DNA from: Streptomyces sp. ISL-94
GTDB lineage: Bacteria > Actinomycetota > Actinomycetes > Streptomycetales > Streptomycetaceae
DNA: 64,000 bases
Direction: 5' to 3'
NCBI RefSeq assembly: GCF_018614075.1
Contig: NZ_JAGGOZ010000117.1
Location: 1-64,000, forward strand
A model generated the notes under the pieces. The model saw only the letters and a program-made list of their open reading frames with translations. It ran no database searches and had not been told where the DNA came from. A program made the translations under genes and the position numbers. This document shows positions 1 to 64,000 of this stretch, in pieces (positions within the stretch are counted from its first letter, which is position 1; every line of letters begins with the position of its first letter).

Positions 1-17
1 ACGACATCACACAGACC

Positions 18-554
18 CTAGCCGCGCGGCCCCCGGGTCGCTGCGGCGCGGCGGAAGGCCTCGTCGCAGGTCCGGCCGGAGCGGGTGGCCACGAGCGAGA
101 GGGTGTCCACGAGGCCGCCGTTGGTGAACTCCAGGCGCCAGGAGCCGCTGGTCAGCGCCACCGCCGGAACGGGCTCGCCGTGGCGGGCCGTGACCTGCCA
201 GCCGCGTTCTTCCAGGGCGGTTTCGAGGGCCGCCATCCGGCCGTCGTCGGCGGGGCCGTCGCCCGTCCAGTCCACGATGCAATCGGCGAGCTCCCCCTCC
301 GCGGCGGGGGAGGCGGCGCCCGGGATGAGCCCGGCAGCGGTGGCGGCCGCGGCCAGTTCCGCCGCGACCGTGCCGCGCGAGGGCTCTCCCCCGGCGCGGG
401 CCGGGGTCTTCCCTCCCGCGAGCTCCCGGACCCAGCCGTCCCCGCGGTCCTCCCCGACCGAAGCCAGGACAATCCCGCCGACGGCAAGGATGGCCGCAAG
501 CGCCACGACCCCTGCGACAGCCGCCCACACGGCTCCGCCCCTCCTCCTGCTCAC
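18..554 (-). CDS. Hypothetical membrane-anchored protein
   Basis: A protein of about 178 residues. I chose the GTG at 554 because a GGGGGGA ribosome site lies just upstream; an ATG 60 bases further up is possible. The N-terminus is basic (SRRRGG) and is followed by one hydrophobic segment at residues 7-32, so the rest probably lies outside the membrane, either anchored or secreted. The C-terminal part contains two cysteines (in ADCIVDW and RTCDEAF), which could form a disulphide after export. I do not recognise a domain. The gene converges on the left window edge and has no visible operon partner. Confidence 0.65.
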   Translation of the reverse strand: MSRRRGGAVWAAVAGVVALAAILAVGGIVLASVGEDRGDGWVRELAGGKTPARAGGEPSRGTVAAELAAAATAAGLIPGAASPAAEGELADCIVDWTGDGPADDGRMAALETALEERGWQVTARHGEPVPAVALTSGSWRLEFTNGGLVDTLSLVATRSGRTCDEAFRRAAATRGPRG

Positions 555-826
555 GTTCGTCCCCCCGCACCCCTGTGACCTGCCGCCGGGCGTCGTGCTC
601 CGGCCACGGGCCACAGGCTAGGGGGTGTCTGACCGACTGAGCACGGCGGGGCCAGCCAGAGACGCGCCTGACCAGGGCGGGGCGGGTTGCCGCGGGTGGA
701 TCGCTGGTCGTCGTCCGCTGCCCGCGCCTGCGGTCGCGCCGGTGATGTCCGCAGCCCGCAACAGGCGAGCTACCCGGCGCCGCCCACAGCCGCGGCCGTC
801 ACGGAGCAGCGCGGCGGGCACACGCG
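555..826. other. Intergenic region, nothing recognised
   Basis: Frames on both strands here are open only because of GC bias; they lack ribosome sites and family resemblance. Together with the unrelated-looking first 100 bases of the next entry, this makes a gap of roughly 380 bases in which I see no gene, repeat or RNA. Confidence 0.4.
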
Positions 827-1459
827 GTGCGCCCCGTACAGGCTGCGGGAACGGGCGTGAACCTCGGTGATACGTGCAAGTCAGCTCCGCATCGCGGCCC
901 ACTCGGGGCGGCGCGGCGTTCTGACACCGGGCGTGTAGGCAGGGCGGACGGGGAGACCAGGTACTGGCGGCGCATCGTGGCTGCCATGCGCTCTGTGGAG
1001 GGGCAGCGGTTCCGTTTCGACTTCGCCCCCAATCGCGGCGGTGACGCGATCGCCTGGACCAGGTGCTACCCAGGTGATGACGTGGTCGATGTCATTGGCA
1101 TGGACACCTACGACCAGCCGCCCGGCCGTACCTTCGGCGAGCAGGTCACCCAGCCCTACGGACTCCAGCGGCAGGTCGACTTCGCGAAGGCGCACGGCAA
1201 GCGGATCTCGTACCCCGAATGGGGGCTGTTCCGGAACGGCGACAACCCTGAGTACATGCGGCACATGCTGGCATGGATCGCCGAGCAAAGGCCGCTTTAC
1301 CACAGCATTACCGACTACTGCCCGCACGGCGTGTGGCAGTGCAGCCAGAACCCGCGCTCCGCGCGAGTGTTTCGGGAGTTCCTGTCCCCCAAGCACGGCC
1401 GCGGTCGTCTGCCTTACGGCTTCGACCGTGAGGACTACGCGGTCCGGCCGAGGGGCTGA
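827..1459 (+). pseudogene. C-terminal fragment of a GH26-like glycoside hydrolase
   Basis: From about position 960 the reading frame resembles the C-terminal half of a beta-mannanase or GH26-type secreted glycosidase (FDFAPNRGG, GMDTYDQPPG, SYPEWGLF). The glutamate in YPEWG sits where clan GH-A enzymes carry the nucleophile. The N-terminal half of the barrel, which would carry the acid/base residue, and a signal peptide are missing. The first 40 or so codons of the open frame look unrelated, and no convincing ribosome site is present. I read this as a truncated, probably inactive remnant. The family call rests on motif resemblance only. Confidence 0.55.
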
Positions 1460-2130
1460 GCCTTCCCCCTCTTCGCTCTGAGCCGGCCAGATGCAGGGGG
1501 AGGACGAGGACGGCCTGCACGAGGCTGGTGGTGTCGGGTGCTCGCGCAGCGGCCCTTGTGTCGGAACCACCAGGACTTCGGGGGAACGTTCCCCGTTGCA
1601 CAGCCCGACCGCGTTGAGACAGACGGCCCACGCCCATGGCCGCCGGCACGGCTTGCCTCATGCCACCCGGCGGCGGAACAGCTGTATCGCGCCGGCGCGA
1701 TCGCCGCCTCCGACACCCAGGCCGCGGTGCCCGCCGTCGATGCCACCGCGGCCGGCCACTCCCAGCGCCTCTACCTCAAGAAGCTCACACCGTCCGGAAC
1801 GCTCACTTCTCCCCGGCTCCGGAGCCCGACGCCGGCACCGACACCGACACCGACACCAACCAGGGCGCCGACCACACCGCCGACGCACCCCAGAACGAGA
1901 CCGACGCCGTACTTCAACCCTGACCAGACCGCGAACCAGCGCCGGAGCGTCCGAAGAACAGACAGCCCGCCTACGGCGCGGCGCTGCAACGCCTCTGACG
2001 CGTTCGCCAAACCCCGCGACCGGGCCGCCGCGCAAGTCGTATCGGCCCGTGCCGTAGCGGACGGGGCGGCGGTCGGGTCCCAGCCCACCCACGGCGCGCC
2101 ACCGGCCACACCTCTCCGCCCGGGGGCGTA
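1460..2130. other. Non-coding or degraded region
   Basis: No confident gene in 670 bases. A plus-strand frame from about 1675 to 1800 (reading EQLYRAGAIAAS and HSQRLYLKK) looks protein-like but has no start and runs into Pro/Thr-rich low-complexity sequence. A short microsatellite of the unit accgac lies at about 1836-1860. This may be the remnant of a decayed gene. I could not assign a family. Confidence 0.35.
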
Positions 2131-2322
2131 TCAGCGGTCGGGGTGCTCCCGGGCGCGGGACTCGGCCGCGGTCTGGGGCAGCAGGCCGAGCATGTCCAGC
2201 AGGACCGCGAGATCGTCGGGGTCGGTGGCGCGTGCGGCGACGACGCGGCGCGCCGCCTCCCGGTCCCCCGTCCCGCAGGGCGTCAAAAGGGCGGGTTCTT
2301 CACAGCCGAAGGGATCTTTCAC
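2131..2322 (-). CDS. Small hypothetical protein
   Basis: A 63-residue open frame with a GTG start. The central stretch DPDDLAVLLDMLGLLP looks like a conserved amphipathic helix of a small soluble protein. There is no strong ribosome site, so the start is uncertain. It lies downstream of, and on the same strand as, the CBM48 protein at 2410, with an 87-base gap. Function unknown; I support it mainly by codon bias and by an uninterrupted, protein-like sequence. Confidence 0.45.
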   Translation of the reverse strand: MKDPFGCEEPALLTPCGTGDREAARRVVAARATDPDDLAVLLDMLGLLPQTAAESRAREHPDR

Positions 2323-2409
2323 CGGCCGATCTCAGCACGCCGGCCCCCGGTCTGCAGCCGGACTGCTCCACATGCGCCGAGAGCCGTTGCCCGGCCTCGC
2401 CGCTGGCGG

Positions 2410-2685
2410 TCAGGTGTGCAGGCGGCTGTTCTCGCCCTCCCGGTCGCCGGCGCTCTCGTCGTTGAACCAGTAGTCACCCGCCGCGAGGTAGCGGAACGAG
2501 TGGGTGGCGTTGCTGGGGAGTTCGACCGAGACGGCGCGCTTGCCGTCCTTGCGGGCCCTGAGGGGGTGGACGCCGGGCTGCCAGTCATTGAAGTCGCCCA
2601 CCACGCTCACCGGCCCGGGCGGTACCTCACCCGGAAGGACGAACGTGACCTCGATACGGTCCTTCCGCGGCCTGCGTTCCAGCAT
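2410..2685 (-). CDS. Single-domain CBM48 (isoamylase early-set) protein
   Basis: A 91-residue protein consisting of only one CBM48/isoamylase N-terminal (early set) domain, the fold that binds alpha-glucan chains in glycogen-branching and debranching enzymes and in AMPK-beta. Visible hallmarks are VSVVGDFNDW near residue 30, an RKDG loop and FRYLAAGDYWFND near residue 70. No catalytic domain follows. A close copy lies at 47283, with about 71 of 91 residues identical. Stand-alone domains of this type are common in Streptomyces; a role in binding glycogen or as an adaptor is an inference. The ATG at 2685 has a weak purine-rich leader. Confidence 0.85.
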   Translation of the reverse strand: MLERRPRKDRIEVTFVLPGEVPPGPVSVVGDFNDWQPGVHPLRARKDGKRAVSVELPSNATHSFRYLAAGDYWFNDESAGDREGENSRLHT

Positions 2686-2876
2686 GGGTTACTCCTGCCA
2701 GCAGTGATGGAGGGGAAGACTCCATGGTCGGCGGTCCCGGCAGCGGCCGCGCCCCGGCGCCGCCGAACGGGCGGTCACCTCGCCCGCCCGGGCAGCGCTC
2801 TCGCGGGTGAGGCCCGCATCGAGCGCCTCGCCGACAGCAGCGAACGCGGGGCCCCGCGACGAGTCTCCGCGCGGTC

Positions 2877-3050
2877 CTAGGCTTCCTTGCCGGCCAGGAT
2901 CCGGTCCGCAAGGTAGTGCGGACAGGTTCTGGCGTGCCAGGTGACCGTCAGACATCCCTCCCGGGCGGCGAGGGTGCGGGCGGCGCCGGCGTCGGGGCCC
3001 GCCTTGCAGTAAGAGCAGATGACGGTCCGCGGCCGAAGTACGTTCACCAT
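2877..3050 (-). CDS. Small Cys/His-containing hypothetical protein
   Basis: A 57-residue protein starting at the ATG at 3050, preceded by the ribosome site AGGAAAGG; longer readings of the same frame lack one. It carries the pair CSYC near residue 12 and a later RTCPHYL segment, so it may bind a metal ion in the style of a small zinc ribbon. Family not recognised. It is on the same strand as the CBM48 gene at 2410, separated by 191 bases that show no clear gene. Confidence 0.55.
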   Translation of the reverse strand: MVNVLRPRTVICSYCKAGPDAGAARTLAAREGCLTVTWHARTCPHYLADRILAGKEA

Positions 3051-3422
3051 CGGGCCCCTTTCCTCCCTTCCCCGGAAACCTGCCTTACCGCGTCCACATC
3101 TATCAAATGTGCACACGCTCCGAACCCGTACCCGCGGGTACAGGTCAGAGATCCGCTGTTTGGGCGTCTCGCCGGGTGCCGGAGCTGCCCGGAAACCGGC
3201 CGAGGCCTTCAACCCGGGGGCGCCAGGGGGCGGCACGCCCAGTCTCCGACAAACGCTCAGCCGCTCACCGGAGCCCGCAGCGCCACGTGGCCCGCCTCGG
3301 GCGTCCACCCCTCCACCATCGCCCGCGACCGCACGCCGAAAGACGCTGGCTACCGTCAATGGCTGTGATTGTTAACCGAGTTGGGGCGCGCCGCTCGCTG
3401 AGGACTGAGGAGGTTCAGGCGC
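3051..3422. other. Intergenic region, nothing recognised
   Basis: About 370 bases with GC-rich open frames on both strands but no ribosome sites, recognisable domains or strong repeats. The first 20 bases hold the ribosome site of the gene at 2877. Confidence 0.4.
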
Positions 3423-3875
3423 TCAGGTCTGGCATTGCTTCGTGGATGCGGGAGACCAGCCGCTCCACGCGGAGCCCTCAGCGCGAGCATGCACTCGGAT
3501 CTCGACCTTCACGGGGCCGCATGCCCGCGTCGTAGCTCCCACTTCGACAGGGCCGATGGCCTCGCCTGGCGGGACATAGGCGCGACCGCTGCCAAGTTTC
3601 ACCCAGTGACCACCATCGACCACGCGGAAAAATGCCTCATACGAAACATTCAGTCCCTTTGCTCCAGTGTTACGCGCCTTGATGTGCGCCGTGATCTCCC
3701 GAGTGATGACCTTGCCGACAGATCCTCGCTGGGCACTGATGCAGCCATTGACGGCTACACGGCCGGTCGACACACCTCCACCACAGGCGATTGCTGCAGC
3801 ATGAGCGTCGGCCGGCAAGGTCAGCATGGCGAGTGCCGCTGCACCCAGGACCGTTCCGGTGCGCCTCAAATACAA
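3423..3875 (-). CDS. Secreted hypothetical protein
   Basis: A protein of about 150 residues with a TTG start at 3875, chosen because AAGGGA lies about nine bases upstream and the product then begins with a classical signal peptide: LRR, a hydrophobic core, then ADAHAAA as a likely signal peptidase I site near residue 28. The mature part has three cysteines (ACGGG, NGCIS, RACGP) and ends in a Trp-rich, cysteine-containing tail. Codons are less GC-biased than in neighbouring genes, hinting at acquisition. No domain is recognised; it is probably an extracellular beta-rich protein. Confidence 0.65.
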   Translation of the reverse strand: MYLRRTGTVLGAAALAMLTLPADAHAAAIACGGGVSTGRVAVNGCISAQRGSVGKVITREITAHIKARNTGAKGLNVSYEAFFRVVDGGHWVKLGSGRAYVPPGEAIGPVEVGATTRACGPVKVEIRVHARAEGSAWSGWSPASTKQCQT

Positions 3876-4182
3876 TGTCCCATTCCCTTCGGCGAGCCCG
3901 TTACCTCTGAAGAGACCATGGCTCGACTTGGGGCACGACGAGCAGAGTCTCGTCCAGCTCTTCACCCGGATGGGTGTCGGTAGTGGCGCAACCTGCCGGT
4001 GCTGGTGTCGCGTTGACGCCCCGCGGCCCATGCGAAAGCAGCCCAAGATCGGGTACTTCCCAGGCGATCCCGACAGCTGCGACACGGTCCTCATGACCAA
4101 GACCTCTTGAAGAGCGTTTCACTCCCATAGGGGTGGTGTCCGGTGGCGCTGTGGGCCTGCGCGTCGTCGCTGAGGATCTGGG
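3876..4182. other. Intergenic region between two minus-strand genes
   Basis: About 300 bases of lower GC content than the surroundings. It contains the leader of the secreted protein at 3423 and probably its promoter, but I cannot point to clear -35 and -10 hexamers. No gene recognised. Confidence 0.35.
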
Positions 4183-4998
4183 TCATGACGTTCCCAGACG
4201 CTCCTTGACACCCACCGGCGGCTCGGGGTGGTCTGAGCGGATCTCCGGCTCCAGCCCCTGCGCGGGTGTGGTGCGGCGCCGCCCGACCTCCGCCCGCCAG
4301 GCCTCGAAGGCCAGGGTCGTCGCCGTCACCAGGGCCAGACCGAGCAGCCAGCCCCCTGCCACATCGCTCACCCAGTGCACGCCGAGCGCCACCCGCGTGT
4401 AACCGACACCCACCACCGAGACCGCCGCGAGCACCCACGGCAGCGGACGCCAGCGCCGGGGCACCAGCGGCAGCAGCGCCAGCAGCAGCACCGCGCAGGA
4501 GGTGGTGGCCGTCATGGCGTGCCCGGAGGGGAAGGAGAACCCGGGCGCATGGGCGACCGGGTCGGGCAGGTGGGGCCGGGCCCGTGCGACCACGTTCTTC
4601 ACCAGCAGGCCCAGCAGGCCGCCGGCCGTCGCGGTGACGGCCGCCCACAGCGCCAGCCGTACGGCGCCCCGCACGAGGAGCCACACCACCAGCGCCGCCA
4701 CCAGCAGCCGCATCGTCAGGGGGCCCCACACCACGTGGGTCAGGAACTCGAGTACCCGCACCCACGCGGGATGCTCCAGCGCGGCCTCGTGCAGCCGCTC
4801 GGCCGCCCCCTGGTCCAGCCGGCGCAGCGGCGGCCACTGCGACTCGACCAGCACCAGGGCGAGCGCGAAGGGCACGGACACCAGGGCGGTCGCGGCCACC
4901 GTCGTCAGCAGCCGCGCGCCGAACCGGGCGTCCGGTCCCGAGCGGGCGGAGACGAGCCGGGCGAGCAGGCGCCGCGGGCGGGTGGAGAGTCGTGCCAT
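4183..4998 (-). CDS. PAP2-family phosphatase (membrane)
   Basis: A 271-residue integral membrane protein of the type 2 phosphatidic acid phosphatase family, which removes phosphate from lipid phosphates such as phosphatidate or undecaprenyl pyrophosphate. The three signature motifs are all present: KNVVARARP (KX6RP), FPSGH, and RVALGVHWVSD (R-X5-H-X3-D). About six hydrophobic segments surround them. The ATG at 4998 is used because the upstream open frame is Arg/Pro-rich and has no family resemblance. The YihY gene at 5100 and a PAP2-kinase fusion at 6122 lie upstream on the same strand, suggesting a small lipid or envelope group. Confidence 0.88.
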   Translation of the reverse strand: MARLSTRPRRLLARLVSARSGPDARFGARLLTTVAATALVSVPFALALVLVESQWPPLRRLDQGAAERLHEAALEHPAWVRVLEFLTHVVWGPLTMRLLVAALVVWLLVRGAVRLALWAAVTATAGGLLGLLVKNVVARARPHLPDPVAHAPGFSFPSGHAMTATTSCAVLLLALLPLVPRRWRPLPWVLAAVSVVGVGYTRVALGVHWVSDVAGGWLLGLALVTATTLAFEAWRAEVGRRRTTPAQGLEPEIRSDHPEPPVGVKERLGTS

Positions 4999-5099
4999 GG
5001 TCGTGGTGCTTCCTTTCGGGGTTTCCCTGCGGCGCGTCAGGGGCTGCCTTGCCGGGGTGCGTTCGGGCACGTCCGGGCGCGTTCGGGCGTGCCGCGCGT

Positions 5100-6080
5100 T
5101 CAGACGCCGGGATCCTCCGTGACCGGTTCCGTCACCCCGGCCCGTACGGCCTCCAGTTGGGCGGCGAAGGCCAGCCCCAGGAACAGCGCCATCGAGGTCA
5201 GGTAGGACCACAGCAGCAACGACACGAACGCGCTGAGGGGCCCGTACACGGTGGCGAAGGAGCCGCTGGCGCCGACGTACAGGCTCAGTCCCCACGTCGC
5301 CAGCAGCCACAGCACCAGGTACACCGTCGCACCGAAGGCCAGCCAGGTGTAGCCGGGCTGGGTGCGGCGGGGGGAGAGTCGGAAGATGGCGCTGGTGGCG
5401 AGGAGGGCCAGCACCACACCCAAGGGCCAGCGCAGCAGGTCCCACGCGCGGATGGTGCCCGGACCGAGGTGGTACACCTCCGCCACCGCGCGGCTCAGGT
5501 GGGCGCCGAGGACGGTGACCGCGAAGCTGAGCCCGAGGGGCAGGCCGGCCAGCACGGACATGACCAGCCCGCGGGTGTACTTGTACAGGAACGGCCGGTC
5601 GCGTTCCGTTCCGTAGATGCGGTTGGCGCCCCGCTCCACCTGGCACAGGGCGGTGGTCACGTTCACGACGGAGAACAGCAGGCCGAGCCAGAGGGCGACC
5701 TGGCTCCCGTCGCCGGGCCGGTGCCGGCTCTGCGTCAGCGCGTCCTCGACCACTTCCTGGCTCGGCCCGCTCGCCAGCCGGCGGATCGTCAGTTCCGCGA
5801 CCCGCCCGATGTCCTCGGTGTGCAGCGCGCTGGACAGCCCGATGACGGCGATGGCCAGCGGGACGATCGACAGCACCGTCTGCAGGGCCAGCGCCCTGGA
5901 GTGGCTGAAGCCGTCGGCGTACCGGAACCGGATGAAGGAGTCCCGTACGAGGCTCCAGCCGCCGTAGCGCCGCAGCGCGGCCACGGCCTCCTCGGCGGAC
6001 AGTTCCTCGCCCTCCACCTCCGGTTCGGCTGCCACCGCCGCCGCGTCCTCGCGCTGCGGTACCCGCGTCGCGGTTCCCAT
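5100..6080 (-). CDS. YihY/BrkB-family membrane protein
   Basis: A 326-residue protein with an acidic cytoplasmic N-terminus (about 60 residues) followed by the YihY/virulence factor BrkB domain: the conserved stretch ADGFSHSRALALQ, the RPFLYKYTRG region and five to six transmembrane segments. The family was once called ribonuclease BN; that assignment was later withdrawn and the role is unclear, with transporter or envelope functions proposed. It sits 101 bases upstream of the PAP2 gene at 4183 and 41 bases downstream of the PAP2-kinase fusion, all on the minus strand, so cotranscription is plausible. Confidence 0.88.
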   Translation of the reverse strand: MGTATRVPQREDAAAVAAEPEVEGEELSAEEAVAALRRYGGWSLVRDSFIRFRYADGFSHSRALALQTVLSIVPLAIAVIGLSSALHTEDIGRVAELTIRRLASGPSQEVVEDALTQSRHRPGDGSQVALWLGLLFSVVNVTTALCQVERGANRIYGTERDRPFLYKYTRGLVMSVLAGLPLGLSFAVTVLGAHLSRAVAEVYHLGPGTIRAWDLLRWPLGVVLALLATSAIFRLSPRRTQPGYTWLAFGATVYLVLWLLATWGLSLYVGASGSFATVYGPLSAFVSLLLWSYLTSMALFLGLAFAAQLEAVRAGVTEPVTEDPGV

Positions 6081-6121
6081 GCCGTCACCCCCTGTCGAAG
6101 TCGTGTGCCTGGAAGCCGGTT

Positions 6122-7909
6122 TCAGCCACCGCCGGTGTAGGCGGCCCGCTCGGTGCGCCCCGCGTCCCCGGCCGCGGTCGTACGCGCCTGCTCGCCCGGC
6201 GCCCGCGGCGGAAGCCAGATCCGCAGCGCGCCCGGTTCCACCTCCGCGCTCAGCCGGGTGCCGGCTCCGAAGACGTCACCGTCGAGCTCGCGCGGCTGGG
6301 GCCGGGCGAAGCGGATCTCGACGCGTACGGCGCTGAAGTACTCCAGCGCACCGCCGGCCACCCTGCCGTGCCCGCCGCCGGAGCCGGCCGCGGCCCGGCC
6401 GGGCAGCATGCGCGCCCCGAGGTGTCCCGCCGCCGCGAGCCAGCCGCGGGCACCGCGCGGATCGAGCAGCACCACCTCCAGCCGGCCGCTGTCGGGCCGG
6501 GCGTCGGGCAGCAGCGGCAGCCCGCCCTGCAGAGTGCCGACGTTGCCGATGACGACCATGCGGGCGCGGCGCTCCCGTACGGGGCCTTCGTCCAGCCGGA
6601 TCGACAGGCGCATCCGGGGATCCCCGAGGTGGCGGACGGCGGACAGCACGTACGCGGCCCAGCCGAGGCGCTCCTTCACCCGCTCGGAGGCGTCGCCGAC
6701 CATGGCGGCGTCGAAACCGGCTCCCGCCATGACGGTGAACCGGGCGGTCCCCAGTCCGTCGCCCTGAACCCGGCCCACGTCGATCAGCGCGGTCTCCCCC
6801 GACAGGGCCGCCTCCAGCGCCGCGGCCGGATCGGCGGGCAGCCGCAGGTTGCGCGCCAGCAGGTTGCCGGTGCCGCAGGGGACCACCGCGAGCGGGATCC
6901 CGGTGCCGGCCAGCACGTCGGCACAGGCGCGTACGGTGCCGTCCCCGCCGCAGACCACGACGAGGGCGGTGTCCTCCTCGGCGATCCGCCCGGCGAGGCC
7001 GCCGGCGGCGTCCTCGGCGGAAGTCGCCGTCCACGCCTGGTCGGCGTAGCCGTGGCGACGCAGGACACTTCGCACGCGCTCGGCCAGTTCCGCCCCGCAG
7101 CCGTGCGGGTGGCGGACCACCACGGCCCGCCGGACTACCGCGTCGTCGTCGCGGGTGGTGCGAGCGGCCGGGAGCCGGTCCGCCGGATGCCGGTCCGCCG
7201 GGACCGCGGCGGAGGCCGGATCCGCGAACGGCCGGGACCGCACCGGCAGCAGCAACGCGTGCGCCACGACGAAAAGGGCGCAGGCCCCGTTGAGCAGGCC
7301 GCCCACCACATCGGACGGGTGGTGCATCCCCCGGTAGACGCGGGAGAACGCCACGGCCACCGGAATCAGGAGCAGGGCGGCGACCACGGCGTACCGCGCC
7401 CACCGCCTGGCGCCGCGCAGGCGGAGCGCCACGAGGACGGCGAGGCCGCCGAACAGGGCAACTGACGCCCCGACATGCCCGGAGGGGAAGCTGGAGGTCG
7501 GCGGCGCGGCGTCCAGATGGGGAACGTGCGGACGCGGCCGCTCAACGACGAGGGTGACCAGCAGGAAGACCGCCGACTGCGCGGCCACGGCCGCGGCCAG
7601 GAACACCGCCTCCCGCAGCCACCGCCCCCGTGAGAGCCCGAGCATCGCGGCGACGGCGAGGACGGTGAGGGCGATGATGCTCTGGGTGCCGGCCAGCAAG
7701 GACAGCCAGTCCGAGAACGGGGTGGCGGGGCCGCCGCGGTGCGCGGCCAGGCCGCGGTTGATGCCGTCTTCCGCCGCCAGCGGCCACTGTTCCGCGAGCG
7801 GACCGGTGACCATCAGCCCCACTCCGGCCATCAGGGCCGCCTGTACCGGCAGCAACAACAGTACGGAGAGGCTGCCGGATCGCTCGGCCGCTCCGCGTTC
7901 AGGTCTCAT
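6122..7909 (-). CDS. PAP2 phosphatase-diacylglycerol kinase fusion
   Basis: A 595-residue two-domain protein. Residues 1-225 form a PAP2 membrane phosphatase with ERPRPH near 124, FPSGH near 141 and the motif ending HHPSD near 200. After a linker, residues 260-570 form a diacylglycerol/sphingosine kinase-like domain with the nucleotide loop GGDGT near 321 and GTGNLLARN near 346. The fusion pairs dephosphorylation and phosphorylation of lipid substrates and is a known actinobacterial architecture. I start at the ATG at 7909; the open frame extends upstream but only with low-quality sequence. It heads the lipid group 7909-4183 and is divergent from glgX. Confidence 0.88.
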   Translation of the reverse strand: MRPERGAAERSGSLSVLLLLPVQAALMAGVGLMVTGPLAEQWPLAAEDGINRGLAAHRGGPATPFSDWLSLLAGTQSIIALTVLAVAAMLGLSRGRWLREAVFLAAAVAAQSAVFLLVTLVVERPRPHVPHLDAAPPTSSFPSGHVGASVALFGGLAVLVALRLRGARRWARYAVVAALLLIPVAVAFSRVYRGMHHPSDVVGGLLNGACALFVVAHALLLPVRSRPFADPASAAVPADRHPADRLPAARTTRDDDAVVRRAVVVRHPHGCGAELAERVRSVLRRHGYADQAWTATSAEDAAGGLAGRIAEEDTALVVVCGGDGTVRACADVLAGTGIPLAVVPCGTGNLLARNLRLPADPAAALEAALSGETALIDVGRVQGDGLGTARFTVMAGAGFDAAMVGDASERVKERLGWAAYVLSAVRHLGDPRMRLSIRLDEGPVRERRARMVVIGNVGTLQGGLPLLPDARPDSGRLEVVLLDPRGARGWLAAAGHLGARMLPGRAAAGSGGGHGRVAGGALEYFSAVRVEIRFARPQPRELDGDVFGAGTRLSAEVEPGALRIWLPPRAPGEQARTTAAGDAGRTERAAYTGGG

Positions 7910-8090
7910 TGACACCGTGTAACCCGCCACGGCCCGCTCATGCGTGCCGGCCGCGATCAGTGGGCCGGACGCGGCGGTCGGGGGGCGCACCGGTCCGGGC
8001 AGACGGTTTCGGGTGGACCGTTCGGCGCCGCGACACCCTGGGCCGACGGACCAGCAGGCCCAAGGGCCGCGCCGACAGTAGCGTGACCGC

Positions 8091-10226
8091 ATGCGCACAT
8101 GGACAGGCAAACCGTATCCCCTGGGAGCGACGTACGACGGCTCCGGAACCAACTTCGCACTGTTCTCCGAAGTTGCCGAGGGCGTGGACCTGCTCCTGGT
8201 CGACGACGCGGGGCACGAGACCCGCGTACCGATGACCGAGATCGACCGGTCCGCCTGGCACATCCACCTTCCGGACGTGGGCCCCGGCCAGCGGTACGGC
8301 TACCGCGTGAGCGGCCCCTTCGACCCGGCCGCCGGGCACCGCTGCAATCCGGCCAAGCTCCTGCTGGACCCGTACGCGACGGCCATCGACGGGCAGCTCG
8401 ACCACCACGAGTCGCTCTACGGCCACCACTTCGCGGACGGCGCGGAGCCGAACACCCTGGACAGCGCGGGCCACACCATGCTGTCGGTGGTCACCGACCG
8501 CAGCTTCGACTGGGGCGACGACAAGCCGCCGGGCTACGCGTACGCCGAGAGCGTCATCTACGAGGGCCACGTACGCGGCCTCACGCGCACGCACCCGGCC
8601 CTGCCCGAGGAACTGCGCGGCACCTACGCGGGCATCGCCCACCCCGCCATCCTCGACCACCTCACCGGTCTCGGGGTGACCGCGCTGGAACTGATGCCGG
8701 TGCACCAGTTCGTCCAGGACGGCCACCTGGCTGAAAAGGGCCTGTCCAACTACTGGGGCTACAACACCATCGGCTTCTTCGCCCCGCACAACGCCTACGC
8801 GGCCACCAGAGGGCGCGGAGCTCAGGTCACCGAGTTCAAGCAGATGGTGAAGGCGCTGCACGCGGCGGGCATCGAGGTGATCCTCGACGTCGTCTACAAC
8901 CACACCGCCGAGGGAAACGACAAGGGCCCCGTCCTGGCGTTCAAGGGGATCGACAACGCCGCCTACTACCGGCTGGTCGACGAGGACCGCTCCCAGTACT
9001 ACGACACCACGGGCACCGGCAACAGCCTGCTGATGCACCACCCCAACGTGCTGCAGCTCATCATGGACTCCCTGCGCTACTGGGTCCAGGAGATGCACGT
9101 CGACGGCTTCCGCTTCGACCTCGCCGCCACCCTCGCCCGCCAGTTCCACGAGGTCGACCGGCTTTCCGCCTTCTTCGACGTCATCCAGCAGGACCCGGTG
9201 ATCAGCCGTGTCAAACTCATCGCCGAGCCCTGGGACCTCGGCGAAGGCGGTTACCAGGTCGGCAACTTCCCGCCCTTGTGGTCGGAGTGGAACGGACGCT
9301 ACCGCGACGCCGTCCGTGACTACTGGCGCGGCACCGAGGGCACGCTCGGCGAATTCGCCTCCCGCATCACCGGCTCGGCCGACCTGTACGAACACGACCG
9401 GCGCCGCCCCCTCGCCAGCGTCAACTTCGTCACGGCCCACGACGGTTTCACCCTGCGGGACCTGGTTTCGTACGACTGCAAGCACAACGAGGAGAACGGC
9501 GAGGACGGCCGGGACGGCGAGGACCACAACCGGTCGTGGAACTGCGGGGCGGAAGGCGAGACGGACGACCCCGGCGTCCTGGCCCTGCGGGAACGGCAGC
9601 AGCGCAACCTGATGACCACGCTGATCCTCTCCCAGGGCATCCCCATGATCAGCCACGGGGACGAGCTGGGCCGTACCCAGGGCGGCAACAACAACGCGTA
9701 CTGCCAGGACAACCCGACCACCTGGATCGACTGGAACCTCGACGACGGCGCCCGCCAACTCCTCGACTTCACCTCTGGTCTCATCCGGCTCCGCCGCCGC
9801 CACCCCGTGCTGCGGCGCCGGCGCTTCTTCTCCGGGCGGGCCGCCGGACACACGGGCCGGCTGCCCGCGGACGTCGAGTGGCTGCGTCCCGACGCCTCGC
9901 CGATGGAGGACGTGGACTGGACGTGGCCGCAAGCCGGCGCGTTGACCATGTTCCTCAACGGCGAGGCGATCACCGAGCCCGACCGCTACGGCAACCGGGT
10001 CACCGACGACTCCTTCCTGCTGATGTTCAACGGCTCGGGCACGGCCGTGAATTTCCGCCTCCCCGGCGACCGGTTCGCCGCCCGCTGGACGCTGGTGGTC
10101 GACACCGCGATCACGGACGCCCCGGACGAACGGGAACTGAAGGCGGGCAGCGCACTGCGGCTGGAGTCACACAGCACGGTGGTCCTGCGCAGCGCACGGG
10201 AGGATTCGGCGCCGGACGACATGTGA
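8091..10226 (+). CDS. glgX: Glycogen debranching enzyme GlgX
   Basis: A 711-residue GH13 enzyme that hydrolyses alpha-1,6 branches during glycogen breakdown. The N-terminal CBM48 domain occupies about residues 10-120. The four GH13 regions are present: DVVYNH near 265, GFRFDLA near 336 (nucleophile Asp), IAEPWD near 375 (acid/base Glu), and TAHDG near 447. Length is normal for GlgX. The ATG at 8091 follows 181 bases of intergenic sequence shared with the divergent PAP2-kinase gene. A strong hairpin at 10333 follows the stop codon. Two stand-alone CBM48 proteins occur elsewhere in the window. Confidence 0.96.
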   Translation: MRTWTGKPYPLGATYDGSGTNFALFSEVAEGVDLLLVDDAGHETRVPMTEIDRSAWHIHLPDVGPGQRYGYRVSGPFDPAAGHRCNPAKLLLDPYATAIDGQLDHHESLYGHHFADGAEPNTLDSAGHTMLSVVTDRSFDWGDDKPPGYAYAESVIYEGHVRGLTRTHPALPEELRGTYAGIAHPAILDHLTGLGVTALELMPVHQFVQDGHLAEKGLSNYWGYNTIGFFAPHNAYAATRGRGAQVTEFKQMVKALHAAGIEVILDVVYNHTAEGNDKGPVLAFKGIDNAAYYRLVDEDRSQYYDTTGTGNSLLMHHPNVLQLIMDSLRYWVQEMHVDGFRFDLAATLARQFHEVDRLSAFFDVIQQDPVISRVKLIAEPWDLGEGGYQVGNFPPLWSEWNGRYRDAVRDYWRGTEGTLGEFASRITGSADLYEHDRRRPLASVNFVTAHDGFTLRDLVSYDCKHNEENGEDGRDGEDHNRSWNCGAEGETDDPGVLALRERQQRNLMTTLILSQGIPMISHGDELGRTQGGNNNAYCQDNPTTWIDWNLDDGARQLLDFTSGLIRLRRRHPVLRRRRFFSGRAAGHTGRLPADVEWLRPDASPMEDVDWTWPQAGALTMFLNGEAITEPDRYGNRVTDDSFLLMFNGSGTAVNFRLPGDRFAARWTLVVDTAITDAPDERELKAGSALRLESHSTVVLRSAREDSAPDDM

Positions 10227-10332
10227 CGGGGCAGGCAGGCGGGATCAGGCAGGGATGTCGGTTCCGGGCGGGCCCCACGGCGCCTCCGCTGCCGGGTGGA
10301 CCACCGTCTTCCGGGGCCCGGCCGATGTCGGC

Positions 10333-10371
10333 GTGCGCGCTGCCCGGGCCCCTCCCCCGGGCAGCGCGCAC
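10333..10371. terminator. Bidirectional hairpin terminator
   Basis: A perfect 16-bp stem (gtgcgcgctgcccggg pairing with its complement) around a 7-base loop lies between the convergent glgX and the gene at 10426. No U-tract is present, which is common for actinobacterial terminators. Confidence 0.75.
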
Positions 10372-10425
10372 GGCGACAGCGTGATGGGCAGGCACGGACC
10401 GGCGATGCGCTCGGCCCCCGCCCCC

Positions 10426-10815
10426 TCAGATGCGGCCGCCGGTCAGCCGGGACAGCGGGCCGCGTTGGCGCAGCCCCGCCCGGCGGCCGATCGCGTACGT
10501 GCCGGTGAGGGCCGCTGCCGTGCCTCCTGCCGCGATGGCGGTGATGGTCTTGCGCTCCCGTACGGCCGTCCACACCCAGCCGAGATTGCTGAGGGTGCCC
10601 CGCACGGCCTGCGCCGCTGCGTACGTCTTCTCGACCAGGGGGGCGGGCAGAGCCGCCAGGGTGCCGGTCACCGATTCGTTGGCGTCGGCCGCGGCTTCGG
10701 TTGTGGCCCGGGCGGCGCGGGTGGTGGCCCTCTGACGGGTGGTCGTCCCGTTGGAGGACGCACGAGAACTGCCGCTGTTGGTCTTGGCGTTGTCGGGTTT
10801 CTCTGATGCAGTCAT
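10426..10815 (-). CDS. Hypothetical protein with one membrane segment
   Basis: A 129-residue protein from the ATG at 10815. Residues 1-50 are Ser/Thr/Ala-rich and probably disordered. A middle helix region (LAALPAPLVEKTYAAAQ) precedes RERKTITAIAAGG and a short hydrophobic stretch around residues 90-108, and the end is basic. It lies 41 bases after gvpK on the same strand, so it may be the last gene of the gas-vesicle operon, although it is not one of the ten usual gvp genes and cluster 2 has no copy at this position. Confidence 0.6.
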   Translation of the reverse strand: MTASEKPDNAKTNSGSSRASSNGTTTRQRATTRAARATTEAAADANESVTGTLAALPAPLVEKTYAAAQAVRGTLSNLGWVWTAVRERKTITAIAAGGTAAALTGTYAIGRRAGLRQRGPLSRLTGGRI

Positions 10816-10856
10816 GCAGCGCGTGTAGCCGGATCCGTGCTCGGTATGCGCGATTC

Positions 10857-11129
10857 TCACAGGAGTTTGCCGAGGGGGCCGAGGTCGATGTTCAGGTCCT
10901 GCGGCTCCAGCCCGAAGCGTGTCCGCAGGAGCTCCATGCGGTCTTCGAGGAGCATGAGCGTCAGGCCGAGCCGTTCTTCCTGGTCCTCGCTCAGGTCGCC
11001 GACCTCGACCCGCCGCAGGGCCTGACGCTCCATGAGCTGCCGCAGCAGTTCCACGACGGTCAGCACCAGGCGGGCCAGATCGCGTTCGACGGTGTCGGGG
11101 TCGAGCTCCACTCGTCGTGGCGCGCTCAC
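10857..11129 (-). CDS. gvpK: Gas vesicle protein GvpK (cluster 1)
   Basis: A 90-residue GvpK. The family core is clear: VELLRQLMERQALRRVE followed by LSEDQEERLG and DLNIDLGPLG at the C-terminus. The GTG at 11129 overlaps the stop codon of gvpS by four bases, which favours it over the long upstream extension of the frame. GvpK is a minor, conserved gas-vesicle protein of unclear structural role. It is the last of the ten gvp genes on this strand. It is shorter than its cluster 2 counterpart, which carries a 40-residue Pro-rich N-terminal extension. Confidence 0.93.
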   Translation of the reverse strand: MSAPRRVELDPDTVERDLARLVLTVVELLRQLMERQALRRVEVGDLSEDQEERLGLTLMLLEDRMELLRTRFGLEPQDLNIDLGPLGKLL

Positions 11130-11308
11130 ACGTTCACCTGCTTCCAGGGGGAGGGCACGGCATCGTTGACCGAGCTGATGAGGGCTTTGAGGTCGACACG
11201 GACGAGGTCGATGTCGGCGATGCTCAGGGTGATGTCGCCCGCCAGGACCACCCCTCCGGCCAGCAGCCGGTCCAAGAGGTCCACGAGGGCCACTTCTTCG
11301 CCGGTCAT
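11126..11308 (-). CDS. gvpS: Gas vesicle protein GvpS (cluster 1)
   Basis: A 60-residue member of the GvpA/J/S (gas vesicle structural) family, seen in LVDLLDRLLAGGVVLAGD and ITLSIADIDLVRV. It is shorter than GvpA and lacks the charged tail. Translational overlaps of four bases with gvpL upstream and gvpK downstream show tight coupling. GvpS is the small GvpA paralogue of actinobacterial loci and is thought to be a minor shell or nucleation component. Confidence 0.92.
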   Translation of the reverse strand: MTGEEVALVDLLDRLLAGGVVLAGDITLSIADIDLVRVDLKALISSVNDAVPSPWKQVNV

Positions 11309-12132
11309 TGCTCCGGCCCCTGCGGATCGGCCGCCTGAGTGAAGGAGTAGGGGACCCAGGGGCCTGTGATTTCGCTGCGGAGCCCGGGCGGGAGGTCAGC
11401 AGACCGCGGCACGGTGTCGAGGAAGGCCGGGCGCGCGTCACAGGGGACGAGGTAGGCGGCGTTGAGGACGTTGGTGTCCGGGGTCCCGGACAGCTGGGTC
11501 TGCTGAGGTGGATGCAGGACCGCTTCGGCCGCCTGCGCGGCCAGTTTCCGGTGGAGTTGCTCGGCGGTTCGGGCAGCCAGCCCGGCCCGTTCCTCGCGCC
11601 GGCGACGTTCACCGAGGCGGCGCCGGAGGTAGTCCCGGCCGGTCGCCGTCGCCGTGCCGGCATCCGACGGGTCGGCCGCCCCGCTCGGGCCGGTGGGGGA
11701 GGAACCGGCCGGCGCCGCCGGGGCGGAGTCCGCCGCGTACAGCTTCACTCCCCACTCCTCCGTACCCGCCACCCGTGCCAGGGCGCGGGAGAGCCGGTCG
11801 CGCCCCTCGGCCAGCAGCCTGAGAACTCCTTCCTCGCCCCGGCATACGGTCGCCAGCCTCAGCGGCACGGTGGTGAGGGAGCGCCCGACGGCGGCCACCA
11901 CCTGGTGGTGGGTCCGGGCGAGATGGGAGAGCCAGTCCAGGTCTTCCAGCCGCCGGGGAAGCGCGCTCTCGTCGAACTCCGCCGGGTCGACCGGCTCGGC
12001 CACGGCGGCCAGCACGTCGTCGCCGACGACCGTGATCCCCGAGCCTGACAGACCCCGGAACTCGCCGGTGTCCAGGGCGCCGGTCCCGGACCCGACAACC
12101 GTGTATACGTAGAACAACTGCGGCCCGCTCAT
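11305..12132 (-). CDS. gvpL: Gas vesicle protein GvpL (GvpL/GvpF family, cluster 1)
   Basis: A 275-residue GvpL/GvpF-family protein. Hallmarks are the N-terminal FYVYTVV strand, LSHLARTHHQVVAAV near residue 80, TVPLRLATV, an EEWGVKLY motif near residue 125, and a C-terminal ITGPWVPYSF. An inserted Ala/Pro-rich linker of roughly 35 residues around position 145 is variable in the family. The ATG at 12132 overlaps the gvpJ stop codon. GvpF/L proteins bind GvpA and are needed for vesicle assembly. Confidence 0.92.
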   Translation of the reverse strand: MSGPQLFYVYTVVGSGTGALDTGEFRGLSGSGITVVGDDVLAAVAEPVDPAEFDESALPRRLEDLDWLSHLARTHHQVVAAVGRSLTTVPLRLATVCRGEEGVLRLLAEGRDRLSRALARVAGTEEWGVKLYAADSAPAAPAGSSPTGPSGAADPSDAGTATATGRDYLRRRLGERRRREERAGLAARTAEQLHRKLAAQAAEAVLHPPQQTQLSGTPDTNVLNAAYLVPCDARPAFLDTVPRSADLPPGLRSEITGPWVPYSFTQAADPQGPEQ

Positions 12133-12446
12133 GCCTGCTCCTGACGTTCTTCGAGCTCCGCGACGCGCCGGCGCAGCTCTTCGTTCTCCCGGCCGAGCTC
12201 GCGTTGGCGTGCCTTGGTGGAGAGGGCGGGGTCCTGTTCCCACCAGTCGATCCCCATCTCCTTGGCGCGGTCCACCGATGCCACCACGAGGCGCAGCTTG
12301 ATGGTGAGCAGTTCGATGTCGAGCAGGTTGATGCGGATGTCGCCGGCGATGACGACGCCCTTGTCGAGGACCCGTTCGAGAATGTCGGCGAGGTTGGCGC
12401 TGGAGCCGTCGTCATAGGGGCGAGGCAGGCCTGAGGGCATCGTCAT
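12129..12446 (-). CDS. gvpJ: Gas vesicle protein GvpJ (cluster 1)
   Basis: A 105-residue GvpA/J-family protein with the conserved core NLADILERVLDKGVVIAGD, INLLDIELLTIKLR and a DWWEQDP motif typical of GvpJ. The C-terminal 35 residues form a charged coiled coil (LGRENEELRRRVAELEE). It starts within the end of gvpZ (ATGA overlap) and ends within the start of gvpL. GvpJ is a minor shell protein placed at the vesicle tips or needed for nucleation. Confidence 0.93.
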   Translation of the reverse strand: MTMPSGLPRPYDDGSSANLADILERVLDKGVVIAGDIRINLLDIELLTIKLRLVVASVDRAKEMGIDWWEQDPALSTKARQRELGRENEELRRRVAELEERQEQA

Positions 12447-13681
12447 GACCGGCGGCGCCTCTCGCGGCGGCCCGTCGGCGCCTCCTCGGGCTCGGCTTCC
12501 CAGGGCTCGGCTTCCCCGGGCTCGGCTTCCCCGTCGTAGGCCTCCTCCTCGTCATCCGGCTCGTAGCCCTCCTCGTCCTCGACGTCCTCCAATTCGTCGT
12601 CCTCGTAGGCCGCTTCGTCCGGGTCCTCGTAGGCCTCGTTTTCGTGGTCCGCCGCGTCCTCGGGGGTGTCGAGGGTGTCGGGGGCGTCCGCCGCGTCGCC
12701 GTCCTCTTCCACGTCCTCGGCCTCTTCGTCCTCGCGCTCTTCGTCCTCCGGCCGGGCGTCGTCGCTGTCATCGGCGTCCTGGACACGGCGTGCGCCCTCG
12801 CTGCCGGCGTCGTCGTCCGCACCGACGCCGGGTCGCTCGATGTCGTCCTCGTCCTGTTCGGCCAGGGCCTCCTCGTGGGAGGTGACGACTTCGCCTTCCT
12901 CGATCCGGCCCCGCCAGCCGTCGGGCTGTTCTCCTCTGAGCGCGAGGAAGCGGGCATAGTTCTTCAGGTCCAGGCGCACCCGGCGGCCCTGGGCCCGCCA
13001 GAGGTTGCCCGTCTTCTCGACCAGGCCCTGGGGGTGGTACTCGACGGCGAGCAGGACCCGCGTCAGGCCGTCCGCGAGTGCGTGGAAGGTGACCACGCCC
13101 CGCGTCGTGCCCTTGACGCCCTCGGAGGTCCACGCGATGCGCTCGTCGGGGATCTGCTCGGTGATATGCGCGGTCCACGAACGGCTGGACCAGAAGATCT
13201 TGGCGTTCCAGTCGCTGGCAGTGTCGCTGGTGGAAGAGGCGCTGGTGACGCCTCGGGCGAATTCCGGGAAGTCGCGGTAACGGGTCCATTGGTTGTAGGC
13301 GTCCTGGATGTCCACGCCGACATCGACCGATTCCAGGATGACGGTGGGCTTGCCGCTCCCGCCCTTGCCTCCCCGGCGTCCCAGCCGACGGCTCAGGGCC
13401 TGGCCGGCCCTGCCCTTCAGGCGTTTGACACCGAGCTCGACGGCAGTCCGGGCGGGCCCCTTGCCCTGCGCGATCTTGCGGGCACCGTCCAGGGCGAGGG
13501 ACTTCAGCCCCGGGCCCTCGGCCGCCGCGATGTCGTTCAGGTGCGCTGCGGAGCGGCCGAGGCTTCTTCCGGCGCCGACCAGGAGGCGTTCGGCCTGGGC
13601 CATCAGGTAGGCCTCCAGCTCCTGCTTGACCCGGTCGGCCGCGGGGCTGTCCTTGAGCTTGCTGAGGGCCGACTCAGCCAT
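12443..13681 (-). CDS. gvpZ: GvpZ-type SRPBCC protein with acidic tail (cluster 1)
   Basis: A 412-residue protein corresponding to gvpZ of Streptomyces gvp loci. Residues 1-95 are helical. Residues 100-265 are an SRPBCC (START-like, polyketide cyclase) domain, seen in DAYNQWTRYRDFPEFARG, DERIAWTSEG and EKTGNLWRAQGRR. Residues 280-400 are a very acidic, probably disordered tail, and the last residues are basic (RRERRRRS). The role in gas vesicles is unknown; the fold could bind a hydrophobic ligand. It overlaps gvpY by eight bases and gvpJ by four. The N-terminal helix SALSKLKDSPAADR suggests a membrane or partner contact. Confidence 0.85.
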   Translation of the reverse strand: MAESALSKLKDSPAADRVKQELEAYLMAQAERLLVGAGRSLGRSAAHLNDIAAAEGPGLKSLALDGARKIAQGKGPARTAVELGVKRLKGRAGQALSRRLGRRGGKGGSGKPTVILESVDVGVDIQDAYNQWTRYRDFPEFARGVTSASSTSDTASDWNAKIFWSSRSWTAHITEQIPDERIAWTSEGVKGTTRGVVTFHALADGLTRVLLAVEYHPQGLVEKTGNLWRAQGRRVRLDLKNYARFLALRGEQPDGWRGRIEEGEVVTSHEEALAEQDEDDIERPGVGADDDAGSEGARRVQDADDSDDARPEDEEREDEEAEDVEEDGDAADAPDTLDTPEDAADHENEAYEDPDEAAYEDDELEDVEDEEGYEPDDEEEAYDGEAEPGEAEPWEAEPEEAPTGRRERRRRS

Positions 13682-14363
13682 CGTCGCTCCCTTCGCCGCG
13701 GCCGCCCGCCCGCTTGGCGGGGCGGCGTCGGCTGGTCCCACTGCTGGTCCCGCTGCTGGTCCCGCTTCCCTCGGACCCGCCCGCGGACTTGCCCGCTGAC
13801 GATGCCTTGCCGCCCGACCGCCGCGCGGGTGCCGGCCGGGATGCCGTCTTCTTCGCGGCCGGCCGACGCGCCGGGCGGGAACCGCTCTCCGTGTCATCGT
13901 CCGCCCCGGCGGCCCCGGCTCCTGCGGCCTCGGATTCCTGCCCTGCGCCGGCTCGGCGACGGGGGGCCCGGGCCTTCTTCGGCCGGCTCCCGGCCTCCTC
14001 CGTGGCCTTCTCGGCGCCGTCACCGCCCCCAGCGGACGGGGTCACCCCGGCCAGCCGGTCCTGCACCCCCTGGGTCCGGTGGTGCAGCCGGTCCGCGACA
14101 GCCTCCAGCCGCCGGTCCACCAGCGCGCCGGCCGCGGCCGACCCGACCCCGCGCAGGTCCTCCCGCAGCTGCTCGCGTATCTCCTTGAACTGCGGATGGT
14201 CCTTGAGCCGGCTACCCAGGAACGAAGCCAGGGCCTCCGCATCGGGTTTCAGTTTCTTGCCCATGACCAGGGTTCCCACGGTGAGGGCGAGCTTGGCCTT
14301 CCTGGTCCGCCCCAGCAGGTATCCGGCGCCCACGGCCAGGCCGATCGTCACACGGTCGTTCAT
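13674..14363 (-). CDS. gvpY: GvpY-type protein with disordered basic tail (cluster 1)
   Basis: A 229-residue protein corresponding to gvpY. Residues 1-35 form a glycine-rich helix (GLAVGAGYLLGRTRKAK) that could insert in a membrane or contact the shell. Residues 40-110 are helical. Residues 110-229 are low-complexity, with Ala/Gly/Ser plus Lys and Arg clusters. Start at the ATG at 14363, in ATGA overlap with the gvpG stop codon. The cluster 2 homologue has the same N-terminal pattern but a much more extreme tail. The biochemical role is unknown. Confidence 0.8.
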   Translation of the reverse strand: MNDRVTIGLAVGAGYLLGRTRKAKLALTVGTLVMGKKLKPDAEALASFLGSRLKDHPQFKEIREQLREDLRGVGSAAAGALVDRRLEAVADRLHHRTQGVQDRLAGVTPSAGGGDGAEKATEEAGSRPKKARAPRRRAGAGQESEAAGAGAAGADDDTESGSRPARRPAAKKTASRPAPARRSGGKASSAGKSAGGSEGSGTSSGTSSGTSRRRPAKRAGGRGEGSDDG

Positions 14364-14596
14364 CGCGGTTGTGTCCTGCCTTCCAGTCGTGCCAGGAGCT
14401 CGTCCTCCCGGCGGTCGAACTCGGCCTCGTCCATCTCGCCGGCTTCGAAGGCGGCAACCAGACGGGCGAGTTCCCTGTGCACCACGGCGGGGTCGTAGTA
14501 CTGCCGCTCGGCTTCGGCGACCACCTGCTGCAGCACCCAGGCGGTTCCCCGGATCGGGGCGGCCGGCAGGAGCAGTACCTCCTTGAGGAGACCCAT
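14360..14596 (-). CDS. gvpG: Gas vesicle protein GvpG (cluster 1)
   Basis: A 78-residue GvpG. The N-terminus GLLKEVLLLPAAPIRG and the following AERQYYDP are family signatures, and the C-terminal half is an acidic helical region (DEAEFDRREDELLARLE). Only two bases separate it from gvpF upstream, and it overlaps gvpY downstream. GvpG is an accessory protein that acts with GvpF/L. Confidence 0.92.
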   Translation of the reverse strand: MGLLKEVLLLPAAPIRGTAWVLQQVVAEAERQYYDPAVVHRELARLVAAFEAGEMDEAEFDRREDELLARLEGRTQPR

Positions 14597-14598
14597 GG

Positions 14599-15318
14599 TC
14601 AGTCCGCATCCGCGAAGCTGTAGGAGGGCAGTGGTCCCGTCACCTGGACCTGCAGGTGCTCGTGCTGCTCGTGGAGGGCACGCACCGCCGCCAGGAACTT
14701 CTCCCGCTGCTCGCGCGCCACGAGGAAGGACAGGTTCGCCAGCCAGCCCGTTCCCTCGGGGCCGTGCGTCAAGGCGGCCGCGTACGGCCGCAGCGTCTCC
14801 TCGACCAGGGCGGCGTCCACCTGCTCCTGCGCGGACACGGCACGGGCGACGCGTTCACCGAACGCAAGCTTCTGCTCGTGCGTACCCCCACCGGCCGCCC
14901 GCTGGGCCTGGTGCAGGGCACGCAGCTCCGGGTCGGCGCTGACCACGGCGTAGAGGACGGCCTCCTCCTCGTGGGAGGCCTTGACGTTGAACTCGTCCTT
15001 GCCCTCCAGCTGCGCCAGCCGCTCCAGGTAGCGCTCCTGGCGCTGTTCGAGGACGGATGTGACAGTGTCGTCGTCGGGAGAGACTCCGCCGAACCGCAAC
15101 GGCAGGACCGGGCCGTCTCCGCCGGCCCGGATCACCACCCGCTGATGGGCGAGCAGGTCACGCCGCTTCGCCTTCAGCTCCGTGGGGGCGTCGCTGACGA
15201 GGGCCACCAGCTTCCCGCTGCGCACCGTGCGCACCGGCAGCGGCGGTTCCCCGATGCCTTCGAGGGGGGCGGGCAGCTGCTGATCGGCGCGGGTGATGCC
15301 GTAGACGTAGGTGCTCAT
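14599..15318 (-). CDS. gvpF: Gas vesicle protein GvpF (GvpL/GvpF family, cluster 1)
   Basis: A 239-residue GvpF/L-family protein: N-terminal TYVYGITRAD, then LPLRFGGVSPDDDTV near residue 75, a helical middle, NLSFLVAREQ near residue 190 and a C-terminal TGPLPSYSFAD. It lacks the linker insertion of GvpL. The ATG overlaps the gvpA stop codon. Placement directly after gvpA matches Streptomyces gas-vesicle loci. Confidence 0.93.
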   Translation of the reverse strand: MSTYVYGITRADQQLPAPLEGIGEPPLPVRTVRSGKLVALVSDAPTELKAKRRDLLAHQRVVIRAGGDGPVLPLRFGGVSPDDDTVTSVLEQRQERYLERLAQLEGKDEFNVKASHEEEAVLYAVVSADPELRALHQAQRAAGGGTHEQKLAFGERVARAVSAQEQVDAALVEETLRPYAAALTHGPEGTGWLANLSFLVAREQREKFLAAVRALHEQHEHLQVQVTGPLPSYSFADAD

Positions 15319-15749
15319 TCCTTCTCCTCCCGGCGGGTGGTCGTACGCCGGCTGCGGGGCCGGCTTTCGGTCTTCTCCTCCGAGGCCTCTTCGCGGGCCT
15401 GGCTGAAGGCGTCCGAAATGGTCTGGGCGGCGCCGCTGAGAGCGCCCTTCGTCTTTCCGCGCGCCCCGGATTCGGTGACCTCACCCACGAGTTCGGGCAG
15501 GCCCGGGCTCTTGCGCGGTCCGGCCTCCAGATCGAGGCGGTTGCACGCCTCGGCGAAACGCAGGTAGGTGTCCACGCTCGCCACCACCACGCGCACGTCG
15601 ATCTTGAGGATCTCGATGCCGACCAGGGAGACGCGCACGAAGGCGTCGATCACCAGGCCGCGGTCCAGGACCAGTTCGAGAACGTCGTACAGGCCGCTGG
15701 AGCCGCCGCCCGAGGCGGCGGGAGCGGGCTGGGCAGGAACGACAGTCAT
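15315..15749 (-). CDS. gvpA: Major gas vesicle shell protein GvpA (cluster 1)
   Basis: A 144-residue GvpA. The conserved core occupies residues 20-75 ([51 protein letters not shown]). The C-terminal half is a Ser/Lys/Glu/Arg-rich extension, usual in Streptomyces but longer than the roughly 70-residue GvpA of cyanobacteria. GvpA forms the ribbed wall of the gas vesicle. It follows gvpO by 57 bases with a GGGAACC leader. Confidence 0.94.
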   Translation of the reverse strand: MTVVPAQPAPAASGGGSSGLYDVLELVLDRGLVIDAFVRVSLVGIEILKIDVRVVVASVDTYLRFAEACNRLDLEAGPRKSPGLPELVGEVTESGARGKTKGALSGAAQTISDAFSQAREEASEEKTESRPRSRRTTTRREEKE

Positions 15750-15806
15750 AACTTCCGGTTCCCTTTCGTCTCTTGGGGACGGGGCCGGGAAATGGGGAGC
15801 GCCAGT

Positions 15807-16115
15807 TCAGCGGCGGTCCGCACGGCCCCTCTCGTAACGGCGGGTGCGCCGGTACCCGATGAGCTCGCCCTCGGCGTCGACCTCGACCTCGTAGGAGGCC
15901 AGCAAGCTCACCGTGTCCGGGACGCGGGCCAGTTCGAGGACCTCGACCGACAGGTGCCAGTCACCGTCCTCGCCGCGTTCGCAGGAGCTGACGCCCTCGG
16001 CCGGCTGCGCCAGCAGCTCCGAGAGCTGCTGCATCGCGGCCCTGATCACCGAGGCGGCCCTCAGGGGCTGTCCCTCGCCCGCCTTCTTGTCTTGTCCGTC
16101 AGGTGTGTTGGCCAT
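15807..16115 (-). CDS. gvpO: Gas vesicle protein GvpO (cluster 1)
   Basis: A 102-residue GvpO. After a polar N-terminus, the core carries LSVEVLELARVPD, VSLLASYEVEVDAEGELIGY and RRTRRYERG, the family signature. The ATG at 16115 is preceded by a strong site (AGGAGG, six bases upstream), which rules out the much longer upstream frame. It is the first gene of the gvp operon, so the operon promoter should lie in the 300 bases upstream. In haloarchaea GvpO is a regulator or assembly factor; its role in Streptomyces is not settled. Confidence 0.93.
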   Translation of the reverse strand: MANTPDGQDKKAGEGQPLRAASVIRAAMQQLSELLAQPAEGVSSCERGEDGDWHLSVEVLELARVPDTVSLLASYEVEVDAEGELIGYRRTRRYERGRADRR

Positions 16116-16702
16116 GACTTCCTCCTGGACGCGTATGTCCGTCCGCCTCAGCATCAAACCGGCCGACACCGGAGCCGACTGCCCGACCGGGCAAGCACGA
16201 TGTGCAGCACACAGGTGCGCGGGCCCCGGCACAGCGTCGCTCGCTCCTTCGGTATGAGTGTCAGCAGCGCGTCTGTTCTCATTCGGCCGAACGAAACACG
16301 CCGTTGGGCGCCCTGCGGAGCACACTCCCGACCGGTGTGCTCCAACAGACCGACGCGCCCGCCTTTCTGGCGGGCGCTCTGGAACGCCATCTCTGAGGGC
16401 CCAGTAGTCCGCGCGGAACGGCTCGCAGGCTGCGTCACGACCCCGCAGCTGGGACACGGCCGCCGCCGCCCTGCCTGACAGACCGAATCAGTTGAAGCGG
16501 TACTTCGGCGCGGTCGTGATCCGCCTGATCTCCCGTTTCGACGAAAGCGACGACTCGCTGTTCGACAGGCCGCTCCTCGACGTGTTCCTGCCATGGGGGT
16601 GGCACGCGAGCCGCACCACCGGGTGACCGGGGCAGAGGGCGGGAAACAGGCGGCCCGGAAGCACCCCGGGGCTTCGGTCGCGGTGTTCCGTACCCTGGCG
16701 GC
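16116..16702. other. Divergent control region of gvp cluster 1 and the sirtuin gene
   Basis: No complete gene in 587 bases. It should hold the promoter of the gvpO-K operon (minus) and that of the sirtuin gene (plus). A plus-strand frame at about 16480-16626 (with KRYFGAVVIRLI and DRPLLDVFLPWGW) looks like a decayed gene fragment that I cannot assign. Confidence 0.45.
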
Positions 16703-17608
16703 ATGCGCATGCGCCCCACTTTGAGCTGGACCCCCGCCGAGGACCTGCCTCCGGGCACCACGGATGTGGCGCCGGTCGCCGACGTGCTGAGCGCCGGCGG
16801 TGTGCTGGTCGTGAGCGGGGCGGGCATCTCCACGGAGTCGGGCATCCCCGATTACCGCGGCGAGGGCGGGAGCCTGAGCCGGCACACCCCGATGACCTAC
16901 CAGGATTTCACCGGCAGCGCTCAGGCCCGGCGCCGGTACTGGGCACGCAGCCACCTCGGCTGGCGTACCTTCGGCCGCGCCCGGCCGAATGCCGGGCACC
17001 GGGCGGTGGCCGCGTTCGGGCGGCGCGGACTGCTCGCGGGGGTGATCACCCAGAACGTCGACGGGCTGCACCAGGCGGCCGGCAGCGAGGGCGTCGTAGA
17101 ACTCCACGGAAGTCTGCACCGGGTATTCTGCCTCTCCTGCGGCGCCTTCAGCCCCCGCCGCGAACTCGCCATGCGGCTGGAGGAGGCCAACCCGGGCTTC
17201 GAGCCGGTGGCGGCCGGGATCAACCCGGATGGTGACGCCGACCTCACCGATGAACAGGCCCGGGGCTTCCGCGTCGCGCCCTGCGCGGTGTGCGGCGGCA
17301 TCCTCAAACCGGACGTGGTGTTCTTCGGCGAGGCCGTTCCGCCGCAGCGGGTCCAGCACTGCCGCGACCTGGTCCACGAGGCGGCGTCCCTGCTGGTCTT
17401 GGGCTCCTCACTGACCGTGATGTCCGGGCTGCGGTTCGTCCGTCAGGCGGCCCAGACCGGGAAACCGGTGCTGATCGTCAACCGGGACACGACCCGGGGC
17501 GACCAGCACGCCGTCAGCCGGGTCGCGCTCCCCCTGGGATCGGCCCTCACTGCCGTAGCCGACCGGCTGGGCATTCGGGTCGACGGCGAAGCGGCACCCC
17601 GGCTCTGA
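16703..17608 (+). CDS. Sir2-family NAD-dependent protein deacylase
   Basis: A 301-residue sirtuin that removes acyl groups from lysine side chains using NAD. Motifs are complete: GAGISTESGIPDYRG near residue 39, TQNVDGLH near 115, the catalytic His in ELHGS near 133, zinc pairs CLSC and CAVCGG, and VVFFGE near 214. Two in-frame ATG codons occur at 16703 and 16709; I keep the first. The length and sequence resemble the class II (SIRT4-like) actinobacterial sirtuins. It is monocistronic and divergent from the gvp operon. Confidence 0.93.
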   Translation: MRMRPTLSWTPAEDLPPGTTDVAPVADVLSAGGVLVVSGAGISTESGIPDYRGEGGSLSRHTPMTYQDFTGSAQARRRYWARSHLGWRTFGRARPNAGHRAVAAFGRRGLLAGVITQNVDGLHQAAGSEGVVELHGSLHRVFCLSCGAFSPRRELAMRLEEANPGFEPVAAGINPDGDADLTDEQARGFRVAPCAVCGGILKPDVVFFGEAVPPQRVQHCRDLVHEAASLLVLGSSLTVMSGLRFVRQAAQTGKPVLIVNRDTTRGDQHAVSRVALPLGSALTAVADRLGIRVDGEAAPRL

Positions 17609-17766
17609 GGCCCCCTGCGCCGAGGGCTCAGGCGGTCCGCGGCCGGGAAGCGCGCCAAAGACGGCGGGGAGACCATGGGGTGTGTAGGGGGCGCCCTTGC
17701 GGTGTCTTGGAACCGCTGTACCGACTGGGGCGTGCCGTATCGGGGGCTGGCTCGGATCGGTGGTGT

Positions 17767-19839
17767 ATGAGCGAGTCGACGCCGATGGAGGACCTGATCA
17801 GCAGCGCCGCCCAGGACGCCGGCGGGTGGCTCGGTGCGCTGCCGGTGGCCCAGGTGGCCACGGGCGCGGACGGCCGGGTCGTGCGCTGGAACCACGCCGC
17901 CGAGGAGCTGCTGGGGTACCGGCCGCCGGATGTGCTGGGACGGCATATCGCGGATCTCTTGCATCCCGGGGCCGACCGCACCTTGGGGCGGGCGCTGTGG
18001 GAGACGGCCACGACGGGGCGCGGGGTGATGGGTACGGTCACAGCCTGGCACCGCGATGGGTATCCGCTGGAGCTGGAGATCTGGGCCAGCCCGGTACCGG
18101 ACCGGGCAGGCGGGGCATCAGCGGTCCTGGTCTTCGCCGCCGACGCCCACGCCACGCGCCGCATCCGGGGTTCCTCTGCCGTGTGGGACGGGTTGTTCGT
18201 CCGTTCCCCGGTAGGGATCGCCGTTTTGGACACCCAGTTGCGTTTTCTGCGGGTCAACCCTGCTCTGGAGGCCATGAACGGCCTGGCGGAGTCCGCCCAC
18301 ATAGGGCGGCGTCTGGCGGAGGTGCTGCCGGAAGTGAACGCGGTGGACATGGAGGACGCGATGCGGGAGGTCCTGGAGACTGGGGTACCGCTCCTGGAGC
18401 GCCAGCGCCAGGGCCGGACGCCGGCGGAACCTCACCGTGACCGGCTGTGGTCCTGCTCCTACGTACGGATGCAGGACCCGGGCGGCCGACCGATCGGGCT
18501 GATCTCCACCGTGGTCGACATCACCGAGCAGCAGCACGACCACACCGAAGCCGAAGCCGGCCGGCGGCGACTGGCCCTGCTCAGTGAGGCCAGCCTGCGC
18601 ATGGGCGCCAGCCTGGAGCTGGAACGCACCGCGCAGGAGCTGGCCGACCTCGCGGTGCCGCACGTGGCCGACCTGGTCACCGTGGATGTCCTGGAGTCCC
18701 TGGCCCGCGGCGGCGAGCCGGGCACGGGCGTGGCCGCGGGAGTGGCGCTGCGGCGGCTGGGCAAGGCCCCGCTGGGCGGCTCCCCGGTCGGGGATGCCCT
18801 GGCCCCGCTCGGGAGGACCCTGCCCTTCCCGGCGGCCGCCCCGTACACGCACGCGCTGTCCATCCGCCGGCCCTACGTCCTGGCCCGTTTCGACGATCGG
18901 GTCTTCGGGCCGGCAAGCCGCGGTCAGGAGCAGCCCGCCCAGCTGCACCGGGCGGGGGTGCACTCGTTGATGTTGGTGCCCCTCATCGCCCGGGATCTGG
19001 CTGTCGGTGTCGCCACGTTCTACCGCACGCGGCCCACGGGTCCCTTCGGAGCCGGTGATGTGCTGCTGGCCGCCGAACTCGCCGCGCGCGCCGCCGTCAG
19101 CATCGACAACGCACGTCTCTACCAGCACGAACACGAGACGGCCGTCCTGCTCCAGCGCAGCATGCTCCCCCAGCACATCAGCGCGCCACCCGGTGTCGAG
19201 GTGGCCCACCGCTACCTGCCCGCCAGTGACATCAACGAGATCGGAGGCGACTGGTACGACGTACTCCAGCTCCCCGGCGGCCGGGCCGCCCTGCTGATCG
19301 GCGACGTGATGGGTCACGGCATCGCCGCGGCCGCGGTCATGGGCCGGCTGTCCGCCAGCGTCCGGGCCCTGGCCCGCCTCGACCTGCCACCAGCCGACAT
19401 CCTCCACCAGCTCGAAGCCGCCCTGGCAGACCTCGCCGAGCCGATGCTCGCCACCTTCATCTACATCGTCTGCGACCCCGCCACCGGACAATGCACGGTC
19501 ACCCGCGCCGGACACCCCCCACCCGCCCAAGTGGACCCCGACGGCACCGTCCGCCTCCTCCAGACGCCTCCGGGTGTCCCGCTCGGCGTCGGCGGCATCG
19601 ACTTCACCACCACTCCCATGAAGCTGGCCCCCGGCTCGCTGCTCGTCCTCTACACCGATGGTCTCGTCGAAGCCCGCGGCCGCGACATCGACGAACGGAT
19701 CACAGAACTCACCCGCCTGCTCGACGACCCCCGACGCTCCTTGGACCACCTGTGCGACACCCTCATCACAGGACTTGCACCCGCCTCCGCAGACGACGAC
19801 ATCGCCATCCTCATCGCCCGCGTCGGCCAACTGGAGTGA
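17767..19839 (+). CDS. PAS-PAS-GAF-SpoIIE (PP2C) serine phosphatase
   Basis: A 690-residue signalling protein. Residues 20-130 and 140-255 are PAS domains (ELLGYRPPDVLGRHIADL is the first PAS helix). Residues 270-450 are a GAF domain. Residues 465-690 are a SpoIIE/RsbU PP2C phosphatase with MLPQHI, GGDWYDV, GDVMGHG, LVLYTDGLVE and the final DDDIAILIAR. Such proteins dephosphorylate anti-anti-sigma factors to release stress sigma factors. Start at the ATG at 17767; the long open frame upstream overlaps the sirtuin gene and is not family-like. No partner gene is adjacent. Confidence 0.93.
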   Translation: MSESTPMEDLISSAAQDAGGWLGALPVAQVATGADGRVVRWNHAAEELLGYRPPDVLGRHIADLLHPGADRTLGRALWETATTGRGVMGTVTAWHRDGYPLELEIWASPVPDRAGGASAVLVFAADAHATRRIRGSSAVWDGLFVRSPVGIAVLDTQLRFLRVNPALEAMNGLAESAHIGRRLAEVLPEVNAVDMEDAMREVLETGVPLLERQRQGRTPAEPHRDRLWSCSYVRMQDPGGRPIGLISTVVDITEQQHDHTEAEAGRRRLALLSEASLRMGASLELERTAQELADLAVPHVADLVTVDVLESLARGGEPGTGVAAGVALRRLGKAPLGGSPVGDALAPLGRTLPFPAAAPYTHALSIRRPYVLARFDDRVFGPASRGQEQPAQLHRAGVHSLMLVPLIARDLAVGVATFYRTRPTGPFGAGDVLLAAELAARAAVSIDNARLYQHEHETAVLLQRSMLPQHISAPPGVEVAHRYLPASDINEIGGDWYDVLQLPGGRAALLIGDVMGHGIAAAAVMGRLSASVRALARLDLPPADILHQLEAALADLAEPMLATFIYIVCDPATGQCTVTRAGHPPPAQVDPDGTVRLLQTPPGVPLGVGGIDFTTTPMKLAPGSLLVLYTDGLVEARGRDIDERITELTRLLDDPRRSLDHLCDTLITGLAPASADDDIAILIARVGQLE

Positions 19840-20296
19840 AGCAAGCAGCGCGGCACCCAGCCGCCAGTACTGGCATTACGGACATAACGGGGCTGCGTGC
19901 CTCCGGATAGGACCTGTTCCTGCACCTGCTCAGGCGAAGGCACGGAGCAGTGGCAGCCAACGCCGTCGCTCGCGACCTGCTCCTGCCCGCACACCGACAG
20001 GGCACGCTGCCTGCTCCAGGCAAGACGGAGCACTCCGCACGCCGACACCAGGCACGAACCAGGCGGACCAAGGCGTCTCGGGGGCGACCGCGGGCCGGTG
20101 GGTCTGAGCTGGGCGGGTGGGGCGCCCGCGCTGGAGGTGTCGGTGATGGCGAGACCCGTGTGGGCGGGAAGTGGACGTTCGGGCTGGTGAGCCTGCCGGT
20201 CGGCTTCCACCTGGGCGACCGACAGCCACACCATCCACTTCCACCAGCTGCACCCCAGCCGTTGGAGGCGGGGGCACAGCACGGTTCACCTGCGGC
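19840..20296. other. Intergenic region holding a Ku-gene relic
   Basis: 457 bases between convergent genes. The only recognisable content is the relic of a Ku N-terminus at 20145-20255, listed separately. The remaining sequence shows no gene or hairpin that I trust. Confidence 0.5.
20145..20255 (+). pseudogene. N-terminal relic of a Ku DNA-end-binding protein gene
   Basis: Starting at the ATG at 20145 the sequence reads MARPVW, then after a one-base shift KWTFGLVSLPVGFHL, then after another shift ATDSHTIHFHQLH. Together these reproduce the first 37 or so residues of bacterial Ku, the protein that binds double-strand breaks with LigD. The sequence then diverges. Two frameshifts and loss of the remainder make this a dead fragment. 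Streptomyces genomes usually hold several ku genes, so this is probably an old extra copy. Confidence 0.75.
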
Positions 20297-21046
20297 TCAC
20301 CTCGGCTCGCGGGTGCACAGATGCCCCGCCGGACACGCCTCGCAGCCCTTGTGCTCGACATACCCGGACGACCAAGCAGCGTCCCACGCAGACCGGGCCG
20401 CCTCCGCATCGCCGCCATGGTGCTGAGCCGTGAACTTTCCGAAATCAGGCTCCTCCAGCTGGCCCACGCAGCTTCGAAGGTAGGCGACAGCCATGGCCAC
20501 GTTCACCGGCAGGGTTTCCCACATTCGGTTGGGCAGGCACGTCTGAGCTGCTGTCGCCGTCTTGTCGCCCATGAAGGCCCACGCCTCACCCGGCCTTTCG
20601 GGCCGCTTCAGGACGAACCGCATGAGAGGCAGCTCAGTCTCCTCGTGCACCTCCACCAGGAACGCTCCGACAGCATGCAGTCTGTGAATACTCGCCCGGA
20701 CATCCTCGAAGCTCGCCCCCAGGCCGGCGTGCTGAACAGGAAACGCGTCAAGTGGGATGAGGCGCACGTCCTCACCCTCCAGGACAGGCAACTTGCCCGT
20801 GTCCAGAACCAAGTCGAGCTGGAGCGCTGCGTGAGGGATCTCCCCGTCATAGAGCGGGGCCAGACGCTGCGCCCGGGCCAGAACGTCGACTGTCTCCTCA
20901 TCGAGCGTGCCGAGAGGAGTTCGTCCCTGAGCCGGTACGAACCACTCCTCGTACGCCGCTCCGGGCGGCTCCAGTTCGCGAAGTGTGTACACCTGTGCGC
21001 TGCCTCCGCGCTGACGGCGCTGCTTGCCGGGCTTTCTGCGGCCCAT
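20297..21046 (-). CDS. Hypothetical protein
   Basis: A 249-residue soluble protein from the ATG at 21046, supported by a GGAGGGGG site. The N-terminus is basic (MGRRKPGKQRRQRGG). The C-terminus has a Cys/His cluster (EHKGCEACPAGHLC) that may bind a metal. Between them is a mixed alpha/beta region with no known signature. Codon use is somewhat less GC-biased than neighbouring genes. I do not recognise the family. It stands alone between the Ku relic and a region of 265 bases with no gene. Confidence 0.65.
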   Translation of the reverse strand: MGRRKPGKQRRQRGGSAQVYTLRELEPPGAAYEEWFVPAQGRTPLGTLDEETVDVLARAQRLAPLYDGEIPHAALQLDLVLDTGKLPVLEGEDVRLIPLDAFPVQHAGLGASFEDVRASIHRLHAVGAFLVEVHEETELPLMRFVLKRPERPGEAWAFMGDKTATAAQTCLPNRMWETLPVNVAMAVAYLRSCVGQLEEPDFGKFTAQHHGGDAEAARSAWDAAWSSGYVEHKGCEACPAGHLCTREPR

Positions 21047-21311
21047 GAACTTCCCCCTCCTGATCGACGTGCCGGACAGAGTGACAACGACCAGCCGCGG
21101 GTGACGGTCGTGCACCCATTAGAGCGACGGCGTACGGGAGGCGGTTCTGCGACGTAGCCCACTCAGCACCCGCGGCGAGGCTCGAGGGGGCCGGCGGCCG
21201 GGTCGCGGGGCAGCCGGCGGCGCAGTGGTCGCGGTACCGGCGGGCGGGGTACCCGCCCGCCGGAAGGGGCGGATCTCGACGGCGTCATCGAACCCGGGGC
21301 GTGCGCGTCGG

Positions 21312-22469
21312 TCAGCTCAGGTGTGGTGGCACCCAGCCGTGGTGCCGAAGGATCATGCGCATGGCGGCGCGGGAGGGGGTCAGCCGCATCGCCGTGTTGC
21401 GCAGGGCGACGGCCAGTGGATGGGAGAGCTGCTGTCCCATCCGCCCCGCCTGCCGGGCGGCCCGCGCGACGGCCTGGCTGCGAGGGCGGCGCTCGGCGTC
21501 GTACCGGGCGAGCGCGGTTTCGATGGCGGGCCCGGTGGCGAGCGCGGCGGCCAGGGTGACCGCGTCCTCCAGCGCCTGGCAGGCGCCCTGTCCGAGATTC
21601 GGGGTCATCGCGTGTGCCGCGTCACCGAGCAGTGCGATCCGGCCGACCGTGTACGAGGGGAGCGGCGCGCGGAGTTCGTTGACGTCGTGGTGGAGCACGT
21701 CGTCGGCCCGGGTCGCGTCCAGCAGGGCGGGGATCGGATCGTGCCAGTGGTGGAATCGTCGGCGCAGTTCGGCCACGGGGTCGGCGAACCGTGTCCCGGC
21801 GGGCAGGTTGAGGACGGCGTGCCACTCGGCCCGCCCGTCATGGAAGGCGATGTGCCCGAACTCGGCGCCCTGCCCCCAGGTCAGCTCGAAGTCGCTGTGC
21901 AGTTCGACTGCCTGCTCGGTGATGGCGCGCAGTACCGTCGAGCCGCTGTAGACCGGGCCGGGGTGGCCTGGGAAGAGAAGGCTGCGTACCTTGCTGCCGA
22001 TGCCGTCGGCCGCCACCACCAGGTCGGCGTCCAGATCTGTGTCGCCGCAGCTCACCCGAACGGTCCCTAGGCCGATGTGCTGGACCGAGCTCGCCTCCGC
22101 GCCGATCAGCAGTGTCTCGGCGGGCAGGGACTCGCGGAGCAGCCGGTGCAAGACGGTGCGGGTGATGCCCATGATCGGCGTGCCCACCGCCTTCTCCAGC
22201 GCCGCGCCGTCCATCCGGGCCAGCCAACCACCCTCTGGCGTGCGGGTGCCGCCGTTGTACTGGCCCCGCGCGGCCTCCCGCACATGCCTGCCCACCCCGA
22301 GCTCATCCAGCGCCCGCAAACCGTTCGCGGCCAGCGAGATACCCGCCCCAGCGTCGTCGAGCACGGACGCGCCCTCGACGACCGTCACCTCCCAGCCGAT
22401 GCGGCGCAGACCGATCGCGGCGGCCAACCCGCCGATGCCCCCTCCGACGACCACGGCCGTGTGACCCAT
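21312..22469 (-). CDS. FAD-dependent aromatic-ring monooxygenase
   Basis: A 385-residue group A flavoprotein monooxygenase (PHBH fold), which uses NAD(P)H and oxygen to hydroxylate aromatic or polyketide substrates. The N-terminal dinucleotide motif GGGIGGLAAAIGLRR, the mid-sequence DLVVAADGIGS (DG motif) and GDAAHAMTPNLGQGACQALED (second FAD motif) are complete. It starts 78 bases from the divergent TetR gene at 22548, and the gap holds two matching palindromes, so it is almost certainly the target of that repressor. Substrate unknown. Confidence 0.93.
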   Translation of the reverse strand: MGHTAVVVGGGIGGLAAAIGLRRIGWEVTVVEGASVLDDAGAGISLAANGLRALDELGVGRHVREAARGQYNGGTRTPEGGWLARMDGAALEKAVGTPIMGITRTVLHRLLRESLPAETLLIGAEASSVQHIGLGTVRVSCGDTDLDADLVVAADGIGSKVRSLLFPGHPGPVYSGSTVLRAITEQAVELHSDFELTWGQGAEFGHIAFHDGRAEWHAVLNLPAGTRFADPVAELRRRFHHWHDPIPALLDATRADDVLHHDVNELRAPLPSYTVGRIALLGDAAHAMTPNLGQGACQALEDAVTLAAALATGPAIETALARYDAERRPRSQAVARAARQAGRMGQQLSHPLAVALRNTAMRLTPSRAAMRMILRHHGWVPPHLS

Positions 22470-22489
22470 GGCGAACCCGCCTCCCCACG

Positions 22490-22507
22490 CTTCTACATCT
22501 GTAGAAG
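22490..22507. promoter_or_regulatory. Probable TetR operator, site 1
   Basis: A perfect inverted repeat with 8-bp arms and a 2-base centre (cttctaca-tc-tgtagaag). It lies between the monooxygenase and tetR starts, closer to the monooxygenase. A second related palindrome follows 34 bases downstream. Confidence 0.7.
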
Positions 22508-22524
22508 AATGACCTTACCTGAAG

Positions 22525-22540
22525 CACTACAGGTGTAGAA
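22525..22540. promoter_or_regulatory. Probable TetR operator, site 2
   Basis: The sequence cactacaggtgtagaa repeats the pattern of site 1 (right arm tgtagaa identical, left arm ctaca shared). The centre of this site is 34 bp from that of site 1, about three helical turns. It ends eight bases before the tetR start codon, so it probably provides autoregulation. Confidence 0.65.
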
Positions 22541-22547
22541 AGGAACC

Positions 22548-23105
22548 ATGGCTACGGATCGACGCACCCTCCTCGCAGACGCGGCTCTCGGCGTACTCGC
22601 CGATGAAGGGATCCGCGGCCTGACCCACCGCGCAGTCGACCGCAAAGCGGCGATGCCGCTCGGCACCACGTCGGCGTACTTCCGCACCCGCGCCGCGCTG
22701 CTCACCGGGCTCGTGACCCGCCTGGTCCGACTCGACCAGGAGGAACTGCACACGATGGCCGAGCAGTTCCCGGCTCTCCGCACCGCCGAGGAACTGGTGG
22801 ACGGCATTGCGCTGCTCACCCGGCAGAGACTCACCGGCGAGGGCCGCCGCCGCTCGCTCGCCCGCTACGCCTGCGCCGTCGAGAGCGTGCGCGACCCGGA
22901 GCTGCGCGACATCCTGGTACCCCGCGAGAACGCCGGCCGCGAAGCAGTCCGGCTGTTCCTCGCCGGGCACGGCGTGACGGATGTCGAGAGCCGCAGTCAC
23001 ACCCTGCTGACCTGCATCGACGGACTGGTCTTCGAACGGCTGGTGAGCGGCGGCGAAGTGCCGCGCGAAGCCCTCGAAGGCCTGGTCGCCGCCGCTCTGC
23101 GTTAG
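22548..23105 (+). CDS. TetR-family transcriptional repressor
   Basis: A 185-residue TetR regulator. The N-terminal helix-turn-helix spans residues 5-50 (LADAALGVLADEGIRGLTHRAVDRKA, with TSAYFRTRAALL as the end of the DNA-binding domain). The C-terminal ligand domain is of the type found in short TetR proteins. It is divergent from the FAD monooxygenase and has palindromic operators next to both starts, so ligand-dependent repression of the monooxygenase and of itself is the simple reading. The ATG at 22548 follows an AAAGGA site. Confidence 0.92.
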   Translation: MATDRRTLLADAALGVLADEGIRGLTHRAVDRKAAMPLGTTSAYFRTRAALLTGLVTRLVRLDQEELHTMAEQFPALRTAEELVDGIALLTRQRLTGEGRRRSLARYACAVESVRDPELRDILVPRENAGREAVRLFLAGHGVTDVESRSHTLLTCIDGLVFERLVSGGEVPREALEGLVAAALR

Positions 23106-23168
23106 ACCCCCAGCTCGGCCATGACGCCCGTCCCCCTCGCTGCATTCGTTCGGTATCCGCTCGGGGCG

Positions 23169-23367
23169 TCAGCCTGGGGCGTTGCCGGGAGCGCTGTCGA
23201 GCGGGGTGACGGAGACGAGGGTTCCCCGGGCGCCCGCGGCGGCCCCCTTGGAGGAGGCGGCGGAGGACGGCGCGGCCATGGCCGCGGGGGCGGCGACACC
23301 GCCGAGTACGGCTGCGAGGGCCACCGCCGCGGCGCAGCTCCTGCTTGGTCGTGTGCTTTCTCATCAT
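23169..23367 (-). pseudogene. Frameshifted secreted-protein leader
   Basis: An ATG-ATG start at 23367 begins RKHTTKQ; after a one-base shift the sequence continues as a signal peptide core (VALAAVLGGVAAPAAMAA) and a short mature part with GTLVSVTPLDSAPG, then a stop. The mature start resembles that of secreted Streptomyces lipases or esterases, but the body is missing. I read it as a decayed N-terminus. The alternative is a short secreted peptide starting at an internal GTG. Confidence 0.4.
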
Positions 23368-23504
23368 GCCCGGAACGCTACGGACGCCGCTCGATCGCCA
23401 CCATACGGTGAGCCACCGCTGGTTGAGGGGAAGGCCCCCGTACGGAGGGACCGCCACGGCTGCGACTTCGGCGCCCGGCGCCTCTATGGGGTGATGGCCG
23501 GCTA

Positions 23505-23759
23505 TCAGCTCCAGCCGGTGGTGGTGCGGATCAGGTCGCGCTCCTCGGGGGTGGGAGAGCGGAACTCCAGGCGCTCGCCGTACCAGTCGAGCACTCCCCT
23601 GCGGAGTTCGCCGGCCAGTTCGTCGAGTTCGTCGGTCTCGAACACATCGTTCGCGTCCGCGGGACGGTCCGGGGCCGCCGTCTGGAAGAGGTAGACCTGG
23701 ATGTAGTGCCCGGTCTGCCCGCCGCGATCGTCCGTGAGCTCGCCCGCGGCGATGCGCAC
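23505..23759 (-). CDS. Hypothetical protein, possibly 5'-truncated
   Basis: An 84-residue open frame that starts at a GTG at 23759. Coding-like sequence (DGVLGIGQDAEGRPF) continues about 20 codons upstream in frame, but with no ATG, GTG or TTG start, so the true start may be lost. The protein is acidic, with a central QVYLFQTA strand and an ELDELAGELRRG helix. No family recognised. It may be intact with an unusual start or the C-terminal part of a decayed gene. Confidence 0.45.
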   Translation of the reverse strand: MRIAAGELTDDRGGQTGHYIQVYLFQTAAPDRPADANDVFETDELDELAGELRRGVLDWYGERLEFRSPTPEERDLIRTTTGWS

Positions 23760-24010
23760 GCAGAACGGGCGCCCCTCGGCGTCCTGGCCGATCCCCAGGA
23801 CTCCGTCGAGATCGTGATCGGCGTGTTCGGCGTGTGTTGACTGCTGCGGCGGGCCTGGTCGGCGCCCGGGGATGGTGCGTCGGTACCGGCGCGGCGCGCG
23901 GGTGTGAGGACGGCGTCGGCCAGGACTGAAGGGGGTGAGGTTGGGGCAGCCGGCGGGTTTCCTTCCGCGTGCCGGACAGCGGAACGGCCGGTTGCCACGA
24001 TGCTGGAGGC

Positions 24011-25162
24011 ATGAGCGCGCTTCCCTCCGCCCCCCGCCCCGTATCCGCCGACCGGGCGCCGACGATCGGCGTGGAGGAGGAGTACTTCCTCGTCGACGCG
24101 CAGACGCGCTCGATCGTTCCCGCCGGCCCGGCCGTCGCCGCTCGCGCCGCGAGGGAAGTGGGCGATCTCGTGACCGAGGAGTTCGACCAGTGCCAGGTCG
24201 AAGGGCGTACGCCCCCGTGCCGGTCAGCGGGAGAGCTGCGCGGGGAGCTTGAGCGGGTCCGCGGGGCGCTGGCCGCTGCGGCCCGCGCGGAGGGACTGCG
24301 GCTGTGCGCCTCGGGGACGCCGGTGCTCCAGGATCCCGGTCCGGCCCATGTGGGTGACCATCCGCGCTACCTGGCCGGCCGCCGGCAGTACCGCAGCATG
24401 ATGGACGACTTCGCCATCAGCGCGCTGCACGTGCACGTCCACCTGCCCGACCGCGAGCTGGCCGTTTTGACGGGCAACCACGTGCGGCCCTGGCTGCCGT
24501 TTCTCGTCGCGCTGAGCGCCAACTCGCCCTTCCACCGCGGGCGCGACACCGGTTACGCCAGCTGGCGCTCGGTCATCAGGAGCCGTTTTCCTTGCCTGGG
24601 GCCGCCGCCGTATGCGGCGTCCTGGGAGGAACACGAGCGGCTGGCCGCCGTCATCGCCGACACCGAGGCCATACTGGATCCGGGCATGCCGTTTTGGGAC
24701 CTGCGCCCCAATCCTCGGCTTCCCACCCTGGAGATCCGTGCGATGGATGTGCTGCAGGACCTGGACGACACCGCCGCGGTCGCGGTGCTCCTGCGCGCCC
24801 TGGTAGTCACCTGCGCCGGCGAGGCCCAGCGCGGCGATCCCGGCCCCCGGTGGGAGGGGGAGGTGCTGCGCGCCGCCTGCTGGCGGGCCGCCCGGGACGG
24901 CTGGAGCGGCAGCGGCTTCGACGCGCTGACCGGCCGGGCCAAACCGGTGGCGGACCTCGCCGACGATCTGGTGGGTTTCGTGCGTCCGGCGCTGGAGGAG
25001 TTCGGAGACCTGGGTGAGGTCACCGCTCTCTTCCAGCGGCTGGCAACCCGTGGGGACGGGGCGGCGCGGCAGCGGGCCTGGGCCGAGGACGCGGGCGGCC
25101 CGGTGGGAGCGGTGGACGGCCTCCTGCTCGCTACCGCCCGCGGCTCTGGCCCCGACGGGTGA
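24011..25162 (+). CDS. Carboxylate-amine ligase, YbdK/GCS2 family
   Basis: A 383-residue member of the glutamate-cysteine ligase family 2 (YbdK type). The N-terminal IGVEEEYFLVD near residue 20 is the signature ATP-grasp-like start, LHVHVHLPD near 140 is the HVHV motif, and FWDLRPNPRLPTLEIRAMD near 230 the C-terminal signature. These enzymes join an amine to a carboxylate using ATP; the natural substrate is often not gamma-glutamylcysteine in actinobacteria. Start at the ATG at 24011 with GGAGG directly upstream. It converges on the dioxygenase gene with two bases between stop codons. Confidence 0.9.
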   Translation: MSALPSAPRPVSADRAPTIGVEEEYFLVDAQTRSIVPAGPAVAARAAREVGDLVTEEFDQCQVEGRTPPCRSAGELRGELERVRGALAAAARAEGLRLCASGTPVLQDPGPAHVGDHPRYLAGRRQYRSMMDDFAISALHVHVHLPDRELAVLTGNHVRPWLPFLVALSANSPFHRGRDTGYASWRSVIRSRFPCLGPPPYAASWEEHERLAAVIADTEAILDPGMPFWDLRPNPRLPTLEIRAMDVLQDLDDTAAVAVLLRALVVTCAGEAQRGDPGPRWEGEVLRAACWRAARDGWSGSGFDALTGRAKPVADLADDLVGFVRPALEEFGDLGEVTALFQRLATRGDGAARQRAWAEDAGGPVGAVDGLLLATARGSGPDG

Positions 25163-25164
25163 GG

Positions 25165-25956
25165 TCAGCGCGCGGCGAGGGTGGTGACCAGGACGTCCCG
25201 GTGGCCGGCGCGGCCAGGGTCCAGCGGGTGGACCGGGGAGACGGCGTGCCAGGTCGCCCGGTCGTCACTCAGGAGCAGGGTCCCGGGCTCGCTGAGGGTC
25301 GTGGCCACTGTCTGCCTGCCGTCCGCGTCATACACCGTGCTCTGGCCTCCGGTGACGTTCTCGCGGCCGATCAGCAGCGACGTCACGAGCGTGACCCCGT
25401 CCTTGTGCCGTCCCTCGGGGGTGGGCTGCCCCAGACTGTCCGCCTGCGCCACAACCCTGAAGGGATGCACCCTGACAGTCCACTCCTGCGCGTCATCCAA
25501 GCCCGCGGCGACCTGGCCGAGCATCCGGATCAGCGATCCCAGCACCGGCTCGGCCCGGAACTCCTCGGTCAGCGGCTCGAAGCGGCGGTCGACCTCCACA
25601 TAGAGGGGATTGCTGTCCTGCGGCTGCACGAAGACGTCGTGGGGCATCGCCTTGATCTCGCCGGAGCGGGACAGCAGGAACTGCCCATAGCGCCGCAGCC
25701 GACGCGTACCGGTCTGCGCCGCATACGCGTCCACCGCAAGGTCCTCCCAGTGCGCGGCGAACCGCTGCCACACGGAGGCATCCGTACCCAGACTTTGACA
25801 GACAGCGGCCGGGGCCATCAGGTGCCAGCCGTCAGAGACGACAGCCCCGCGCGCCTCTTCAATCAGCCGCACGGCGCCGTCCCCGGCAGAGCGGCCGCCG
25901 CGCTCCCCGGCCGCCTGCCTCGGACCTTCCTGCGTGATGCTGCGTCCTTCGTCCAT
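25165..25956 (-). CDS. 2-oxoglutarate-Fe(II) dioxygenase family protein
   Basis: A 263-residue protein of the 2OG-Fe dioxygenase family (PF10014-like, which includes amino-acid hydroxylases). The HXD iron motif is visible in GRHKDGVTLV near residue 180, the distal His in DDRATWHAVSPVHP near 238, and the C-terminus contains the basic residues expected to bind 2-oxoglutarate. Start at the ATG at 25956. The substrate cannot be told from sequence; family members hydroxylate free L-amino acids such as isoleucine. It ends two bases from the convergent YbdK-type gene. Confidence 0.82.
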   Translation of the reverse strand: MDEGRSITQEGPRQAAGERGGRSAGDGAVRLIEEARGAVVSDGWHLMAPAAVCQSLGTDASVWQRFAAHWEDLAVDAYAAQTGTRRLRRYGQFLLSRSGEIKAMPHDVFVQPQDSNPLYVEVDRRFEPLTEEFRAEPVLGSLIRMLGQVAAGLDDAQEWTVRVHPFRVVAQADSLGQPTPEGRHKDGVTLVTSLLIGRENVTGGQSTVYDADGRQTVATTLSEPGTLLLSDDRATWHAVSPVHPLDPGRAGHRDVLVTTLAAR

Positions 25957-26308
25957 AGGCTCATGTTCCAGCCTGACAAGGTGCCCTGCATCCGCTGCGC
26001 ACCGTCCGGGTGCCCATCCGCGGGGGCCGGCCGCGCCGTCCTGGCCGCGCTCGCGCTGCTGCCCCCGCGGCCCCGTCATTCCGGCGGACCCTGTTCCCGG
26101 CAGGAGATCGTCGTATTGCGTGATCGAAACCTGGCGCTGAATGCGGTGCCCGGCCGAGGACGGCGACCCACGTCCCACCTCTGCGCAACGGTCCGGGGCT
26201 GGCCAGATGGCAGATCCGGTCGGTGGCACGCAGCCGCGAGGCACGGCTGGCGCCGGCCCGCGGATGGTGCGCCGATCGCGGCCTGTCTGCCGGGGTCCGG
26301 TGTGGGGT
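25957..26308. other. Intergenic region, nothing recognised
   Basis: About 350 bases downstream of the Hsp20 chimera and upstream of the dioxygenase gene. It must hold the dioxygenase promoter. No gene, hairpin or known motif recognised. Confidence 0.35.
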
Positions 26309-26797
26309 TCAGGCGGCCGGCTGTGGCTGGAGGAGCTGCGGCCGGCCGAAGAGGAGTGCCCAGCCGTCGGGGAGTTGGTTCAGGATGCGGGTGAGGAGTT
26401 CGGGGCCGGCAAGGCGGGCGACGACGGCGAGGACGGCTCCGGTCTCCCAGCGGGTGGTGGCGGGGGTTGCGTAGTCGGCCTGGATGTGTTCGGTGTCGAG
26501 GGTGTCGGCCAGCGTGATCTGGCGGGAGAACACCCCGAGGGGCCGCTCGGAGAGTTCCATCTGCACGTTGTCGGCCTTCGCCGAGGGACGGCGTTCGGCC
26601 TTGACGGTGAGCATGTGCCGCTCGACGTCGATGTCGATCGCGTCCGCCGTGACGCCCGGGAGGTCGAAGGCGATCACGTAGTCGTCGCCATCGCGGTAGG
26701 CGTCCATCGGCATCACGGACGGCTTCGACCACGTGCCGGTGGTCCCCATGAGCTGCTGGGTGATCCGGTCGAGCTCGCGGAACGGGTCAGTGCGCAT
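26309..26797 (-). CDS. Truncated Hsp20 (Hsp18-like) joined to a DUF2267-like tail
   Basis: A 162-residue chimera. Residues 1-109 are a small heat-shock protein: MRTDPFRELDRITQQL, then most of the alpha-crystallin domain (DGDDYVIAFDLPGV, ERPLGVFSRQITLADTLD). After HIQADY the last strands of that domain (normally GVLTV and an IPV motif) are missing, and residues 110-162 read VLAVVARLAGPELLTRILNQ and LPDGWALLFG, which resembles the end of a DUF2267 domain. The ATG at 26797 faces a RheA operator and divergent rheA, the usual hsp18 position. It is likely a fusion by deletion and probably unable to act as a normal chaperone. Confidence 0.75.
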   Translation of the reverse strand: MRTDPFRELDRITQQLMGTTGTWSKPSVMPMDAYRDGDDYVIAFDLPGVTADAIDIDVERHMLTVKAERRPSAKADNVQMELSERPLGVFSRQITLADTLDTEHIQADYATPATTRWETGAVLAVVARLAGPELLTRILNQLPDGWALLFGRPQLLQPQPAA

Positions 26798-26870
26798 CAA
26801 CGTCGCGAAACACCTCCAGTCGGTTCGGGCAGGAACTGCCAATGCGCTTCAACGTGCATCCGTTGTAACA

Positions 26871-26889
26871 TGTCATCGAAACGATGACA
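26871..26889. promoter_or_regulatory. RheA operator between hsp20 and rheA
   Basis: A perfect inverted repeat TGTCATC-N5-GATGACA, identical to the operator described for the RheA repressor of hsp18 in Streptomyces albus. It is 73 bases from the hsp20 start and 43 from the rheA start. A further half-site (tgtcatcc) follows at 26897-26904. Confidence 0.88.
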
Positions 26890-26932
26890 AGCAAGGTGTC
26901 ATCCTCAGGGTGACGAGAGCTGGAGGACATCT

Positions 26933-27619
26933 GTGACTGCCGCCGACAAGCCCGTCCCTCCCCCGGCCCCAGGCACCCACCCGGCCCGCGGGCCCGCTTC
27001 CTTCCTGGCCGCCGCAGCGGCACTGGAGGCCATCGGCAACACCGTGCGCGAGGCCCAGAGCGCCGGCCCCGCCACGCCCCCGACGGACGATGGCCCGGAG
27101 CAGGCCCTGGCCTCACTGCTTCTTCTGCGCGAGGTACGAGAGCAGCTCGCCGGATGGGAGCCCGGCCTGATCGAAACCGCACGGGAAGCGGGCGCGAGCT
27201 GGGCCGATCTCGCAGGGCCCCTCGGGGTCGCCAGCCGCCAGGCCGCTGAACGCCGCTACCTGCGCCTGCGCCCCGGCCCGGCCGACAGCACCGGCGAGCA
27301 GCGGGTCCAGGCCGTCCGCGACCGGCGTGCCGCCGACCGCACCGTCACCGTCTGGGCTCGCGGCAACGCCGCCGACCTGCGTCAGCTGGCCGGTCAGATC
27401 ACCGCACTCACCGACCTCCCCGCCGCCGCCGAGACAAGTGTCCGTGAGCTCAGCAGTGCCCTCGGCCGCGACGACGCGGCCCAGCTCGTCGGCCCGCTCA
27501 CCGCCACCCGCGACCACCTGGGCCCGGGGCACACCGACCTTGCCGACCGCATCGACACCCTCACCCGGCACACCCGCCGGCTCCGCCGCGACAGCAACCA
27601 GCAGCGCGGCGGCACCTGA
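26933..27619 (+). CDS. rheA: RheA-like repressor of hsp18
   Basis: A 228-residue protein matching the size and position of RheA, the temperature-sensing autoregulated repressor of hsp18. A helix-turn-helix is visible near residues 80-105 (AGASWADLAGPLGVASRQAAERR). The rest is helical and Arg/Ala-rich (LRQLAGQITALTDLP). It begins at a GTG behind GGAGGA and is divergent from the hsp20 gene with the cognate operator between. The identification rests on operator, synteny and size; I cannot align it here. Its target gene is now a chimera, so its main remaining role could lie elsewhere in the genome. Confidence 0.8.
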   Translation: MTAADKPVPPPAPGTHPARGPASFLAAAAALEAIGNTVREAQSAGPATPPTDDGPEQALASLLLLREVREQLAGWEPGLIETAREAGASWADLAGPLGVASRQAAERRYLRLRPGPADSTGEQRVQAVRDRRAADRTVTVWARGNAADLRQLAGQITALTDLPAAAETSVRELSSALGRDDAAQLVGPLTATRDHLGPGHTDLADRIDTLTRHTRRLRRDSNQQRGGT

Positions 27620-27739
27620 CGGCCGGTCCGCGCCTGCGACATCCAGCGGCCGACCACACCGCGTAGGAGTGGTCCGCGCACGGCGCGGAACTCACGTGTC
27701 GCGCCGAGTCGTCCGTCACCGCGGCCGCCGGCCCTGGCC

Positions 27740-28777
27740 TCATGTCTGGCGCAGGGGTACGTACGCCTGCTCGTCGAGGCCGAAGGTCCAGGCCACTCCC
27801 TGCTTGGCCGTGCGGGTATCGGGCGGGACGCGGAGCCAGTACGTGCGGCTGGTGCCGTCCGGTTCCGGGGTGGAGTTGACGACCTCCACCATGACCACGT
27901 CCTCGTCGTCCGGCAGGGGTATGCGCCACAGCACCCCCGTCTCGTCCCGGTGCACCGGTTCGGCCGCCGACTCGCTCAGGTAGCGGTCGTAGCCGTAGTG
28001 CTCCAGCATCACCCGCCGCAGCTCGGCGTTCTCCTCGTCCCGGATCCGCTCCGGCGTCAGACTGCCCAAGCCGTCCAGGAATTCGGCCGGCACGGGCATG
28101 CCGCGCCACGCGTGCAGCGCGAAGCCGTCCCGGAAGCCGAGGGCCGGACCGTCACCGCGGTCCAACCGGCCCGCCTCGTCACGGTGCAGCTCCACCGGCC
28201 GCTCGCACACCACGGCCAGCCGCTCGTACGGCCACCACCAGCCGGCCGAACGCGCCACCTCGGCCATCCCGTGCAGCGGCGACCCCGGCCCGGTGTCGAA
28301 CGCGCACAGCCAGGCCGCGTCGTGCTGGCCGAGCACCGCGTCGAGGAGCAGCAGCCGTACCTCCGCCTCCTCGGCGCGGTCCTCCGCCAACTCCAGGAGC
28401 CCAGCCCGGATCCGGTCCGTCAGCCGCTCCGTGTTCGTCCACAGGCGGCCGCCCGTGGCGTTCCACCTCTGCCCCCAGCCCCGCGGGCCGAGCCGCCCCT
28501 GCAGCCGGTCCCGCTCGGCAGCCCAGGGGGCGCTGCGCACGGCCTCCCTTACGCTGCGGCCGCGCGCCTGCGTGCCCCAGGGGCCGTCGGCGTCGAGCAG
28601 CAGACCCAGCGCGGCCCGGGGCGAGTCCGCCCAGACGATCAGTTCCGGCTCCCGCAGCCCCGCCGCGCGGTAGGCGAGGCGCACGCCGGCCTCCGCCTCC
28701 GGGCGGTTCGCCGGCGCGGTGGCCGCGGCGGCCACCCGCCACACGTCGGTGTCGATGTCGTTGTCGTTGTCGCTCAT
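27740..28777 (-). CDS. DUF6745-type protein
   Basis: A 345-residue soluble protein. The second half has repeated short motifs of the kind ELHRDEAGRLDRGDGPALGF, FALHAWRGMPVPAEF and EPVHRDETGVLWRI, characteristic of DUF6745. The first half is helical and Arg-rich. Together with the small gene at 28839 it forms a minus-strand pair divergent from the STM4015-4011 operon; DUF6745 proteins often occur next to leucine-rich-repeat and radical SAM genes, so it may be an accessory of that system. Function unknown. Confidence 0.75.
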   Translation of the reverse strand: MSDNDNDIDTDVWRVAAAATAPANRPEAEAGVRLAYRAAGLREPELIVWADSPRAALGLLLDADGPWGTQARGRSVREAVRSAPWAAERDRLQGRLGPRGWGQRWNATGGRLWTNTERLTDRIRAGLLELAEDRAEEAEVRLLLLDAVLGQHDAAWLCAFDTGPGSPLHGMAEVARSAGWWWPYERLAVVCERPVELHRDEAGRLDRGDGPALGFRDGFALHAWRGMPVPAEFLDGLGSLTPERIRDEENAELRRVMLEHYGYDRYLSESAAEPVHRDETGVLWRIPLPDDEDVVMVEVVNSTPEPDGTSRTYWLRVPPDTRTAKQGVAWTFGLDEQAYVPLRQT

Positions 28778-28838
28778 CCCTGTCCTCCCCCTCGATCCGT
28801 CGATCGGTCGATCCGCCGATCGCTCGTTCCTCGACCGG

Positions 28839-29165
28839 TCAGTCCGCCACGAGCCGTACCGAGCCCGGCACGTACTCCCGCTGGCGGACCACCCGGTACC
28901 AGCCCTTCGGCAGCGGTATCGCGGCGTGTTCCTCGTGCACCACCCGCCCGCCGTCCGGGAGGTGCAGCAGCAGCGGCCCGAGCGGACCCCGCTCCCGCAG
29001 CAGCCGGCCCGGCCCCAGCACGGCGTGCGCGTGCCCGGTCACCTCACCCAGCGCCAGCACCATCCGGCCCCGACCGTCGCGCGGTTCCCCCGGCGCGTCG
29101 TCCACCTGCGGCGGCAGCTCCGACTCGCCGATCGGCGCGATGAGCACGTCCCCTTGCCTGTACAC
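28839..29165 (-). CDS. Small protein of the DUF6745 neighbourhood
   Basis: A 108-residue protein with a GTG start at 29165, eight bases downstream of GGAGGGGG. It begins YRQGDVLIAPI, has MVLALGEVTGHAHAV in the middle, and ends PKGWYRVVRQREYVPGSVR. The QGDVL start and GEVTGHAH motif define a small family often encoded beside DUF6745 genes. It looks like a compact beta-barrel or cupin-like fold with two conserved histidines, but no activity is known. The gene precedes DUF6745 by 61 bases, so the two are probably cotranscribed. Confidence 0.7.
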   Translation of the reverse strand: MYRQGDVLIAPIGESELPPQVDDAPGEPRDGRGRMVLALGEVTGHAHAVLGPGRLLRERGPLGPLLLHLPDGGRVVHEEHAAIPLPKGWYRVVRQREYVPGSVRLVAD

Positions 29166-29227
29166 GCGTGTCCCCCTCCCGACGCGCCGCCCGGTGCGCC
29201 GCGTCGATTCGAAGGTAGGGCCGGGGT

Positions 29228-29269
29228 CTGACAACGGCCGCTCGGCCGCCCTGCCTGCGGCGTTGTCAG
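29228..29269. promoter_or_regulatory. Inverted repeat in the divergent control region
   Basis: Arms ctgacaacg and cgttgtcag (nine bases, perfect) are separated by 24 GC-rich bases. They lie between the DUF6745 pair and the STM4015-4011 operon, 65 bases before the STM4015 start, and could bind a regulator of both. The cttggtacaact sequence just after could contribute to a -10 element. Confidence 0.4.
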
Positions 29270-29333
29270 TGGCACTTGGTACAACTCTCAGCAGATCGAC
29301 GCGGACGCGACAGGCGAGGAACGGCGGGGACAC

Positions 29334-30293
29334 ATGAGCTATGCGAGCCACCTGAAGGAGTCGTACGGGCTGCCCGTCTTCGACTTCCCCGGCCCGGAGG
29401 AGGAAGTGAAGACCTCCCTGCCCGAGCCGGACGCCGTCGCGTGGCGGATCTCGTCGGACACCTACGACGCGGACGAGGCCTGGCCCGAGACGTTCGCCCG
29501 GTTCGTCGCCGCCGTCGACACCACCCGGGTCCGTGCGATCGTGGTCGGTGCCTGGGAGGACGCCTACGAAAGCGGTCCCGAGGGGATCATCGAGGCACTT
29601 CTGGCCGCGCGTCCCCGACTCCCCGCCCTGCGCGCCCTGTTCCTCGGGGACATGGAGTCCGAGGAGTGCGAAATATCGTGGATCAGCCAGGGGGACGTCG
29701 GCCCGCTCGTCGACGGCTTCCCGGAGCTGGAGGAGTTCGGCGTCCGCGGGGGCACCGGCCTCGTCATCCCGCCGTTCACCCACCGGCGGCTGCGCTCCCT
29801 CACCGTGGAGACCGGCGGCATGCCCGCCGCGGCCGTCCGGAACGTGGCCGCCAGTGCGCTGCCCGCACTGGAACACCTCGACCTCTGGCTCGGCACGGCC
29901 GGATACGGCGGGGACTGCGAGCTCACCGACGTGGAGCCCATCCTCGGCGGCGACCGGCTGCCGAACCTGCGCCACCTGGGCCTGCGGAACTCCGACATCC
30001 AGGACGAGATCGCCGCCGCGACGGCCGCCGCGCCCGTCGTGGCCCGCCTGGAGACCCTCGACCTGTCCATGGGCGTCCTCACGGACGTGGGCGGGACCGC
30101 ACTGCTCGGCGGCCAGCCGCTCACCCACCTCAAAACGCTCGACCTCCACCACAACTACCTGACCGAGCCGCTGAAGCAGCGCTTCCGGGACGTCTTGGAG
30201 CAGGCCGGCGTCACCCTCGACCTGCACCGCGGCCATGCCGAGGAGGACAAGTGGGACGGCCGCACCTGGCGCTTCGTCGCGGTCGGCGAGTAG
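29334..30293 (+). CDS. STM4015-family leucine-rich-repeat protein
   Basis: A 319-residue protein with LRR-type repeats through the central and C-terminal parts (for example LPALEHLDLWLG, LPNLRHLGLRNS, VARLETLDLSMG and LTHLKTLDLHHN at about 25-residue spacing). The N-terminus YASHLKESYGLPVFDFP is a conserved lead-in of the STM4015 family. It is the first gene of the five-gene STM4015-4014-4013-4012-4011 operon. LRR proteins usually bind other proteins, so a scaffold or target-recognition role is plausible. The exact function is unknown. Confidence 0.88.
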   Translation: MSYASHLKESYGLPVFDFPGPEEEVKTSLPEPDAVAWRISSDTYDADEAWPETFARFVAAVDTTRVRAIVVGAWEDAYESGPEGIIEALLAARPRLPALRALFLGDMESEECEISWISQGDVGPLVDGFPELEEFGVRGGTGLVIPPFTHRRLRSLTVETGGMPAAAVRNVAASALPALEHLDLWLGTAGYGGDCELTDVEPILGGDRLPNLRHLGLRNSDIQDEIAAATAAAPVVARLETLDLSMGVLTDVGGTALLGGQPLTHLKTLDLHHNYLTEPLKQRFRDVLEQAGVTLDLHRGHAEEDKWDGRTWRFVAVGE

Positions 30294-30303
30294 CGCGCCG
30301 GCC

Positions 30304-31437
30304 ATGACGGACAACGCACCGCCGCGGCGGGCCCCGGCGCGCTGGGCGGTCGTCGGCAACCCGGAGAACCGCCGCGTCGGCCTGTTCAGCCAGGCCGTCC
30401 GCGACGCCGGGCTGCCCGGACCCCGCGTCGTGCCCTGGACGGACGTGCTGCGCGCGGGCGGCGCCGAGTTCGCCGCCGACGAGCTCGTACGGCTGGACTC
30501 GCCGGGGGAGAACGCCGAGGTCGACCGGGTCCTGCGCGGTCTGGACAGTCCCACCCGGGTGGACGGGAGCGCCCGCTGGTACACGCGGTTCACCGGAGCG
30601 GTCCGTACCCTCACCGGCGGCCTCCGCATGGACGACGCCGGCGAGCTGGCCGTCCTCTTCGACAAGCGGCTCTGCCACCGCACCCTGTACCACGCCGGGG
30701 TGCCGGTCCCCCACTCCCCGACCTCGGGCGGCGGCACCCCCGTGCGCGGCTGGGACGACGTGCGGGCCCTCATGGACGCGCACGGGATGCCGCGCGCGTT
30801 CGTGAAGCCGGCGCACGGGTCCTCCGCGTCCGGGGTGGTCGCCGTCGAGACCGCCGGGCGGGGCCGGATCCGGGCGACCACCTCCGTGGAGACGGCCGAG
30901 GACGGGCATCTGCACAACTCCCTGCGGCTGCGCCGGCTGACGAGCGAGCGGGAGGTGGCGGCGCTCGTCGACGCCCTCGCCCCGGACGGACTGCACCTGG
31001 AGCGTTGGTGGCCCAAGGCCTCGCTCGACGGCAGGGCGGCCGACCTGCGCGTGGTCGTGGTGGCCGGCCGGGCCACCCACGCCGTGGTCCGCACGAGCCG
31101 CTCGCCCATGACCAATCTGCACCTCGGCGGACGACGCGGCGACCTGGCGGCCGTGACCCTGGCCGCGGGCCCGCACTGGGACGAGGCCCTGCGGATCTGC
31201 GAACGCGCCGCGGCCTGCTTCCCCGGCACCCTGTGCGTCGGGGTGGACCTGCTGCCCGCCGTCGGCTGGCGCCGGTTCGCCGTCGCCGAGGTCAACGCGT
31301 TCGGGGACCTGCTGCCCGGCCTCACCGGCCTGCCCCGCAGCGGCGCCGAGGGCCTGGACACCTACGCCGCCCAGGTGGCTGCCGCCCCCACGTACGTCCA
31401 GCACCACCACACGAGGAACCACTGTGCACCCGCCTGA
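30304..31437 (+). CDS. STM4014-family ATP-grasp-like protein
   Basis: A 377-residue protein of the STM4014 family. The sequence ARAFVKPAHGSSASGVVAVE near residue 160 and RFAVAEVNAFGDLLPGL near residue 325 match an ATP-grasp fold (a nucleotide-binding lysine with a Gly/Ser-rich loop, and the Glu-x-Asn metal motif), so ATP-dependent carboxylate ligation or phosphorylation is a reasonable inference. The ATG at 30304 is ten bases after the STM4015 stop codon. It overlaps the next gene by 14 bases. Confidence 0.86.
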   Translation: MTDNAPPRRAPARWAVVGNPENRRVGLFSQAVRDAGLPGPRVVPWTDVLRAGGAEFAADELVRLDSPGENAEVDRVLRGLDSPTRVDGSARWYTRFTGAVRTLTGGLRMDDAGELAVLFDKRLCHRTLYHAGVPVPHSPTSGGGTPVRGWDDVRALMDAHGMPRAFVKPAHGSSASGVVAVETAGRGRIRATTSVETAEDGHLHNSLRLRRLTSEREVAALVDALAPDGLHLERWWPKASLDGRAADLRVVVVAGRATHAVVRTSRSPMTNLHLGGRRGDLAAVTLAAGPHWDEALRICERAAACFPGTLCVGVDLLPAVGWRRFAVAEVNAFGDLLPGLTGLPRSGAEGLDTYAAQVAAAPTYVQHHHTRNHCAPA

Positions 31438-32374
31438 GAGCGACCGGCCGCTGACCGGCCGGCCGCTGACCGAGCACGACACGACGCGCGGGGACGACAC
31501 GGCACACCCGGGCGGCACGACGCACCGGGCCGACGCGACGCCGCCCGAGCGCGCGCCGCTCCCGGACATGAACGAGGTCGTCGGCCGCGACGACCTGCTC
31601 CTGCTCACCCTGGACACCCTCCGGTACGACGTCGCCGTCGAACTGGCCGCCGCCGGGCGCATCCCGAACCTGGCCCGCCACCTCCCGGGCGGTGTCTGGG
31701 AGCGGCGGCACGCCCCGGGCAGCTTCACCTACGCCTCGCACCAGGCGATGTTCGCCGGGTTCCTGCCCACGCCCGCCGCGCCCGGCCCGCACCCGCGGCT
31801 GTTCGCAGCGCGCTTCGCCGGCAGCGAGACAACCGCCGGGCGGACCTTCGTGTTCGACACCCCCGACCTGGTGTCCGGCCTGGCCGCGGCCGGGTACCGG
31901 ACGGTGTGCATCGGCGGCGTCGGATTCTTCAACAAGCAGGGGGCGCTGGGCGATGTACTCCCGGGCATGTTCCAGGAGAGCCACTGGGAACCGGAGTTCG
32001 GCGTGGCGTCCCCCACCTCCTTCGAGGCACAGGTCGCGCGGGCCGAGCGGGTCGTCGCCGAGCTGCCGGCGGGCCGGCGGTTGTTCCTCTTCCTCAACGC
32101 CTCCGCCCTGCACCAGCCCAACTGGTTCCACCTGCCCGGCGCCGCCTGCGGGGCGCGGGACACCCGCGCCACCCACGCCGCCGCCCTGGAGTACATCGAC
32201 CGGCACATCGGCCGGCTCTTCCGCGCGATGAGCTCCCGCCGCCGCTGCTTCGCCATCGTCTGCTCCGACCACGGCACCACCTACGGCGACGACGGCTACA
32301 CCGGCCACCGCCTCGCCCACGAGGCCGTGTGGACCGTGCCGTACGCCCACTTCTTCCTGGAGCCGTCCGCATGA
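31424..32374 (+). CDS. STM4013/SEN3800-family sulfatase-like hydrolase
   Basis: A 316-residue protein of the alkaline phosphatase/sulfatase superfamily. LLLTLDTLRYDV near residue 60 gives the first metal-binding aspartates, and CSDHGTTYGDDGYTGH near residue 282 the second metal site. It lacks the Cys/Ser-x-Pro-x-Arg sulfatase maturation motif, suggesting a phosphohydrolase-type role. The GTG at 31424 has GAGGAA upstream; an ATG at 31568 nearer to the family core has no ribosome site. The first 48 residues are a low-complexity extension. It overlaps STM4014 and STM4012, showing tight translational coupling. Confidence 0.86.
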   Translation: MHPPESDRPLTGRPLTEHDTTRGDDTAHPGGTTHRADATPPERAPLPDMNEVVGRDDLLLLTLDTLRYDVAVELAAAGRIPNLARHLPGGVWERRHAPGSFTYASHQAMFAGFLPTPAAPGPHPRLFAARFAGSETTAGRTFVFDTPDLVSGLAAAGYRTVCIGGVGFFNKQGALGDVLPGMFQESHWEPEFGVASPTSFEAQVARAERVVAELPAGRRLFLFLNASALHQPNWFHLPGAACGARDTRATHAAALEYIDRHIGRLFRAMSSRRRCFAIVCSDHGTTYGDDGYTGHRLAHEAVWTVPYAHFFLEPSA

Positions 32375-33732
32375 CCGCCCCCGCCGCCCTCCCCACTCCG
32401 ACCCGCGTCCGGCCGTACCAGAGTTACGTCTACGCCTACCCGCACAAGACGGCGTACCGTCCGCTGGCCGGCCGCCCGGCTCTGGGCGACCTGTGGCGGG
32501 GCGAGCGCAAGGACGCGCTCTCCCTCTACGTCCACATACCGTTCTGCGAGGTCCGCTGCGGGTTCTGCAACCTCTTCACCCGGATCGGCGCCCCCGACGG
32601 CCTGACCGGCCGCTACCTCGACGCACTCGACCGCCAGGCCGCGGCCGTCCGCGAGGCCCTCGGCGACGACGGCCCGGTGCGCTTCGCCGGCGCCGCGTTC
32701 GGCGGTGGCACCCCGACCTTCCTGACGGCGGACGAGCTGGACCGGCTCTGCGACATCGCCGAGCACCGCATGGGCGCCGACCTCCGGGCCGTCCCGCTCT
32801 CCGTGGAGGCCTCGCCCGCCACCGCGACCGCCGACCGCCTCGCCGTCCTCGCCGAGCGCGGCACCACCCGCCTCAGCATCGGCGTGCAGAGCTTCGTGGA
32901 CGAGGAGGCCCGCGCCGCCGTCCGCCCCCAGCGCCGTGCCGACGTGGACGCCGCGCTCGGCCGGATCCGCGAAGCCCGCATCCCCGTCCTCAACATCGAC
33001 CTCATCTACGGCATCGACGGCCAGACCGCCGCCACCTGGCGCGCCTCCCTGGACGCCGCCCTCGCCTGGCAGCCCGAGGAGCTGTACCTCTACCCCCTGT
33101 ACGTCCGCCCCCTCACCGGTCTCGCCCGGCGCACCGCGCACACCGACCGCGCGTGGGACGAACAGCGCCTGAACCTCTACCGGCAGGGCCGCGACCACCT
33201 CCTCGCGCACGGCTACGAGCAGGTGTCGATGCGGATGTTCCGCCGCACCGGCGCGGCCCCGCAGGGCCCCGACGACCACGCCTGCCAGACCGACGGCATG
33301 ATCGGCCTCGGCTGCGGCGCCCGCTCGTACACCTCCGCCCTCCACTACTCCTTCGACTACGCGGTCGACATGGGACAGATCCGGGCGATCATCGACGACT
33401 ACACGGGCACCGAGGAGTTCGGCCGGGCGGTGCACGGCCGGTATGTGGACGGCGACGAGGCCCGCCGCCGCCATCTCCTCCAGTCCGTGCTCCAAGCCCG
33501 GGGCATGCCGGTCGCCGACTACCGCGCCCGGTTCGGCACCGACCCGTTCGAGGACTTCCCCGGGGAGCTGGCCGCCTTCGCGGCCCGCGGCTGGCTCGAC
33601 GCCCGCGCCGGCGGGCCGGGCGGCGGGCTCCTGCGGCTCACCCCCGAAGGGCTCGCCCACTCCGACGCGCTCGGCCCCGAGCTGTTCTCCCCCGCCGTAC
33701 GGGCGGCGATGGCCGCCTACGATCCCAAGTAG
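32371..33732 (+). CDS. STM4012-family radical SAM protein
   Basis: A 453-residue radical SAM enzyme related to HemW (coproporphyrinogen oxidase-like). The [4Fe-4S]-binding CEVRCGFC motif is at residues 59-66, followed by a GGGTP motif near residue 112 and the HemW-type block VLNIDLIYGIDGQT near residue 205. The C-terminal part resembles the HemW C-terminal domain. It starts in ATGA overlap with STM4013 and is followed six bases later by a second radical SAM gene. Substrate unknown. Confidence 0.92.
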   Translation: MTAPAALPTPTRVRPYQSYVYAYPHKTAYRPLAGRPALGDLWRGERKDALSLYVHIPFCEVRCGFCNLFTRIGAPDGLTGRYLDALDRQAAAVREALGDDGPVRFAGAAFGGGTPTFLTADELDRLCDIAEHRMGADLRAVPLSVEASPATATADRLAVLAERGTTRLSIGVQSFVDEEARAAVRPQRRADVDAALGRIREARIPVLNIDLIYGIDGQTAATWRASLDAALAWQPEELYLYPLYVRPLTGLARRTAHTDRAWDEQRLNLYRQGRDHLLAHGYEQVSMRMFRRTGAAPQGPDDHACQTDGMIGLGCGARSYTSALHYSFDYAVDMGQIRAIIDDYTGTEEFGRAVHGRYVDGDEARRRHLLQSVLQARGMPVADYRARFGTDPFEDFPGELAAFAARGWLDARAGGPGGGLLRLTPEGLAHSDALGPELFSPAVRAAMAAYDPK

Positions 33733-33738
33733 GCGCCC

Positions 33739-34656
33739 GTGCACCACCTGCCACTCCCCGGCGGCCCCCTCCGGAGCCGAGACGCGCACCTGACCGTCCT
33801 CTACCGCGGTCCGCTCGCCTCGTGCGACTACGCCTGCCCGTACTGCCCGTTCGCCAAGCGGCGCGACACCCCGGAGCAGCTGCGGGCGGACCGGGCGGCC
33901 CTCGAACGCTTCACGGGCTGGGCGGCCTCCCACACCGAGGGCCGGCTCTCCGTCCTCTTCACCCCCTGGGGCGAGGGACTGGTCCGCTCCTGGTACCGAC
34001 GGGCCCTGGTCGAACTCTCGCACCGGCCGCGCGTCGAGCGCGTCGCCATCCAGACCAACCTCAGCTGCCGCACCGACTGGCTGGCGGACGCGGACCCCGC
34101 CACCGTGGCCCTGTGGTGCACCTACCATCCCGGCCAGACGCCGTACGAACGCTTCCTGGGGAAGGTGCGCGACCTCGCCGACCGCGGCATCCGGCACAGC
34201 GTCGGCATCGTCGGTCTGCCCGAGAACCTGGAGCACGCCCGCCGGCTGCGCGCCGCCCTGCCCGGCCACGTCTACCTCTGGGTCAACGCGGCCGAGGGTC
34301 ACACCTACACCGACGAGGAGGCCGCGGCCTGGACCGCCCTGGACCCGCTCTTCCCGTACAGCCGCCACCCGCACCGCTCGGCCGGACTGCCGTGCCGGAC
34401 GGGCGAGTCGGTCATCTCGGTGGACGGCGAGGGCACGGTCCGCCGCTGTCACTTCGTCCGTACGGAGCTGGGCAACCTCTACGACGGTTCCTACCGGGTG
34501 GCCCTCGCGCCGCGCCCCTGCCCGCTGGCCGTCTGTGACTGCCACATCGGGTACGTCCACCTGGAGACGCTGCCGCTCTACGACGTGTTCGCAGGCGGCG
34601 TCCTCGAACGCGTCCCCGCCGCCCCGGCCCCCACGCTTCTTCCCCTCGTCCGCTGA
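33739..34656 (+). CDS. STM4011-family radical SAM protein
   Basis: A 305-residue radical SAM protein starting at a GTG. The cluster motif CDYACPYC lies at residues 29-36. The C-terminal 80 residues contain several cysteines (RRCHF, RPCPLAVCDCHIG), suggesting auxiliary iron-sulphur ligands as in SPASM or twitch domains, which are typical of peptide or RiPP-modifying enzymes. It is the last gene of the STM4015-4011 operon. I see no obvious precursor peptide nearby. Confidence 0.9.
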   Translation: MHHLPLPGGPLRSRDAHLTVLYRGPLASCDYACPYCPFAKRRDTPEQLRADRAALERFTGWAASHTEGRLSVLFTPWGEGLVRSWYRRALVELSHRPRVERVAIQTNLSCRTDWLADADPATVALWCTYHPGQTPYERFLGKVRDLADRGIRHSVGIVGLPENLEHARRLRAALPGHVYLWVNAAEGHTYTDEEAAAWTALDPLFPYSRHPHRSAGLPCRTGESVISVDGEGTVRRCHFVRTELGNLYDGSYRVALAPRPCPLAVCDCHIGYVHLETLPLYDVFAGGVLERVPAAPAPTLLPLVR

Positions 34657-34933
34657 GGGCGGCGCCCGGCGTCCGGCGGACGACCGCGGCACACTCGCCC
34701 GGGTCCGGGCCATGGGCGCCGCAAACCGGTCGAACAGCAGCTCCACCAAGGCCCGCGGGACGGCGGGCGCCGAAACCGGCCAGCCCGGCTGGCATCGCTG
34801 TCGCGGGAGGCCCGGGCCGCGGCCGGGCGCAGCGGAACGGTCCGGCCGGTCGTGCACGGTCGGCCCGTGGTGTCGTGGCGGCCGCAGGCGGGGGACTGCG
34901 GCCGGGCCGGGCGACGGTGATCGCCGACGTCAG

Positions 34934-35665
34934 TCAGGCCGGGGCGTTCCAGGCGGTCGTCAGGCCGTCCAGCCACGCGGGCGGCAGCTCTGCGGCGTTC
35001 CACTCCTCCCGCAGCGCCTGCGGCGCGGCGATGAGCCGCTCCAGTACGGCGATGCTCGTGGCGGAGTGGAGGAGCGAATAGCGGCCGTGGACCGTGATCG
35101 TGCTGCCCGGTCCGAACGCAGCGAACAGCCGCTCCAGCCGGGTGCGGTGGGCCGCGGCGAACTGCGTCAGCCGCCCGGCGTACCCGGCCCGCTGCCGGGG
35201 GCTCATGGTGGTGAGGACGGCGGCGAGTACCTCCTCGGTCACCTCCGGATCCAGCTCCGAGGCCGCGGTGAACGACAGGTACAGGGGTGTGAGTGCCACC
35301 CGCGCCCGCTCCACCTCCATCCGCCCGGCCGGCGGACGCTCCCCGGCCGGGCCCGGCTGCCCCTCAGCCCCCACGACCCGTAGCAGGGTCCGCTCGGCAA
35401 CGGCGCCGAGCTCCTCCAGGAGGTGCCCGGCGCCGTCGAGCCAGCCCGACTCGTACGCCGCGCCCTTGTCCCCGGGCGCGCTCCGGGCGCCGCCGCTCAG
35501 CTCCTCGTGCGCGAGAGCCAGTGCACCCGCCTCGACGAGCCCGGTCAGTTCCCGCGCGTCATCGGAAGGGACCCCCGCCCGCGCGAGGAGCTGCAGCAGC
35601 GTCGTCCTCGCGTTGTCGACACTGACCTCGTCCGGCCACTGCCGTCCTTCGTCAGCCGCGTTCAT
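34934..35665 (-). CDS. Hypothetical helical protein
   Basis: A 243-residue, mostly helical soluble protein starting at the ATG at 35665 behind GAGGAGG. The frame stays open upstream to another ATG at 35860 (product start FRRRFRGSRDLL) behind GGGGGAAG, so a 308-residue form is possible. The sequence is Ala/Leu/Glu-rich, with no domain recognised. It converges on the STM4011 gene with a 277-base gap. Confidence 0.6.
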   Translation of the reverse strand: MNAADEGRQWPDEVSVDNARTTLLQLLARAGVPSDDARELTGLVEAGALALAHEELSGGARSAPGDKGAAYESGWLDGAGHLLEELGAVAERTLLRVVGAEGQPGPAGERPPAGRMEVERARVALTPLYLSFTAASELDPEVTEEVLAAVLTTMSPRQRAGYAGRLTQFAAAHRTRLERLFAAFGPGSTITVHGRYSLLHSATSIAVLERLIAAPQALREEWNAAELPPAWLDGLTTAWNAPA

Positions 35666-36459
35666 CGGGTCCTCCTCATCGCTCGGGTAGTGCGGTGTGT
35701 GCAACGTGATCGCTCCCTTCGACGGTCCAACGCCCGACAGCTGGGCTGTGCTCCCGGTGGCACAGCTCTGTCGGTCGGCACTGATCTCCGCCACCATGTC
35801 CGGGCTTGCCGGCACCACGTCCAGGAGGTCACGGGACCCCCGGAAGCGGCGACGAAACATCACGTCTTCCCCCCTCCCCCGGGGTGCCGGGGGCTCGCCC
35901 ATGACATACCGACCACACTGCCGGCCCCGCTCCTCGGCTCCGCACCCTTACGGTGCCTGCCGCACTGACGGCGCAGGGCCGGCACTGACTGCACTGCCTA
36001 TCCCCACGCCATTTCGCCTGCTCCCGCTCCTGGACGGGGACCCGGACGTCCAGGCAGGCGCGCTCGGGCTGCTGGACATGTCCGTCCTACACTCCTGCCG
36101 CTGTGTACGTATCCGCGGTGCTGAACGACCCACGCACCGTGGCACGCCACGAGAGTTGCTCCATCTGGGACGACCGCCCTCGGCCACTGCGGGCCGCCTT
36201 GCCGGAGTGGTCGGGTCAGGCCGCGGATTCAGCCGCCTGCGGCGAAACGACCGGCGAGACGACGGCACCGATCCGGGCGTCACCGACGCGGTCCGAGCTG
36301 TCCGCGGCACGATGTACGCCGCCGTCTCCTTGGATGTCTCCCATGACCGCGCACAGATCGAGCGCGCCGTCACGCTCGTACGCCGCTCCCGACCGCCATG
36401 CTCGGCATGCCCCGCGTCGGCCGGCCCGTCCGGCCACTCGTCCGGCAGGCAGGCCGACG
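35666..36459. other. Intergenic region, nothing firmly recognised
   Basis: About 790 bases. Near the right end a plus-strand frame reads AVRGTMYAAVSLDVSHDRAQ, which looks protein-like but has no start or family; it may be a relic. The left end holds an in-frame extension of the gene at 34934. No RNA or strong hairpin seen. Confidence 0.35.
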
Positions 36460-38190
36460 TCAGCGCACCTCGATGACCACGAGGCAGCTGTCGTCGGCGA
36501 AGTCGCCCCGCGGGTACAGCGCCATGATCGAGTCCAGGACGCCCTGGGCGCCGAGGCCGGAGCAGCTCGCCAGGCGCTTGCGGAGCGTCGCGATGCTGTC
36601 CGTGATGTCCTCGTCCCGGCGTTCCACGAGGCCGTCGGTGTACAGCAGCAGGATGTCGCCCGGCTGCAGCTCGACCTGGGCCGTCGCGTACCCGTCCCCC
36701 GGCAGCAGGCCCAGCAGCGGCCCGCGGTGAGATGCGTCCAGGGTCGTCGCCGTACGGCCGCGGAGCAGCAGCGGCGGCGGATGGCCCGCGCAGGCCCAGG
36801 TCAGGCGGCGCGCCGCGTCGATGTGCCCGATGACGGCGGTGGCCGTCTCGGCGGTCGGGTCGGCGCAGATCAGCTCGTTCAGCCAGGTGGTGAGGTCGCC
36901 GGCGTCCGTACCGGGCGTGTGGGCGAGACCGGCCAGCGCGTGCCGCTGCTGGGCCATCCGTGCGACCGCCCCCAGCCCGTGCCCGCACGCGTCACCGACC
37001 GCGAGCAGGATCCGGCCGTCCGGCAGCAGCCGGCACTTGTACCAGTCGCCGCCTACAGCGGCATCCGGCTCGGCCGGAAGGTAGGCCGCCGCCACGGCGT
37101 ATCCCCGTTCGGCGAGCTCGGAGGAGTGGGTGGGCAGGAGCGCCTCGCGCAGCGCCACGGCGACCCGGTGCTCGGCCGCCGCCTCCTCGATGATCCTTTC
37201 GGTCTGGCGACGGGTGGCCGCGAGCCGCTGTCTGCTGCGGACCTGCGCGGTCAGATCCCGCGCGATCAGGTACAGCGCCCAGGGCAGCCCGTCGGTGTCG
37301 ATCACCGGCCGGCCCACGACGTGGAGGTGGCGGACGTCACCGTGCACGCTGAAGCGGATGTCGGTGCCCGGGGGTTCCTCGCAGTCGAACAGAGCCCTCA
37401 GCAGCCGGCCGAACCGGGGTGCGTCCTCGATCAGCACCGCGTCGCACAGCTCCGTGAGCGTCATCCGGCCGTCCGGTCCCGTACGGAAGATCGCGGCCAG
37501 CCCATCCGACCAGGTGGTGGTGCCGGCGAGCAGGTCGAAGTGCGCCCATCCCATGGTGGCGATGTACTGCGCCTCGAGGGACATCAGCTCGGTGTGCGCC
37601 CTCGCCGGCCGCCAGGTCGCCAGCACCTTGCCGCCGCAGGTCGCGGCGTCGTACAGCAGCGTCGTACGGTGCAGCCGGCCGCTGCGCCATTCGGTGTAGT
37701 CGACGGGGTGTCCCTTGAGGGCGCGGCCGGTGCGGAGGACGCCCGTCAGCGCGTCGAGCAAGCCGGCTCCCCCGGCGCCCGGCCGCACCGCCAGCAGCCT
37801 GCGGCCCACCTGCCGGTCGGGCGGGTCCAGCCACTCCGCGGACCGGACGTGGTTTCCCGCCCGGACGACGAAGTCGACCGTACGGCCGTCGTCGTCCTTG
37901 ACGGGCTCGAGCAGCGCGGCCGACACCGGGATGGCGGGCAACGTGGCGCACACACAGCCCCAGGGGTCATGCTCCGCGGGGGCCTCGGCGCACTGGTGCC
38001 CGCGCTCCTCGCTGCCTCCGCAAGGACAGGCCTGCGGCGGGGGCTCCTCTGCCTCCGGCGAGGTGAGGGGCTGGTCGGGGGGCTCGCGCCGGATCCCGGC
38101 GGTGCGGCTCGCCGCGGCCCGCAGCGAGGCCACCTCGCGTGCGATGAGCAGCTTGAGTCCCTCGGGGTCCCCTGGAACGGCCGGAGTCAT
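36460..38190 (-). CDS. PAS-SpoIIE (PP2C) serine phosphatase with a Cys-rich N-terminus
   Basis: A 576-residue signalling protein. Residues 54-82 hold five cysteines (ACPCGGS, HQC, GCVC), which could bind a metal ion or be redox-active. A PAS-like region spans about residues 90-210 and a PAS with PAC about 220-345 (FDLLAGTTTWSDGLAAIF). Residues 350-576 are a SpoIIE phosphatase (ALLP, GGDWY, GDACGHG, LLLYTDGLVE, final DDSCLVVIEV). The ATG at 38190 has GGAAGG upstream. No anti-sigma gene is adjacent. Confidence 0.9.
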   Translation of the reverse strand: MTPAVPGDPEGLKLLIAREVASLRAAASRTAGIRREPPDQPLTSPEAEEPPPQACPCGGSEERGHQCAEAPAEHDPWGCVCATLPAIPVSAALLEPVKDDDGRTVDFVVRAGNHVRSAEWLDPPDRQVGRRLLAVRPGAGGAGLLDALTGVLRTGRALKGHPVDYTEWRSGRLHRTTLLYDAATCGGKVLATWRPARAHTELMSLEAQYIATMGWAHFDLLAGTTTWSDGLAAIFRTGPDGRMTLTELCDAVLIEDAPRFGRLLRALFDCEEPPGTDIRFSVHGDVRHLHVVGRPVIDTDGLPWALYLIARDLTAQVRSRQRLAATRRQTERIIEEAAAEHRVAVALREALLPTHSSELAERGYAVAAAYLPAEPDAAVGGDWYKCRLLPDGRILLAVGDACGHGLGAVARMAQQRHALAGLAHTPGTDAGDLTTWLNELICADPTAETATAVIGHIDAARRLTWACAGHPPPLLLRGRTATTLDASHRGPLLGLLPGDGYATAQVELQPGDILLLYTDGLVERRDEDITDSIATLRKRLASCSGLGAQGVLDSIMALYPRGDFADDSCLVVIEVR

Positions 38191-38751
38191 CAGGGGCCTG
38201 CCTTCCAGCTGGATCGTCCGGACAGGGCGCATGTCGTTGGTCGTCCGGTGGGGGGTCGTCCGGTGGGGGGCACACGGCCATGCTGCAAGCAGGGAGCGGA
38301 CGCCGCACGCGGGAATCCGCCACTCGGATGTGGCGCACGGCACACCACGGGGGGTTTGGAAGCCCCGGGGCCGGATAGACGCGCACTGTCGGCGCGTTGC
38401 CCCTTTGAGCGGTGTGGCAACCGGCGAGATCGGTGGTCGTACGCGGTTTTCGTTCCCCCCGGAACCGCGTACGGCCACCGGTTTATGTGCCGACCGCATA
38501 CCAGGACGAACGCGTGGCAGGCCGGGTCGGCATGGCGGCGCCGCGTCGTCCCGCCAAGGGGCCGGCACCGTCTGGCATCGTCGTCTGCCTCGGCTGCCAG
38601 GGGGCGGTCCCCGAGCGAGACAGCCCCGCGGGCGGCGCAGTCCACGACGAGCTCCCGCACGTCCGTGGCGCGGGGGGTCCGGTGCGCGGGGCAGGCCGGA
38701 CGCCTGTGGCTCCCCGACGCTGTGGGCGCCGGGGAGCCACATCCTCCCACG
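38191..38751. other. Intergenic region
   Basis: 560 bases upstream of the phosphatase gene. A 15-base direct repeat (ggtcgtccggtgggg) occurs twice at about 38237-38270, about 50 bases upstream of the start, and may be a regulator-binding site. No gene recognised. Confidence 0.35.
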
Positions 38752-38955
38752 TCAGCGGCCGCGGTCCGGGTCACGGTTCCGGTCGGCGGTGCGGCGCTGC
38801 GCCTGGGTGTTCGGGGTCAGCGCGTCTGCCGCCTCGCCGTCCTTGGTGCCGGGCATGACGGCGTTCTCGGCCTCCTCGCGCGCCTCCCGGTCGCCGCTCT
38901 CTCCCGGCGCCTTCGAGGGCGGGGCCGTCAGCGGGTGCTTGCCGTGCTCGCTCAT
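38752..38955 (-). CDS. Small polar hypothetical protein
   Basis: A 67-residue, highly charged protein (MSEHGKHPLTAPPSKAPGES start) with no hydrophobic core, likely disordered. It has a GAGCGCGAG leader and lies 22 bases downstream of the PRC-barrel gene on the same strand, so it probably belongs to the same operon. Short hydrophilic proteins of this kind accompany stress genes in Streptomyces; function unknown. Confidence 0.6.
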   Translation of the reverse strand: MSEHGKHPLTAPPSKAPGESGDREAREEAENAVMPGTKDGEAADALTPNTQAQRRTADRNRDPDRGR

Positions 38956-38977
38956 CTCTCGCGCTCCTCGTGCCGGG

Positions 38978-39346
38978 TCAGAGAGGACGGCCGCCGAACG
39001 CGCCGCCGGAGCGGTAGTACGCGCCCAGTTCGTCGTGGTACCCGGCGTCGCCGAGGTGCTTGTCGCGGTGGAACTCGGGGGCGTTCTTGATCTGCTCCTT
39101 CGTTCGGTCGACGTAGACCCTCTCCTCTGCCACGTCGATACGGGAGACGGTGCCGGCGGGCAGGAGGACCTCCTTGCCGAAGATCCACGGGCCGGTGTCG
39201 ACGACGATCCAGGCCGAGCCGGCCTCGTCCGAGTGCTTGTCGACCTTGCCGATGCTGCCGTCGACGGCCTCGACCTTGAATCCGGTCAGGTCCACGCCCT
39301 GCAGCCGGCCGGACGTCTCCCGGTAGCCCCACACGTTCTCACTCAT
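38978..39346 (-). CDS. PRC-barrel domain protein
   Basis: A 122-residue protein with a PRC-barrel in residues 10-90 (TGFKVEAVDGSIGKVDKHSD, SAWIVVDTGPWIFGKEVLLP). The C-terminus carries the conserved YHDELGAYYRSGG stretch. PRC-barrel proteins bind other proteins and often respond to stress. ATG at 39346 with a plausible AAAGGACA leader. It precedes the small polar gene at 38752. Confidence 0.85.
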   Translation of the reverse strand: MSENVWGYRETSGRLQGVDLTGFKVEAVDGSIGKVDKHSDEAGSAWIVVDTGPWIFGKEVLLPAGTVSRIDVAEERVYVDRTKEQIKNAPEFHRDKHLGDAGYHDELGAYYRSGGAFGGRPL

Positions 39347-39846
39347 GAAGAGTGTCCTTTCTGCTTGGCTGGGCTGTGATGCCTTGCGTGACAGCCCGCC
39401 TGCCCCGGTCGCCGGGTCTCACACGGGGCAGATGGGAGCGAACTTCGTCGCGCGGGCTCGTAGGGTACGGATCGCCCCGGCAAAGGGGGCCTCCGAGAGC
39501 GGTGTTCTGCGGCAGCGCGTCAGCAGCGGCCCGGCACGCCGGGATTCTGGACCTGCACCCCACCGGATCTGCTCGTCCCGCGCAGGGAGATCCCTTCATG
39601 CCACGGGACGAGTTCGGGGAAGTGGCGCTGGATCAGCTTGCCGGGTCGGGACTGCAGGAGCGGCGGTCCACTCGGCCGGGGGGCGTGGGAGCGGTCGTGG
39701 GCGTGGTCGAGCATCGGCTACACCGGCGGGCGTAGCGACTACCGGGTCCTCGCTCCCGCTAGGAAGCCGTGCTACACGGGGGGGTTGGCACCGCTCCCCG
39801 ACGAAGAGGGACCGCAGCAGCGGGAGTCGCACGCGGGGCATTCCAT
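39347..39846. other. Intergenic region, nothing recognised
   Basis: About 500 bases with open frames of low quality on both strands. No domain recognised. Together with the palindromes that follow, this makes roughly 700 bases without a gene. Confidence 0.35.
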
Positions 39847-39864
39847 GACCGTGCCGGCACGGTC
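39847..39864. repeat. Perfect 18-bp palindrome
   Basis: gaccgtgccggcacggtc is fully self-complementary. It immediately precedes a 13-bp-arm inverted repeat. It could be an operator or part of a compound hairpin. Confidence 0.5.
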
Positions 39865-39866
39865 AC

Positions 39867-39909
39867 GGAACCGTCTGCCTTCGGGAAAATCGCCGGGGCA
39901 GACGGTTCC
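39867..39909. repeat. Inverted repeat with 13-bp arms
   Basis: ggaaccgtctgcc pairs with ggcagacggttcc across 17 bases. Two bases separate it from the preceding palindrome. It may be a mobile-element end, a hairpin or a terminator relic. Confidence 0.5.
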
Positions 39910-39973
39910 GGGTGGGGCTTTGTGTAGCGACCGGGCCGCCATGGGGTGTGGATCCGTCTCAGCCACCCACGCA

Positions 39974-40005
39974 CTCGGCCCGCGGGGGCTGCCCCGCGGG
40001 CCGAG
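39974..40005. terminator. Strong GC hairpin downstream of the SRPBCC gene
   Basis: A perfect 14-bp stem (ctcggcccgcgggg and its complement) with a gctg loop lies 56 bases beyond the stop codon of the SRPBCC gene at 40061 and fits an intrinsic terminator for that transcript. Confidence 0.7.
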
Positions 40006-40060
40006 TTCGACATGACGGGAGTCGCCTGCCGGGGTCGTCCCCCGGCTGGCGAAGGGACGG

Positions 40061-40510
40061 TCAGAGGCGGCCGCGCCAGGAGCCCGTCTCGGCGCCGCGG
40101 TGCTCGATGAAGTGCTTGAACCGCTTCAGGTCGCCCTTGACCTGCCGGTCGACGAACCCGAGCTTGTCTCCGATGTTCTCCGCCATGCCTTCGGGGTCGA
40201 AGTCCATCATCAGGGTCACCTCGGTGTGGGCCGGGTCGATCGGCCGGAACGTGACCAGCCCCGACTGCTCACTCTGACCGCTCACGGTCACCCAGGCCAC
40301 CTTCTGGTCCGGGACCTGCTCGGTGATCTCCGCGTCGAACTCCCGCTCCACCCCGGCGACCTTCGTCACCCAGTGCGTGAGCGTGTCCGTGCGCTGCTCG
40401 ATCCGCTCCACGCCATCCATGAACTGGGGGAACGACTCGAACTGCGTCCACTGGTTGTAGGCCGTCGTCACCGGCACATCAACCTCGATCGATTCCTTCA
40501 CCTGCGACAT
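40061..40510 (-). CDS. SRPBCC-family protein related to the GvpZ core
   Basis: A 149-residue single-domain SRPBCC/START-like protein. The start VKESIEVDVPVTTAYNQWTQ and the internal EQVPDQKVAWVTVSG follow the same pattern as the SRPBCC domain of both GvpZ proteins in this window, but without their helical head and acidic tail. The ATG at 40510 follows GAAGGACA. Such domains hold a hydrophobic cavity and may bind lipid or polyketide-like ligands. A terminator hairpin follows the gene. Confidence 0.88.
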   Translation of the reverse strand: MSQVKESIEVDVPVTTAYNQWTQFESFPQFMDGVERIEQRTDTLTHWVTKVAGVEREFDAEITEQVPDQKVAWVTVSGQSEQSGLVTFRPIDPAHTEVTLMMDFDPEGMAENIGDKLGFVDRQVKGDLKRFKHFIEHRGAETGSWRGRL

Positions 40511-40913
40511 CAGATGTCCTTCCACAACTCGGGGCTCCGCCGGCGGCGGAGCCGTGAACATGACTCCCCTGCCCCACGCCCCTGCCCCGCTGTGCGGCAC
40601 CGACACCACCCGTCCGGGACCAGCATGCTGGCGTGTCCGCGGCAACCGGCCCACCAGTGGGCGGACCAGAGCCGCTCCCGCGCGCCTGCCGACGTGTCGG
40701 AAGACGATCCGGTTCGAGGGCCGAGTCGTGGAGCTCTTCCTCCACACCCGTACTGGTCCCCTGGAACTCTTCGCTGCGGACGCCGCCGCACGTCGCGCTG
40801 TCTCGACCTGCCGGCCGTACGGGGCGTGTCCTGTTGACTGCTGGCGCAACCTGCCGGCCTGCTCGTACGCTCCCGGGGCCGGAAAGCAGCCCGCTCATTG
40901 GCCACTGGCTCGC
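40511..40913. other. Intergenic region, nothing recognised
   Basis: About 400 bases between two minus-strand genes. It contains the leader of the SRPBCC gene. No recognisable gene or repeat. Confidence 0.35.
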
Positions 40914-41390
40914 TCACCACCAGCCGTTGGCCATCTCCAAGAGCAGGAGCAGGAGCAGGAGGGCGAGGGCGAGGAGGGTGGCTCTGGCTCTGGGGCTGAT
41001 TCCGTAGGCTGATTGCCCTCTCCACAAGAAGAGTGACGCCGCCAGGCCGGCGCAGGCGGCCGTGGTGAAGATGTGCAAGAGGAGCGGGCCCGGCTCGTTT
41101 GCGGTCGCTCCCATCGTGATGCGGTGGTCATAGGCCACGACGGCGACTACGACAGCGACCACGGTGCACAGGAGTGTGGCAATCAGCCGCCAGATACGCC
41201 CTTCCACTCCCCGCCGGCCAGGCTGCACCGGCTGCTGGTTCTCGGTGGCGCGCCGCCTCGGCGGGGGGCTTGCAGCGGCGGTGCGGAGCATGGTCAGGGC
41301 GCTGTCGATCTCGGTGAGACCTCGGGTATCGGTCTCGTCTACGGCGATACCGAAGCCGGTGAGCAGAACGTGATCGTCTGCAGCCGGCAT
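40914..41390 (-). CDS. Hypothetical membrane protein
   Basis: A protein of about 158 residues with three hydrophobic segments: residues 68-87 (RLIATLLCTVVAVVVAVVAY), about 100-120, and the C-terminal run ALALLLLLLLLEMANGWW. The first 65 residues are polar. The start is uncertain because no clear ribosome site precedes the ATG at 41390, and its 5' end abuts a relic read on the other strand. Family not recognised. Confidence 0.5.
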   Translation of the reverse strand: MPAADDHVLLTGFGIAVDETDTRGLTEIDSALTMLRTAAASPPPRRRATENQQPVQPGRRGVEGRIWRLIATLLCTVVAVVVAVVAYDHRITMGATANEPGPLLLHIFTTAACAGLAASLFLWRGQSAYGISPRARATLLALALLLLLLLLEMANGWW

Positions 41391-41680
41391 CACGTTGCGG
41401 ACGCACTGAGGCTGGCGGCGGCGATGACCGAGAAGAACGCACTGGCCGGTCTGGAACACGGCGGCGCGAAGGCGGTCGTCGCCCTCCCGACCGCAGCCCG
41501 GCCGGCGCGGAGCGCACGGCCCTGCTCCACGACCTCGGCGACGTGATCGAATCGCTCGGCGGCCGCTACACCGCGGGCCCGGACGTGGGGAGCAGCCCGG
41601 CCGACATGTCCGTGATCGCCGAACGCACCACGCATGTCTGCTGCCGGCCCGTCGAGGACGGCGGCAGCGGCGACTCCCGG
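41388..41680 (+). pseudogene. Relic of a Glu/Leu/Phe/Val dehydrogenase gene
   Basis: One frame reads HHVADALRLAAAMTEKNALAG and the next reads ERTALLHDLGDVIESLGGRY, TAGPDVGSSPADMSVIAERT and PVEDGGSGDS. Joined, these follow the central part of amino-acid (leucine/valine) dehydrogenases, including the lysine-containing MTEKNALAGL segment. A frameshift lies near 41500 and both ends are lost. No intact copy is present in the window. Confidence 0.75.
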
Positions 41681-41820
41681 TGTACGAGGGTGTTGGCCAC
41701 GTCCGGTTGATCGTGCTCGACATCCAGTTCCTGCCCGAGGACCAGTACGGTCCGGTCGTCGCTCTCGATCAGGTCACCGAGCGCGGTCATGGACCCTCCC
41801 GCCGTCTGGGAGCCGGAGCC

Positions 41821-42180
41821 TCAGCTGTCGGCCAGGGTGCGGCCGAGGAGGAGCAGGCGGTCCCAGTGGCGCTGCAGTGCGGAGGGGTTGAAGACGTCGG
41901 TGTCGGCCATGGTGAAGCCGTGGACGGTGCCGGGGTGGATCTCGCAGGTGTGGCGACACCTGCGGTGTCCAAGGCCTGGTTGAGCTCGCTGACGGCCTCG
42001 GGCCGCATGTCGTTTTCTGCGAGGCCGAGGTGGACTGGGGCGGCGAGCTTGGGGACGAGGAGGTGCGGGCTGTCGGGCGTGTCGGTGACCAGGGGGCCGG
42101 GGTGGAATCCGGCGACGGCGGCCACCTGGTCGCCGTACTTGCGCCACCCATTTGACGCTCCATCAGACCCCAGTGGCGAT
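41821..42180 (-). pseudogene. Relic of a dienelactone hydrolase gene
   Basis: One frame gives GDQVAAVAGFHPGPLVTD, APVHLGLAENDMRPEAV and ELNQALDTAGV, and after a shift EIHPGTVHGFTMADTD and LQRHWDRLLLLGRTLADS. These are the middle and C-terminal parts of dienelactone hydrolase, including the catalytic His of VHGF. The N-terminal part is degraded. It lies next to another relic, suggesting a decay zone. Confidence 0.7.
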
Positions 42181-42507
42181 TGAACATCACCGGGACCCGA
42201 ACTGTGACCCGCCCACCGGCAGCACCTGCCGCCACCCGGGGCGGAAAGACGCCCGCGAAGGAGGACGGTCACGAGCTCGCCTGGCCGACGGCCGCGCCTC
42301 CGGGCCGCAGGGTTGCGGCCGGCGGGAGCCGAAATGCGGCCGCGATTTCGGCGACCTAGCATAAAGGGTGGTCCCGAATGGCGGGTGGCGTGTGCCTCCG
42401 GCCGCGGCGACGTTCCTCAACTCCCTCTCGCCCGATGTTCGATCGGATGGCGCGCAGGGCAGAGCGGCGTATTTGCTCCCTCCCCCCTGGGGAAGAAGGA
42501 GAAGGCT

Positions 42508-43044
42508 ATGGCTCTGATTTCTCGCAAGGACAGATCGTGCGGCGGGAAGCGGCGGCTGGAGCGGCGATTCATCCGGAGCCTGACCGTGGCCACGGTCGCT
42601 TCGAGTGCGTTGTTCGTCGGGAACGATGCCGTGTTGGGGGTGACGCAGGCGCGTGCCTCCGCGGAGATTGTGGTCCCAGCCGCGGAGGTGATGCTCCCAC
42701 GTGCCGTGACGGTGCCTCGCCAGCCCCAGTACAAGCAGCTCGCTCTCGATACTCTCGCCGAGGTGATTCAAGGCAGCTTCACCGCTGTCTCATCCCGCTT
42801 CGATGAGGCGATGCAACAAAAGGTGTCTCCGGAGGCTCTCGAGCAGTCCTGGAAGAGTTACCAAGCGGAGTTCGGGCGCTACCAGTCCCATGGGGATCCC
42901 CAGCAGGTTGCATCCGGGAGTGGGACGGTAGTCAATGTGCCGCTGCGCATGGCGAAGCAGCCGGGAGAGTTCCGCGTCACCTTCAATGAAAGCGGCCGAA
43001 TAACAGGTCTCTACTTCCTCCGAACGGGAGTGCCCGTCCCGTGA
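42508..43044 (+). CDS. Secreted DUF3887-type protein
   Basis: A 178-residue exported protein. The ATG at 42508 has AAGGAGAAG upstream. The first 50 residues are a long signal peptide (KRRLERRFIRSL, hydrophobic core, then TQARASAE as a possible cleavage site). The mature part has LAEVIQGSFTAVSSRFDEAM and GRITGLYFLR, as in DUF3887, a SnoaL/NTF2-like fold domain found on secreted enzymes. A catalytic partner is absent. Codons are less GC-biased than in the surroundings, which may indicate horizontal acquisition. Confidence 0.75.
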   Translation: MALISRKDRSCGGKRRLERRFIRSLTVATVASSALFVGNDAVLGVTQARASAEIVVPAAEVMLPRAVTVPRQPQYKQLALDTLAEVIQGSFTAVSSRFDEAMQQKVSPEALEQSWKSYQAEFGRYQSHGDPQQVASGSGTVVNVPLRMAKQPGEFRVTFNESGRITGLYFLRTGVPVP

Positions 43045-43140
43045 TCACCGCATACGTCCGAGCCAGCTGCTGACATCCGGCCGTCGCGGAGTGGCTCAAC
43101 TCGGGCGGGGGACGGGCTGATGTTGCTGCGTAGGAGCGGC

Positions 43141-43587
43141 TCAGCAGCAGGGCCCGGCAGGGCGGTTCTCCTCGGCGAGGTCCGTGAAGGGGAGGGGGCA
43201 GCAGGCGCTGGACGCGCAGACGGTCAGGTCGTCGCAGCCCGCTTCGAAGGCCTCGGCCAGGGCGGCGCGGATGGTGGTGAGGTCCGCGATCTTCGCGTCG
43301 ACCTCGGCGAGCTTGGCGGCCGCCCGCTCCTGCAATCCGGCGACCGGGCGGCCGTGGCGGTGACGGCCTGCCTCCAGCAGCTCGGCCACCTCATCCAAGG
43401 TGAAGCCCAGGCGCTGGGCGGCCTTGATGACCCGCAACGCCGTCACCGCTTCCTCGCCGTACAGGCGGTGCCCGCCGTTGCTCCGCTCCGGCTCGGCCAG
43501 CAGACCGCGCCGCTCGTAGTAGCGCAGCGTCTGCACGTTCACCCCGGCCGCCTCGGCCACCTGGCCGCTGCGCAGGCCCGTGCTCAC
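43141..43587 (-). CDS. MerR-family metal-type regulator
   Basis: A 148-residue MerR regulator. The winged helix is in residues 5-75 (LRSGQVAEAAGVNVQTLRYYERRGLL), followed by the dimerisation helix (ERAAAKLAEVDAKIADL). The C-terminus has cysteines (GCDDLTVCASSACCPLPF and a final PCC) expected to bind a soft metal such as mercury, copper or cadmium. The GTG at 43587 overlaps the stop codon of the gene at 43584-43928, so the two form an operon. A MerR-type dyad lies upstream of that operon. Confidence 0.9.
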   Translation of the reverse strand: MSTGLRSGQVAEAAGVNVQTLRYYERRGLLAEPERSNGGHRLYGEEAVTALRVIKAAQRLGFTLDEVAELLEAGRHRHGRPVAGLQERAAAKLAEVDAKIADLTTIRAALAEAFEAGCDDLTVCASSACCPLPFTDLAEENRPAGPCC

Positions 43588-43928
43588 CGTGGATCCCTGG
43601 CGGCGCCGGCCCGTACGGCGAGGGCGGCCAGGACCGCCTCGTGCGCTTGGTCCACGGTGATGTCCAGGTGGACCGAGTCCTCGCCGGGGGTGACGGTGAA
43701 GGTGAAGAAGGAGCAACAGCCGCTCTCACGCTTCGCCAGGTCCCGGACCCGGGCGACGGCCCCCGGCCCTCCGGCCAGGTCAAGACGCAGGTGCAACGGC
43801 TCGGGGCGGGACAGGACGGTCAGCCGCTCGGAGAACAGCGCCTCCCACTCGGCGACCCGCAAGGGCCGCTCCTCGGTGGGCAGCGTGCAGGACTGCGGCA
43901 CCCACGCCGGATCGGTCATCGTGCTCAC
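43584..43928 (-). CDS. Small CCSFF-motif partner of MerR
   Basis: A 114-residue protein with the vicinal cysteine motif ESGCCSFFTFTV near residue 70 and a further cysteine near residue 14. It is the first gene of an operon with the MerR gene, overlapping it by four bases. Families of this type accompany metal-type MerR regulators in actinobacteria; the vicinal cysteines suggest metal binding, but the function is not established. I use the GTG at 43928, with GAGGACG upstream; an ATG lies three codons later. Confidence 0.75.
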   Translation of the reverse strand: MSTMTDPAWVPQSCTLPTEERPLRVAEWEALFSERLTVLSRPEPLHLRLDLAGGPGAVARVRDLAKRESGCCSFFTFTVTPGEDSVHLDITVDQAHEAVLAALAVRAGAARDPR

Positions 43929-43974
43929 TCCCGTCCTCATCGGTCCCCGCAGTGGGGACACCTCCGACGGTAAA

Positions 43975-43992
43975 CCTGTACCTGGGTACAGG
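43975..43992. promoter_or_regulatory. MerR-type operator in a long-spacer promoter
   Basis: A perfect dyad cctgtacc-tg-ggtacagg sits between a minus-strand -35 (ttgcat, 43998-43993) and -10-like bases (ttaccg or taccgt). The spacing of about 19-20 bp is the elongated spacer typical of MerR-activated promoters. It controls the operon starting at 43928. Confidence 0.75.
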
Positions 43993-44176
43993 ATGCAAGC
44001 GGCCGCTGAGCGCACCGTGGGTGGCAGGTCGGCGGCACCGAGCTGCGCCGCGCCGCCGACAGGCCGTACCCGTCACCTGGGCGCCGAGCCAGACCGGACC
44101 CCGGGTGCCACCCATCCAGGAACGAGACCCGCAGGACCCAGCGCGACTCGCCGATGCCCACACATCCGAGTCTTGT

Positions 44177-44509
44177 TCACCGCTGCATGCCAGGAGCCTG
44201 ATATCGGATCTGGCCGGCTCGGCGCAAGGCATCCAGCGTTTCGTCCACGGTCAGGAGAACGGTCGTCTCAAATGAGCTGAGCGCGCCGCCTCCACTGATC
44301 GCCAGAGCCACCGCGGCCATGGACACGTTGTCCGGAGCTTCCCAGAGGTTATAGCCGTCGTGCGTGCCGAAGGCGTACCAAAAGCCGTGGAGCTTCCCAC
44401 CGACGGACTCGATGTACGACTGAGCGGCCTTCCCGCGGTCCTCGGGGTGCGCGGTCAGCCTCGCCCACGTCTCCGGCGTGTAGCTGAACCTCGACAGATA
44501 AAGCGGCAT
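44177..44509 (-). CDS. GYD-domain protein
   Basis: A 110-residue GYD-family protein (a ferredoxin-fold, dimeric alpha/beta barrel type). The start PLYLSRFSYTPETWARL and the central FGTHDGYNLWEAPDN carry the family motif. The ATG at 44509 is preceded by a weak purine stretch (AAAGAGAG). Function unknown. Alternatives are other dimeric-barrel domains, but GYD fits best. Confidence 0.82.
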   Translation of the reverse strand: MPLYLSRFSYTPETWARLTAHPEDRGKAAQSYIESVGGKLHGFWYAFGTHDGYNLWEAPDNVSMAAVALAISGGGALSSFETTVLLTVDETLDALRRAGQIRYQAPGMQR

Positions 44510-44743
44510 CGTGTCTCTCTTTCGCTTCCTCAAGAGATGCCCGCGCTGGTGGAAGAAGCGCCGGAGGTGGCCCACGGATCCCCCAAACAGCCGGGGACCA
44601 TGACCGGTACGGCCCACAGTCAGCGCCTCTGCGTCCGGAATCGGCCCGACCTGCGGCCGCCCCCGGTCGGATCGCTACGCAGATGCCGTCCTCGATGGAG
44701 CGGCCGGTGGGGTCGTCCCGCACCTCCGACCGACCACTGCGGC

Positions 44744-45538
44744 TCAGGAACCGGTGGCGCGGACCGAGCCGGTGCTGGGGCCGTTGGTGTGGCCCAGGAA
44801 GCAGGTGACCTCTCGGTCGCCGCGGATCCAAGTGGCGCGCTGCGGGTAGTAGTAGAACACCTCCAGCGTCTCCGGGAGTTTCGCGTCGTCGCCCACGTAG
44901 TCGGTCAGGGCGGTGCCGCCGCACTTCTCCTCGGCGATCGAGATGACCTTGTCCTTGCCCGGGTACGCCCCGTCCTCCAGGGTGGCGACGGTGTACGCCT
45001 CCCCCTCGTGGGGTTCGCCGCAGGGCACGATCTTCACCGAGAAGCCGGCCTGGCCGCCGTCCTCGTCGTTGTACTCCGCCAGTTTGCCCCCCGTGTTGAA
45101 GCAGTCCCCCGTACGGATGTCCTCCACGTCGATGGAGCCCGGGGTGGTGACCTGGCCACTGCTGTCGCGCTTCGGCGGAGGGCCGTCGTCCAGTGCTCCG
45201 GAGAATCCGAAGATCAGCGCGATCGCGGAGAGCGCGATGGTTGCGCTGTGGATGGCGATGGCCGCGATGGCGAATCCCTTGCCCTTCTCACCGCGGTTGC
45301 GGATCTGGGAGAGGGCGATGATGCCGAGGATCAGCGGGACCAGCGGAAGCGCGCAGACGATCGACATGACGAACGCCACGATGGCCAACGCGTTGGTCTT
45401 CTGCGGCGTCAGCGGCATCTGGGGCGGCGCGTGCCAGCCCTGCGGGCCGCCGTACGGCCCGGGCTGCCCCGGCTGTCCGTACGGGCCCGACTGGGAGTAC
45501 GGCCCGGGGGACGACGGCGGCTGCGGCGGTATGGACAT
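44744..45538 (-). CDS. DUF4190 membrane protein
   Basis: A 264-residue protein. Residues 1-45 are a Pro/Gln/Gly-rich cytoplasmic tail. Residues 48-115 are the DUF4190 region with two transmembrane helices (NALAIVAFVMSIVCALPLVP and FAIAAIAIHSATIALSAIAL). Residues 125-264 are an extracellular domain with three cysteines (GDCFN, VPCGEPHEGEAY, EKCGG) and a final VTCFLGH, resembling a septum-formation-type module. ATG at 45538 behind GGAGCACCAC. No operon partner. Confidence 0.85.
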   Translation of the reverse strand: MSIPPQPPSSPGPYSQSGPYGQPGQPGPYGGPQGWHAPPQMPLTPQKTNALAIVAFVMSIVCALPLVPLILGIIALSQIRNRGEKGKGFAIAAIAIHSATIALSAIALIFGFSGALDDGPPPKRDSSGQVTTPGSIDVEDIRTGDCFNTGGKLAEYNDEDGGQAGFSVKIVPCGEPHEGEAYTVATLEDGAYPGKDKVISIAEEKCGGTALTDYVGDDAKLPETLEVFYYYPQRATWIRGDREVTCFLGHTNGPSTGSVRATGS

Positions 45539-46298
45539 GCGTGGTGCTCCTTGTACAGGGGGTGAGACGCAACCTACAGCCGGGGGGTGACAACGCCGGT
45601 TGGGGGGGTCTGATGGGTTCCCACCTCTCAAGCGCTCACCCGCCGACTCCACCCCCTTGGCTCTGCCAACTCAGCCCGCTGGGGAGCGAGTAGTGCCGAT
45701 CAGAGGCCGGCAATCAGGTGCAGCCGGTACCCTTTCGTGCGCTGGGCCTGGACCACCGAACGCACCGGGGCCACCGCTCCAGTTCACCGCCGGCACTGGG
45801 CGGAGCAGGGCAGAGGGTGGAGGCGGCCCGTGGACGGCCGGGCCTCTACCGGATCTCCCGGCCGGCAGCCAGACCGGCCCACACCACACGGCCGTGGTCG
45901 TCCCGCTCCGGATCCCCGTCGCTGACCGCCATCGCTCGCCGCGCGACTCTCGCCGAGATGAAGTGGAGACCGCTCAGTTGGGCGTGCCGGGGCCTTGTCC
46001 CGCTCCCGCTCTGCGCCGTCGTCGGCTGGATGACGTCTTACTTGTCATCGGATGGACGACATGTTACAACGGCCGGCCCGAGCGGCGGAGGACGGGAGCC
46101 CCGCTCCCTCCGGCAACCCGTCCTCCGCACCCTCTGCGATCACCGCGTCGTCCTGGTCCCCTCGGTGCCCACCCCCTCGGCGCCGCCGGGCCCGGCTCGC
46201 GAAGCCGTGTTCCACCAGCCTGACCCATGAACGCATCTTCGACGGTGGCCGTTCGTTGATCCGTGGGTCCTGGCCGGCCACGATCGAAATGAGGCCCT
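45539..46298. other. Intergenic region with an orphan RheA-type operator
   Basis: 760 bases between divergent genes. No gene recognised. It includes the RheA-type site at 46043-46061 and similarity in the bases around it to the hsp20-rheA intergenic region, suggesting that a piece of such a control region was duplicated or that an hsp20 gene was lost here. Confidence 0.55.
46043..46061. promoter_or_regulatory. Orphan RheA-type operator
   Basis: TGTCATC-N5-GACGACA, one mismatch from the RheA consensus. The flank tgttacaacgg matches, in reverse complement, the flank of the true operator at 26871. Its orientation places an hsp20-like gene on the right, where the nearest gene is the cofilin-like gene at 46299, about 237 bases away. 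Confidence 0.75.
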
Positions 46299-46700
46299 GT
46301 GAGCACTTCCATCACCGTCTCGGACGACTGCCTCCATGCCTTGCATCGTCTGCGCGAGCGGCGGGATGTCAATACCGTCATCCTCCGCCACGATGACGCC
46401 GAGGACGGGCTGGTGCTCGAGCTGGAGGGCAATTTGACGCATGACGAGGTACTCCAGGCCCTGCCTGCGGACGAACCGCGCCTCGTCGCCCACGAACTCA
46501 CCTTCGCGACCTCGGCGGGCATGCGCAGAAGCGAGCGGCTGCTGATCCTTTGGTGCCCTGCCGCCGCCGGGGAACAGGAGCAGCCCTACTCGGCCGGCCG
46601 TGCCGTCCTGGAGGAGCTCCTCGAAGGCACCCATCTCCGGCTCAGGGCCTCGCAACGGGAGGAGTTGGCGTACAGCCGGCTCGTGGGCCAGGTCAGTTGA
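46299..46700 (+). CDS. ADF/cofilin-like protein
   Basis: A 133-residue protein whose whole length reads like an actin-depolymerising factor (ADF-H) domain. It starts ITVSDDCLHALHRLRER (compare the VSDEC opening of cofilins), continues LTHDEVLQALPADEPRLVAH (like the DDF-ALP-DECRYAVYD block), then RLLILWCPAAAGE (like the FIAWSPDTA strand), PYSAGRAVLEELLEG (like YASSKDALRRAL, the actin-binding helix) and a final ASQREELAYSRLV. Order and spacing follow the family. GTG start with GAGG upstream. The role in a bacterium is unknown; partners could be actin-like MreB or ParM proteins. The assignment is by eye. Confidence 0.65.
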   Translation: MSTSITVSDDCLHALHRLRERRDVNTVILRHDDAEDGLVLELEGNLTHDEVLQALPADEPRLVAHELTFATSAGMRRSERLLILWCPAAAGEQEQPYSAGRAVLEELLEGTHLRLRASQREELAYSRLVGQVS

Positions 46701-46871
46701 CGGGCGTTCCGTGCCCTTCGCGCCCACCCGCTGGACAGCCGGTCCATGGCCGCAGGCGCCGACCGCCCGCGCCTTGCGCCGGCTCCGCGCGCACGTGACA
46801 GGACCCGGCCGGGTGATGGTGACTGATCCCGGCCGGGTCCTGCGTGCGTGGGCGTAAGGGCTTGCCCGCGG

Positions 46872-47078
46872 TCAGATCTCTTCGTCGAGCATCTCGTCCG
46901 CGTCGCGCTCGCGCCGCATCTCGTCCTCACCGCGCCGCTTGAGCTCTTCGGGGCTCTTGCCCCGGACTCCCTCCTGCCCTGCGACGGGGTGGGCGGGGTC
47001 CTGGCCGGGGCGGCGCATGCGCTCCTGCTCCTCGCGGCCCTTGCCCGGCTGCTGGTGCTTGTCCTTCATACCGCCCAT
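46872..47078 (-). CDS. Small charged hypothetical protein
   Basis: A 68-residue, Lys/Glu/Arg-rich protein starting at the ATG at 47078 behind AGAGGAG. The sequence DKHQQPGKGREEQERMRRPG and the ending RRERDADEMLDEEI are hydrophilic and probably disordered or a single helix. No family is named here. It is similar in character to the small polar gene at 38752. Confidence 0.6.
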   Translation of the reverse strand: MGGMKDKHQQPGKGREEQERMRRPGQDPAHPVAGQEGVRGKSPEELKRRGEDEMRRERDADEMLDEEI

Positions 47079-47282
47079 GACGGCGACTCCTCTGTGACGC
47101 GTGGCTGAGGTAATTCCTCGCCTCCACACTGGCACGCCTGGTCACGATCCGCATCCGCTGCATCACGGAACGTGCTGGGTGGGTGATACGGGGTACCGGG
47201 TGGTGGCGTCGACATGCGGCCGGGGTACCCGCCGCTGACTATGGGCCTGTACCCCCACCCCCACCACCGGTCAGGAGCCCCC

Positions 47283-47558
47283 ATGCTGGAACGCACCCCG
47301 CGCAAGGACCGCACCCAGGTCACCTTCATCCTCCCCACCGACACGCCGCCGGGACCGGTCTCCGTGGTCGGCGACTTCAACGACTGGAGGCCCGGCATCC
47401 ACACCCTGACGCCCCGCAAGGACGGCAACCGCGCCGTCACGGTGGAGCTTCCGAGCAACAGCACCCACTCGTTCCGCTACCTCGCCGCCGGCGACTACTG
47501 GTTCAACGACGAAACCGCCGTCGACCACGACGGCCCCAACAGCCGCCTCCACACCTGA
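47283..47558 (+). CDS. Single-domain CBM48 (isoamylase early-set) protein, second copy
   Basis: A 91-residue stand-alone glycogen-binding domain, with about 71 of 91 residues identical to the protein at 2410. The conserved VSVVGDFNDWRPG and FRYLAAGDYWFND segments are unchanged. The ATG at 47283 is used because similarity to the first copy begins there; the open frame extends 23 codons upstream without support. It converges on a frameshifted gene. Confidence 0.85.
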   Translation: MLERTPRKDRTQVTFILPTDTPPGPVSVVGDFNDWRPGIHTLTPRKDGNRAVTVELPSNSTHSFRYLAAGDYWFNDETAVDHDGPNSRLHT

Positions 47559-47595
47559 TCCCCACGTCGCCCGGGCGGCCCATGACGGGCCTGCC

Positions 47596-47824
47596 CTACC
47601 CGGTCCGGTACGCGCCGGCCCGGTCGGTGCGCAGGGTGAAGCGCCCCGGCCGGGAGCGCCGTCCGCACCGGGTCGCAGGGAGCCCCCGTCTGGAGGCAGT
47701 CGACGGCCGGGATCGCGCGGGCGAAGTACGGCAGGTCGTAGCCGTACTCGCCCGCGGCGACGTCGGCGGTGAAGACGTCCCGCACGAGCGCGAGGGCCAC
47801 CAGGTCGTCGAAGGAGACGGGCAC
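47596..47824 (-). pseudogene. Frameshifted hypothetical gene
   Basis: From a GTG at 47824 one frame gives VSFDDLVALALVRDVFTADV, YGYDLPYFARAIPAVDCLQT and GAPCDPVRTALP; a shift then continues GRFTLRTDRAGAYRTG to a stop at 47596. The product resembles a family of short Streptomyces proteins of unknown function that end with a similar RTDRxGxYRTG tail. Without correction the frame runs on through the antisense of the CBM48 gene, which is unlikely. A sequencing error is the alternative to a true frameshift. Confidence 0.5.
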
Positions 47825-47912
47825 CTGAACCAGCTCACCCCCGGGCCCGTCAGGTCCCGCCCCGCACGGACCGCCTGCAGGTCAGCGAAGGGGGTCGGCA
47901 GGATCAGCGGGA

Positions 47913-49706
47913 TCAGCCCTTGTCCCTGCCCTTGCCCGGCAAGAAGTCCTGGATCTTCGCTTTGAGGCCCTGACGGACCACCGAGGCACGGTCGCTGTCC
48001 CCGTGCAGCACCGACGAGGCGGTTGCCTTGGCCTGGTCCAAGGTGGCGTGCGGCGGAATCGGCGGCACCGCCGGGTCCGTACGGAAATCGATCACGAAGG
48101 GCCGGTCGGCGGCCAGGGCCTGGCGCCACGCCGGCTCCACGTCGTCCGGGCTCTCGACCCGGAGGCCGGACAGGCCGAGCCCGACGGCGAAGTCGGCGTA
48201 GCGGACGTCGGGCAGCCGCTGCGACTCCTCGAACTGCGGCATGCCCTCCAAGGCCCGCATCTCCCAGGTCACCTGGTTCAGATCCTGGTTGTTCAGGACC
48301 GCGACGATCAGCCGCGGATCCGTCCACTCCCGGTAGTACTTGGCGACGGTGATCAGTTCCGCCATGCCGTTCATCTGCATCGCACCGTCACCGACGATCG
48401 CGATCGCCGGCCGCTCCGGGAACGCGAACTTCGCCCCGATGACGTACGGGACGCCCGGCCCCATGGTCGCCAGCGTCCCCGAGAGGGAGCCGCGCATCGA
48501 GCCGCGCATCCGCAGGTGCCGCGCGTACCAGTTCGCGGCCGAACCGGAGTCCGCGGCCAGGATGACGTCGTCCGGCAGCAACGAGTCCAGCGTGTGCACC
48601 ACCAGCTCGGGATTGACCGGGTCGGCGGGGACCTTGGCCCTGCGCTCCAGCACCTCCCACCAGCGCTCGTTGGACTGTTCGACGGAGTCGCGCCATGCCC
48701 GGTCCGTCTTGCGCTCCAACAGCGGCAGCAGCCGCTTCAGCGTCTCCGCCGCGTCACCGACGACGTTCACCTCGAACGGGTACCGCAGGCCGACCAGCGA
48801 GGGGTCCACGTCGATCTGCACGCCCCGCGCCTGGCCGAAGTCGGGCAGGAACTGGCTGTACGGGAAGCTGGAGCCGACGACGAGAAGGGTGTCGCAGTCG
48901 CGCATCATCTCGTACGACGGCCGAGTGCCGAGAAGACCGATCGACCCGGTGACGTAGGGCAGCGTGTCGGGCAGTACGTCCTTGCCCAGCAGGGCCTTGG
49001 CCACGCCCGCGCCGAGCACCTCGGCGACCTCCTCGACCTCGGCGCGCGCGTGCCGCGCGCCCTGGCCGACCAGCATGGCGACCCGCTCGCCCGCGTTGAG
49101 GACCTCGGCGCACCGGGCCAGCTCCTCATCGGCCGGGACGGGCGCGAAACGGCCCAGGCCCTGGCTGGAGGGCACCATCTTGAACTCGTGCGTCGGCGCC
49201 TCGTAGGGCAGGTCCTGGACGTCCGCCGGGATGATCACGGCGGTGACGGTGCGCCGGGCCGTGGCCACGCGCATCGCCCGGTCCAGGACGCCGGGCAGCT
49301 GCTGGGGGACGGTGACCATCTCGCAGAAGTCGGAGGCCACGTCCTTGTAGAGGGAGAGCAGGTCGACCTCCTGCTGGTAGGCGCCGCCCATCGCGGACCG
49401 GTCGGTCTGCCCCACGATCGCGACGACGGGCACGTGGTCGAGCTTGGCGTCGTAGAGGCCGTTGAGCAGGTGGATGGCCCCGGGCCCGGAGGTCGCGGCG
49501 CACACACCGGTCCGGTGGGAGAACTTCGCGTACCCGACGGCCTGGAAGGCGGACATCTCCTCGTGCCGGGACTGGATGAAGCGCGGCTTGTCGTCCGCCC
49601 TGCTCCAGGCGGCGAGCAGTCCGTTGATACCGTCTCCGGGGTAGGCGAAGACGTACTCCACCTCCCACTCCCGCAACCTCTTCAGCAGGTGGTCCGAGAC
49701 CTTCAT
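47913..49706 (-). CDS. PoxB-type TPP-dependent enzyme (pyruvate oxidase/dehydrogenase family)
   Basis: A 597-residue thiamine-diphosphate enzyme of the pyruvate oxidase/acetolactate synthase family. The N-terminal domain carries FAYPGDGINGLL and the cofactor-activating Glu in SRHEEMSAFQAVGYAKF. The C-terminal domain has the TPP motif GDGAMQMNGMAELI ending near LNNQDLNQ. The central FAD-type domain is intact. PoxB enzymes oxidise pyruvate to acetate at the membrane; related actinobacterial proteins are annotated simply as TPP-requiring enzymes. The ATG at 49706 is preceded by a GAAGGGAG site. It shares a promoter-like element with the CBS gene at 49908. Confidence 0.9.
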   Translation of the reverse strand: MKVSDHLLKRLREWEVEYVFAYPGDGINGLLAAWSRADDKPRFIQSRHEEMSAFQAVGYAKFSHRTGVCAATSGPGAIHLLNGLYDAKLDHVPVVAIVGQTDRSAMGGAYQQEVDLLSLYKDVASDFCEMVTVPQQLPGVLDRAMRVATARRTVTAVIIPADVQDLPYEAPTHEFKMVPSSQGLGRFAPVPADEELARCAEVLNAGERVAMLVGQGARHARAEVEEVAEVLGAGVAKALLGKDVLPDTLPYVTGSIGLLGTRPSYEMMRDCDTLLVVGSSFPYSQFLPDFGQARGVQIDVDPSLVGLRYPFEVNVVGDAAETLKRLLPLLERKTDRAWRDSVEQSNERWWEVLERRAKVPADPVNPELVVHTLDSLLPDDVILAADSGSAANWYARHLRMRGSMRGSLSGTLATMGPGVPYVIGAKFAFPERPAIAIVGDGAMQMNGMAELITVAKYYREWTDPRLIVAVLNNQDLNQVTWEMRALEGMPQFEESQRLPDVRYADFAVGLGLSGLRVESPDDVEPAWRQALAADRPFVIDFRTDPAVPPIPPHATLDQAKATASSVLHGDSDRASVVRQGLKAKIQDFLPGKGRDKG

Positions 49707-49765
49707 CGCGCGAACTCCCTTCGCAGCGGGGCCGGCCCCCACGGGCCAGGAGCGCGGCGCGCGCC

Positions 49766-49802
49766 CTATGGCGCGGCTAACCCCTCGCGGACCGGGCAAA
49801 CC
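49766..49802 (-). promoter_or_regulatory. Shared promoter-like element, copy 1 (upstream of PoxB)
   Basis: 37 bp that align without gaps to the element upstream of the CBS gene. Conserved blocks are GGTTTG, GAGGGGTTAG-type bases and CGCGCCATAG. It ends 59 bases from the PoxB start. Confidence 0.55.
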
Positions 49803-49822
49803 CGAATGCGGGATCTTCCGGC

Positions 49823-49862
49823 GCGTGGCATGGCGTGGCATGGCGTGGCATGGCGTGGCATT
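49823..49862. repeat. 10-bp tandem repeat, four units
   Basis: Four copies of gcgtggcatg (the last ending in t) lie between the PoxB promoter region and the 3' end of the CBS gene. Possibly a slippage repeat with no function. Confidence 0.7.
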
Positions 49863-49907
49863 GGCTGCCCGGAGGCACCGCCGTGCGCGCCGGGTGCGGG
49901 GCGGCCG

Positions 49908-50327
49908 TCAAATGTTGGGCTCCGCGGCACTGATGTCCGCGAGGGCGGAAGTGGGGTCGCGGTCGAGGGCGAGATCGCCCAGGGCGACGACGCCGACCAG
50001 CTCATCGCCTTCGATCACCGGCAGCCGGCGCAGCGCGCGCTCGCGCATGAGGTCGACGGCACGGTCGACGTCGTCGTCGGCGTCGATGATCACGAGGTCC
50101 TCGCTGCAGACTTCCGCGACGGTGGTCTGGTCGGGGTCCTTGCCGTCGGCGAGGGCGCGTACGACGAGGTCGCGGTCGGTGACCAGGCCACGCAGCCGAC
50201 CGTCGTCGGTTACCAGGACGTCGCCGATGTCCGCATCGCGCATGCGGCGGGCCGCTTCGTGCACCGACGTGAGTGCGCCGACCGTGACCGGATCGCGGGT
50301 CATGATGTCTCGGATGGTTTGTGTCAT
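49908..50327 (-). CDS. CBS-domain-pair protein
   Basis: A 139-residue protein with two CBS motifs (residues 8-58: IMTRDPVTVGALTSVHEAAR, DRDLVVRALADG; residues 72-125: VCSEDLVIIDADDDVDRAVD, LVGVVALGDLAL). A CBS pair binds adenine nucleotides such as AMP, ATP or c-di-AMP. ATG at 50327 behind AGGAGCAC. It shares a promoter-like element with PoxB. Proteins of this kind are often part of stress or hypoxia regulons in actinobacteria. Confidence 0.92.
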   Translation of the reverse strand: MTQTIRDIMTRDPVTVGALTSVHEAARRMRDADIGDVLVTDDGRLRGLVTDRDLVVRALADGKDPDQTTVAEVCSEDLVIIDADDDVDRAVDLMRERALRRLPVIEGDELVGVVALGDLALDRDPTSALADISAAEPNI

Positions 50328-50404
50328 GGTGTGCTCCTGGAGCGCGGAGGTCTTGTTGCGTCGCCTCGCCTTCCCCTCCGGGTGGCGGCCGGGTGCGCCG
50401 CCCG

Positions 50405-50441
50405 CTATGGCGCGCCTAACCCCCTCATCAGCGGCCAAACC
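50405..50441 (-). promoter_or_regulatory. Shared promoter-like element, copy 2 (upstream of the CBS gene)
   Basis: The partner of the element at 49766. It lies 77 bases from the CBS start. The identical GGGGTTAG and CGCGCCATAG blocks are 1 base apart in both copies. Confidence 0.55.
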
Positions 50442-50507
50442 ACATCTGGCGCGGACGTGGGCCGCCGACTTCGCCATCGCAGATGAGCACGTTGGACCAC
50501 ATCTTGA

Positions 50508-50735
50508 CTACCGGGGCCGGGACTGCGGCCCGTCTTCGCGGCCGGCCCGCCGGGGGACGTCGTTGAGGCGGCCGGTCACCACCAGGTTGCCCTCCGGGGT
50601 GTGCCGCGCGAGGTGGCCGGTGCGGAAGTAGCCATCGGTGGTGAAGGAGCGTGCGTTGTGGTCGGGCGCCCGGTAGTAGCCTCGCAAGGCATACGGACCG
50701 CGGGCGAGGAGTTCGCCGGACTCCCCGTCGGGCAC
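50508..50735 (-). pseudogene. Fragment of an AMP-dependent ligase (DhbE/EntE-like)
   Basis: The sequence [40 protein letters not shown] and [11 protein letters not shown] matches the hinge region of 2,3-dihydroxybenzoate-AMP ligases (normally YRTGDLV, GRVKDVINRAGE). The rest of the enzyme is missing and the normally invariant Asp of TGD is replaced by His. A relic of a siderophore-type adenylation gene. Confidence 0.7.
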
Positions 50736-50982
50736 GTCTCAGCAGAAAGTCCAACAAGGGCTCCTGACCAGGAGGAATGCCACGTACTTGGTCTGGCCCG
50801 CGAGTGGCTGGGGCCGCTCCCGCACCGTGGCGCCCGGTCGGCTGGCACGGTCTCAGGTGGGGGCGGGGCATCAGCCCCTTCTCGTGTTTGGACCCCTGCC
50901 GCGCGGGCACCCGCAGGGCGAGCGGGTCGCGCGCCCGGGCCACACAGCCCCCGGCCAGGCCAAGCCTTGCGAAAGGACCGAC

Positions 50983-51153
50983 ATGAGCGCCAGCGAGAAG
51001 GCGAAGGCTCAGATCGAGCAAGTTGCCGGGAAGGCTGTGAGGAAGGCTGCCCACGCGATGGGCAAAGACGGCCTGGCAGCCAAGGGTGCGGCTTTGGAAG
51101 CTCGCGGGAAGGCCCGGCATGGCAAGGAGAAGGGCAAGGACAGGTTCCGTTGA
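50983..51153 (+). CDS. CsbD-like stress protein
   Basis: A 56-residue CsbD-like protein: SEKAKAQIEQVAGKAVRKAA, MGKDGLAAKGAALEARGKAR, with the paired helices typical of the family. ATG at 50983 behind AAAGGA. CsbD proteins accumulate under general stress control in Bacillus and are common in actinobacteria; their molecular role is unknown. A second copy lies at 58146. Confidence 0.82.
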   Translation: MSASEKAKAQIEQVAGKAVRKAAHAMGKDGLAAKGAALEARGKARHGKEKGKDRFR

Positions 51154-51255
51154 CGTACGGGCGGACTTTTCCCAGGTTCCGGGGTTTAGAAATTCCCGAA
51201 CAGTAAAGAAGTCAAATCGACACCGGCTTTTACATGACACAGGCAGGAAGGAATC

Positions 51256-51516
51256 ATGGGCATACTCGCTTGGATCCTCCTAGGACTGCTCGCAGGCATC
51301 ATTGCCAAGTTCTTGATGCCGGGCAGGGACCCGGGTGGCATCATCGTCACCATTCTCATCGGTATTGCCGGCGGTCTTCTGGGTGGATGGCTGGGTAAGG
51401 TCATTTTCGGCGTCGACTCCGTCGACGGCTTCTTCGAGCTCTCCACTTGGATCGCCGCCATCGTCGGCTCTCTCATCCTGCTGGCTGTCTACCGCCTGTT
51501 CGCGCGTCACAGGTAG
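51256..51516 (+). CDS. GlsB/YeaQ/YmgE-family membrane protein
   Basis: An 86-residue stress-associated membrane protein with three hydrophobic helices and glycine motifs (IAKFLMPGRDPGG, IGIAGGLLGGWLGKVIFG). ATG at 51256 behind AGGAAGGAATC. It follows the CsbD gene by 102 bases and is followed by a hairpin terminator. Such proteins respond to general stress in many bacteria. Confidence 0.9.
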   Translation: MGILAWILLGLLAGIIAKFLMPGRDPGGIIVTILIGIAGGLLGGWLGKVIFGVDSVDGFFELSTWIAAIVGSLILLAVYRLFARHR

Positions 51517-51547
51517 CGCTGACTGCGCACCAACTCGGCGCGTCGAC

Positions 51548-51581
51548 GAAACGGCTTCCCCTTGGAGGGTGAAGCCGTTTC
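51548..51581 (+). terminator. Terminator after the glsB-like gene
   Basis: Arms gaaacggcttc and gaagccgtttc (11 bp, perfect) separated by 12 bases; it lies 31 bases after the stop codon. Confidence 0.75.
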
Positions 51582-51934
51582 TCGCGTCTGCCGGCTCTCA
51601 CGGGACCGGCGCAGATTTCGTTGGCCGCTACCTCGAAATCGGCCCCTGCCTGGCCGTCACTTCCGGTTCCGTGATGATCCGCCTGTCGATTATCTTGCAG
51701 TCAGCAGGTGATACTCGTGAAGTTCACTCCGGGGCGGCACGGATTTAGGCGGCGCAGGCGCCGGGCCCTCGCTCGGTGGACCCCTCGAGCCCTCCTCCGC
51801 CGGGGCTGTGTACGAACGACGAAATGGGGTGTGCGCCTGACCGTCTGGGTCGCGCGACGGATCCTTCGGCGCGTGCTGCGTTCCCTCTTTTTCTGTTCTT
51901 CCTGCGTTGCTGCGCGGGCCACCTGACGCCGCAC
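51582..51934. other. Intergenic region, nothing recognised
   Basis: About 350 bases between the terminator and the end of gvpK (cluster 2). Arg-rich open frames on both strands lack ribosome sites. The end of the second gvp operon lies here, but I see no clear hairpin for it. Confidence 0.35.
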
Positions 51935-52336
51935 TCAGGGGGCGGGTGGGAGCAGCGGGCCGAGGGGGCCGAGGTCGAGGTTGAGGTCCTGGAGGGTGTA
52001 GCCGTGTTCGGCGCACAGGTCGGTCATGCGGTCGTGCAGGGCGAGGAGCGTGGCGCCGAGTTCTTCCTCCTGCTCGTCGGTGAGGTCGCCCGCGTCGACG
52101 CGGCGGAGGGCCTGGCGTTCGATCAGCTGGCGCAGGAGCTCGACGAGGGTGAGGACGAGCTTCAGGAGGTCTTCGCCGACGCGGTCGGGGTCGGTGTGGA
52201 TGCGGCGAGCCGGGGGTTGGGCTTCGCCGGGACTGGTGGGGGGTGCCTGGAGGAGCCGGAAGGCGTTTGCCATGGTGTCGCTGAGGGCGTCGAGGTCGGG
52301 GGCGGGGGGCGGCTGCGGGTCGGGGTCGGCGTTCAT
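51935..52336 (-). CDS. gvpK: Gas vesicle protein GvpK (cluster 2)
   Basis: A 133-residue GvpK. Residues 50-133 match the family (LVELLRQLIERQALRRVDAG, LQDLNLDLGPLGPLL). The N-terminal 45 residues are Pro/Asp-rich and have no counterpart in the cluster 1 protein. The ATG at 52336 overlaps the gvpS stop codon by four bases. Last gene of the minus-strand part of cluster 2. Confidence 0.92.
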   Translation of the reverse strand: MNADPDPQPPPAPDLDALSDTMANAFRLLQAPPTSPGEAQPPARRIHTDPDRVGEDLLKLVLTLVELLRQLIERQALRRVDAGDLTDEQEEELGATLLALHDRMTDLCAEHGYTLQDLNLDLGPLGPLLPPAP

Positions 52337-52545
52337 GGCTGCTCGCCGGCGCGGGTGGAGGGGCCGGCTGGGGTGGTGACGGAGGTGATGAGGGCACGCA
52401 GGGAGATGCGGACGAGGTCGATGTCGGCGATGGAGAGGACGATGTCGCCGGTGATGACGACGCCGCCCGCCAGGAGCCGGTCGAGAAGGTCGACGAGGGC
52501 GACTTGCCGGCCGGGCAGTGGTTCGTCTCGTTCGGTGAGCGTCAT
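52333..52545 (-). CDS. gvpS: Gas vesicle protein GvpS (cluster 2)
   Basis: A 70-residue GvpA-family small protein (VALVDLLDRLLAGGVVITGD, VLSIADIDLVRISLRALI). The GVP core is nearly identical to the cluster 1 GvpS, with a slightly longer N-terminus and tail. Overlapping starts and stops with gvpL and gvpK. Confidence 0.92.
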   Translation of the reverse strand: MTLTERDEPLPGRQVALVDLLDRLLAGGVVITGDIVLSIADIDLVRISLRALITSVTTPAGPSTRAGEQP

Positions 52546-53363
52546 GGTCCCGCGCCGGGCTCGTCGGCTGGGGGCATGGCGAAGGAGTAGGGCGCCCAGG
52601 GACCGGTGATTTCGAGGCGGATGCCGGGCATGTTCTCGCCTTCCTGTCGGATGGCGGTGCGGAAGGCGTCGGCTTGGTCCTCGGATACGAGGTAAGCGTC
52701 GTTGAGGACGTTCTCGCCGCTCTCCCCGCGGGTGAGGGGCCCGGCCTGGGTGGGATGCCGCACGACATGGCTGGCGTGCTGGGCTGCTGTGGCGGCGATG
52801 CGTTCGGCTGCTTGCCTGGCTTCCCGGTAGCGGTCCTCACGGGCATGGTGCTGGGCTTTGCGGGCTTGGAGGTAGGCCTTGCCCGGGCTCGCGCCAGGCG
52901 CGGCGTCGGGCGCCGCGGTGTCGGTGTCGGGGCGGATGTAGGCCTTGACCCCGTACTCGGTGTGGTGGGCGAGGAGGGCGAGCCGGTCGGCGAAGGTGCG
53001 GTATCGCTCCCGCAAGGCTGCCAGGGCCCGCTCGCCGTCCTGGTAGAGGGTGGCCATCCGCAGGGGCAGGACGGTGGTGTGGTCGGAAAGGGCCTGGATG
53101 ACGTGGTGGTGGGACCGGGCGGTGGTCTCGAGCCAGGCGAGGTCTTCGAAGTGGGATGTGAGGGCTTCCTCGCGCCAGTCCGTGCCGGGAACCTCGCTGG
53201 TGACGAACGCGAGGGCGGCAGCCGGGCCGGCGTCGTCGGCGCGGGGCGCCAAGAGGGTGACCGGGGCGTCGGCGACACCGCGGAGGCCCGCCACGATGGT
53301 GCCGAGCTCGCCGGTGGCCGCGACGACGGCGTAGACGTAGGTGAGGGTCGGCTCGGGGGTCAT
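52542..53363 (-). CDS. gvpL: Gas vesicle protein GvpL (GvpL/GvpF family, cluster 2)
   Basis: A 273-residue GvpL/F protein: TYVYAVVAATGELGTIVAGL at the N-terminus, AWLETTARSHHHVIQAL near residue 80, VLPLRMATLYQ, TEYGVKAYI near residue 138 and the C-terminal LEITGPWAPYSF. The linker after residue 145 is shorter than in cluster 1. ATG at 53363 overlaps the gvpJ stop codon. Confidence 0.92.
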   Translation of the reverse strand: MTPEPTLTYVYAVVAATGELGTIVAGLRGVADAPVTLLAPRADDAGPAAALAFVTSEVPGTDWREEALTSHFEDLAWLETTARSHHHVIQALSDHTTVLPLRMATLYQDGERALAALRERYRTFADRLALLAHHTEYGVKAYIRPDTDTAAPDAAPGASPGKAYLQARKAQHHAREDRYREARQAAERIAATAAQHASHVVRHPTQAGPLTRGESGENVLNDAYLVSEDQADAFRTAIRQEGENMPGIRLEITGPWAPYSFAMPPADEPGAGP

Positions 53364-53791
53364 GGGCCGGGCCTCTTCCTGGTGGCGCGGGGCCGGCGCT
53401 CCTCTCCCTCCTCCGCCACGCCCTCATCGGGGCGTTGGGACGGGGCGGCCTCCAGGCGGTCGCGCCGCAGTGCCTCCAGTTCGGCGCGCAGTCGACGGTT
53501 CTCCTCCGCGAGCGGGTCGCCGCTGTGGCGGGAGGAGAGCGAGGGGTCGTACTCCCACCAGTCGATGCCCATCTCCTTGGCCTTGTCGACGGAGGCGATG
53601 AGGATCCGCAGTTTGATGGTCAGCAGCTCGATGTCGAGAAGGTTGATGCGGATGTCGCCGGCGATGACGATGCCCTTGTCCAGGACGCGTTCGAGGATGT
53701 CTGCCAGGCTGGCAGAGGAGGTCTGCGGATAGGACATCGGCGTCGCCCGGGACGGCAGCGGGCCGAGCCGGTTGGCAAGCGGGTCAGTCAC
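53360..53791 (-). CDS. gvpJ: Gas vesicle protein GvpJ (cluster 2)
   Basis: A 143-residue GvpJ. The core SLADILERVLDKGIVIAGD, INLLDIELLTIKLR and DWWEYDPSL is the same as in cluster 1, but the C-terminal tail is longer and ends in a Glu-rich then Arg-rich stretch (ENRRLRAELEALRRDRLEA, RRPRATRKRPGP). A GTG at 53791 is used; an ATG 18 codons later is possible. It follows gvpG by 18 bases, with no gvpY or gvpZ between, unlike cluster 1. Confidence 0.9.
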   Translation of the reverse strand: MTDPLANRLGPLPSRATPMSYPQTSSASLADILERVLDKGIVIAGDIRINLLDIELLTIKLRILIASVDKAKEMGIDWWEYDPSLSSRHSGDPLAEENRRLRAELEALRRDRLEAAPSQRPDEGVAEEGEERRPRATRKRPGP

Positions 53792-53809
53792 GGTCCCCGA
53801 CCTCCCTGG

Positions 53810-54058
53810 TCACTGCGGTCCCTGCCGGAATCGCATGATTTCGTCGAGGCGGTCGAGGAGTTCGTCCTCCTGGCGGTCGAAGGTGGCCTCGTCGATCTCC
53901 TCGAGCTGGAGACGACGCTCGAGGTCGGCCAGAGCGGCGTAGACCGGGGCAGGGTCGTAGTACTCCTCGTTCGCCTTGTCCACGACGCGCTGCGCCACCC
54001 ACACCACGGCCCGTACGGGCGCCATTGGCGCGGTCAGCAAGCTGGTCAGCAACCCCAT
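53810..54058 (-). CDS. gvpG: Gas vesicle protein GvpG (cluster 2)
   Basis: An 82-residue GvpG with GLLTSLLTAPMAPVRAVVWV at the N-terminus, the KANEEYYDPAPVY motif and an acidic helix (EEIDEATFDRQEDELLDRLD). ATG at 54058 behind AGGAGGAGCC. Sixty bases separate it from gvpF. Confidence 0.92.
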   Translation of the reverse strand: MGLLTSLLTAPMAPVRAVVWVAQRVVDKANEEYYDPAPVYAALADLERRLQLEEIDEATFDRQEDELLDRLDEIMRFRQGPQ

Positions 54059-54118
54059 GGCTCCTCCTGACGCATTCTTCCGGCTTGGGCCGCCTGCGAC
54101 CGGCGGGCCCCCGGGGCA

Positions 54119-54829
54119 CTACACGAAGCTGTACGGGGGCAGCGGTCCGGCGAAGCGGAAAGCGACGCCGTCGATCTGCTGGGCGAGGCTGGCCTCGGCT
54201 TGAAGGAAGGTGTCCTTCTGGTCGTCGTGGACCAGAAGGGAAAGGTTCACGATGTCGCCGTCGGCCGGCGCGCGGACACTGTGGTCGCGGGCAAAGGGGA
54301 TCAGTGCCTGGACCAGCCCGGCGGCCAGGGCTTCCTGCCGGTCGCGCACCTCGGCCGCGACGATCTCTCCCAGCTGCAGCGGCAGCCGCGGATCGGTGTC
54401 GCCGGCTCTGATCCGCTCGTTGAGCAGCCGGGCCTGGTGGGAGTCGTTGAGGATCTCCCGCAGGAGTGCCTCTTCGTCCTGGGAAGCCTTGATGTGGTAC
54501 TCGGCGCAGCCCTGGAGGCGCTCCAGAGCCTCCAGGTAGCTCTCCGAGCGCTGCTGGAGGGCCTGGGTGACCGCTTCGTCGTCGGGCGCCGTGTAGCCGA
54601 ACTGCAGCGGCAGGACCGTACCGTCGGCCATGAGGCGCTCTTGGACCTCCTGGTGCGCGGCCAGGTCCCGCCGCTTGGGCCGGATCTCCTCGTCTACGTC
54701 CGAGACGACCGCGCGCAGCTGCCCGGCGGTGACGGTGCGCAGCGGCGCGGGCTCGGCTCCGACGCCCGTCAGCCCGTCCAGGCGGCACGGGTGGGTGGTG
54801 GCGGTGATCGAGTACACGTAGAGAGCCAT
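54119..54829 (-). CDS. gvpF: Gas vesicle protein GvpF (GvpL/GvpF family, cluster 2)
   Basis: A 236-residue GvpF with ALYVYSITATTH, VLPLQFGYTAPDDEAV, a central helical region and a C-terminal VAFRFAGPLPPYSFV. It differs in many positions from the cluster 1 protein while keeping family motifs, so the two loci are not a recent tandem copy. ATG at 54829, three bases after the gvpA stop codon. Confidence 0.93.
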   Translation of the reverse strand: MALYVYSITATTHPCRLDGLTGVGAEPAPLRTVTAGQLRAVVSDVDEEIRPKRRDLAAHQEVQERLMADGTVLPLQFGYTAPDDEAVTQALQQRSESYLEALERLQGCAEYHIKASQDEEALLREILNDSHQARLLNERIRAGDTDPRLPLQLGEIVAAEVRDRQEALAAGLVQALIPFARDHSVRAPADGDIVNLSLLVHDDQKDTFLQAEASLAQQIDGVAFRFAGPLPPYSFV

Positions 54830-54832
54830 CGC

Positions 54833-55300
54833 CTACTCCCTTTCGCGGCGTGCGGGGCGGCGGGCGGGCCGGCGCCGGCGGGGGGTCTCTTCCTCTTCCG
54901 GTTCTTCCTCTTCCGGTTCTTCCTCTTTGGAGGAACCGCCGGTCAGAGACTGCGTCACGGCGTCCATGGCGCCACTGAGCGCGCCCTTGGACTTGCCGTG
55001 TGCCCCGCTCTCGACCGCGTTGCCGACCACGTCGGTCAGCTGCGCGGGGGCCTTGCGGCCTGCCTCCAAGTCGAGGCGGTTGCACGCCTCGGCGAAGCGG
55101 AGGTAGGTGTCCACGCTGGCCACGACGATCCGCGCATCGATCTTCAGCAGTTCGATGCCGACGAGGGAGACGCGGACGAACACGTCGATGACGAGACCGC
55201 GATCAAGGATCAGTTCCACCACGTCGTAGAGGCTGGCCGTGCCTCCGCCGCCACCTCCGGTTCTGCTGATGTTGCTTCCACCCTGCGGCAGCACAGTCAT
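54833..55300 (-). CDS. gvpA: Major gas vesicle shell protein GvpA (cluster 2)
   Basis: A 155-residue GvpA. The core [40 protein letters not shown] and [11 protein letters not shown] is highly conserved with cluster 1. The C-terminal extension ends in repeated [10 protein letters not shown]-type acidic and then [11 protein letters not shown] basic stretches, more extreme than in cluster 1. ATG at 55300 behind AAGGGAAG. Confidence 0.94.
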
Positions 55301-55328
55301 GGCCGCTTCCCTTCACAGGGCCGGCTTG

Positions 55329-55718
55329 TCAGGTCGGCCGGTCGATCATGCCCCGGCTGTATCGCCGGGTTCGCTCGTAGGAGATCAGCTCACCTTCCTC
55401 GTCGATCGTGACCTTGTAGCTTCCGATGACGCTGGTGGTATCGGGGATGCGCTCCAGTTCGAGGACCTCGACCTGGGCCTCCCAGCCGTCCTCGGTGGGA
55501 CGCAGGGACGACACCGACTCGGGGCTGCGTCCCAGCAGCTGCGTGAGCTGTTCGGCTGCCAGGCGCATGGCCGCGGCAGCGCCCGTGACACGGGGGCGCG
55601 CAGGTGCCTTTCGGGCCGGTGCCCTGGGGGCGCTCCGGCTGGGGGGTGCGTCCTGTGCGTCCTGGTCACCGCCGTCTGGGGGGGTGCGTCGACGGCGCGC
55701 CGGCTCTGCTGCGGCCAT
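55329..55718 (-). CDS. gvpO: Gas vesicle protein GvpO (cluster 2)
   Basis: A 129-residue GvpO with AQVEVLELERIPDTTSVIGS and YKVTIDEEGELISYERTRRY. The N-terminal 48 residues are Ala/Pro/Arg-rich and not shared with cluster 1. ATG at 55718 behind GAGGAGAG. It starts the minus-strand gvp genes and is divergent from gvpY, with 235 bases between the starts. Confidence 0.92.
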   Translation of the reverse strand: MAAAEPARRRRTPPDGGDQDAQDAPPSRSAPRAPARKAPARPRVTGAAAAMRLAAEQLTQLLGRSPESVSSLRPTEDGWEAQVEVLELERIPDTTSVIGSYKVTIDEEGELISYERTRRYSRGMIDRPT

Positions 55719-55953
55719 GGCCACTCTCCTCGCGAACCGACCCGGGGCCTGCCCGCTCTTACCGGGCGCAAACATGCCCAAATTTCCACGATCCAGATTT
55801 TCATCGTATCTGAGGCATATCTGGAGCACGGCCGAGCAGCCCCTCTGTAACCGTGCGAGCGGTGTGTCGTCACCCGAGCGTGCGTCCGTAGCGGCATTTG
55901 GATCCGCAGGGGCGGCACCGGCCCGCACTCACCCGGTGAAAGGGAAAGGGCTC
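55719..55953. promoter_or_regulatory. Divergent control region of gvp cluster 2
   Basis: 235 bases between gvpO (minus) and gvpY (plus). An AT-richer patch at about 55771-55832 holds three atctg/cagat elements, two forming the pair ccagat...atctgg at 55794-55825. It is a good candidate for a bidirectional promoter with regulator sites. No RNA or gene seen. Confidence 0.55.
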
Positions 55954-56934
55954 ATGCAGGACACGACCAAGATCGCCCTGGCGGCCGCCGTCGCCGGGGG
56001 CTACGTACTGGGGCGGACGAAAAAGGGACGCCTGGCCTTCACCCTGGCGACATACGCCGCAGGTCGGCACTTCGGCGTTGAGCCGAGAGAGCTGGCGACG
56101 CAGGGGCTGAAGAAGCTCAGCGAGATGCCGCAGGTCGCGGAGCTCGGCGAGCAGATCAGGGGCGAGGCGCTGGACGCCGGCCGCAAGGCACTGGTGGCTA
56201 CCGCGAGCCGCCGACTGGCCCAGCTCGCCGACTCGGTGCACGAGCGCACTCTCGGCCTTGGCCGCGGCGAGGAGGAGGAGGAGGCGGCGGACGAAGAGGA
56301 TTACGACGAGGCGGAAGACAGCTACGAGGACGAGGAGGAGCCCTCCCAGAGGGCCGAGGAGGAGGAAGAGGAAGAGGAGGAAGAAGAGGAACCGGAGGAA
56401 GAAGAGCTCGAGGACGAAGAAGAGCCGGAGGAAGAGGAGGAGGAGCCCGAGGAGGAAGAGGAGCCCGAGGAGGAAGAGCCGGAGGAGGAAGAAGAGGAAC
56501 CACCAGCTCCCCGGCGGCCGGCCCGTCGTTCCGCCCCGCGTACGAAGAAGGCGGCACCGAGCAGTGCGCCGGCGCGCAAGACGCCCCCCCGGAAGGCCCC
56601 CGCCAAGAAGGAGGCCCCGGACAAGAAGGCGGCTCCGGCCAAGAAAGCAGCCTCAGCCAAGAAGGCGGCCCCGGCCAAGAAGGCTTCGCCGGCGCGCGCT
56701 GCGACGAGGACTCCGGCGAAGAAGGCAGCCCCGGGCACGAAGGCGAGGGCAGGCTCTTCCTCGACCACCCGTCGGGCGCCGGCCACGAAGGCGGCGGCCA
56801 AACCTGCTGCGAAGAAGGCCGCAAAGAAGAGCGCAGCCCGGCCGGCTTCGAAGACCACGGCGAAGAAGACCGCTACGAAGAAGACCGCGGCCGCGAAGAA
56901 GACGGCCCGCCGCAAGCCGACCGCGCGGAGGTGA
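55954..56934 (+). CDS. gvpY: GvpY-type protein with poly-Glu and histone-H1-like tail (cluster 2)
   Basis: A 326-residue protein. Residues 1-105 match the GvpY head: a glycine-rich helix (ALAAAVAGGYVLGRTKKGR) and a helical segment (LKKLSEMPQVAELGEQIRG). Residues 106-182 are almost only Glu with some Pro and Asp. Residues 186-326 are rich in Lys, Ala and Pro with repeats like APAKKA, AAKKT and KKTAAAKK, the composition of histone H1 tails. ATG at 55954 behind AAAGGGAAAGGG. The gene is followed, after three bases, by gvpZ. Confidence 0.82.
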   Translation: MQDTTKIALAAAVAGGYVLGRTKKGRLAFTLATYAAGRHFGVEPRELATQGLKKLSEMPQVAELGEQIRGEALDAGRKALVATASRRLAQLADSVHERTLGLGRGEEEEEAADEEDYDEAEDSYEDEEEPSQRAEEEEEEEEEEEEPEEEELEDEEEPEEEEEEPEEEEEPEEEEPEEEEEEPPAPRRPARRSAPRTKKAAPSSAPARKTPPRKAPAKKEAPDKKAAPAKKAASAKKAAPAKKASPARAATRTPAKKAAPGTKARAGSSSTTRRAPATKAAAKPAAKKAAKKSAARPASKTTAKKTATKKTAAAKKTARRKPTARR

Positions 56935-56937
56935 ACC

Positions 56938-57972
56938 GTGGCCACCACACAGCGTGGCGCCAAGGGCGCACAGTCCGGTCTCGACCGACTCCTGGCCGAG
57001 GTCACCACGTTTCTCTCCGCCCAGGCTGAGCAGCTGGCGGACAAGGCCGTGGACAAAGTCGGCGATCTCACCGACAACCTCTACGACGTGGCGGAGAACG
57101 GAGGCCGGCTCCTTCCCGGCGTCGGCGGCCGGCTCCTCAAGGGGGACTCCCCCGTGAAGGCCGTCCTCGGCCAGACCTTCGAGGGGCTCAAGGACAAGGT
57201 CAAAGATGTGGGATCCGGTCTGCTGGGCGGCAAGGGCAAGAGCCGCAAGGGCAGCGCCAAAGCCATCAACATCATCGAGACCGCCGATGTCGGCGTACCG
57301 CTGCGGACCGCCTACAACCACTGGACCCAGTACGAGGACTTCAGCAGCTTCGCCAAGGGCGTGCGCAGCGTCTCACAGGGCGATGACACCACCACGGACT
57401 GGAAGGTCAAGGTGGGCCCTTCCACGCGGAGCTGGAAGGCCACCGTCCAGGAGCAGCTCCCCGACGACCGGATCGTCTGGAGCTCCGACGGACCCAAGGG
57501 GACCACCCGCGGTTGCGTGAGCTTCCACGAGCTGGCGCCCTCCCTCACCCGGATCATCCTGGTCGTGGAGTACTACCCCGCCGGGCTCTTCGAGAAGACG
57601 GGAAATATTTGGCGGGCCCAGGGCCGGCGCATGCGCCTGGACCTGAAGAACTTCAAGCGCTTCGTCACCCTCTCCACCGATGAGCCCGAAGGCTGGCGCG
57701 GAGAGATCGAAGACGGCGAGGTCGTCCTCACCCACGAGGAGGCCCTCGAGGAGGAGGCGACGGAAGAGCCGGATGAGGAGGAAGGGGAGGAAGAGGAGCC
57801 GCAGGCCGGGGAAGAGGAAGAGCAGGACGAGGAGGAATACCCCGAGGACGAAGACGAGGGACTCCCGGCGGATGAACAGGAGGAGGAGTACGAAGAAGAG
57901 GCCGAAGACTCCGACGAAGACGAGGACGAGGACGAGGAAGAAGAGCCGCGCCGCCCACGACGCCGGCGCTGA
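56938..57972 (+). CDS. gvpZ: GvpZ-type SRPBCC protein with acidic tail (cluster 2)
   Basis: A 344-residue GvpZ. Residues 1-95 are helical (LLAEVTTFLSAQAEQLADKA). Residues 105-255 are an SRPBCC domain (TAYNHWTQYEDFSSFAKGVR, DDRIVWSSDGPKGTTRGCVS, EKTGNIWRAQGRRMRLDLKN). Residues 265-337 are acidic and the C-terminus is RRPRRRR. The GTG at 56938 has the gvpY stop region GGAGGTGA as its ribosome site. It ends the plus-strand gvp pair and is followed by tandem repeats and a terminator. Confidence 0.88.
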   Translation: MATTQRGAKGAQSGLDRLLAEVTTFLSAQAEQLADKAVDKVGDLTDNLYDVAENGGRLLPGVGGRLLKGDSPVKAVLGQTFEGLKDKVKDVGSGLLGGKGKSRKGSAKAINIIETADVGVPLRTAYNHWTQYEDFSSFAKGVRSVSQGDDTTTDWKVKVGPSTRSWKATVQEQLPDDRIVWSSDGPKGTTRGCVSFHELAPSLTRIILVVEYYPAGLFEKTGNIWRAQGRRMRLDLKNFKRFVTLSTDEPEGWRGEIEDGEVVLTHEEALEEEATEEPDEEEGEEEEPQAGEEEEQDEEEYPEDEDEGLPADEQEEEYEEEAEDSDEDEDEDEEEEPRRPRRRR

Positions 57973-58040
57973 GGCTCGTCCTAGCCCGCGTGAACCGTAC
58001 TCACGGCCACAGCACGCACCCGCCGCACCTTCCGAGGTCG

Positions 58041-58100
58041 GCGGGTGTGAGCGGGTGTGAGCGGGTGTGAGCGGGTGTGAGCGGGTGTGAGCGGGTGTGA
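58041..58100. repeat. Tandem 10-bp repeat, six units
   Basis: Six exact copies of gcgggtgtga follow the gvpZ stop codon by 68 bases and directly abut a hairpin terminator. With a 10-bp period, it may bind a protein on one DNA face or be a replication-slippage product. Confidence 0.85.
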
Positions 58101-58129
58101 GGAGGCCGGCGGCGATGCCGCCGGCCTCC
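58101..58129. terminator. Bidirectional terminator
   Basis: A 13-bp perfect stem (ggaggccggcggc and its complement) with a 3-base loop lies between the convergent gvpZ and csbD-like genes. Confidence 0.8.
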
Positions 58130-58145
58130 GCGTTGGCATGGCGGG

Positions 58146-58319
58146 TCAGTGCTTGAGGGTGTCCTTGGCCTTCTGAGCCGTCTGCTTCGCATCACCTGCG
58201 GCCTGCTCGGCGCGGCCCTTCGCTTCCAGGCTCTCGTTGCCCACCGCCTTGCCGGTGACCTCCTTGGTCTTGCCCTTGATGTTCTTGCCGACGTTCTTGG
58301 CCTTCTTGCCTGCGGCCAT
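58146..58319 (-). CDS. CsbD-like stress protein
   Basis: A 57-residue CsbD-like protein: KAKNVGKNIKGKTKEVTGKA, VGNESLEAKGRAEQAAGDAK, with the two-helix pattern of the family. The ATG at 58319 follows a strong GGAGGTG site. A relative lies at 50983. It is convergent with gvpZ and probably responds to stress, though the regulator is not visible. Confidence 0.85.
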   Translation of the reverse strand: MAAGKKAKNVGKNIKGKTKEVTGKAVGNESLEAKGRAEQAAGDAKQTAQKAKDTLKH

Positions 58320-58461
58320 TTCCGCACCTCCACATCACGCCATAAGAATTAATGGTGGCTCGATCAGCCGATACCCACATATTCCCAGGCGAAGCAACCT
58401 GTACGAGACATACCGGAGCGAAGCCGAGGGCCGGAGAACCGACGCGAAGGCCCCGTCCTCC

Positions 58462-58890
58462 CTACACTTTGGTCTTCGGCCTGCCGAGGTGCCACTCGTA
58501 GACGCCGAACGAGAAGCCCTCGACGTCCCCGTCCCCGTTGAAGCTCAGGTCACCGATCGGCGTCTTGAACCTCCCGGCGTGGATCGCCTCGGCGACCCGC
58601 TCGGGACGCTCTGCATCTCCGACCGTCCGGATGGCCTCGGCGATCACCTGGACCGCAGCGTAGGCGGCGAGGACGCAAGGGCCACTGAGGGCCCGGCCGG
58701 CCGCAGCATCGTCCGGACCCTGGTCGGCGACGCCAGGATCGGCGACGGCCGTGGCCGCAGGCATGGTCACCAGCAGGCCCTCCACCGCGTCCTGCGCGCT
58801 CTGCGAGACGGCCGCCGGCGCCGTTGTCACTGTCCGGCCGTCGACAGTGCTGGATGCCGGTGTGCGGCGGGGCCGAATCGCGATCCACAC
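58462..58890 (-). pseudogene. C-terminal fragment of a branched-chain amino acid binding protein
   Basis: The frame reads AQDAVEGLLVTMPA, LAAYAAVQVIAEAIRTVG, RVAEAIHAGRFKTPIGDLSF and GFSFGVYEWHLGRPKTKV, the C-terminal third of LivK/BraC-type periplasmic binding proteins. The N-terminal two thirds and the signal peptide are missing, and no ABC transporter genes are near. An inactive relic. Confidence 0.75.
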
Positions 58891-58919
58891 GTCCTTCGAT
58901 CACACGTACGATGCCGGGC

Positions 58920-59699
58920 ATGATCGTCGCGTCCGTGGACACCACCTCGCAGAGCTTCGCCCTCGGCCAGGTGACCGGAGTCCTCCTTGTCGCCCTTGTG
59001 GGCATCGTGCTGCTCTGGCGGCTGACCGGGTCCTGGCGCTCGCCGTCGACCCCGGCCGGCGGCGATCCTGCCCTCACCCTCCGCGAGGAGAGGAAGCGGC
59101 GCCTGCTCATCGTCGGCGTGACAGTGCTGATCGCGGTGGGCGCGGGCGTGAAGGCCGCTGCCTCCTACAACCCGGAACCGCGCGCCTCCGAGACCCGAGC
59201 GGCCGCGCCCGCCTTCGGGGCCGCGGAAGCGGGCACAGCCCGCACGGTGGTCCTGCCGGACAGCTTCGAGGACTTCCGGCTGCTGACCGGTGAGGCCGCC
59301 GAGCGCGTCGAGACCGAGGTGCTGGCGGGCCGCAAGCTGCCCGAGGGGACCAAAACCGGCTACTACGACGAGGACGGGGACGAAAACATCGACCTGGTCG
59401 TCCTGGTCCGCAGCGCCGAGTGGGATCCCAAGGTGCGCGAGGAGAAGGCGACCAAGTCGATCTCGCAAGAGTTCCGCAACTTCTTCACCGCCGCCAAGGC
59501 CCGTGACGCGACCCGATTCGCCCCGGGACCGTACGGCGGCGGCATCAGCTGCGGCTTCGCGGACTACTTCGGCGGCACCCAGACCGTGTGCGCCTGGAGC
59601 GACGCCACCACCTTCGGCGCGGTACGGCTGGTGCGGGAGACCAACCTCGCCGACGCCGCGCAGACCACCCTCACGCTCCGCAACGCGGCCATGCGCTGA
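58920..59699 (+). CDS. Hypothetical membrane protein
   Basis: A 259-residue protein with two N-terminal transmembrane helices (residues 15-34 GQVTGVLLVALVGIVLLWRL; 60-80 LLIVGVTVLIAVGAGVKAAA) and an exported domain containing VVLPDSFEDFRLLTGEAAER and GGGISCGFADYFGG plus VCAWSDATTFGAVRL. The two cysteines in the last part are likely disulphide-bonded. ATG at 58920 (another nine bases upstream). This type of protein is common in Streptomyces, function unknown. Confidence 0.7.
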   Translation: MIVASVDTTSQSFALGQVTGVLLVALVGIVLLWRLTGSWRSPSTPAGGDPALTLREERKRRLLIVGVTVLIAVGAGVKAAASYNPEPRASETRAAAPAFGAAEAGTARTVVLPDSFEDFRLLTGEAAERVETEVLAGRKLPEGTKTGYYDEDGDENIDLVVLVRSAEWDPKVREEKATKSISQEFRNFFTAAKARDATRFAPGPYGGGISCGFADYFGGTQTVCAWSDATTFGAVRLVRETNLADAAQTTLTLRNAAMR

Positions 59700-59929
59700 C
59701 CGCGCGCGCATGCGCCGAGGGCCACGTCGTCCCGAACATCAGGGGAGACCAGCGTGATCATTGCGGGTTCACTGACGCGACAGCCCGTGATGCCGGCGGG
59801 GGCGGCACCGCAGGCGAGCCGCTGCCGACGGCCTGGCCAACACAGCGGGGTGCCGAGGGCGTCGGGTGTGCCGCGCGGGGTCCTCGAATATTGCGTGCCG
59901 TGCCGTTGGTGACGGTCCAGACTCGCTCC

Positions 59930-60547
59930 ATGGCGGACATACAGGCATTCCGGGATGCGGTCAGCGGCTGGGCGAACGGCGGTCCCGGCGGGGCGGCGAG
60001 TGATCTGGCTGTGCAACTGGGGGTGCGGACGGCGGTACTGCTGGAAGGGCCGAGTGACCTCGCGGCCGTTGAGACGCTGGCTGCCCGGCGTGGCCGGGAC
60101 CTTGCCGCCGACGGCGTGTGCGTCATGGCGATGGGCGGGGCGATGAGCGTCGGCCGCTACGCCGGTCTCCTCGGGCCGCCCGGCCTCGGCCTGCGCCTGG
60201 CCGGACTGTGCGACGAGGGCGAGCAGCGCTTCTACGACCACGGCCTGCAGCGGGCACGGGCGCCGCACGGGGGCTTCTTCGTGTGCGTGTCGGACCTGGA
60301 GGACGAGCTCATCCGCGCCCTGGGCACGGCAAGGGTCGAGGAGATCGTCGGGGCCGAAGGCGACCTCCGTGCCTGGCAGACCTTCCTGCGCCAGCCCGCA
60401 CAGCACGGTCGGCCCCGGCAGCAGCAGCTGCGGCGCTTCCTGGGCACGAAGAAGGGCCGCAAGATCCGCTACGGCCGCCTCCTCGTCGAGGCCCTCGACC
60501 CCGAACAGGTACCGACCCCGCTCGACGAACTCCTCGCGAGCCTGTGA
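59930..60547 (+). CDS. TOPRIM-domain protein (OLD-nuclease C-terminal type)
   Basis: A 205-residue protein whose core is a TOPRIM fold: TAVLLEGPSDLAAVETLAAR (catalytic Glu), GLCDEGE (Asp), FFVCVSDLEDELIRAL and a C-terminal RFLGTKKGRKIRYGRLLVEA. This matches the nuclease half of OLD-family proteins but without the ABC-ATPase half. Start at the ATG at 59930; no strong ribosome site. It may act alone or with a partner encoded elsewhere. It is annotated in some genomes as a TOPRIM nucleotidyl transferase/hydrolase protein; activity unproven. Confidence 0.75.
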   Translation: MADIQAFRDAVSGWANGGPGGAASDLAVQLGVRTAVLLEGPSDLAAVETLAARRGRDLAADGVCVMAMGGAMSVGRYAGLLGPPGLGLRLAGLCDEGEQRFYDHGLQRARAPHGGFFVCVSDLEDELIRALGTARVEEIVGAEGDLRAWQTFLRQPAQHGRPRQQQLRRFLGTKKGRKIRYGRLLVEALDPEQVPTPLDELLASL

Positions 60548-60710
60548 CCGACGTACGAAAGCACCATCGCGGGCGCGACCGGCCGGGGCGAGTCATACAC
60601 CGCTCAGCGCACGCGGCCGAAACAGTTTGACCGGAATCCGACGTATCACGGCAGGCCGTTTACTTCTCTAGGCGGACGTAGCTCTGTTCGTCCCCACCGG
60701 AGGAGAACCC

Positions 60711-61790
60711 GTGCGTTCGAGAAGCAAGCTGTCTGTCCTGGCCGCCGTATGCGTGAGCGCCCTGGCGGTCGGGAGTCTGGCACAGCCCGCACTGGCGGAC
60801 GGTTCGGTCAACGGACCCGTGGAGAACTGCAACGCTGCGGCCGCCGTGTCGCCGGGCTCCTTCGGCACCGGCGCGCTCTCGTGGTGCATCCTGGCGGCCC
60901 AGCAGACCGCCGAGACCAAGAGGGTGGCCCGCGAAACCTTCGTCAAGGGTCTGCTCGAGATGCTGACGAACCACACCGGCGGCAACTACAACATCATGAT
61001 CTTCGACATCAAGGGCAAGAACGCCTTCGGAGACCCGTGGTTCGTCCACCACTACCAGGAGAACCTCCAGGACGTGGCGTTCCAGGGGGACGTCGAGTAC
61101 CACGACGAGACCTCACGCGAGGACCAGACCTACCGGATCTGGATCTTCTCCGGTGGCGGCAGCTTCACCAACCAGGGCGACGGCGGCTGGGGCAACTGGG
61201 CTTTCTACGGCCTGTGGGACCGCACCGGCTCTACCGTGAACTTCCGCCGCACCTTGGAGCCGGCGACCATCCCCGGAGTGCCCAAGGGCGAGACTCCGGG
61301 CCCCGGCGACACGCCCGTGACCCCGGGCGTACCTGCCCAGCCCGGCCCCCGGCCCGGCTTCCGCGCCGACAGCGCGACGACCACGCCCCGCGGCTCGGGC
61401 CGCCCTCCGGTCGGTGTCCCGGTGCACCTGAAGACCGTCAACAACCTCGGAGCGGTCGCGACGAACGCTGCCTCCGGTTCGACGGTGGTCGCCGGGAAAC
61501 TGGGCGCAGCGAACTCCAAGTGGACCTTCAAGGAGACGGGCCGCGGCCGCTACGAGATCACCAACGGGCTCGGGCCGGCCCTTACCGAGAACACGGGCAC
61601 CTACTTCGCGAACGTCAATACCTGGAAGGGCAGTTCGACGCAGAAGTGGGAGGTCGTCAACGTCAAGGGCGACACCTACCAGATCAGGATCAGTGATCAG
61701 GACTGCCTGACCTACGACGAGGACTACAAGAAGCTGGGCGTGTGGACCTGCGACGGCTCCAAGGCCCAGCAGTGGACGATCGCCCACTGA
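60711..61790 (+). CDS. Secreted protein with a lectin-like C-terminal domain
   Basis: A 359-residue exported protein. Signal peptide residues 1-29 (KLSVLAAVCVSALAVGSLAQ, then PALA). Residues 30-190 are an unknown domain with NYNIMIFDIKGK and GGWGNWAFYGLWDR. A Pro/Gly/Thr-rich linker covers about 190-240. Residues 245-359 resemble a ricin-B/beta-trefoil-type lectin (VHLKTVNNLGAVAT, WKGSSTQKWEVVNVKGDTYQ, GSKAQQWTIAH with repeated Q-x-W). GTG start behind GGAGGAG. It may bind carbohydrate. Confidence 0.8.
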   Translation: MRSRSKLSVLAAVCVSALAVGSLAQPALADGSVNGPVENCNAAAAVSPGSFGTGALSWCILAAQQTAETKRVARETFVKGLLEMLTNHTGGNYNIMIFDIKGKNAFGDPWFVHHYQENLQDVAFQGDVEYHDETSREDQTYRIWIFSGGGSFTNQGDGGWGNWAFYGLWDRTGSTVNFRRTLEPATIPGVPKGETPGPGDTPVTPGVPAQPGPRPGFRADSATTTPRGSGRPPVGVPVHLKTVNNLGAVATNAASGSTVVAGKLGAANSKWTFKETGRGRYEITNGLGPALTENTGTYFANVNTWKGSSTQKWEVVNVKGDTYQIRISDQDCLTYDEDYKKLGVWTCDGSKAQQWTIAH

Positions 61791-61921
61791 GCAGCGCGAC
61801 ACCGTGACCGGACGGCCGCCCCCGGCGACCGTCCGGTCTACGCGAGCGCTCCGCCCGGGCACAACACGGCCGCCCCGCCCGGGCCGGTGAGGCGGGCCCG
61901 CTTCCCCTCCGCGCCGCCGGA

Positions 61922-62578
<657 letters not shown>

Positions 62579-62769
62579 GCCGGCCCCGTATGACCGGGAC
62601 GGGGACCGGTCCGAGCACCGCGCATGCGCTGCCTCCCCACCGAGCCGTACTGGACGTCGTCCGAGCCTGAACCGGCGAGCCGCCCAGCACGACGAAGCTC
62701 GCCGAGTCCGCCTCCCAAGGCGCCCTGGTCAAAGCCCGTCACCGCGGGGACCGCGATGTGGCCCTAGAA

Positions 62770-63618
62770 CTAGCCGTGGTGGGCGACCGTGTCGTCCGGC
62801 ACCGGCGTTGCCGCGCGCCCGGTGAACCGCATGGCCACGCACGCGCCCAGGTACAGCAGGGCGACGACCAGCAGCAGCGCCTGATAGCCCGTCACCAGGG
62901 CCAGGTACTCGAGCGCGCCCCCGGTCAGCGCGCCCAGCAGATTCGCGCCGAGCGCCGAGGTCGGGTCCGGGGCGAGCGCGAGGCGGTCCGAGAAGATGAG
63001 GTTGGCGTAGAAGATGGGGGCGAAGGCCAGGGCGATGGCGGCGGCGAGCCGTGGGGCGAAGGGCAGCGCGAGCACGGCGTCCGCCGGGACGAACCAGGCC
63101 ACCGCGAGGGTGCCGAAGAGCAGCAGCTGCAGCAGGAGCTGGTTGACCCGCGGGAGCCGGCGCCGGACCTCGACGCCCGCGAGGACGGCGAGCAGGACGC
63201 CGATGAAGACGAAGGCGTTGACCAGCCAGGTCGTACCGAAGTAGAGCGCGAAGTTGATCACGTTCTTCGTTTCGAGCAACATGAAGGCCGCGCCCAGCAG
63301 GAACATGTCGGCATAGCGGACCGTGCTCCGGATGCGAACGCCGGTCAGGCGCACCGACAGGAGGGTCACCAGCAGGATCGCGCCGAGCACACCCAGGTAG
63401 AGGGTGGGGATGTCCCGGTGGAACAGGTACGGGAAGGGGTGGTCATCGCTCGCGGCCGCCGGGACCGCGCCACTGGGCTGCCAGATCTGCTTGCAGGACT
63501 GGTCGGCGGGCGTCATTCCGGCCATCAGCACAGGCGCGTTCGGGCCGAACGGCGTCATGCAGGGGGCGTGTCCGTAGACGCCTTCGAGGGTGCCGGCGAA
63601 GTGGGAGGGGTGCGGCAT
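62770..63618 (-). pseudogene. C-terminal part of a membrane-type spermidine-synthase-like protein
   Basis: 282 codons from an ATG at 63618. Residues 70 onward show six or more hydrophobic segments, including MFLLGAAFMLLETKNVINFA and YFGTTWLVNAFVFIGVLLAV, typical of the membrane half of actinobacterial spermidine-synthase-like proteins. The N-terminal membrane part and the S-adenosylmethionine-type domain are absent. It may be a 5'-truncated relic or a membrane-only protein. No partner gene for polyamine metabolism is near. Confidence 0.6.
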
Positions 63619-63772
63619 GGCGGATGAGCAGGTCTCCGTGCGGGTGGAGCGGGACGGCCCGGTGTTCACGGTGATCCTGAGCAGACCGGTCACCGGCCTC
63701 CGGCCATTGTGGGGGGTCTTCGACCGGGCCGCAGGGCATCTGGACAGTGAGAGGGGAGAGGTCCCGCGATGA
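63617..63772 (+). pseudogene. N-terminal relic of an enoyl-CoA hydratase gene
   Basis: The reading ADEQVSVRVERDGPVFTVIL followed by SRP is the opening strand of the enoyl-CoA hydratase family (normally ending in LNRP). After SRP the sequence becomes unrelated and the frame soon stops. It overlaps, antisense, the start of the spermidine-synthase-like gene by a few bases. Confidence 0.6.
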
Positions 63773-63802
63773 AGCTTGACACCGAGCGGTTCAGTGCCGA
63801 AT

Positions 63803-64000
63803 TCAGTACACGAGCTTGTACGTCACGTCTTTGAGGACGGGAGACGGCGCGGTGTCGGTGTAGAGAATCCGGATCGTGGTGAAACGCTGCAGGTCGGGGT
63901 GGTCGGGCCAGCGCTGCGGGTTACTCAGGGTCACCGTCACCGGGTAGGGGCGGAAACGCCCCGCCGCGCAGTAGGGGCGGCAGTCGTTCACCATGTCGGT
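63803..64000 (-). CDS. 3' end of an unidentified gene, cut by the window edge
   Basis: An open frame that runs from the right window edge to a stop codon at 63803. The visible 65 residues (TVTLSNPQRWPDHPDLQRFT, TIRILYTDTAPSPVLKDVTY, KLVY end) look like the beta-rich C-terminus of a secreted or structural protein. The start lies outside the window. Family not recognised. Confidence 0.5.
   Translation of the reverse strand, partial: TDMVNDCRPYCAAGRFRPYPVTVTLSNPQRWPDHPDLQRFTTIRILYTDTAPSPVLKDVTYKLVY

Follow-up and report, generated by a model that had tools for sequence, protein, structure and literature searches.

A conserved radical SAM and ATP-grasp gene cluster of Streptomyces as a candidate system for modifying the C-terminal tail of an LRR protein

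The STM4015-STM4011 gene cluster encodes an LRR protein (STM4015) that almost always ends in glutamate together with four enzymes, and on balance the sequences favor a protein-tail modification system in which STM4015 would serve as substrate or carrier, the ATP-grasp enzyme STM4014 would act on its last Glu, and two radical SAM enzymes (STM4012 and STM4011) and a hydrolase (STM4013) would carry out further elaboration. The set occurs in many phyla and is named solely by Salmonella locus tags; it now comes with a concrete, testable biochemical proposal that names one substrate, one residue and, for Streptomyces, a likely inducing condition. The cluster described here lies in a 64,000-nucleotide stretch of Streptomyces sp. 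ISL-94 (contig NZ_JAGGOZ010000117.1; the window), where the five plus-strand genes are located as in a preliminary description made from the sequence, and all five proteins pass their curated NCBIfam cut-offs (Table 1). The NF038075 match starts at residue 49 of the longer STM4013 ORF. The DUF6745 gene lies outside the interval covered by the preliminary description (28839-34656).

Table 1. Positions of the cluster genes and associated features in the window
Feature	Position	Strand	Evidence
STM4015 LRR protein, proposed substrate/carrier	29334..30293	+	NF038076, 385.7 bits (cut-off 275)
STM4014 ATP-grasp ligase, LysX/RimK-like	30304..31437	+	NF038074, 449 bits (cut-off 175); AF2 model
STM4013 alkaline-phosphatase-superfamily hydrolase	about 31568..32374	+	NF038075, 424.6 bits; alternative GTG start 31424
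STM4012 HemN-like radical SAM enzyme	32371..33732	+	NF006067, 642 bits
STM4011 radical SAM enzyme, C-terminal auxiliary cysteine domain	33739..34656	+	NF038073, 412.8 bits
STM4015 tail RFVAVGE plus stop, proposed modification site	30270..30293	+	Pattern match; tail statistics
Small QGDVL protein of 108 aa with a GTG start, last residue Asp	28839..29165	-	ORF
DUF6745 protein, second gene of partner module	27740..28777	-	PF20530, E 5.2e-119
Promoter-like motif TTGTCAGAC-N8-TACCTT before QGDVL	29212..29234	-	Position and letters
Promoter-like motif TTGTCAGTG-N8-TACAAC(T) before STM4015	29263..29285	+	Position and letters

The full five-gene set was found in 82 of the 93 loci examined, from Streptomyces through Salmonella, which confirms that the genes co-occur across genomes and supports a conserved functional set that includes the two radical SAM enzymes, the ATP-grasp enzyme, and the phosphatase-like hydrolase. 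The other 11 loci carry partial sets, several of them on short contigs, and the Bacteroides record retains only remnants of STM4013 and STM4012. The conservation from Salmonella to Streptomyces claimed earlier thus holds for the five genes but not for the DUF6745/QGDVL pair, which an HMM search did not detect in the stretches of approximately 12.6-13 kb examined at the clusters of Salmonella, Bacteroides, and Paenibacillus. In a near search, none of 5426 E. coli genomes carried at least 80% of the Salmonella stretch; 94 of them gave a short match, which in the five listed lies in the HAD gene. The only other match on the Pseudomonadota side, L186, scored 33.6 bits and does not end in Glu. As the preliminary description had supposed, no function is assigned to the cluster in the CC-licensed papers searched.

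The STM4015 body is composed of LRRs (Pfam LRR_4 and LRR_8) and is followed by a variable acidic linker (36% Asp plus Glu at residues -28 to -9, versus 15% in the body) and a tail of the form R-[YF]-x-A-V-[SGA]-E. The last residue is Glu in 117 of the 118 distinct proteins, and the sole exception extends four residues beyond ...AVSE. An alignment of 37 STM4015 rows selected by the analyst, with a mean column identity of 24%, has only two invariant columns, one of which is the last residue, and among STM4015 pairs with bodies less than 45% identical (mean 0.37) the seven-residue tail retains a mean identity of 0.59. Of ten matches to the strict tail pattern in six genomes, the eight that run into a stop codon are all at STM4015 genes, the other two ending in TGG without a stop. 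Counting against the proposal, an orphan STM4015 in genome G161 retains the tail although the nearest 8 kb or so hold none of the cluster genes, but this genome also has the cluster. The commonest last residues of the other four cluster enzymes are K (50), A (33), R (36), and P (18), with 85-93 matches each. The Glu cannot be explained by a last codon that overlaps the start of the next gene, because GAA and GAG both occur and TAG or TAA follows 49 of the 121 STM4015 Glu ends.

A conserved last residue is not peculiar to STM4015, because QGDVL homologues end in Asp in 51 of 51 complete ORFs and DUF6745 proteins in Thr in 49 of 53; as packing can fix a last residue, one could envision an ordinary metabolic cluster in which the terminal Glu is no more than a structural oddity of the LRR cap. 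We regard this as improbable, since the tail sits behind a variable, gapped linker and is retained on very divergent bodies, and since 17 of 20 LRR homologues outside clusters lack a Glu end. Three of the 20 have one, and one of these three (RYIPSFE) is possibly a true relative. The LRR protein had earlier been taken for the recognizer of a macromolecule; the sequences instead favor a substrate or carrier, because of the near-invariant Glu tail, the multiplication of STM4015 within clusters, and the accompanying LysX/RimK-like ligase.

By predicted fold, STM4014 is closest to LysX/ArgX and RimK, which fill the first nine PDB places for its AF2 model (Z 23.8-21.5), with glutathione synthetase (Z 21.4) and DcsG (Z 21.1) close behind. 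LysX/ArgX/RimK were also the only five matches in a profile search with the STM4014 alignment A11; in the first profile search biotin carboxylase had scored equal to LysX, and the profile match of STM4014 to 1uc8 is weak (E 3.9e-5 and 9.7e-6), and STM4014 scores far under the NCBIfam LysX and RimK cut-offs. Because the known LysX/ArgX and RimK ligases act on a protein C-terminal Glu, we propose by analogy that STM4014 acts on the Glu of STM4015. The amino-group carrier systems, in which LysW is paired with LysX/ArgX, have a ligase that groups structurally with STM4014 (5k2m, 3vpb, and 3vpd top its list, tied with RimK) and, like all but one of the distinct STM4015 proteins, a protein that ends in Glu after an acidic stretch. 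They differ in that the carrier proposed here is an LRR protein of approximately 280 to 560 residues in place of a small LysW-type body, often with more than one per cluster. LysW pathways, moreover, use a kinase, a reductase, and an aminotransferase, whereas the present cluster has two radical SAM enzymes and an alkaline-phosphatase-type hydrolase. In the pairing of RimK with ribosomal protein S6 (RimK structural matches, Z 23.0-22.2), an ATP-grasp ligase likewise works on a protein C-terminus, as proposed here, but the cluster has a dedicated LRR partner in one operon and would add radical SAM steps.

We envision that STM4015 is a ribosomally made substrate or carrier whose LRR body would present the tail on a flexible acidic linker. 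STM4014, as an enzyme of the LysX/RimK type, would phosphorylate a carboxylate of the terminal Glu and then couple an amine, probably an amino acid; the gamma-carboxylate of a C-terminal Glu is what a carrier uses in the systems described in PMC9303977. STM4012 and STM4011 would next alter either the attached group or residues of the tail. STM4013, joined by a HAD phosphatase in some lineages, would remove or transfer a phosphate or similar ester. We infer the role of the tail as substrate, the carboxylate and amine used, and the order of these steps, and the product might either stay on the LRR protein or be released. Among solved structures, the best relatives of STM4013 are NPP-type phosphodiesterases, with sulfatases next, and those of STM4012 are HemN (1olt) and the methyltransferase NocN (9p2u). 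The extra C-terminal cysteines previously noted in STM4011 are indeed conserved, C219, C237, C261, C266, and C268 being invariant in eight aligned proteins. This C-terminal part, an auxiliary cysteine domain, matches SkfB (6efn, E 1.7e-4); only that domain matches well, and the substrate proposed here is a large protein, unlike the short peptide on which SkfB and other radical SAM enzymes of RiPP pathways act.

With respect to the RiPP class, the sequences present a conserved C-terminal tail on a ribosomal protein encoded beside candidate modifying enzymes. In pearlin (PEARL) pathways, a ribosomal carrier is modified at its C-terminus, in some cases with radical SAM enzymes (PMC9303977), and the proposed system would resemble them in both respects; a scan of the seven cluster proteins in the window found neither a PEARL (LanB-like) enzyme nor a protease. 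A further RiPP-like scheme would have STM4014 form an intramolecular ester or amide in the linker, as in graspetides, while cross-links in the tail would be made by the radical SAM enzymes. The acidic linker, the ATP-grasp enzyme, and the SkfB-like domain of STM4011 are in keeping with such chemistry, but no graspetide ligase model is among the NCBIfam matches that STM4014 gives with E values up to 0.1 and the position of the linker is not conserved, and we give this scheme little credence. If the tail-modification proposal is correct, carrier-protein and RiPP chemistry would extend to large LRR proteins.

The copy number of STM4015 ranges from one to six per cluster, with at least two counted in 33 of the 93 loci (32 if a frameshifted gene in L107 is taken as one), and the paralogues share a median body identity of 51% (44 pairs). 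Several such diverged bodies would be superfluous if, as is possible but not the reading we prefer, the LRR protein were a mere scaffold, used repeatedly to build a small molecule that is then released, its Glu serving only as a handle from which the product is cut off, like the LysW and pearlin carrier peptides. The nearest structural kin of STM4014 do serve carrier-protein pathways (LysX/ArgX with LysW), and radical SAM enzymes are known from pathways that use a carrier peptide (PMC9303977). A comparison of 3673 ORFs of at least 50 aa from 39 non-Streptomyces loci yielded five groups present in at least three lineages. Two of these groups look like ORFs in the wrong frame, and the others are ABC ATPases, MFS transporters, and a HAD phosphatase. 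The transporters flank the cluster at varying distances (ABC transporter ATPases in 5 of the 39 loci, MFS transporters in 3), and a released product may thus have an export step; no peptidase group is among the five, so that no release step is visible. Nor do these groups include a hidden precursor, and the search for a conserved small peptide nearby, suggested in the preliminary description, found none among these ORFs.

Four STM4015 proteins (L035, L122, L047, and L046) carry an N-terminal WGR domain, a domain that binds DNA in PARPs, and protein binding is the usual role of LRR bodies. Both features would suit a tail that acts as a docking signal, with STM4015 as a recognition subunit gathering enzymes that act on some other macromolecule or metabolite. 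This arrangement appears rather unlikely, as docking peptides seldom require a fixed last Glu across phyla and a C-terminal Glu is the known target of the LysX/RimK type of ligase.

The control region described earlier as shared by the divergent gene sets is supported. Motifs at both promoters resemble the mycobacterial PafBC-type, LexA/RecA-independent damage promoter, whose consensus is tTGTCRgtg-8nt-TannnT as quoted in PMC5656591. The site before QGDVL/DUF6745 (29234, minus strand) has every capital letter of the consensus, with gac for the lower-case gtg, and that before STM4015 (29263, plus strand) has TTGTCAGTG-N8-TA with the final T one base late; each site in the window thus shares the core and departs partly from the strict consensus. 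A relaxed motif precedes QGDVL in 36 of the 52 loci with this gene and STM4015 in 31 of 82, with 28 additional matches elsewhere (2.98 Mb, both strands), and the damage motif also lies upstream of the DNA-repair genes ung, uvrA, uvrB, uvrC, ruvC, and xseA in four Streptomyces genomes. Judging from these motifs, DNA damage is a likely inducing condition of the cluster in Streptomyces. No such link was found beyond actinobacteria, because five SOS-type box patterns were absent from 31 of 32 non-Streptomyces loci in approximately 380 bases around the first STM4015 start (170 bases for L048), starts being estimated from gene ends and wrong for long proteins; the 32nd locus, L076, was discounted as a mis-sized stretch. 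It is tempting to speculate, and we do so tentatively, that families of LRR proteins, some with WGR domains, receive a radical-SAM-tailored group on the C-terminal Glu as a built-in cofactor or reactive end, that the system is damage-induced in Streptomyces, and that the LRR/WGR bodies deliver the group to targets. If the tail-modification proposal is right, new chemistry would join the bacterial DNA-damage response.

Two further settings were considered and rejected. The 22 pattern matches in viral contigs included none related to STM4011, arguing against viral carriage, and for anti-phage defense PADLOC returned a single weak match (PDC-M51A, E 1.5e-6, to the HemN-like protein) and none for the other six proteins. 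QGDVL matches no family at a curated cut-off and one viral model of unassigned function (E 4.9e-4), and its AF2 model, mostly beta (pLDDT 86.6), resembles no PDB structure to a useful degree (lowest Foldseek E 0.64; best Z 2.9). As for its relation to the cluster, the partnership proposed earlier stands insofar as DUF6745 and QGDVL are frequent companions, but they are optional and also occur alone. The two genes form a module that travels with the cluster often, not always: both are present in 51 of the 53 loci having either one, and in all 51 they lie on the same strand.

The five-gene set STM4015-STM4011 is real, and its function is unassigned in the CC-licensed papers searched. STM4015 (an LRR protein), STM4014 (ATP-grasp), STM4013 (a hydrolase) and the radical SAM enzymes STM4012 and STM4011 were described beforehand as facing DUF6745 and the small protein QGDVL across a common region, and NCBIfam scores and coordinates bear this out, with 168 bases separating the operon from the QGDVL/DUF6745 pair on the opposite strand. 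The ORFs flanking both groups, at 34934-35902 (minus strand) and 26933-27619 (plus strand), had no Pfam or NCBIfam match at E up to 0.1. The preliminary description also held that no function had been assigned, which stands within the CC-licensed papers searched: two of them mention one of the locus names each, a single time and in a table, DUF6745 and the cluster family phrases appear in none, and combined searches gave nothing on point. The best reading of the set is a system that modifies a protein at its C-terminus, with STM4015 as the substrate. We infer its chemistry: STM4014 would act on the C-terminal Glu of STM4015, and the other enzymes would elaborate the tail.

Features of the cluster and its divergent partners in the window
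Feature	Position	Strand	Remark
STM4015 to STM4011, five genes	29334-34656	+	all above curated NCBIfam cut-offs
QGDVL (108 aa)	28839-29165	-	
DUF6745 (PF20530)	27740-28777	-	
TTGTC[AG]-N11-TA	29263	+	one of two divergent promoters
TTGTC[AG]-N11-TA	29234	-	other divergent promoter

The STM4015-STM4011 set is rare. Of 396 genomes from the phylum of the window, 6 have an STM4014 over the cut-off (76 others had sub-threshold matches only), STM4015 was found in those same 6 among 296 genomes of that phylum, and among 299 genomes of the Janthinobacterium phylum STM4015 exceeded the cut-off only in the centre Janthinobacterium genome. A protein search of plasmids placed STM4014 in 13 records from 8 genera, among them Streptomyces, Deinococcus, Bacteroides and Salmonella; the surroundings were inspected for nine, including a Nonomuraea record unannotated there. 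Contigs were also scanned with an STM4011 alignment, and the best 80 of 459 relatives, a sample therefore biased to relatives of the query, were combined with 12 further loci (L032-L043) and the window into 93 loci, one contig (L040 = L050) being counted double. The earlier claim that the set is conserved between Salmonella and Streptomyces was upheld for the five genes: 82 of these 93 loci, built on the best 80 of 459 relatives, carry all of them. Several of the 11 partial loci are short contigs, and in two genomes some absent genes sit on other contigs. Among the partial sets, STM4014 immediately precedes STM4011 in actinobacterial locus L104 (7304-9388), just STM4012 and STM4011 occur in actinobacterial L121 (6943-9430), and on a Bacteroides finegoldii plasmid (L035, 5707-8647) STM4013 and STM4012 are short remnants and STM4011 is fused to a HAD phosphatase.

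The tail of STM4015 is strongly conserved. The 93 loci carry one STM4015 copy in 51 cases, two in 31 (counting L107, which is one frameshifted gene), four in one, six in one and none in nine. Glu is C-terminal in 121 of 124 ORF matches; the exceptions are an L053 copy extending 4 residues beyond the motif and two fragments of the L107 gene, whose third fragment ends VAVGE. The quantitative set comprised matches above 250 bits plus three extra loci and left out seven matches (two from L046, one from L047, a partial one from L076 and the three L107 pieces), five of them also Glu-ended. Among the 118 distinct proteins retained, Glu is the last residue in 117, with Arg at -7 (106), Tyr (97) or Phe (15) at -6, Ala at -4 (97) and Val at -3 (105), and all 24 sequences at 50% redundancy are Glu-terminated. 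The preceding stretch is variable and acidic (36% Asp+Glu versus 15% in the body), and the tail, as RYVAAGE, is also retained by an orphan STM4015 (L132/L183) that lies some 100 kb away from the cluster. As a control, 3 of 20 non-cluster LRR ORFs from six cluster-bearing genomes end in Glu; one of them, the orphan L163 (2444-3256, ending SARYIPSFE), could be genuinely, if distantly, related and is a possible additional substrate. A conserved last residue is not unique to STM4015, QGDVL ending in Asp (51/51) and DUF6745 in Thr (49/53). From the sequences, STM4015 appears to be the substrate of the system. An N-terminal WGR domain occurs on STM4015 proteins of L035, L046, L047 and L122 (Bacteroides, Myxococcales, Gemmata and Saprospiraceae), and TIGR02996 is also matched at L046 (below cut-off), L047 and L181.

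Against NCBIfam at E up to 0.1, STM4014 matched, besides its own model, only RimK, LysX and MptN, with scores that fall far short of the cut-offs. The closest PDB fold to its AlphaFold2 model (mean pLDDT 90.7) was LysX/ArgX with LysW-gamma-AAA (5k2m; Z 23.8, rmsd 2.6, 262 aligned), with which ArgX with LysW (3vpb, Z 23.6), LysX (3vpd, 23.5) and RimK (7qys, 23.0) were treated as tied; glutathione synthetase (Z 21.4) and DcsG (21.1) followed close behind. Profile searches point the same way, the first with a biotin carboxylase at an equal level. LysX/ArgX and RimK are ligases acting on a protein C-terminal Glu. For amino-group carrier proteins, the role of the gamma-carboxylate of a C-terminal Glu has been described, along with acidic surfaces of the carrier and chemistry on groups bound to it (PMC9303977).

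STM4012 is HemN-like, with C59, C63 and C66 invariant in 7 sequences and HemN and the methyltransferase NocN as best solved relatives. STM4011 had no Pfam match above cut-off; the cysteine domain at its C-terminus gives a match to SkfB (sporulation killing factor maturation protein), a radical SAM enzyme that matures a RiPP. STM4013 groups with hydrolases of the alkaline-phosphatase superfamily, and a phosphoesterase is suggested because T54, a Thr invariant in 7 sequences, stands where sulfatases have the formylglycine cysteine. A HAD phosphatase recurs: it is fused to STM4011 in Bacteroides, adjoins STM4011 in Salmonella, and sits between STM4014 and STM4013 in Chitinophaga, Flammeovirga and a Saprospiraceae genome. 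The other ORF groups present in at least three lineages were ABC ATPases (5 loci) and MFS transporters (3 loci), both flanking, and two resembling wrong-frame ORFs; no peptidase group was among them. Three Myxococcales-type loci share an extra ORF between STM4014 and STM4013 (L049, 3924-5312; L060, 4108-5244; L061, 4045-5208).

Of the 53 loci with a QGDVL or a DUF6745 gene, 51 have both, placed in three different ways relative to the STM operon, which argues for a functional link. Both also occur without the operon in Deinococcus ficus, Skermanella and Microcystis phage Ma-LMM01, where gp175 and gp174 form the pair (L189, 4968-6499). On the D. ficus plasmid (L187, 5989-11477) they adjoin a VWA protein and a glutathionylspermidine synthase family protein, with no STM genes in the stretch inspected. 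QGDVL, in which the stretches GHxH and H[ED]EH are conserved, is predicted to be largely beta, and its predicted fold gave no useful PDB match.

The relaxed motif TTGTC[AG]-N11-TA lies in front of QGDVL at 36 of 52 loci and of the first STM4015 at 31 of 82, and every one of these loci is actinobacterial. The intervals searched were set by gene starts that had been estimated from the ends of the genes; about 0.5 matches are expected there by chance, as calculated from counts, and 28 more lie elsewhere in 2.98 Mb on both strands. In Streptomyces venezuelae, a first search is reported to have suggested a lack of conservation of the M. smegmatis PafBC motif (PMC9380542). The strict mycobacterial PafBC-type damage-promoter consensus, tTGTCRgtg-8nt-TannnT, which the window's own two sites fall outside, has 11, 21, 29 and 28 sites in four Streptomyces genomes (G000, G023, G107 and G161), and its reversed pattern 0, 1, 0 and 0. 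These counts suggest conservation of the motif, at least in the four genomes counted. Thirty of the 89 strict sites were retrieved (L202-L231), the likely first gene was translated for all 30, and 19 were scanned: 10 chosen because they resembled repair genes, then 9 more. The latter comprised a PD-(D/E)XK nuclease, three helicase-like proteins, GmrSD, a sigma factor, YjbR, a glyoxalase and one gene without a match. All 10 chosen genes match repair or helicase families (ung twice, uvrA, uvrB, uvrC, ruvC, xseA, ogt and two UvrD/PcrA-type matches, these two below model cut-offs); at least 10 of the 30 retrieved sites stand before DNA-repair or helicase genes.
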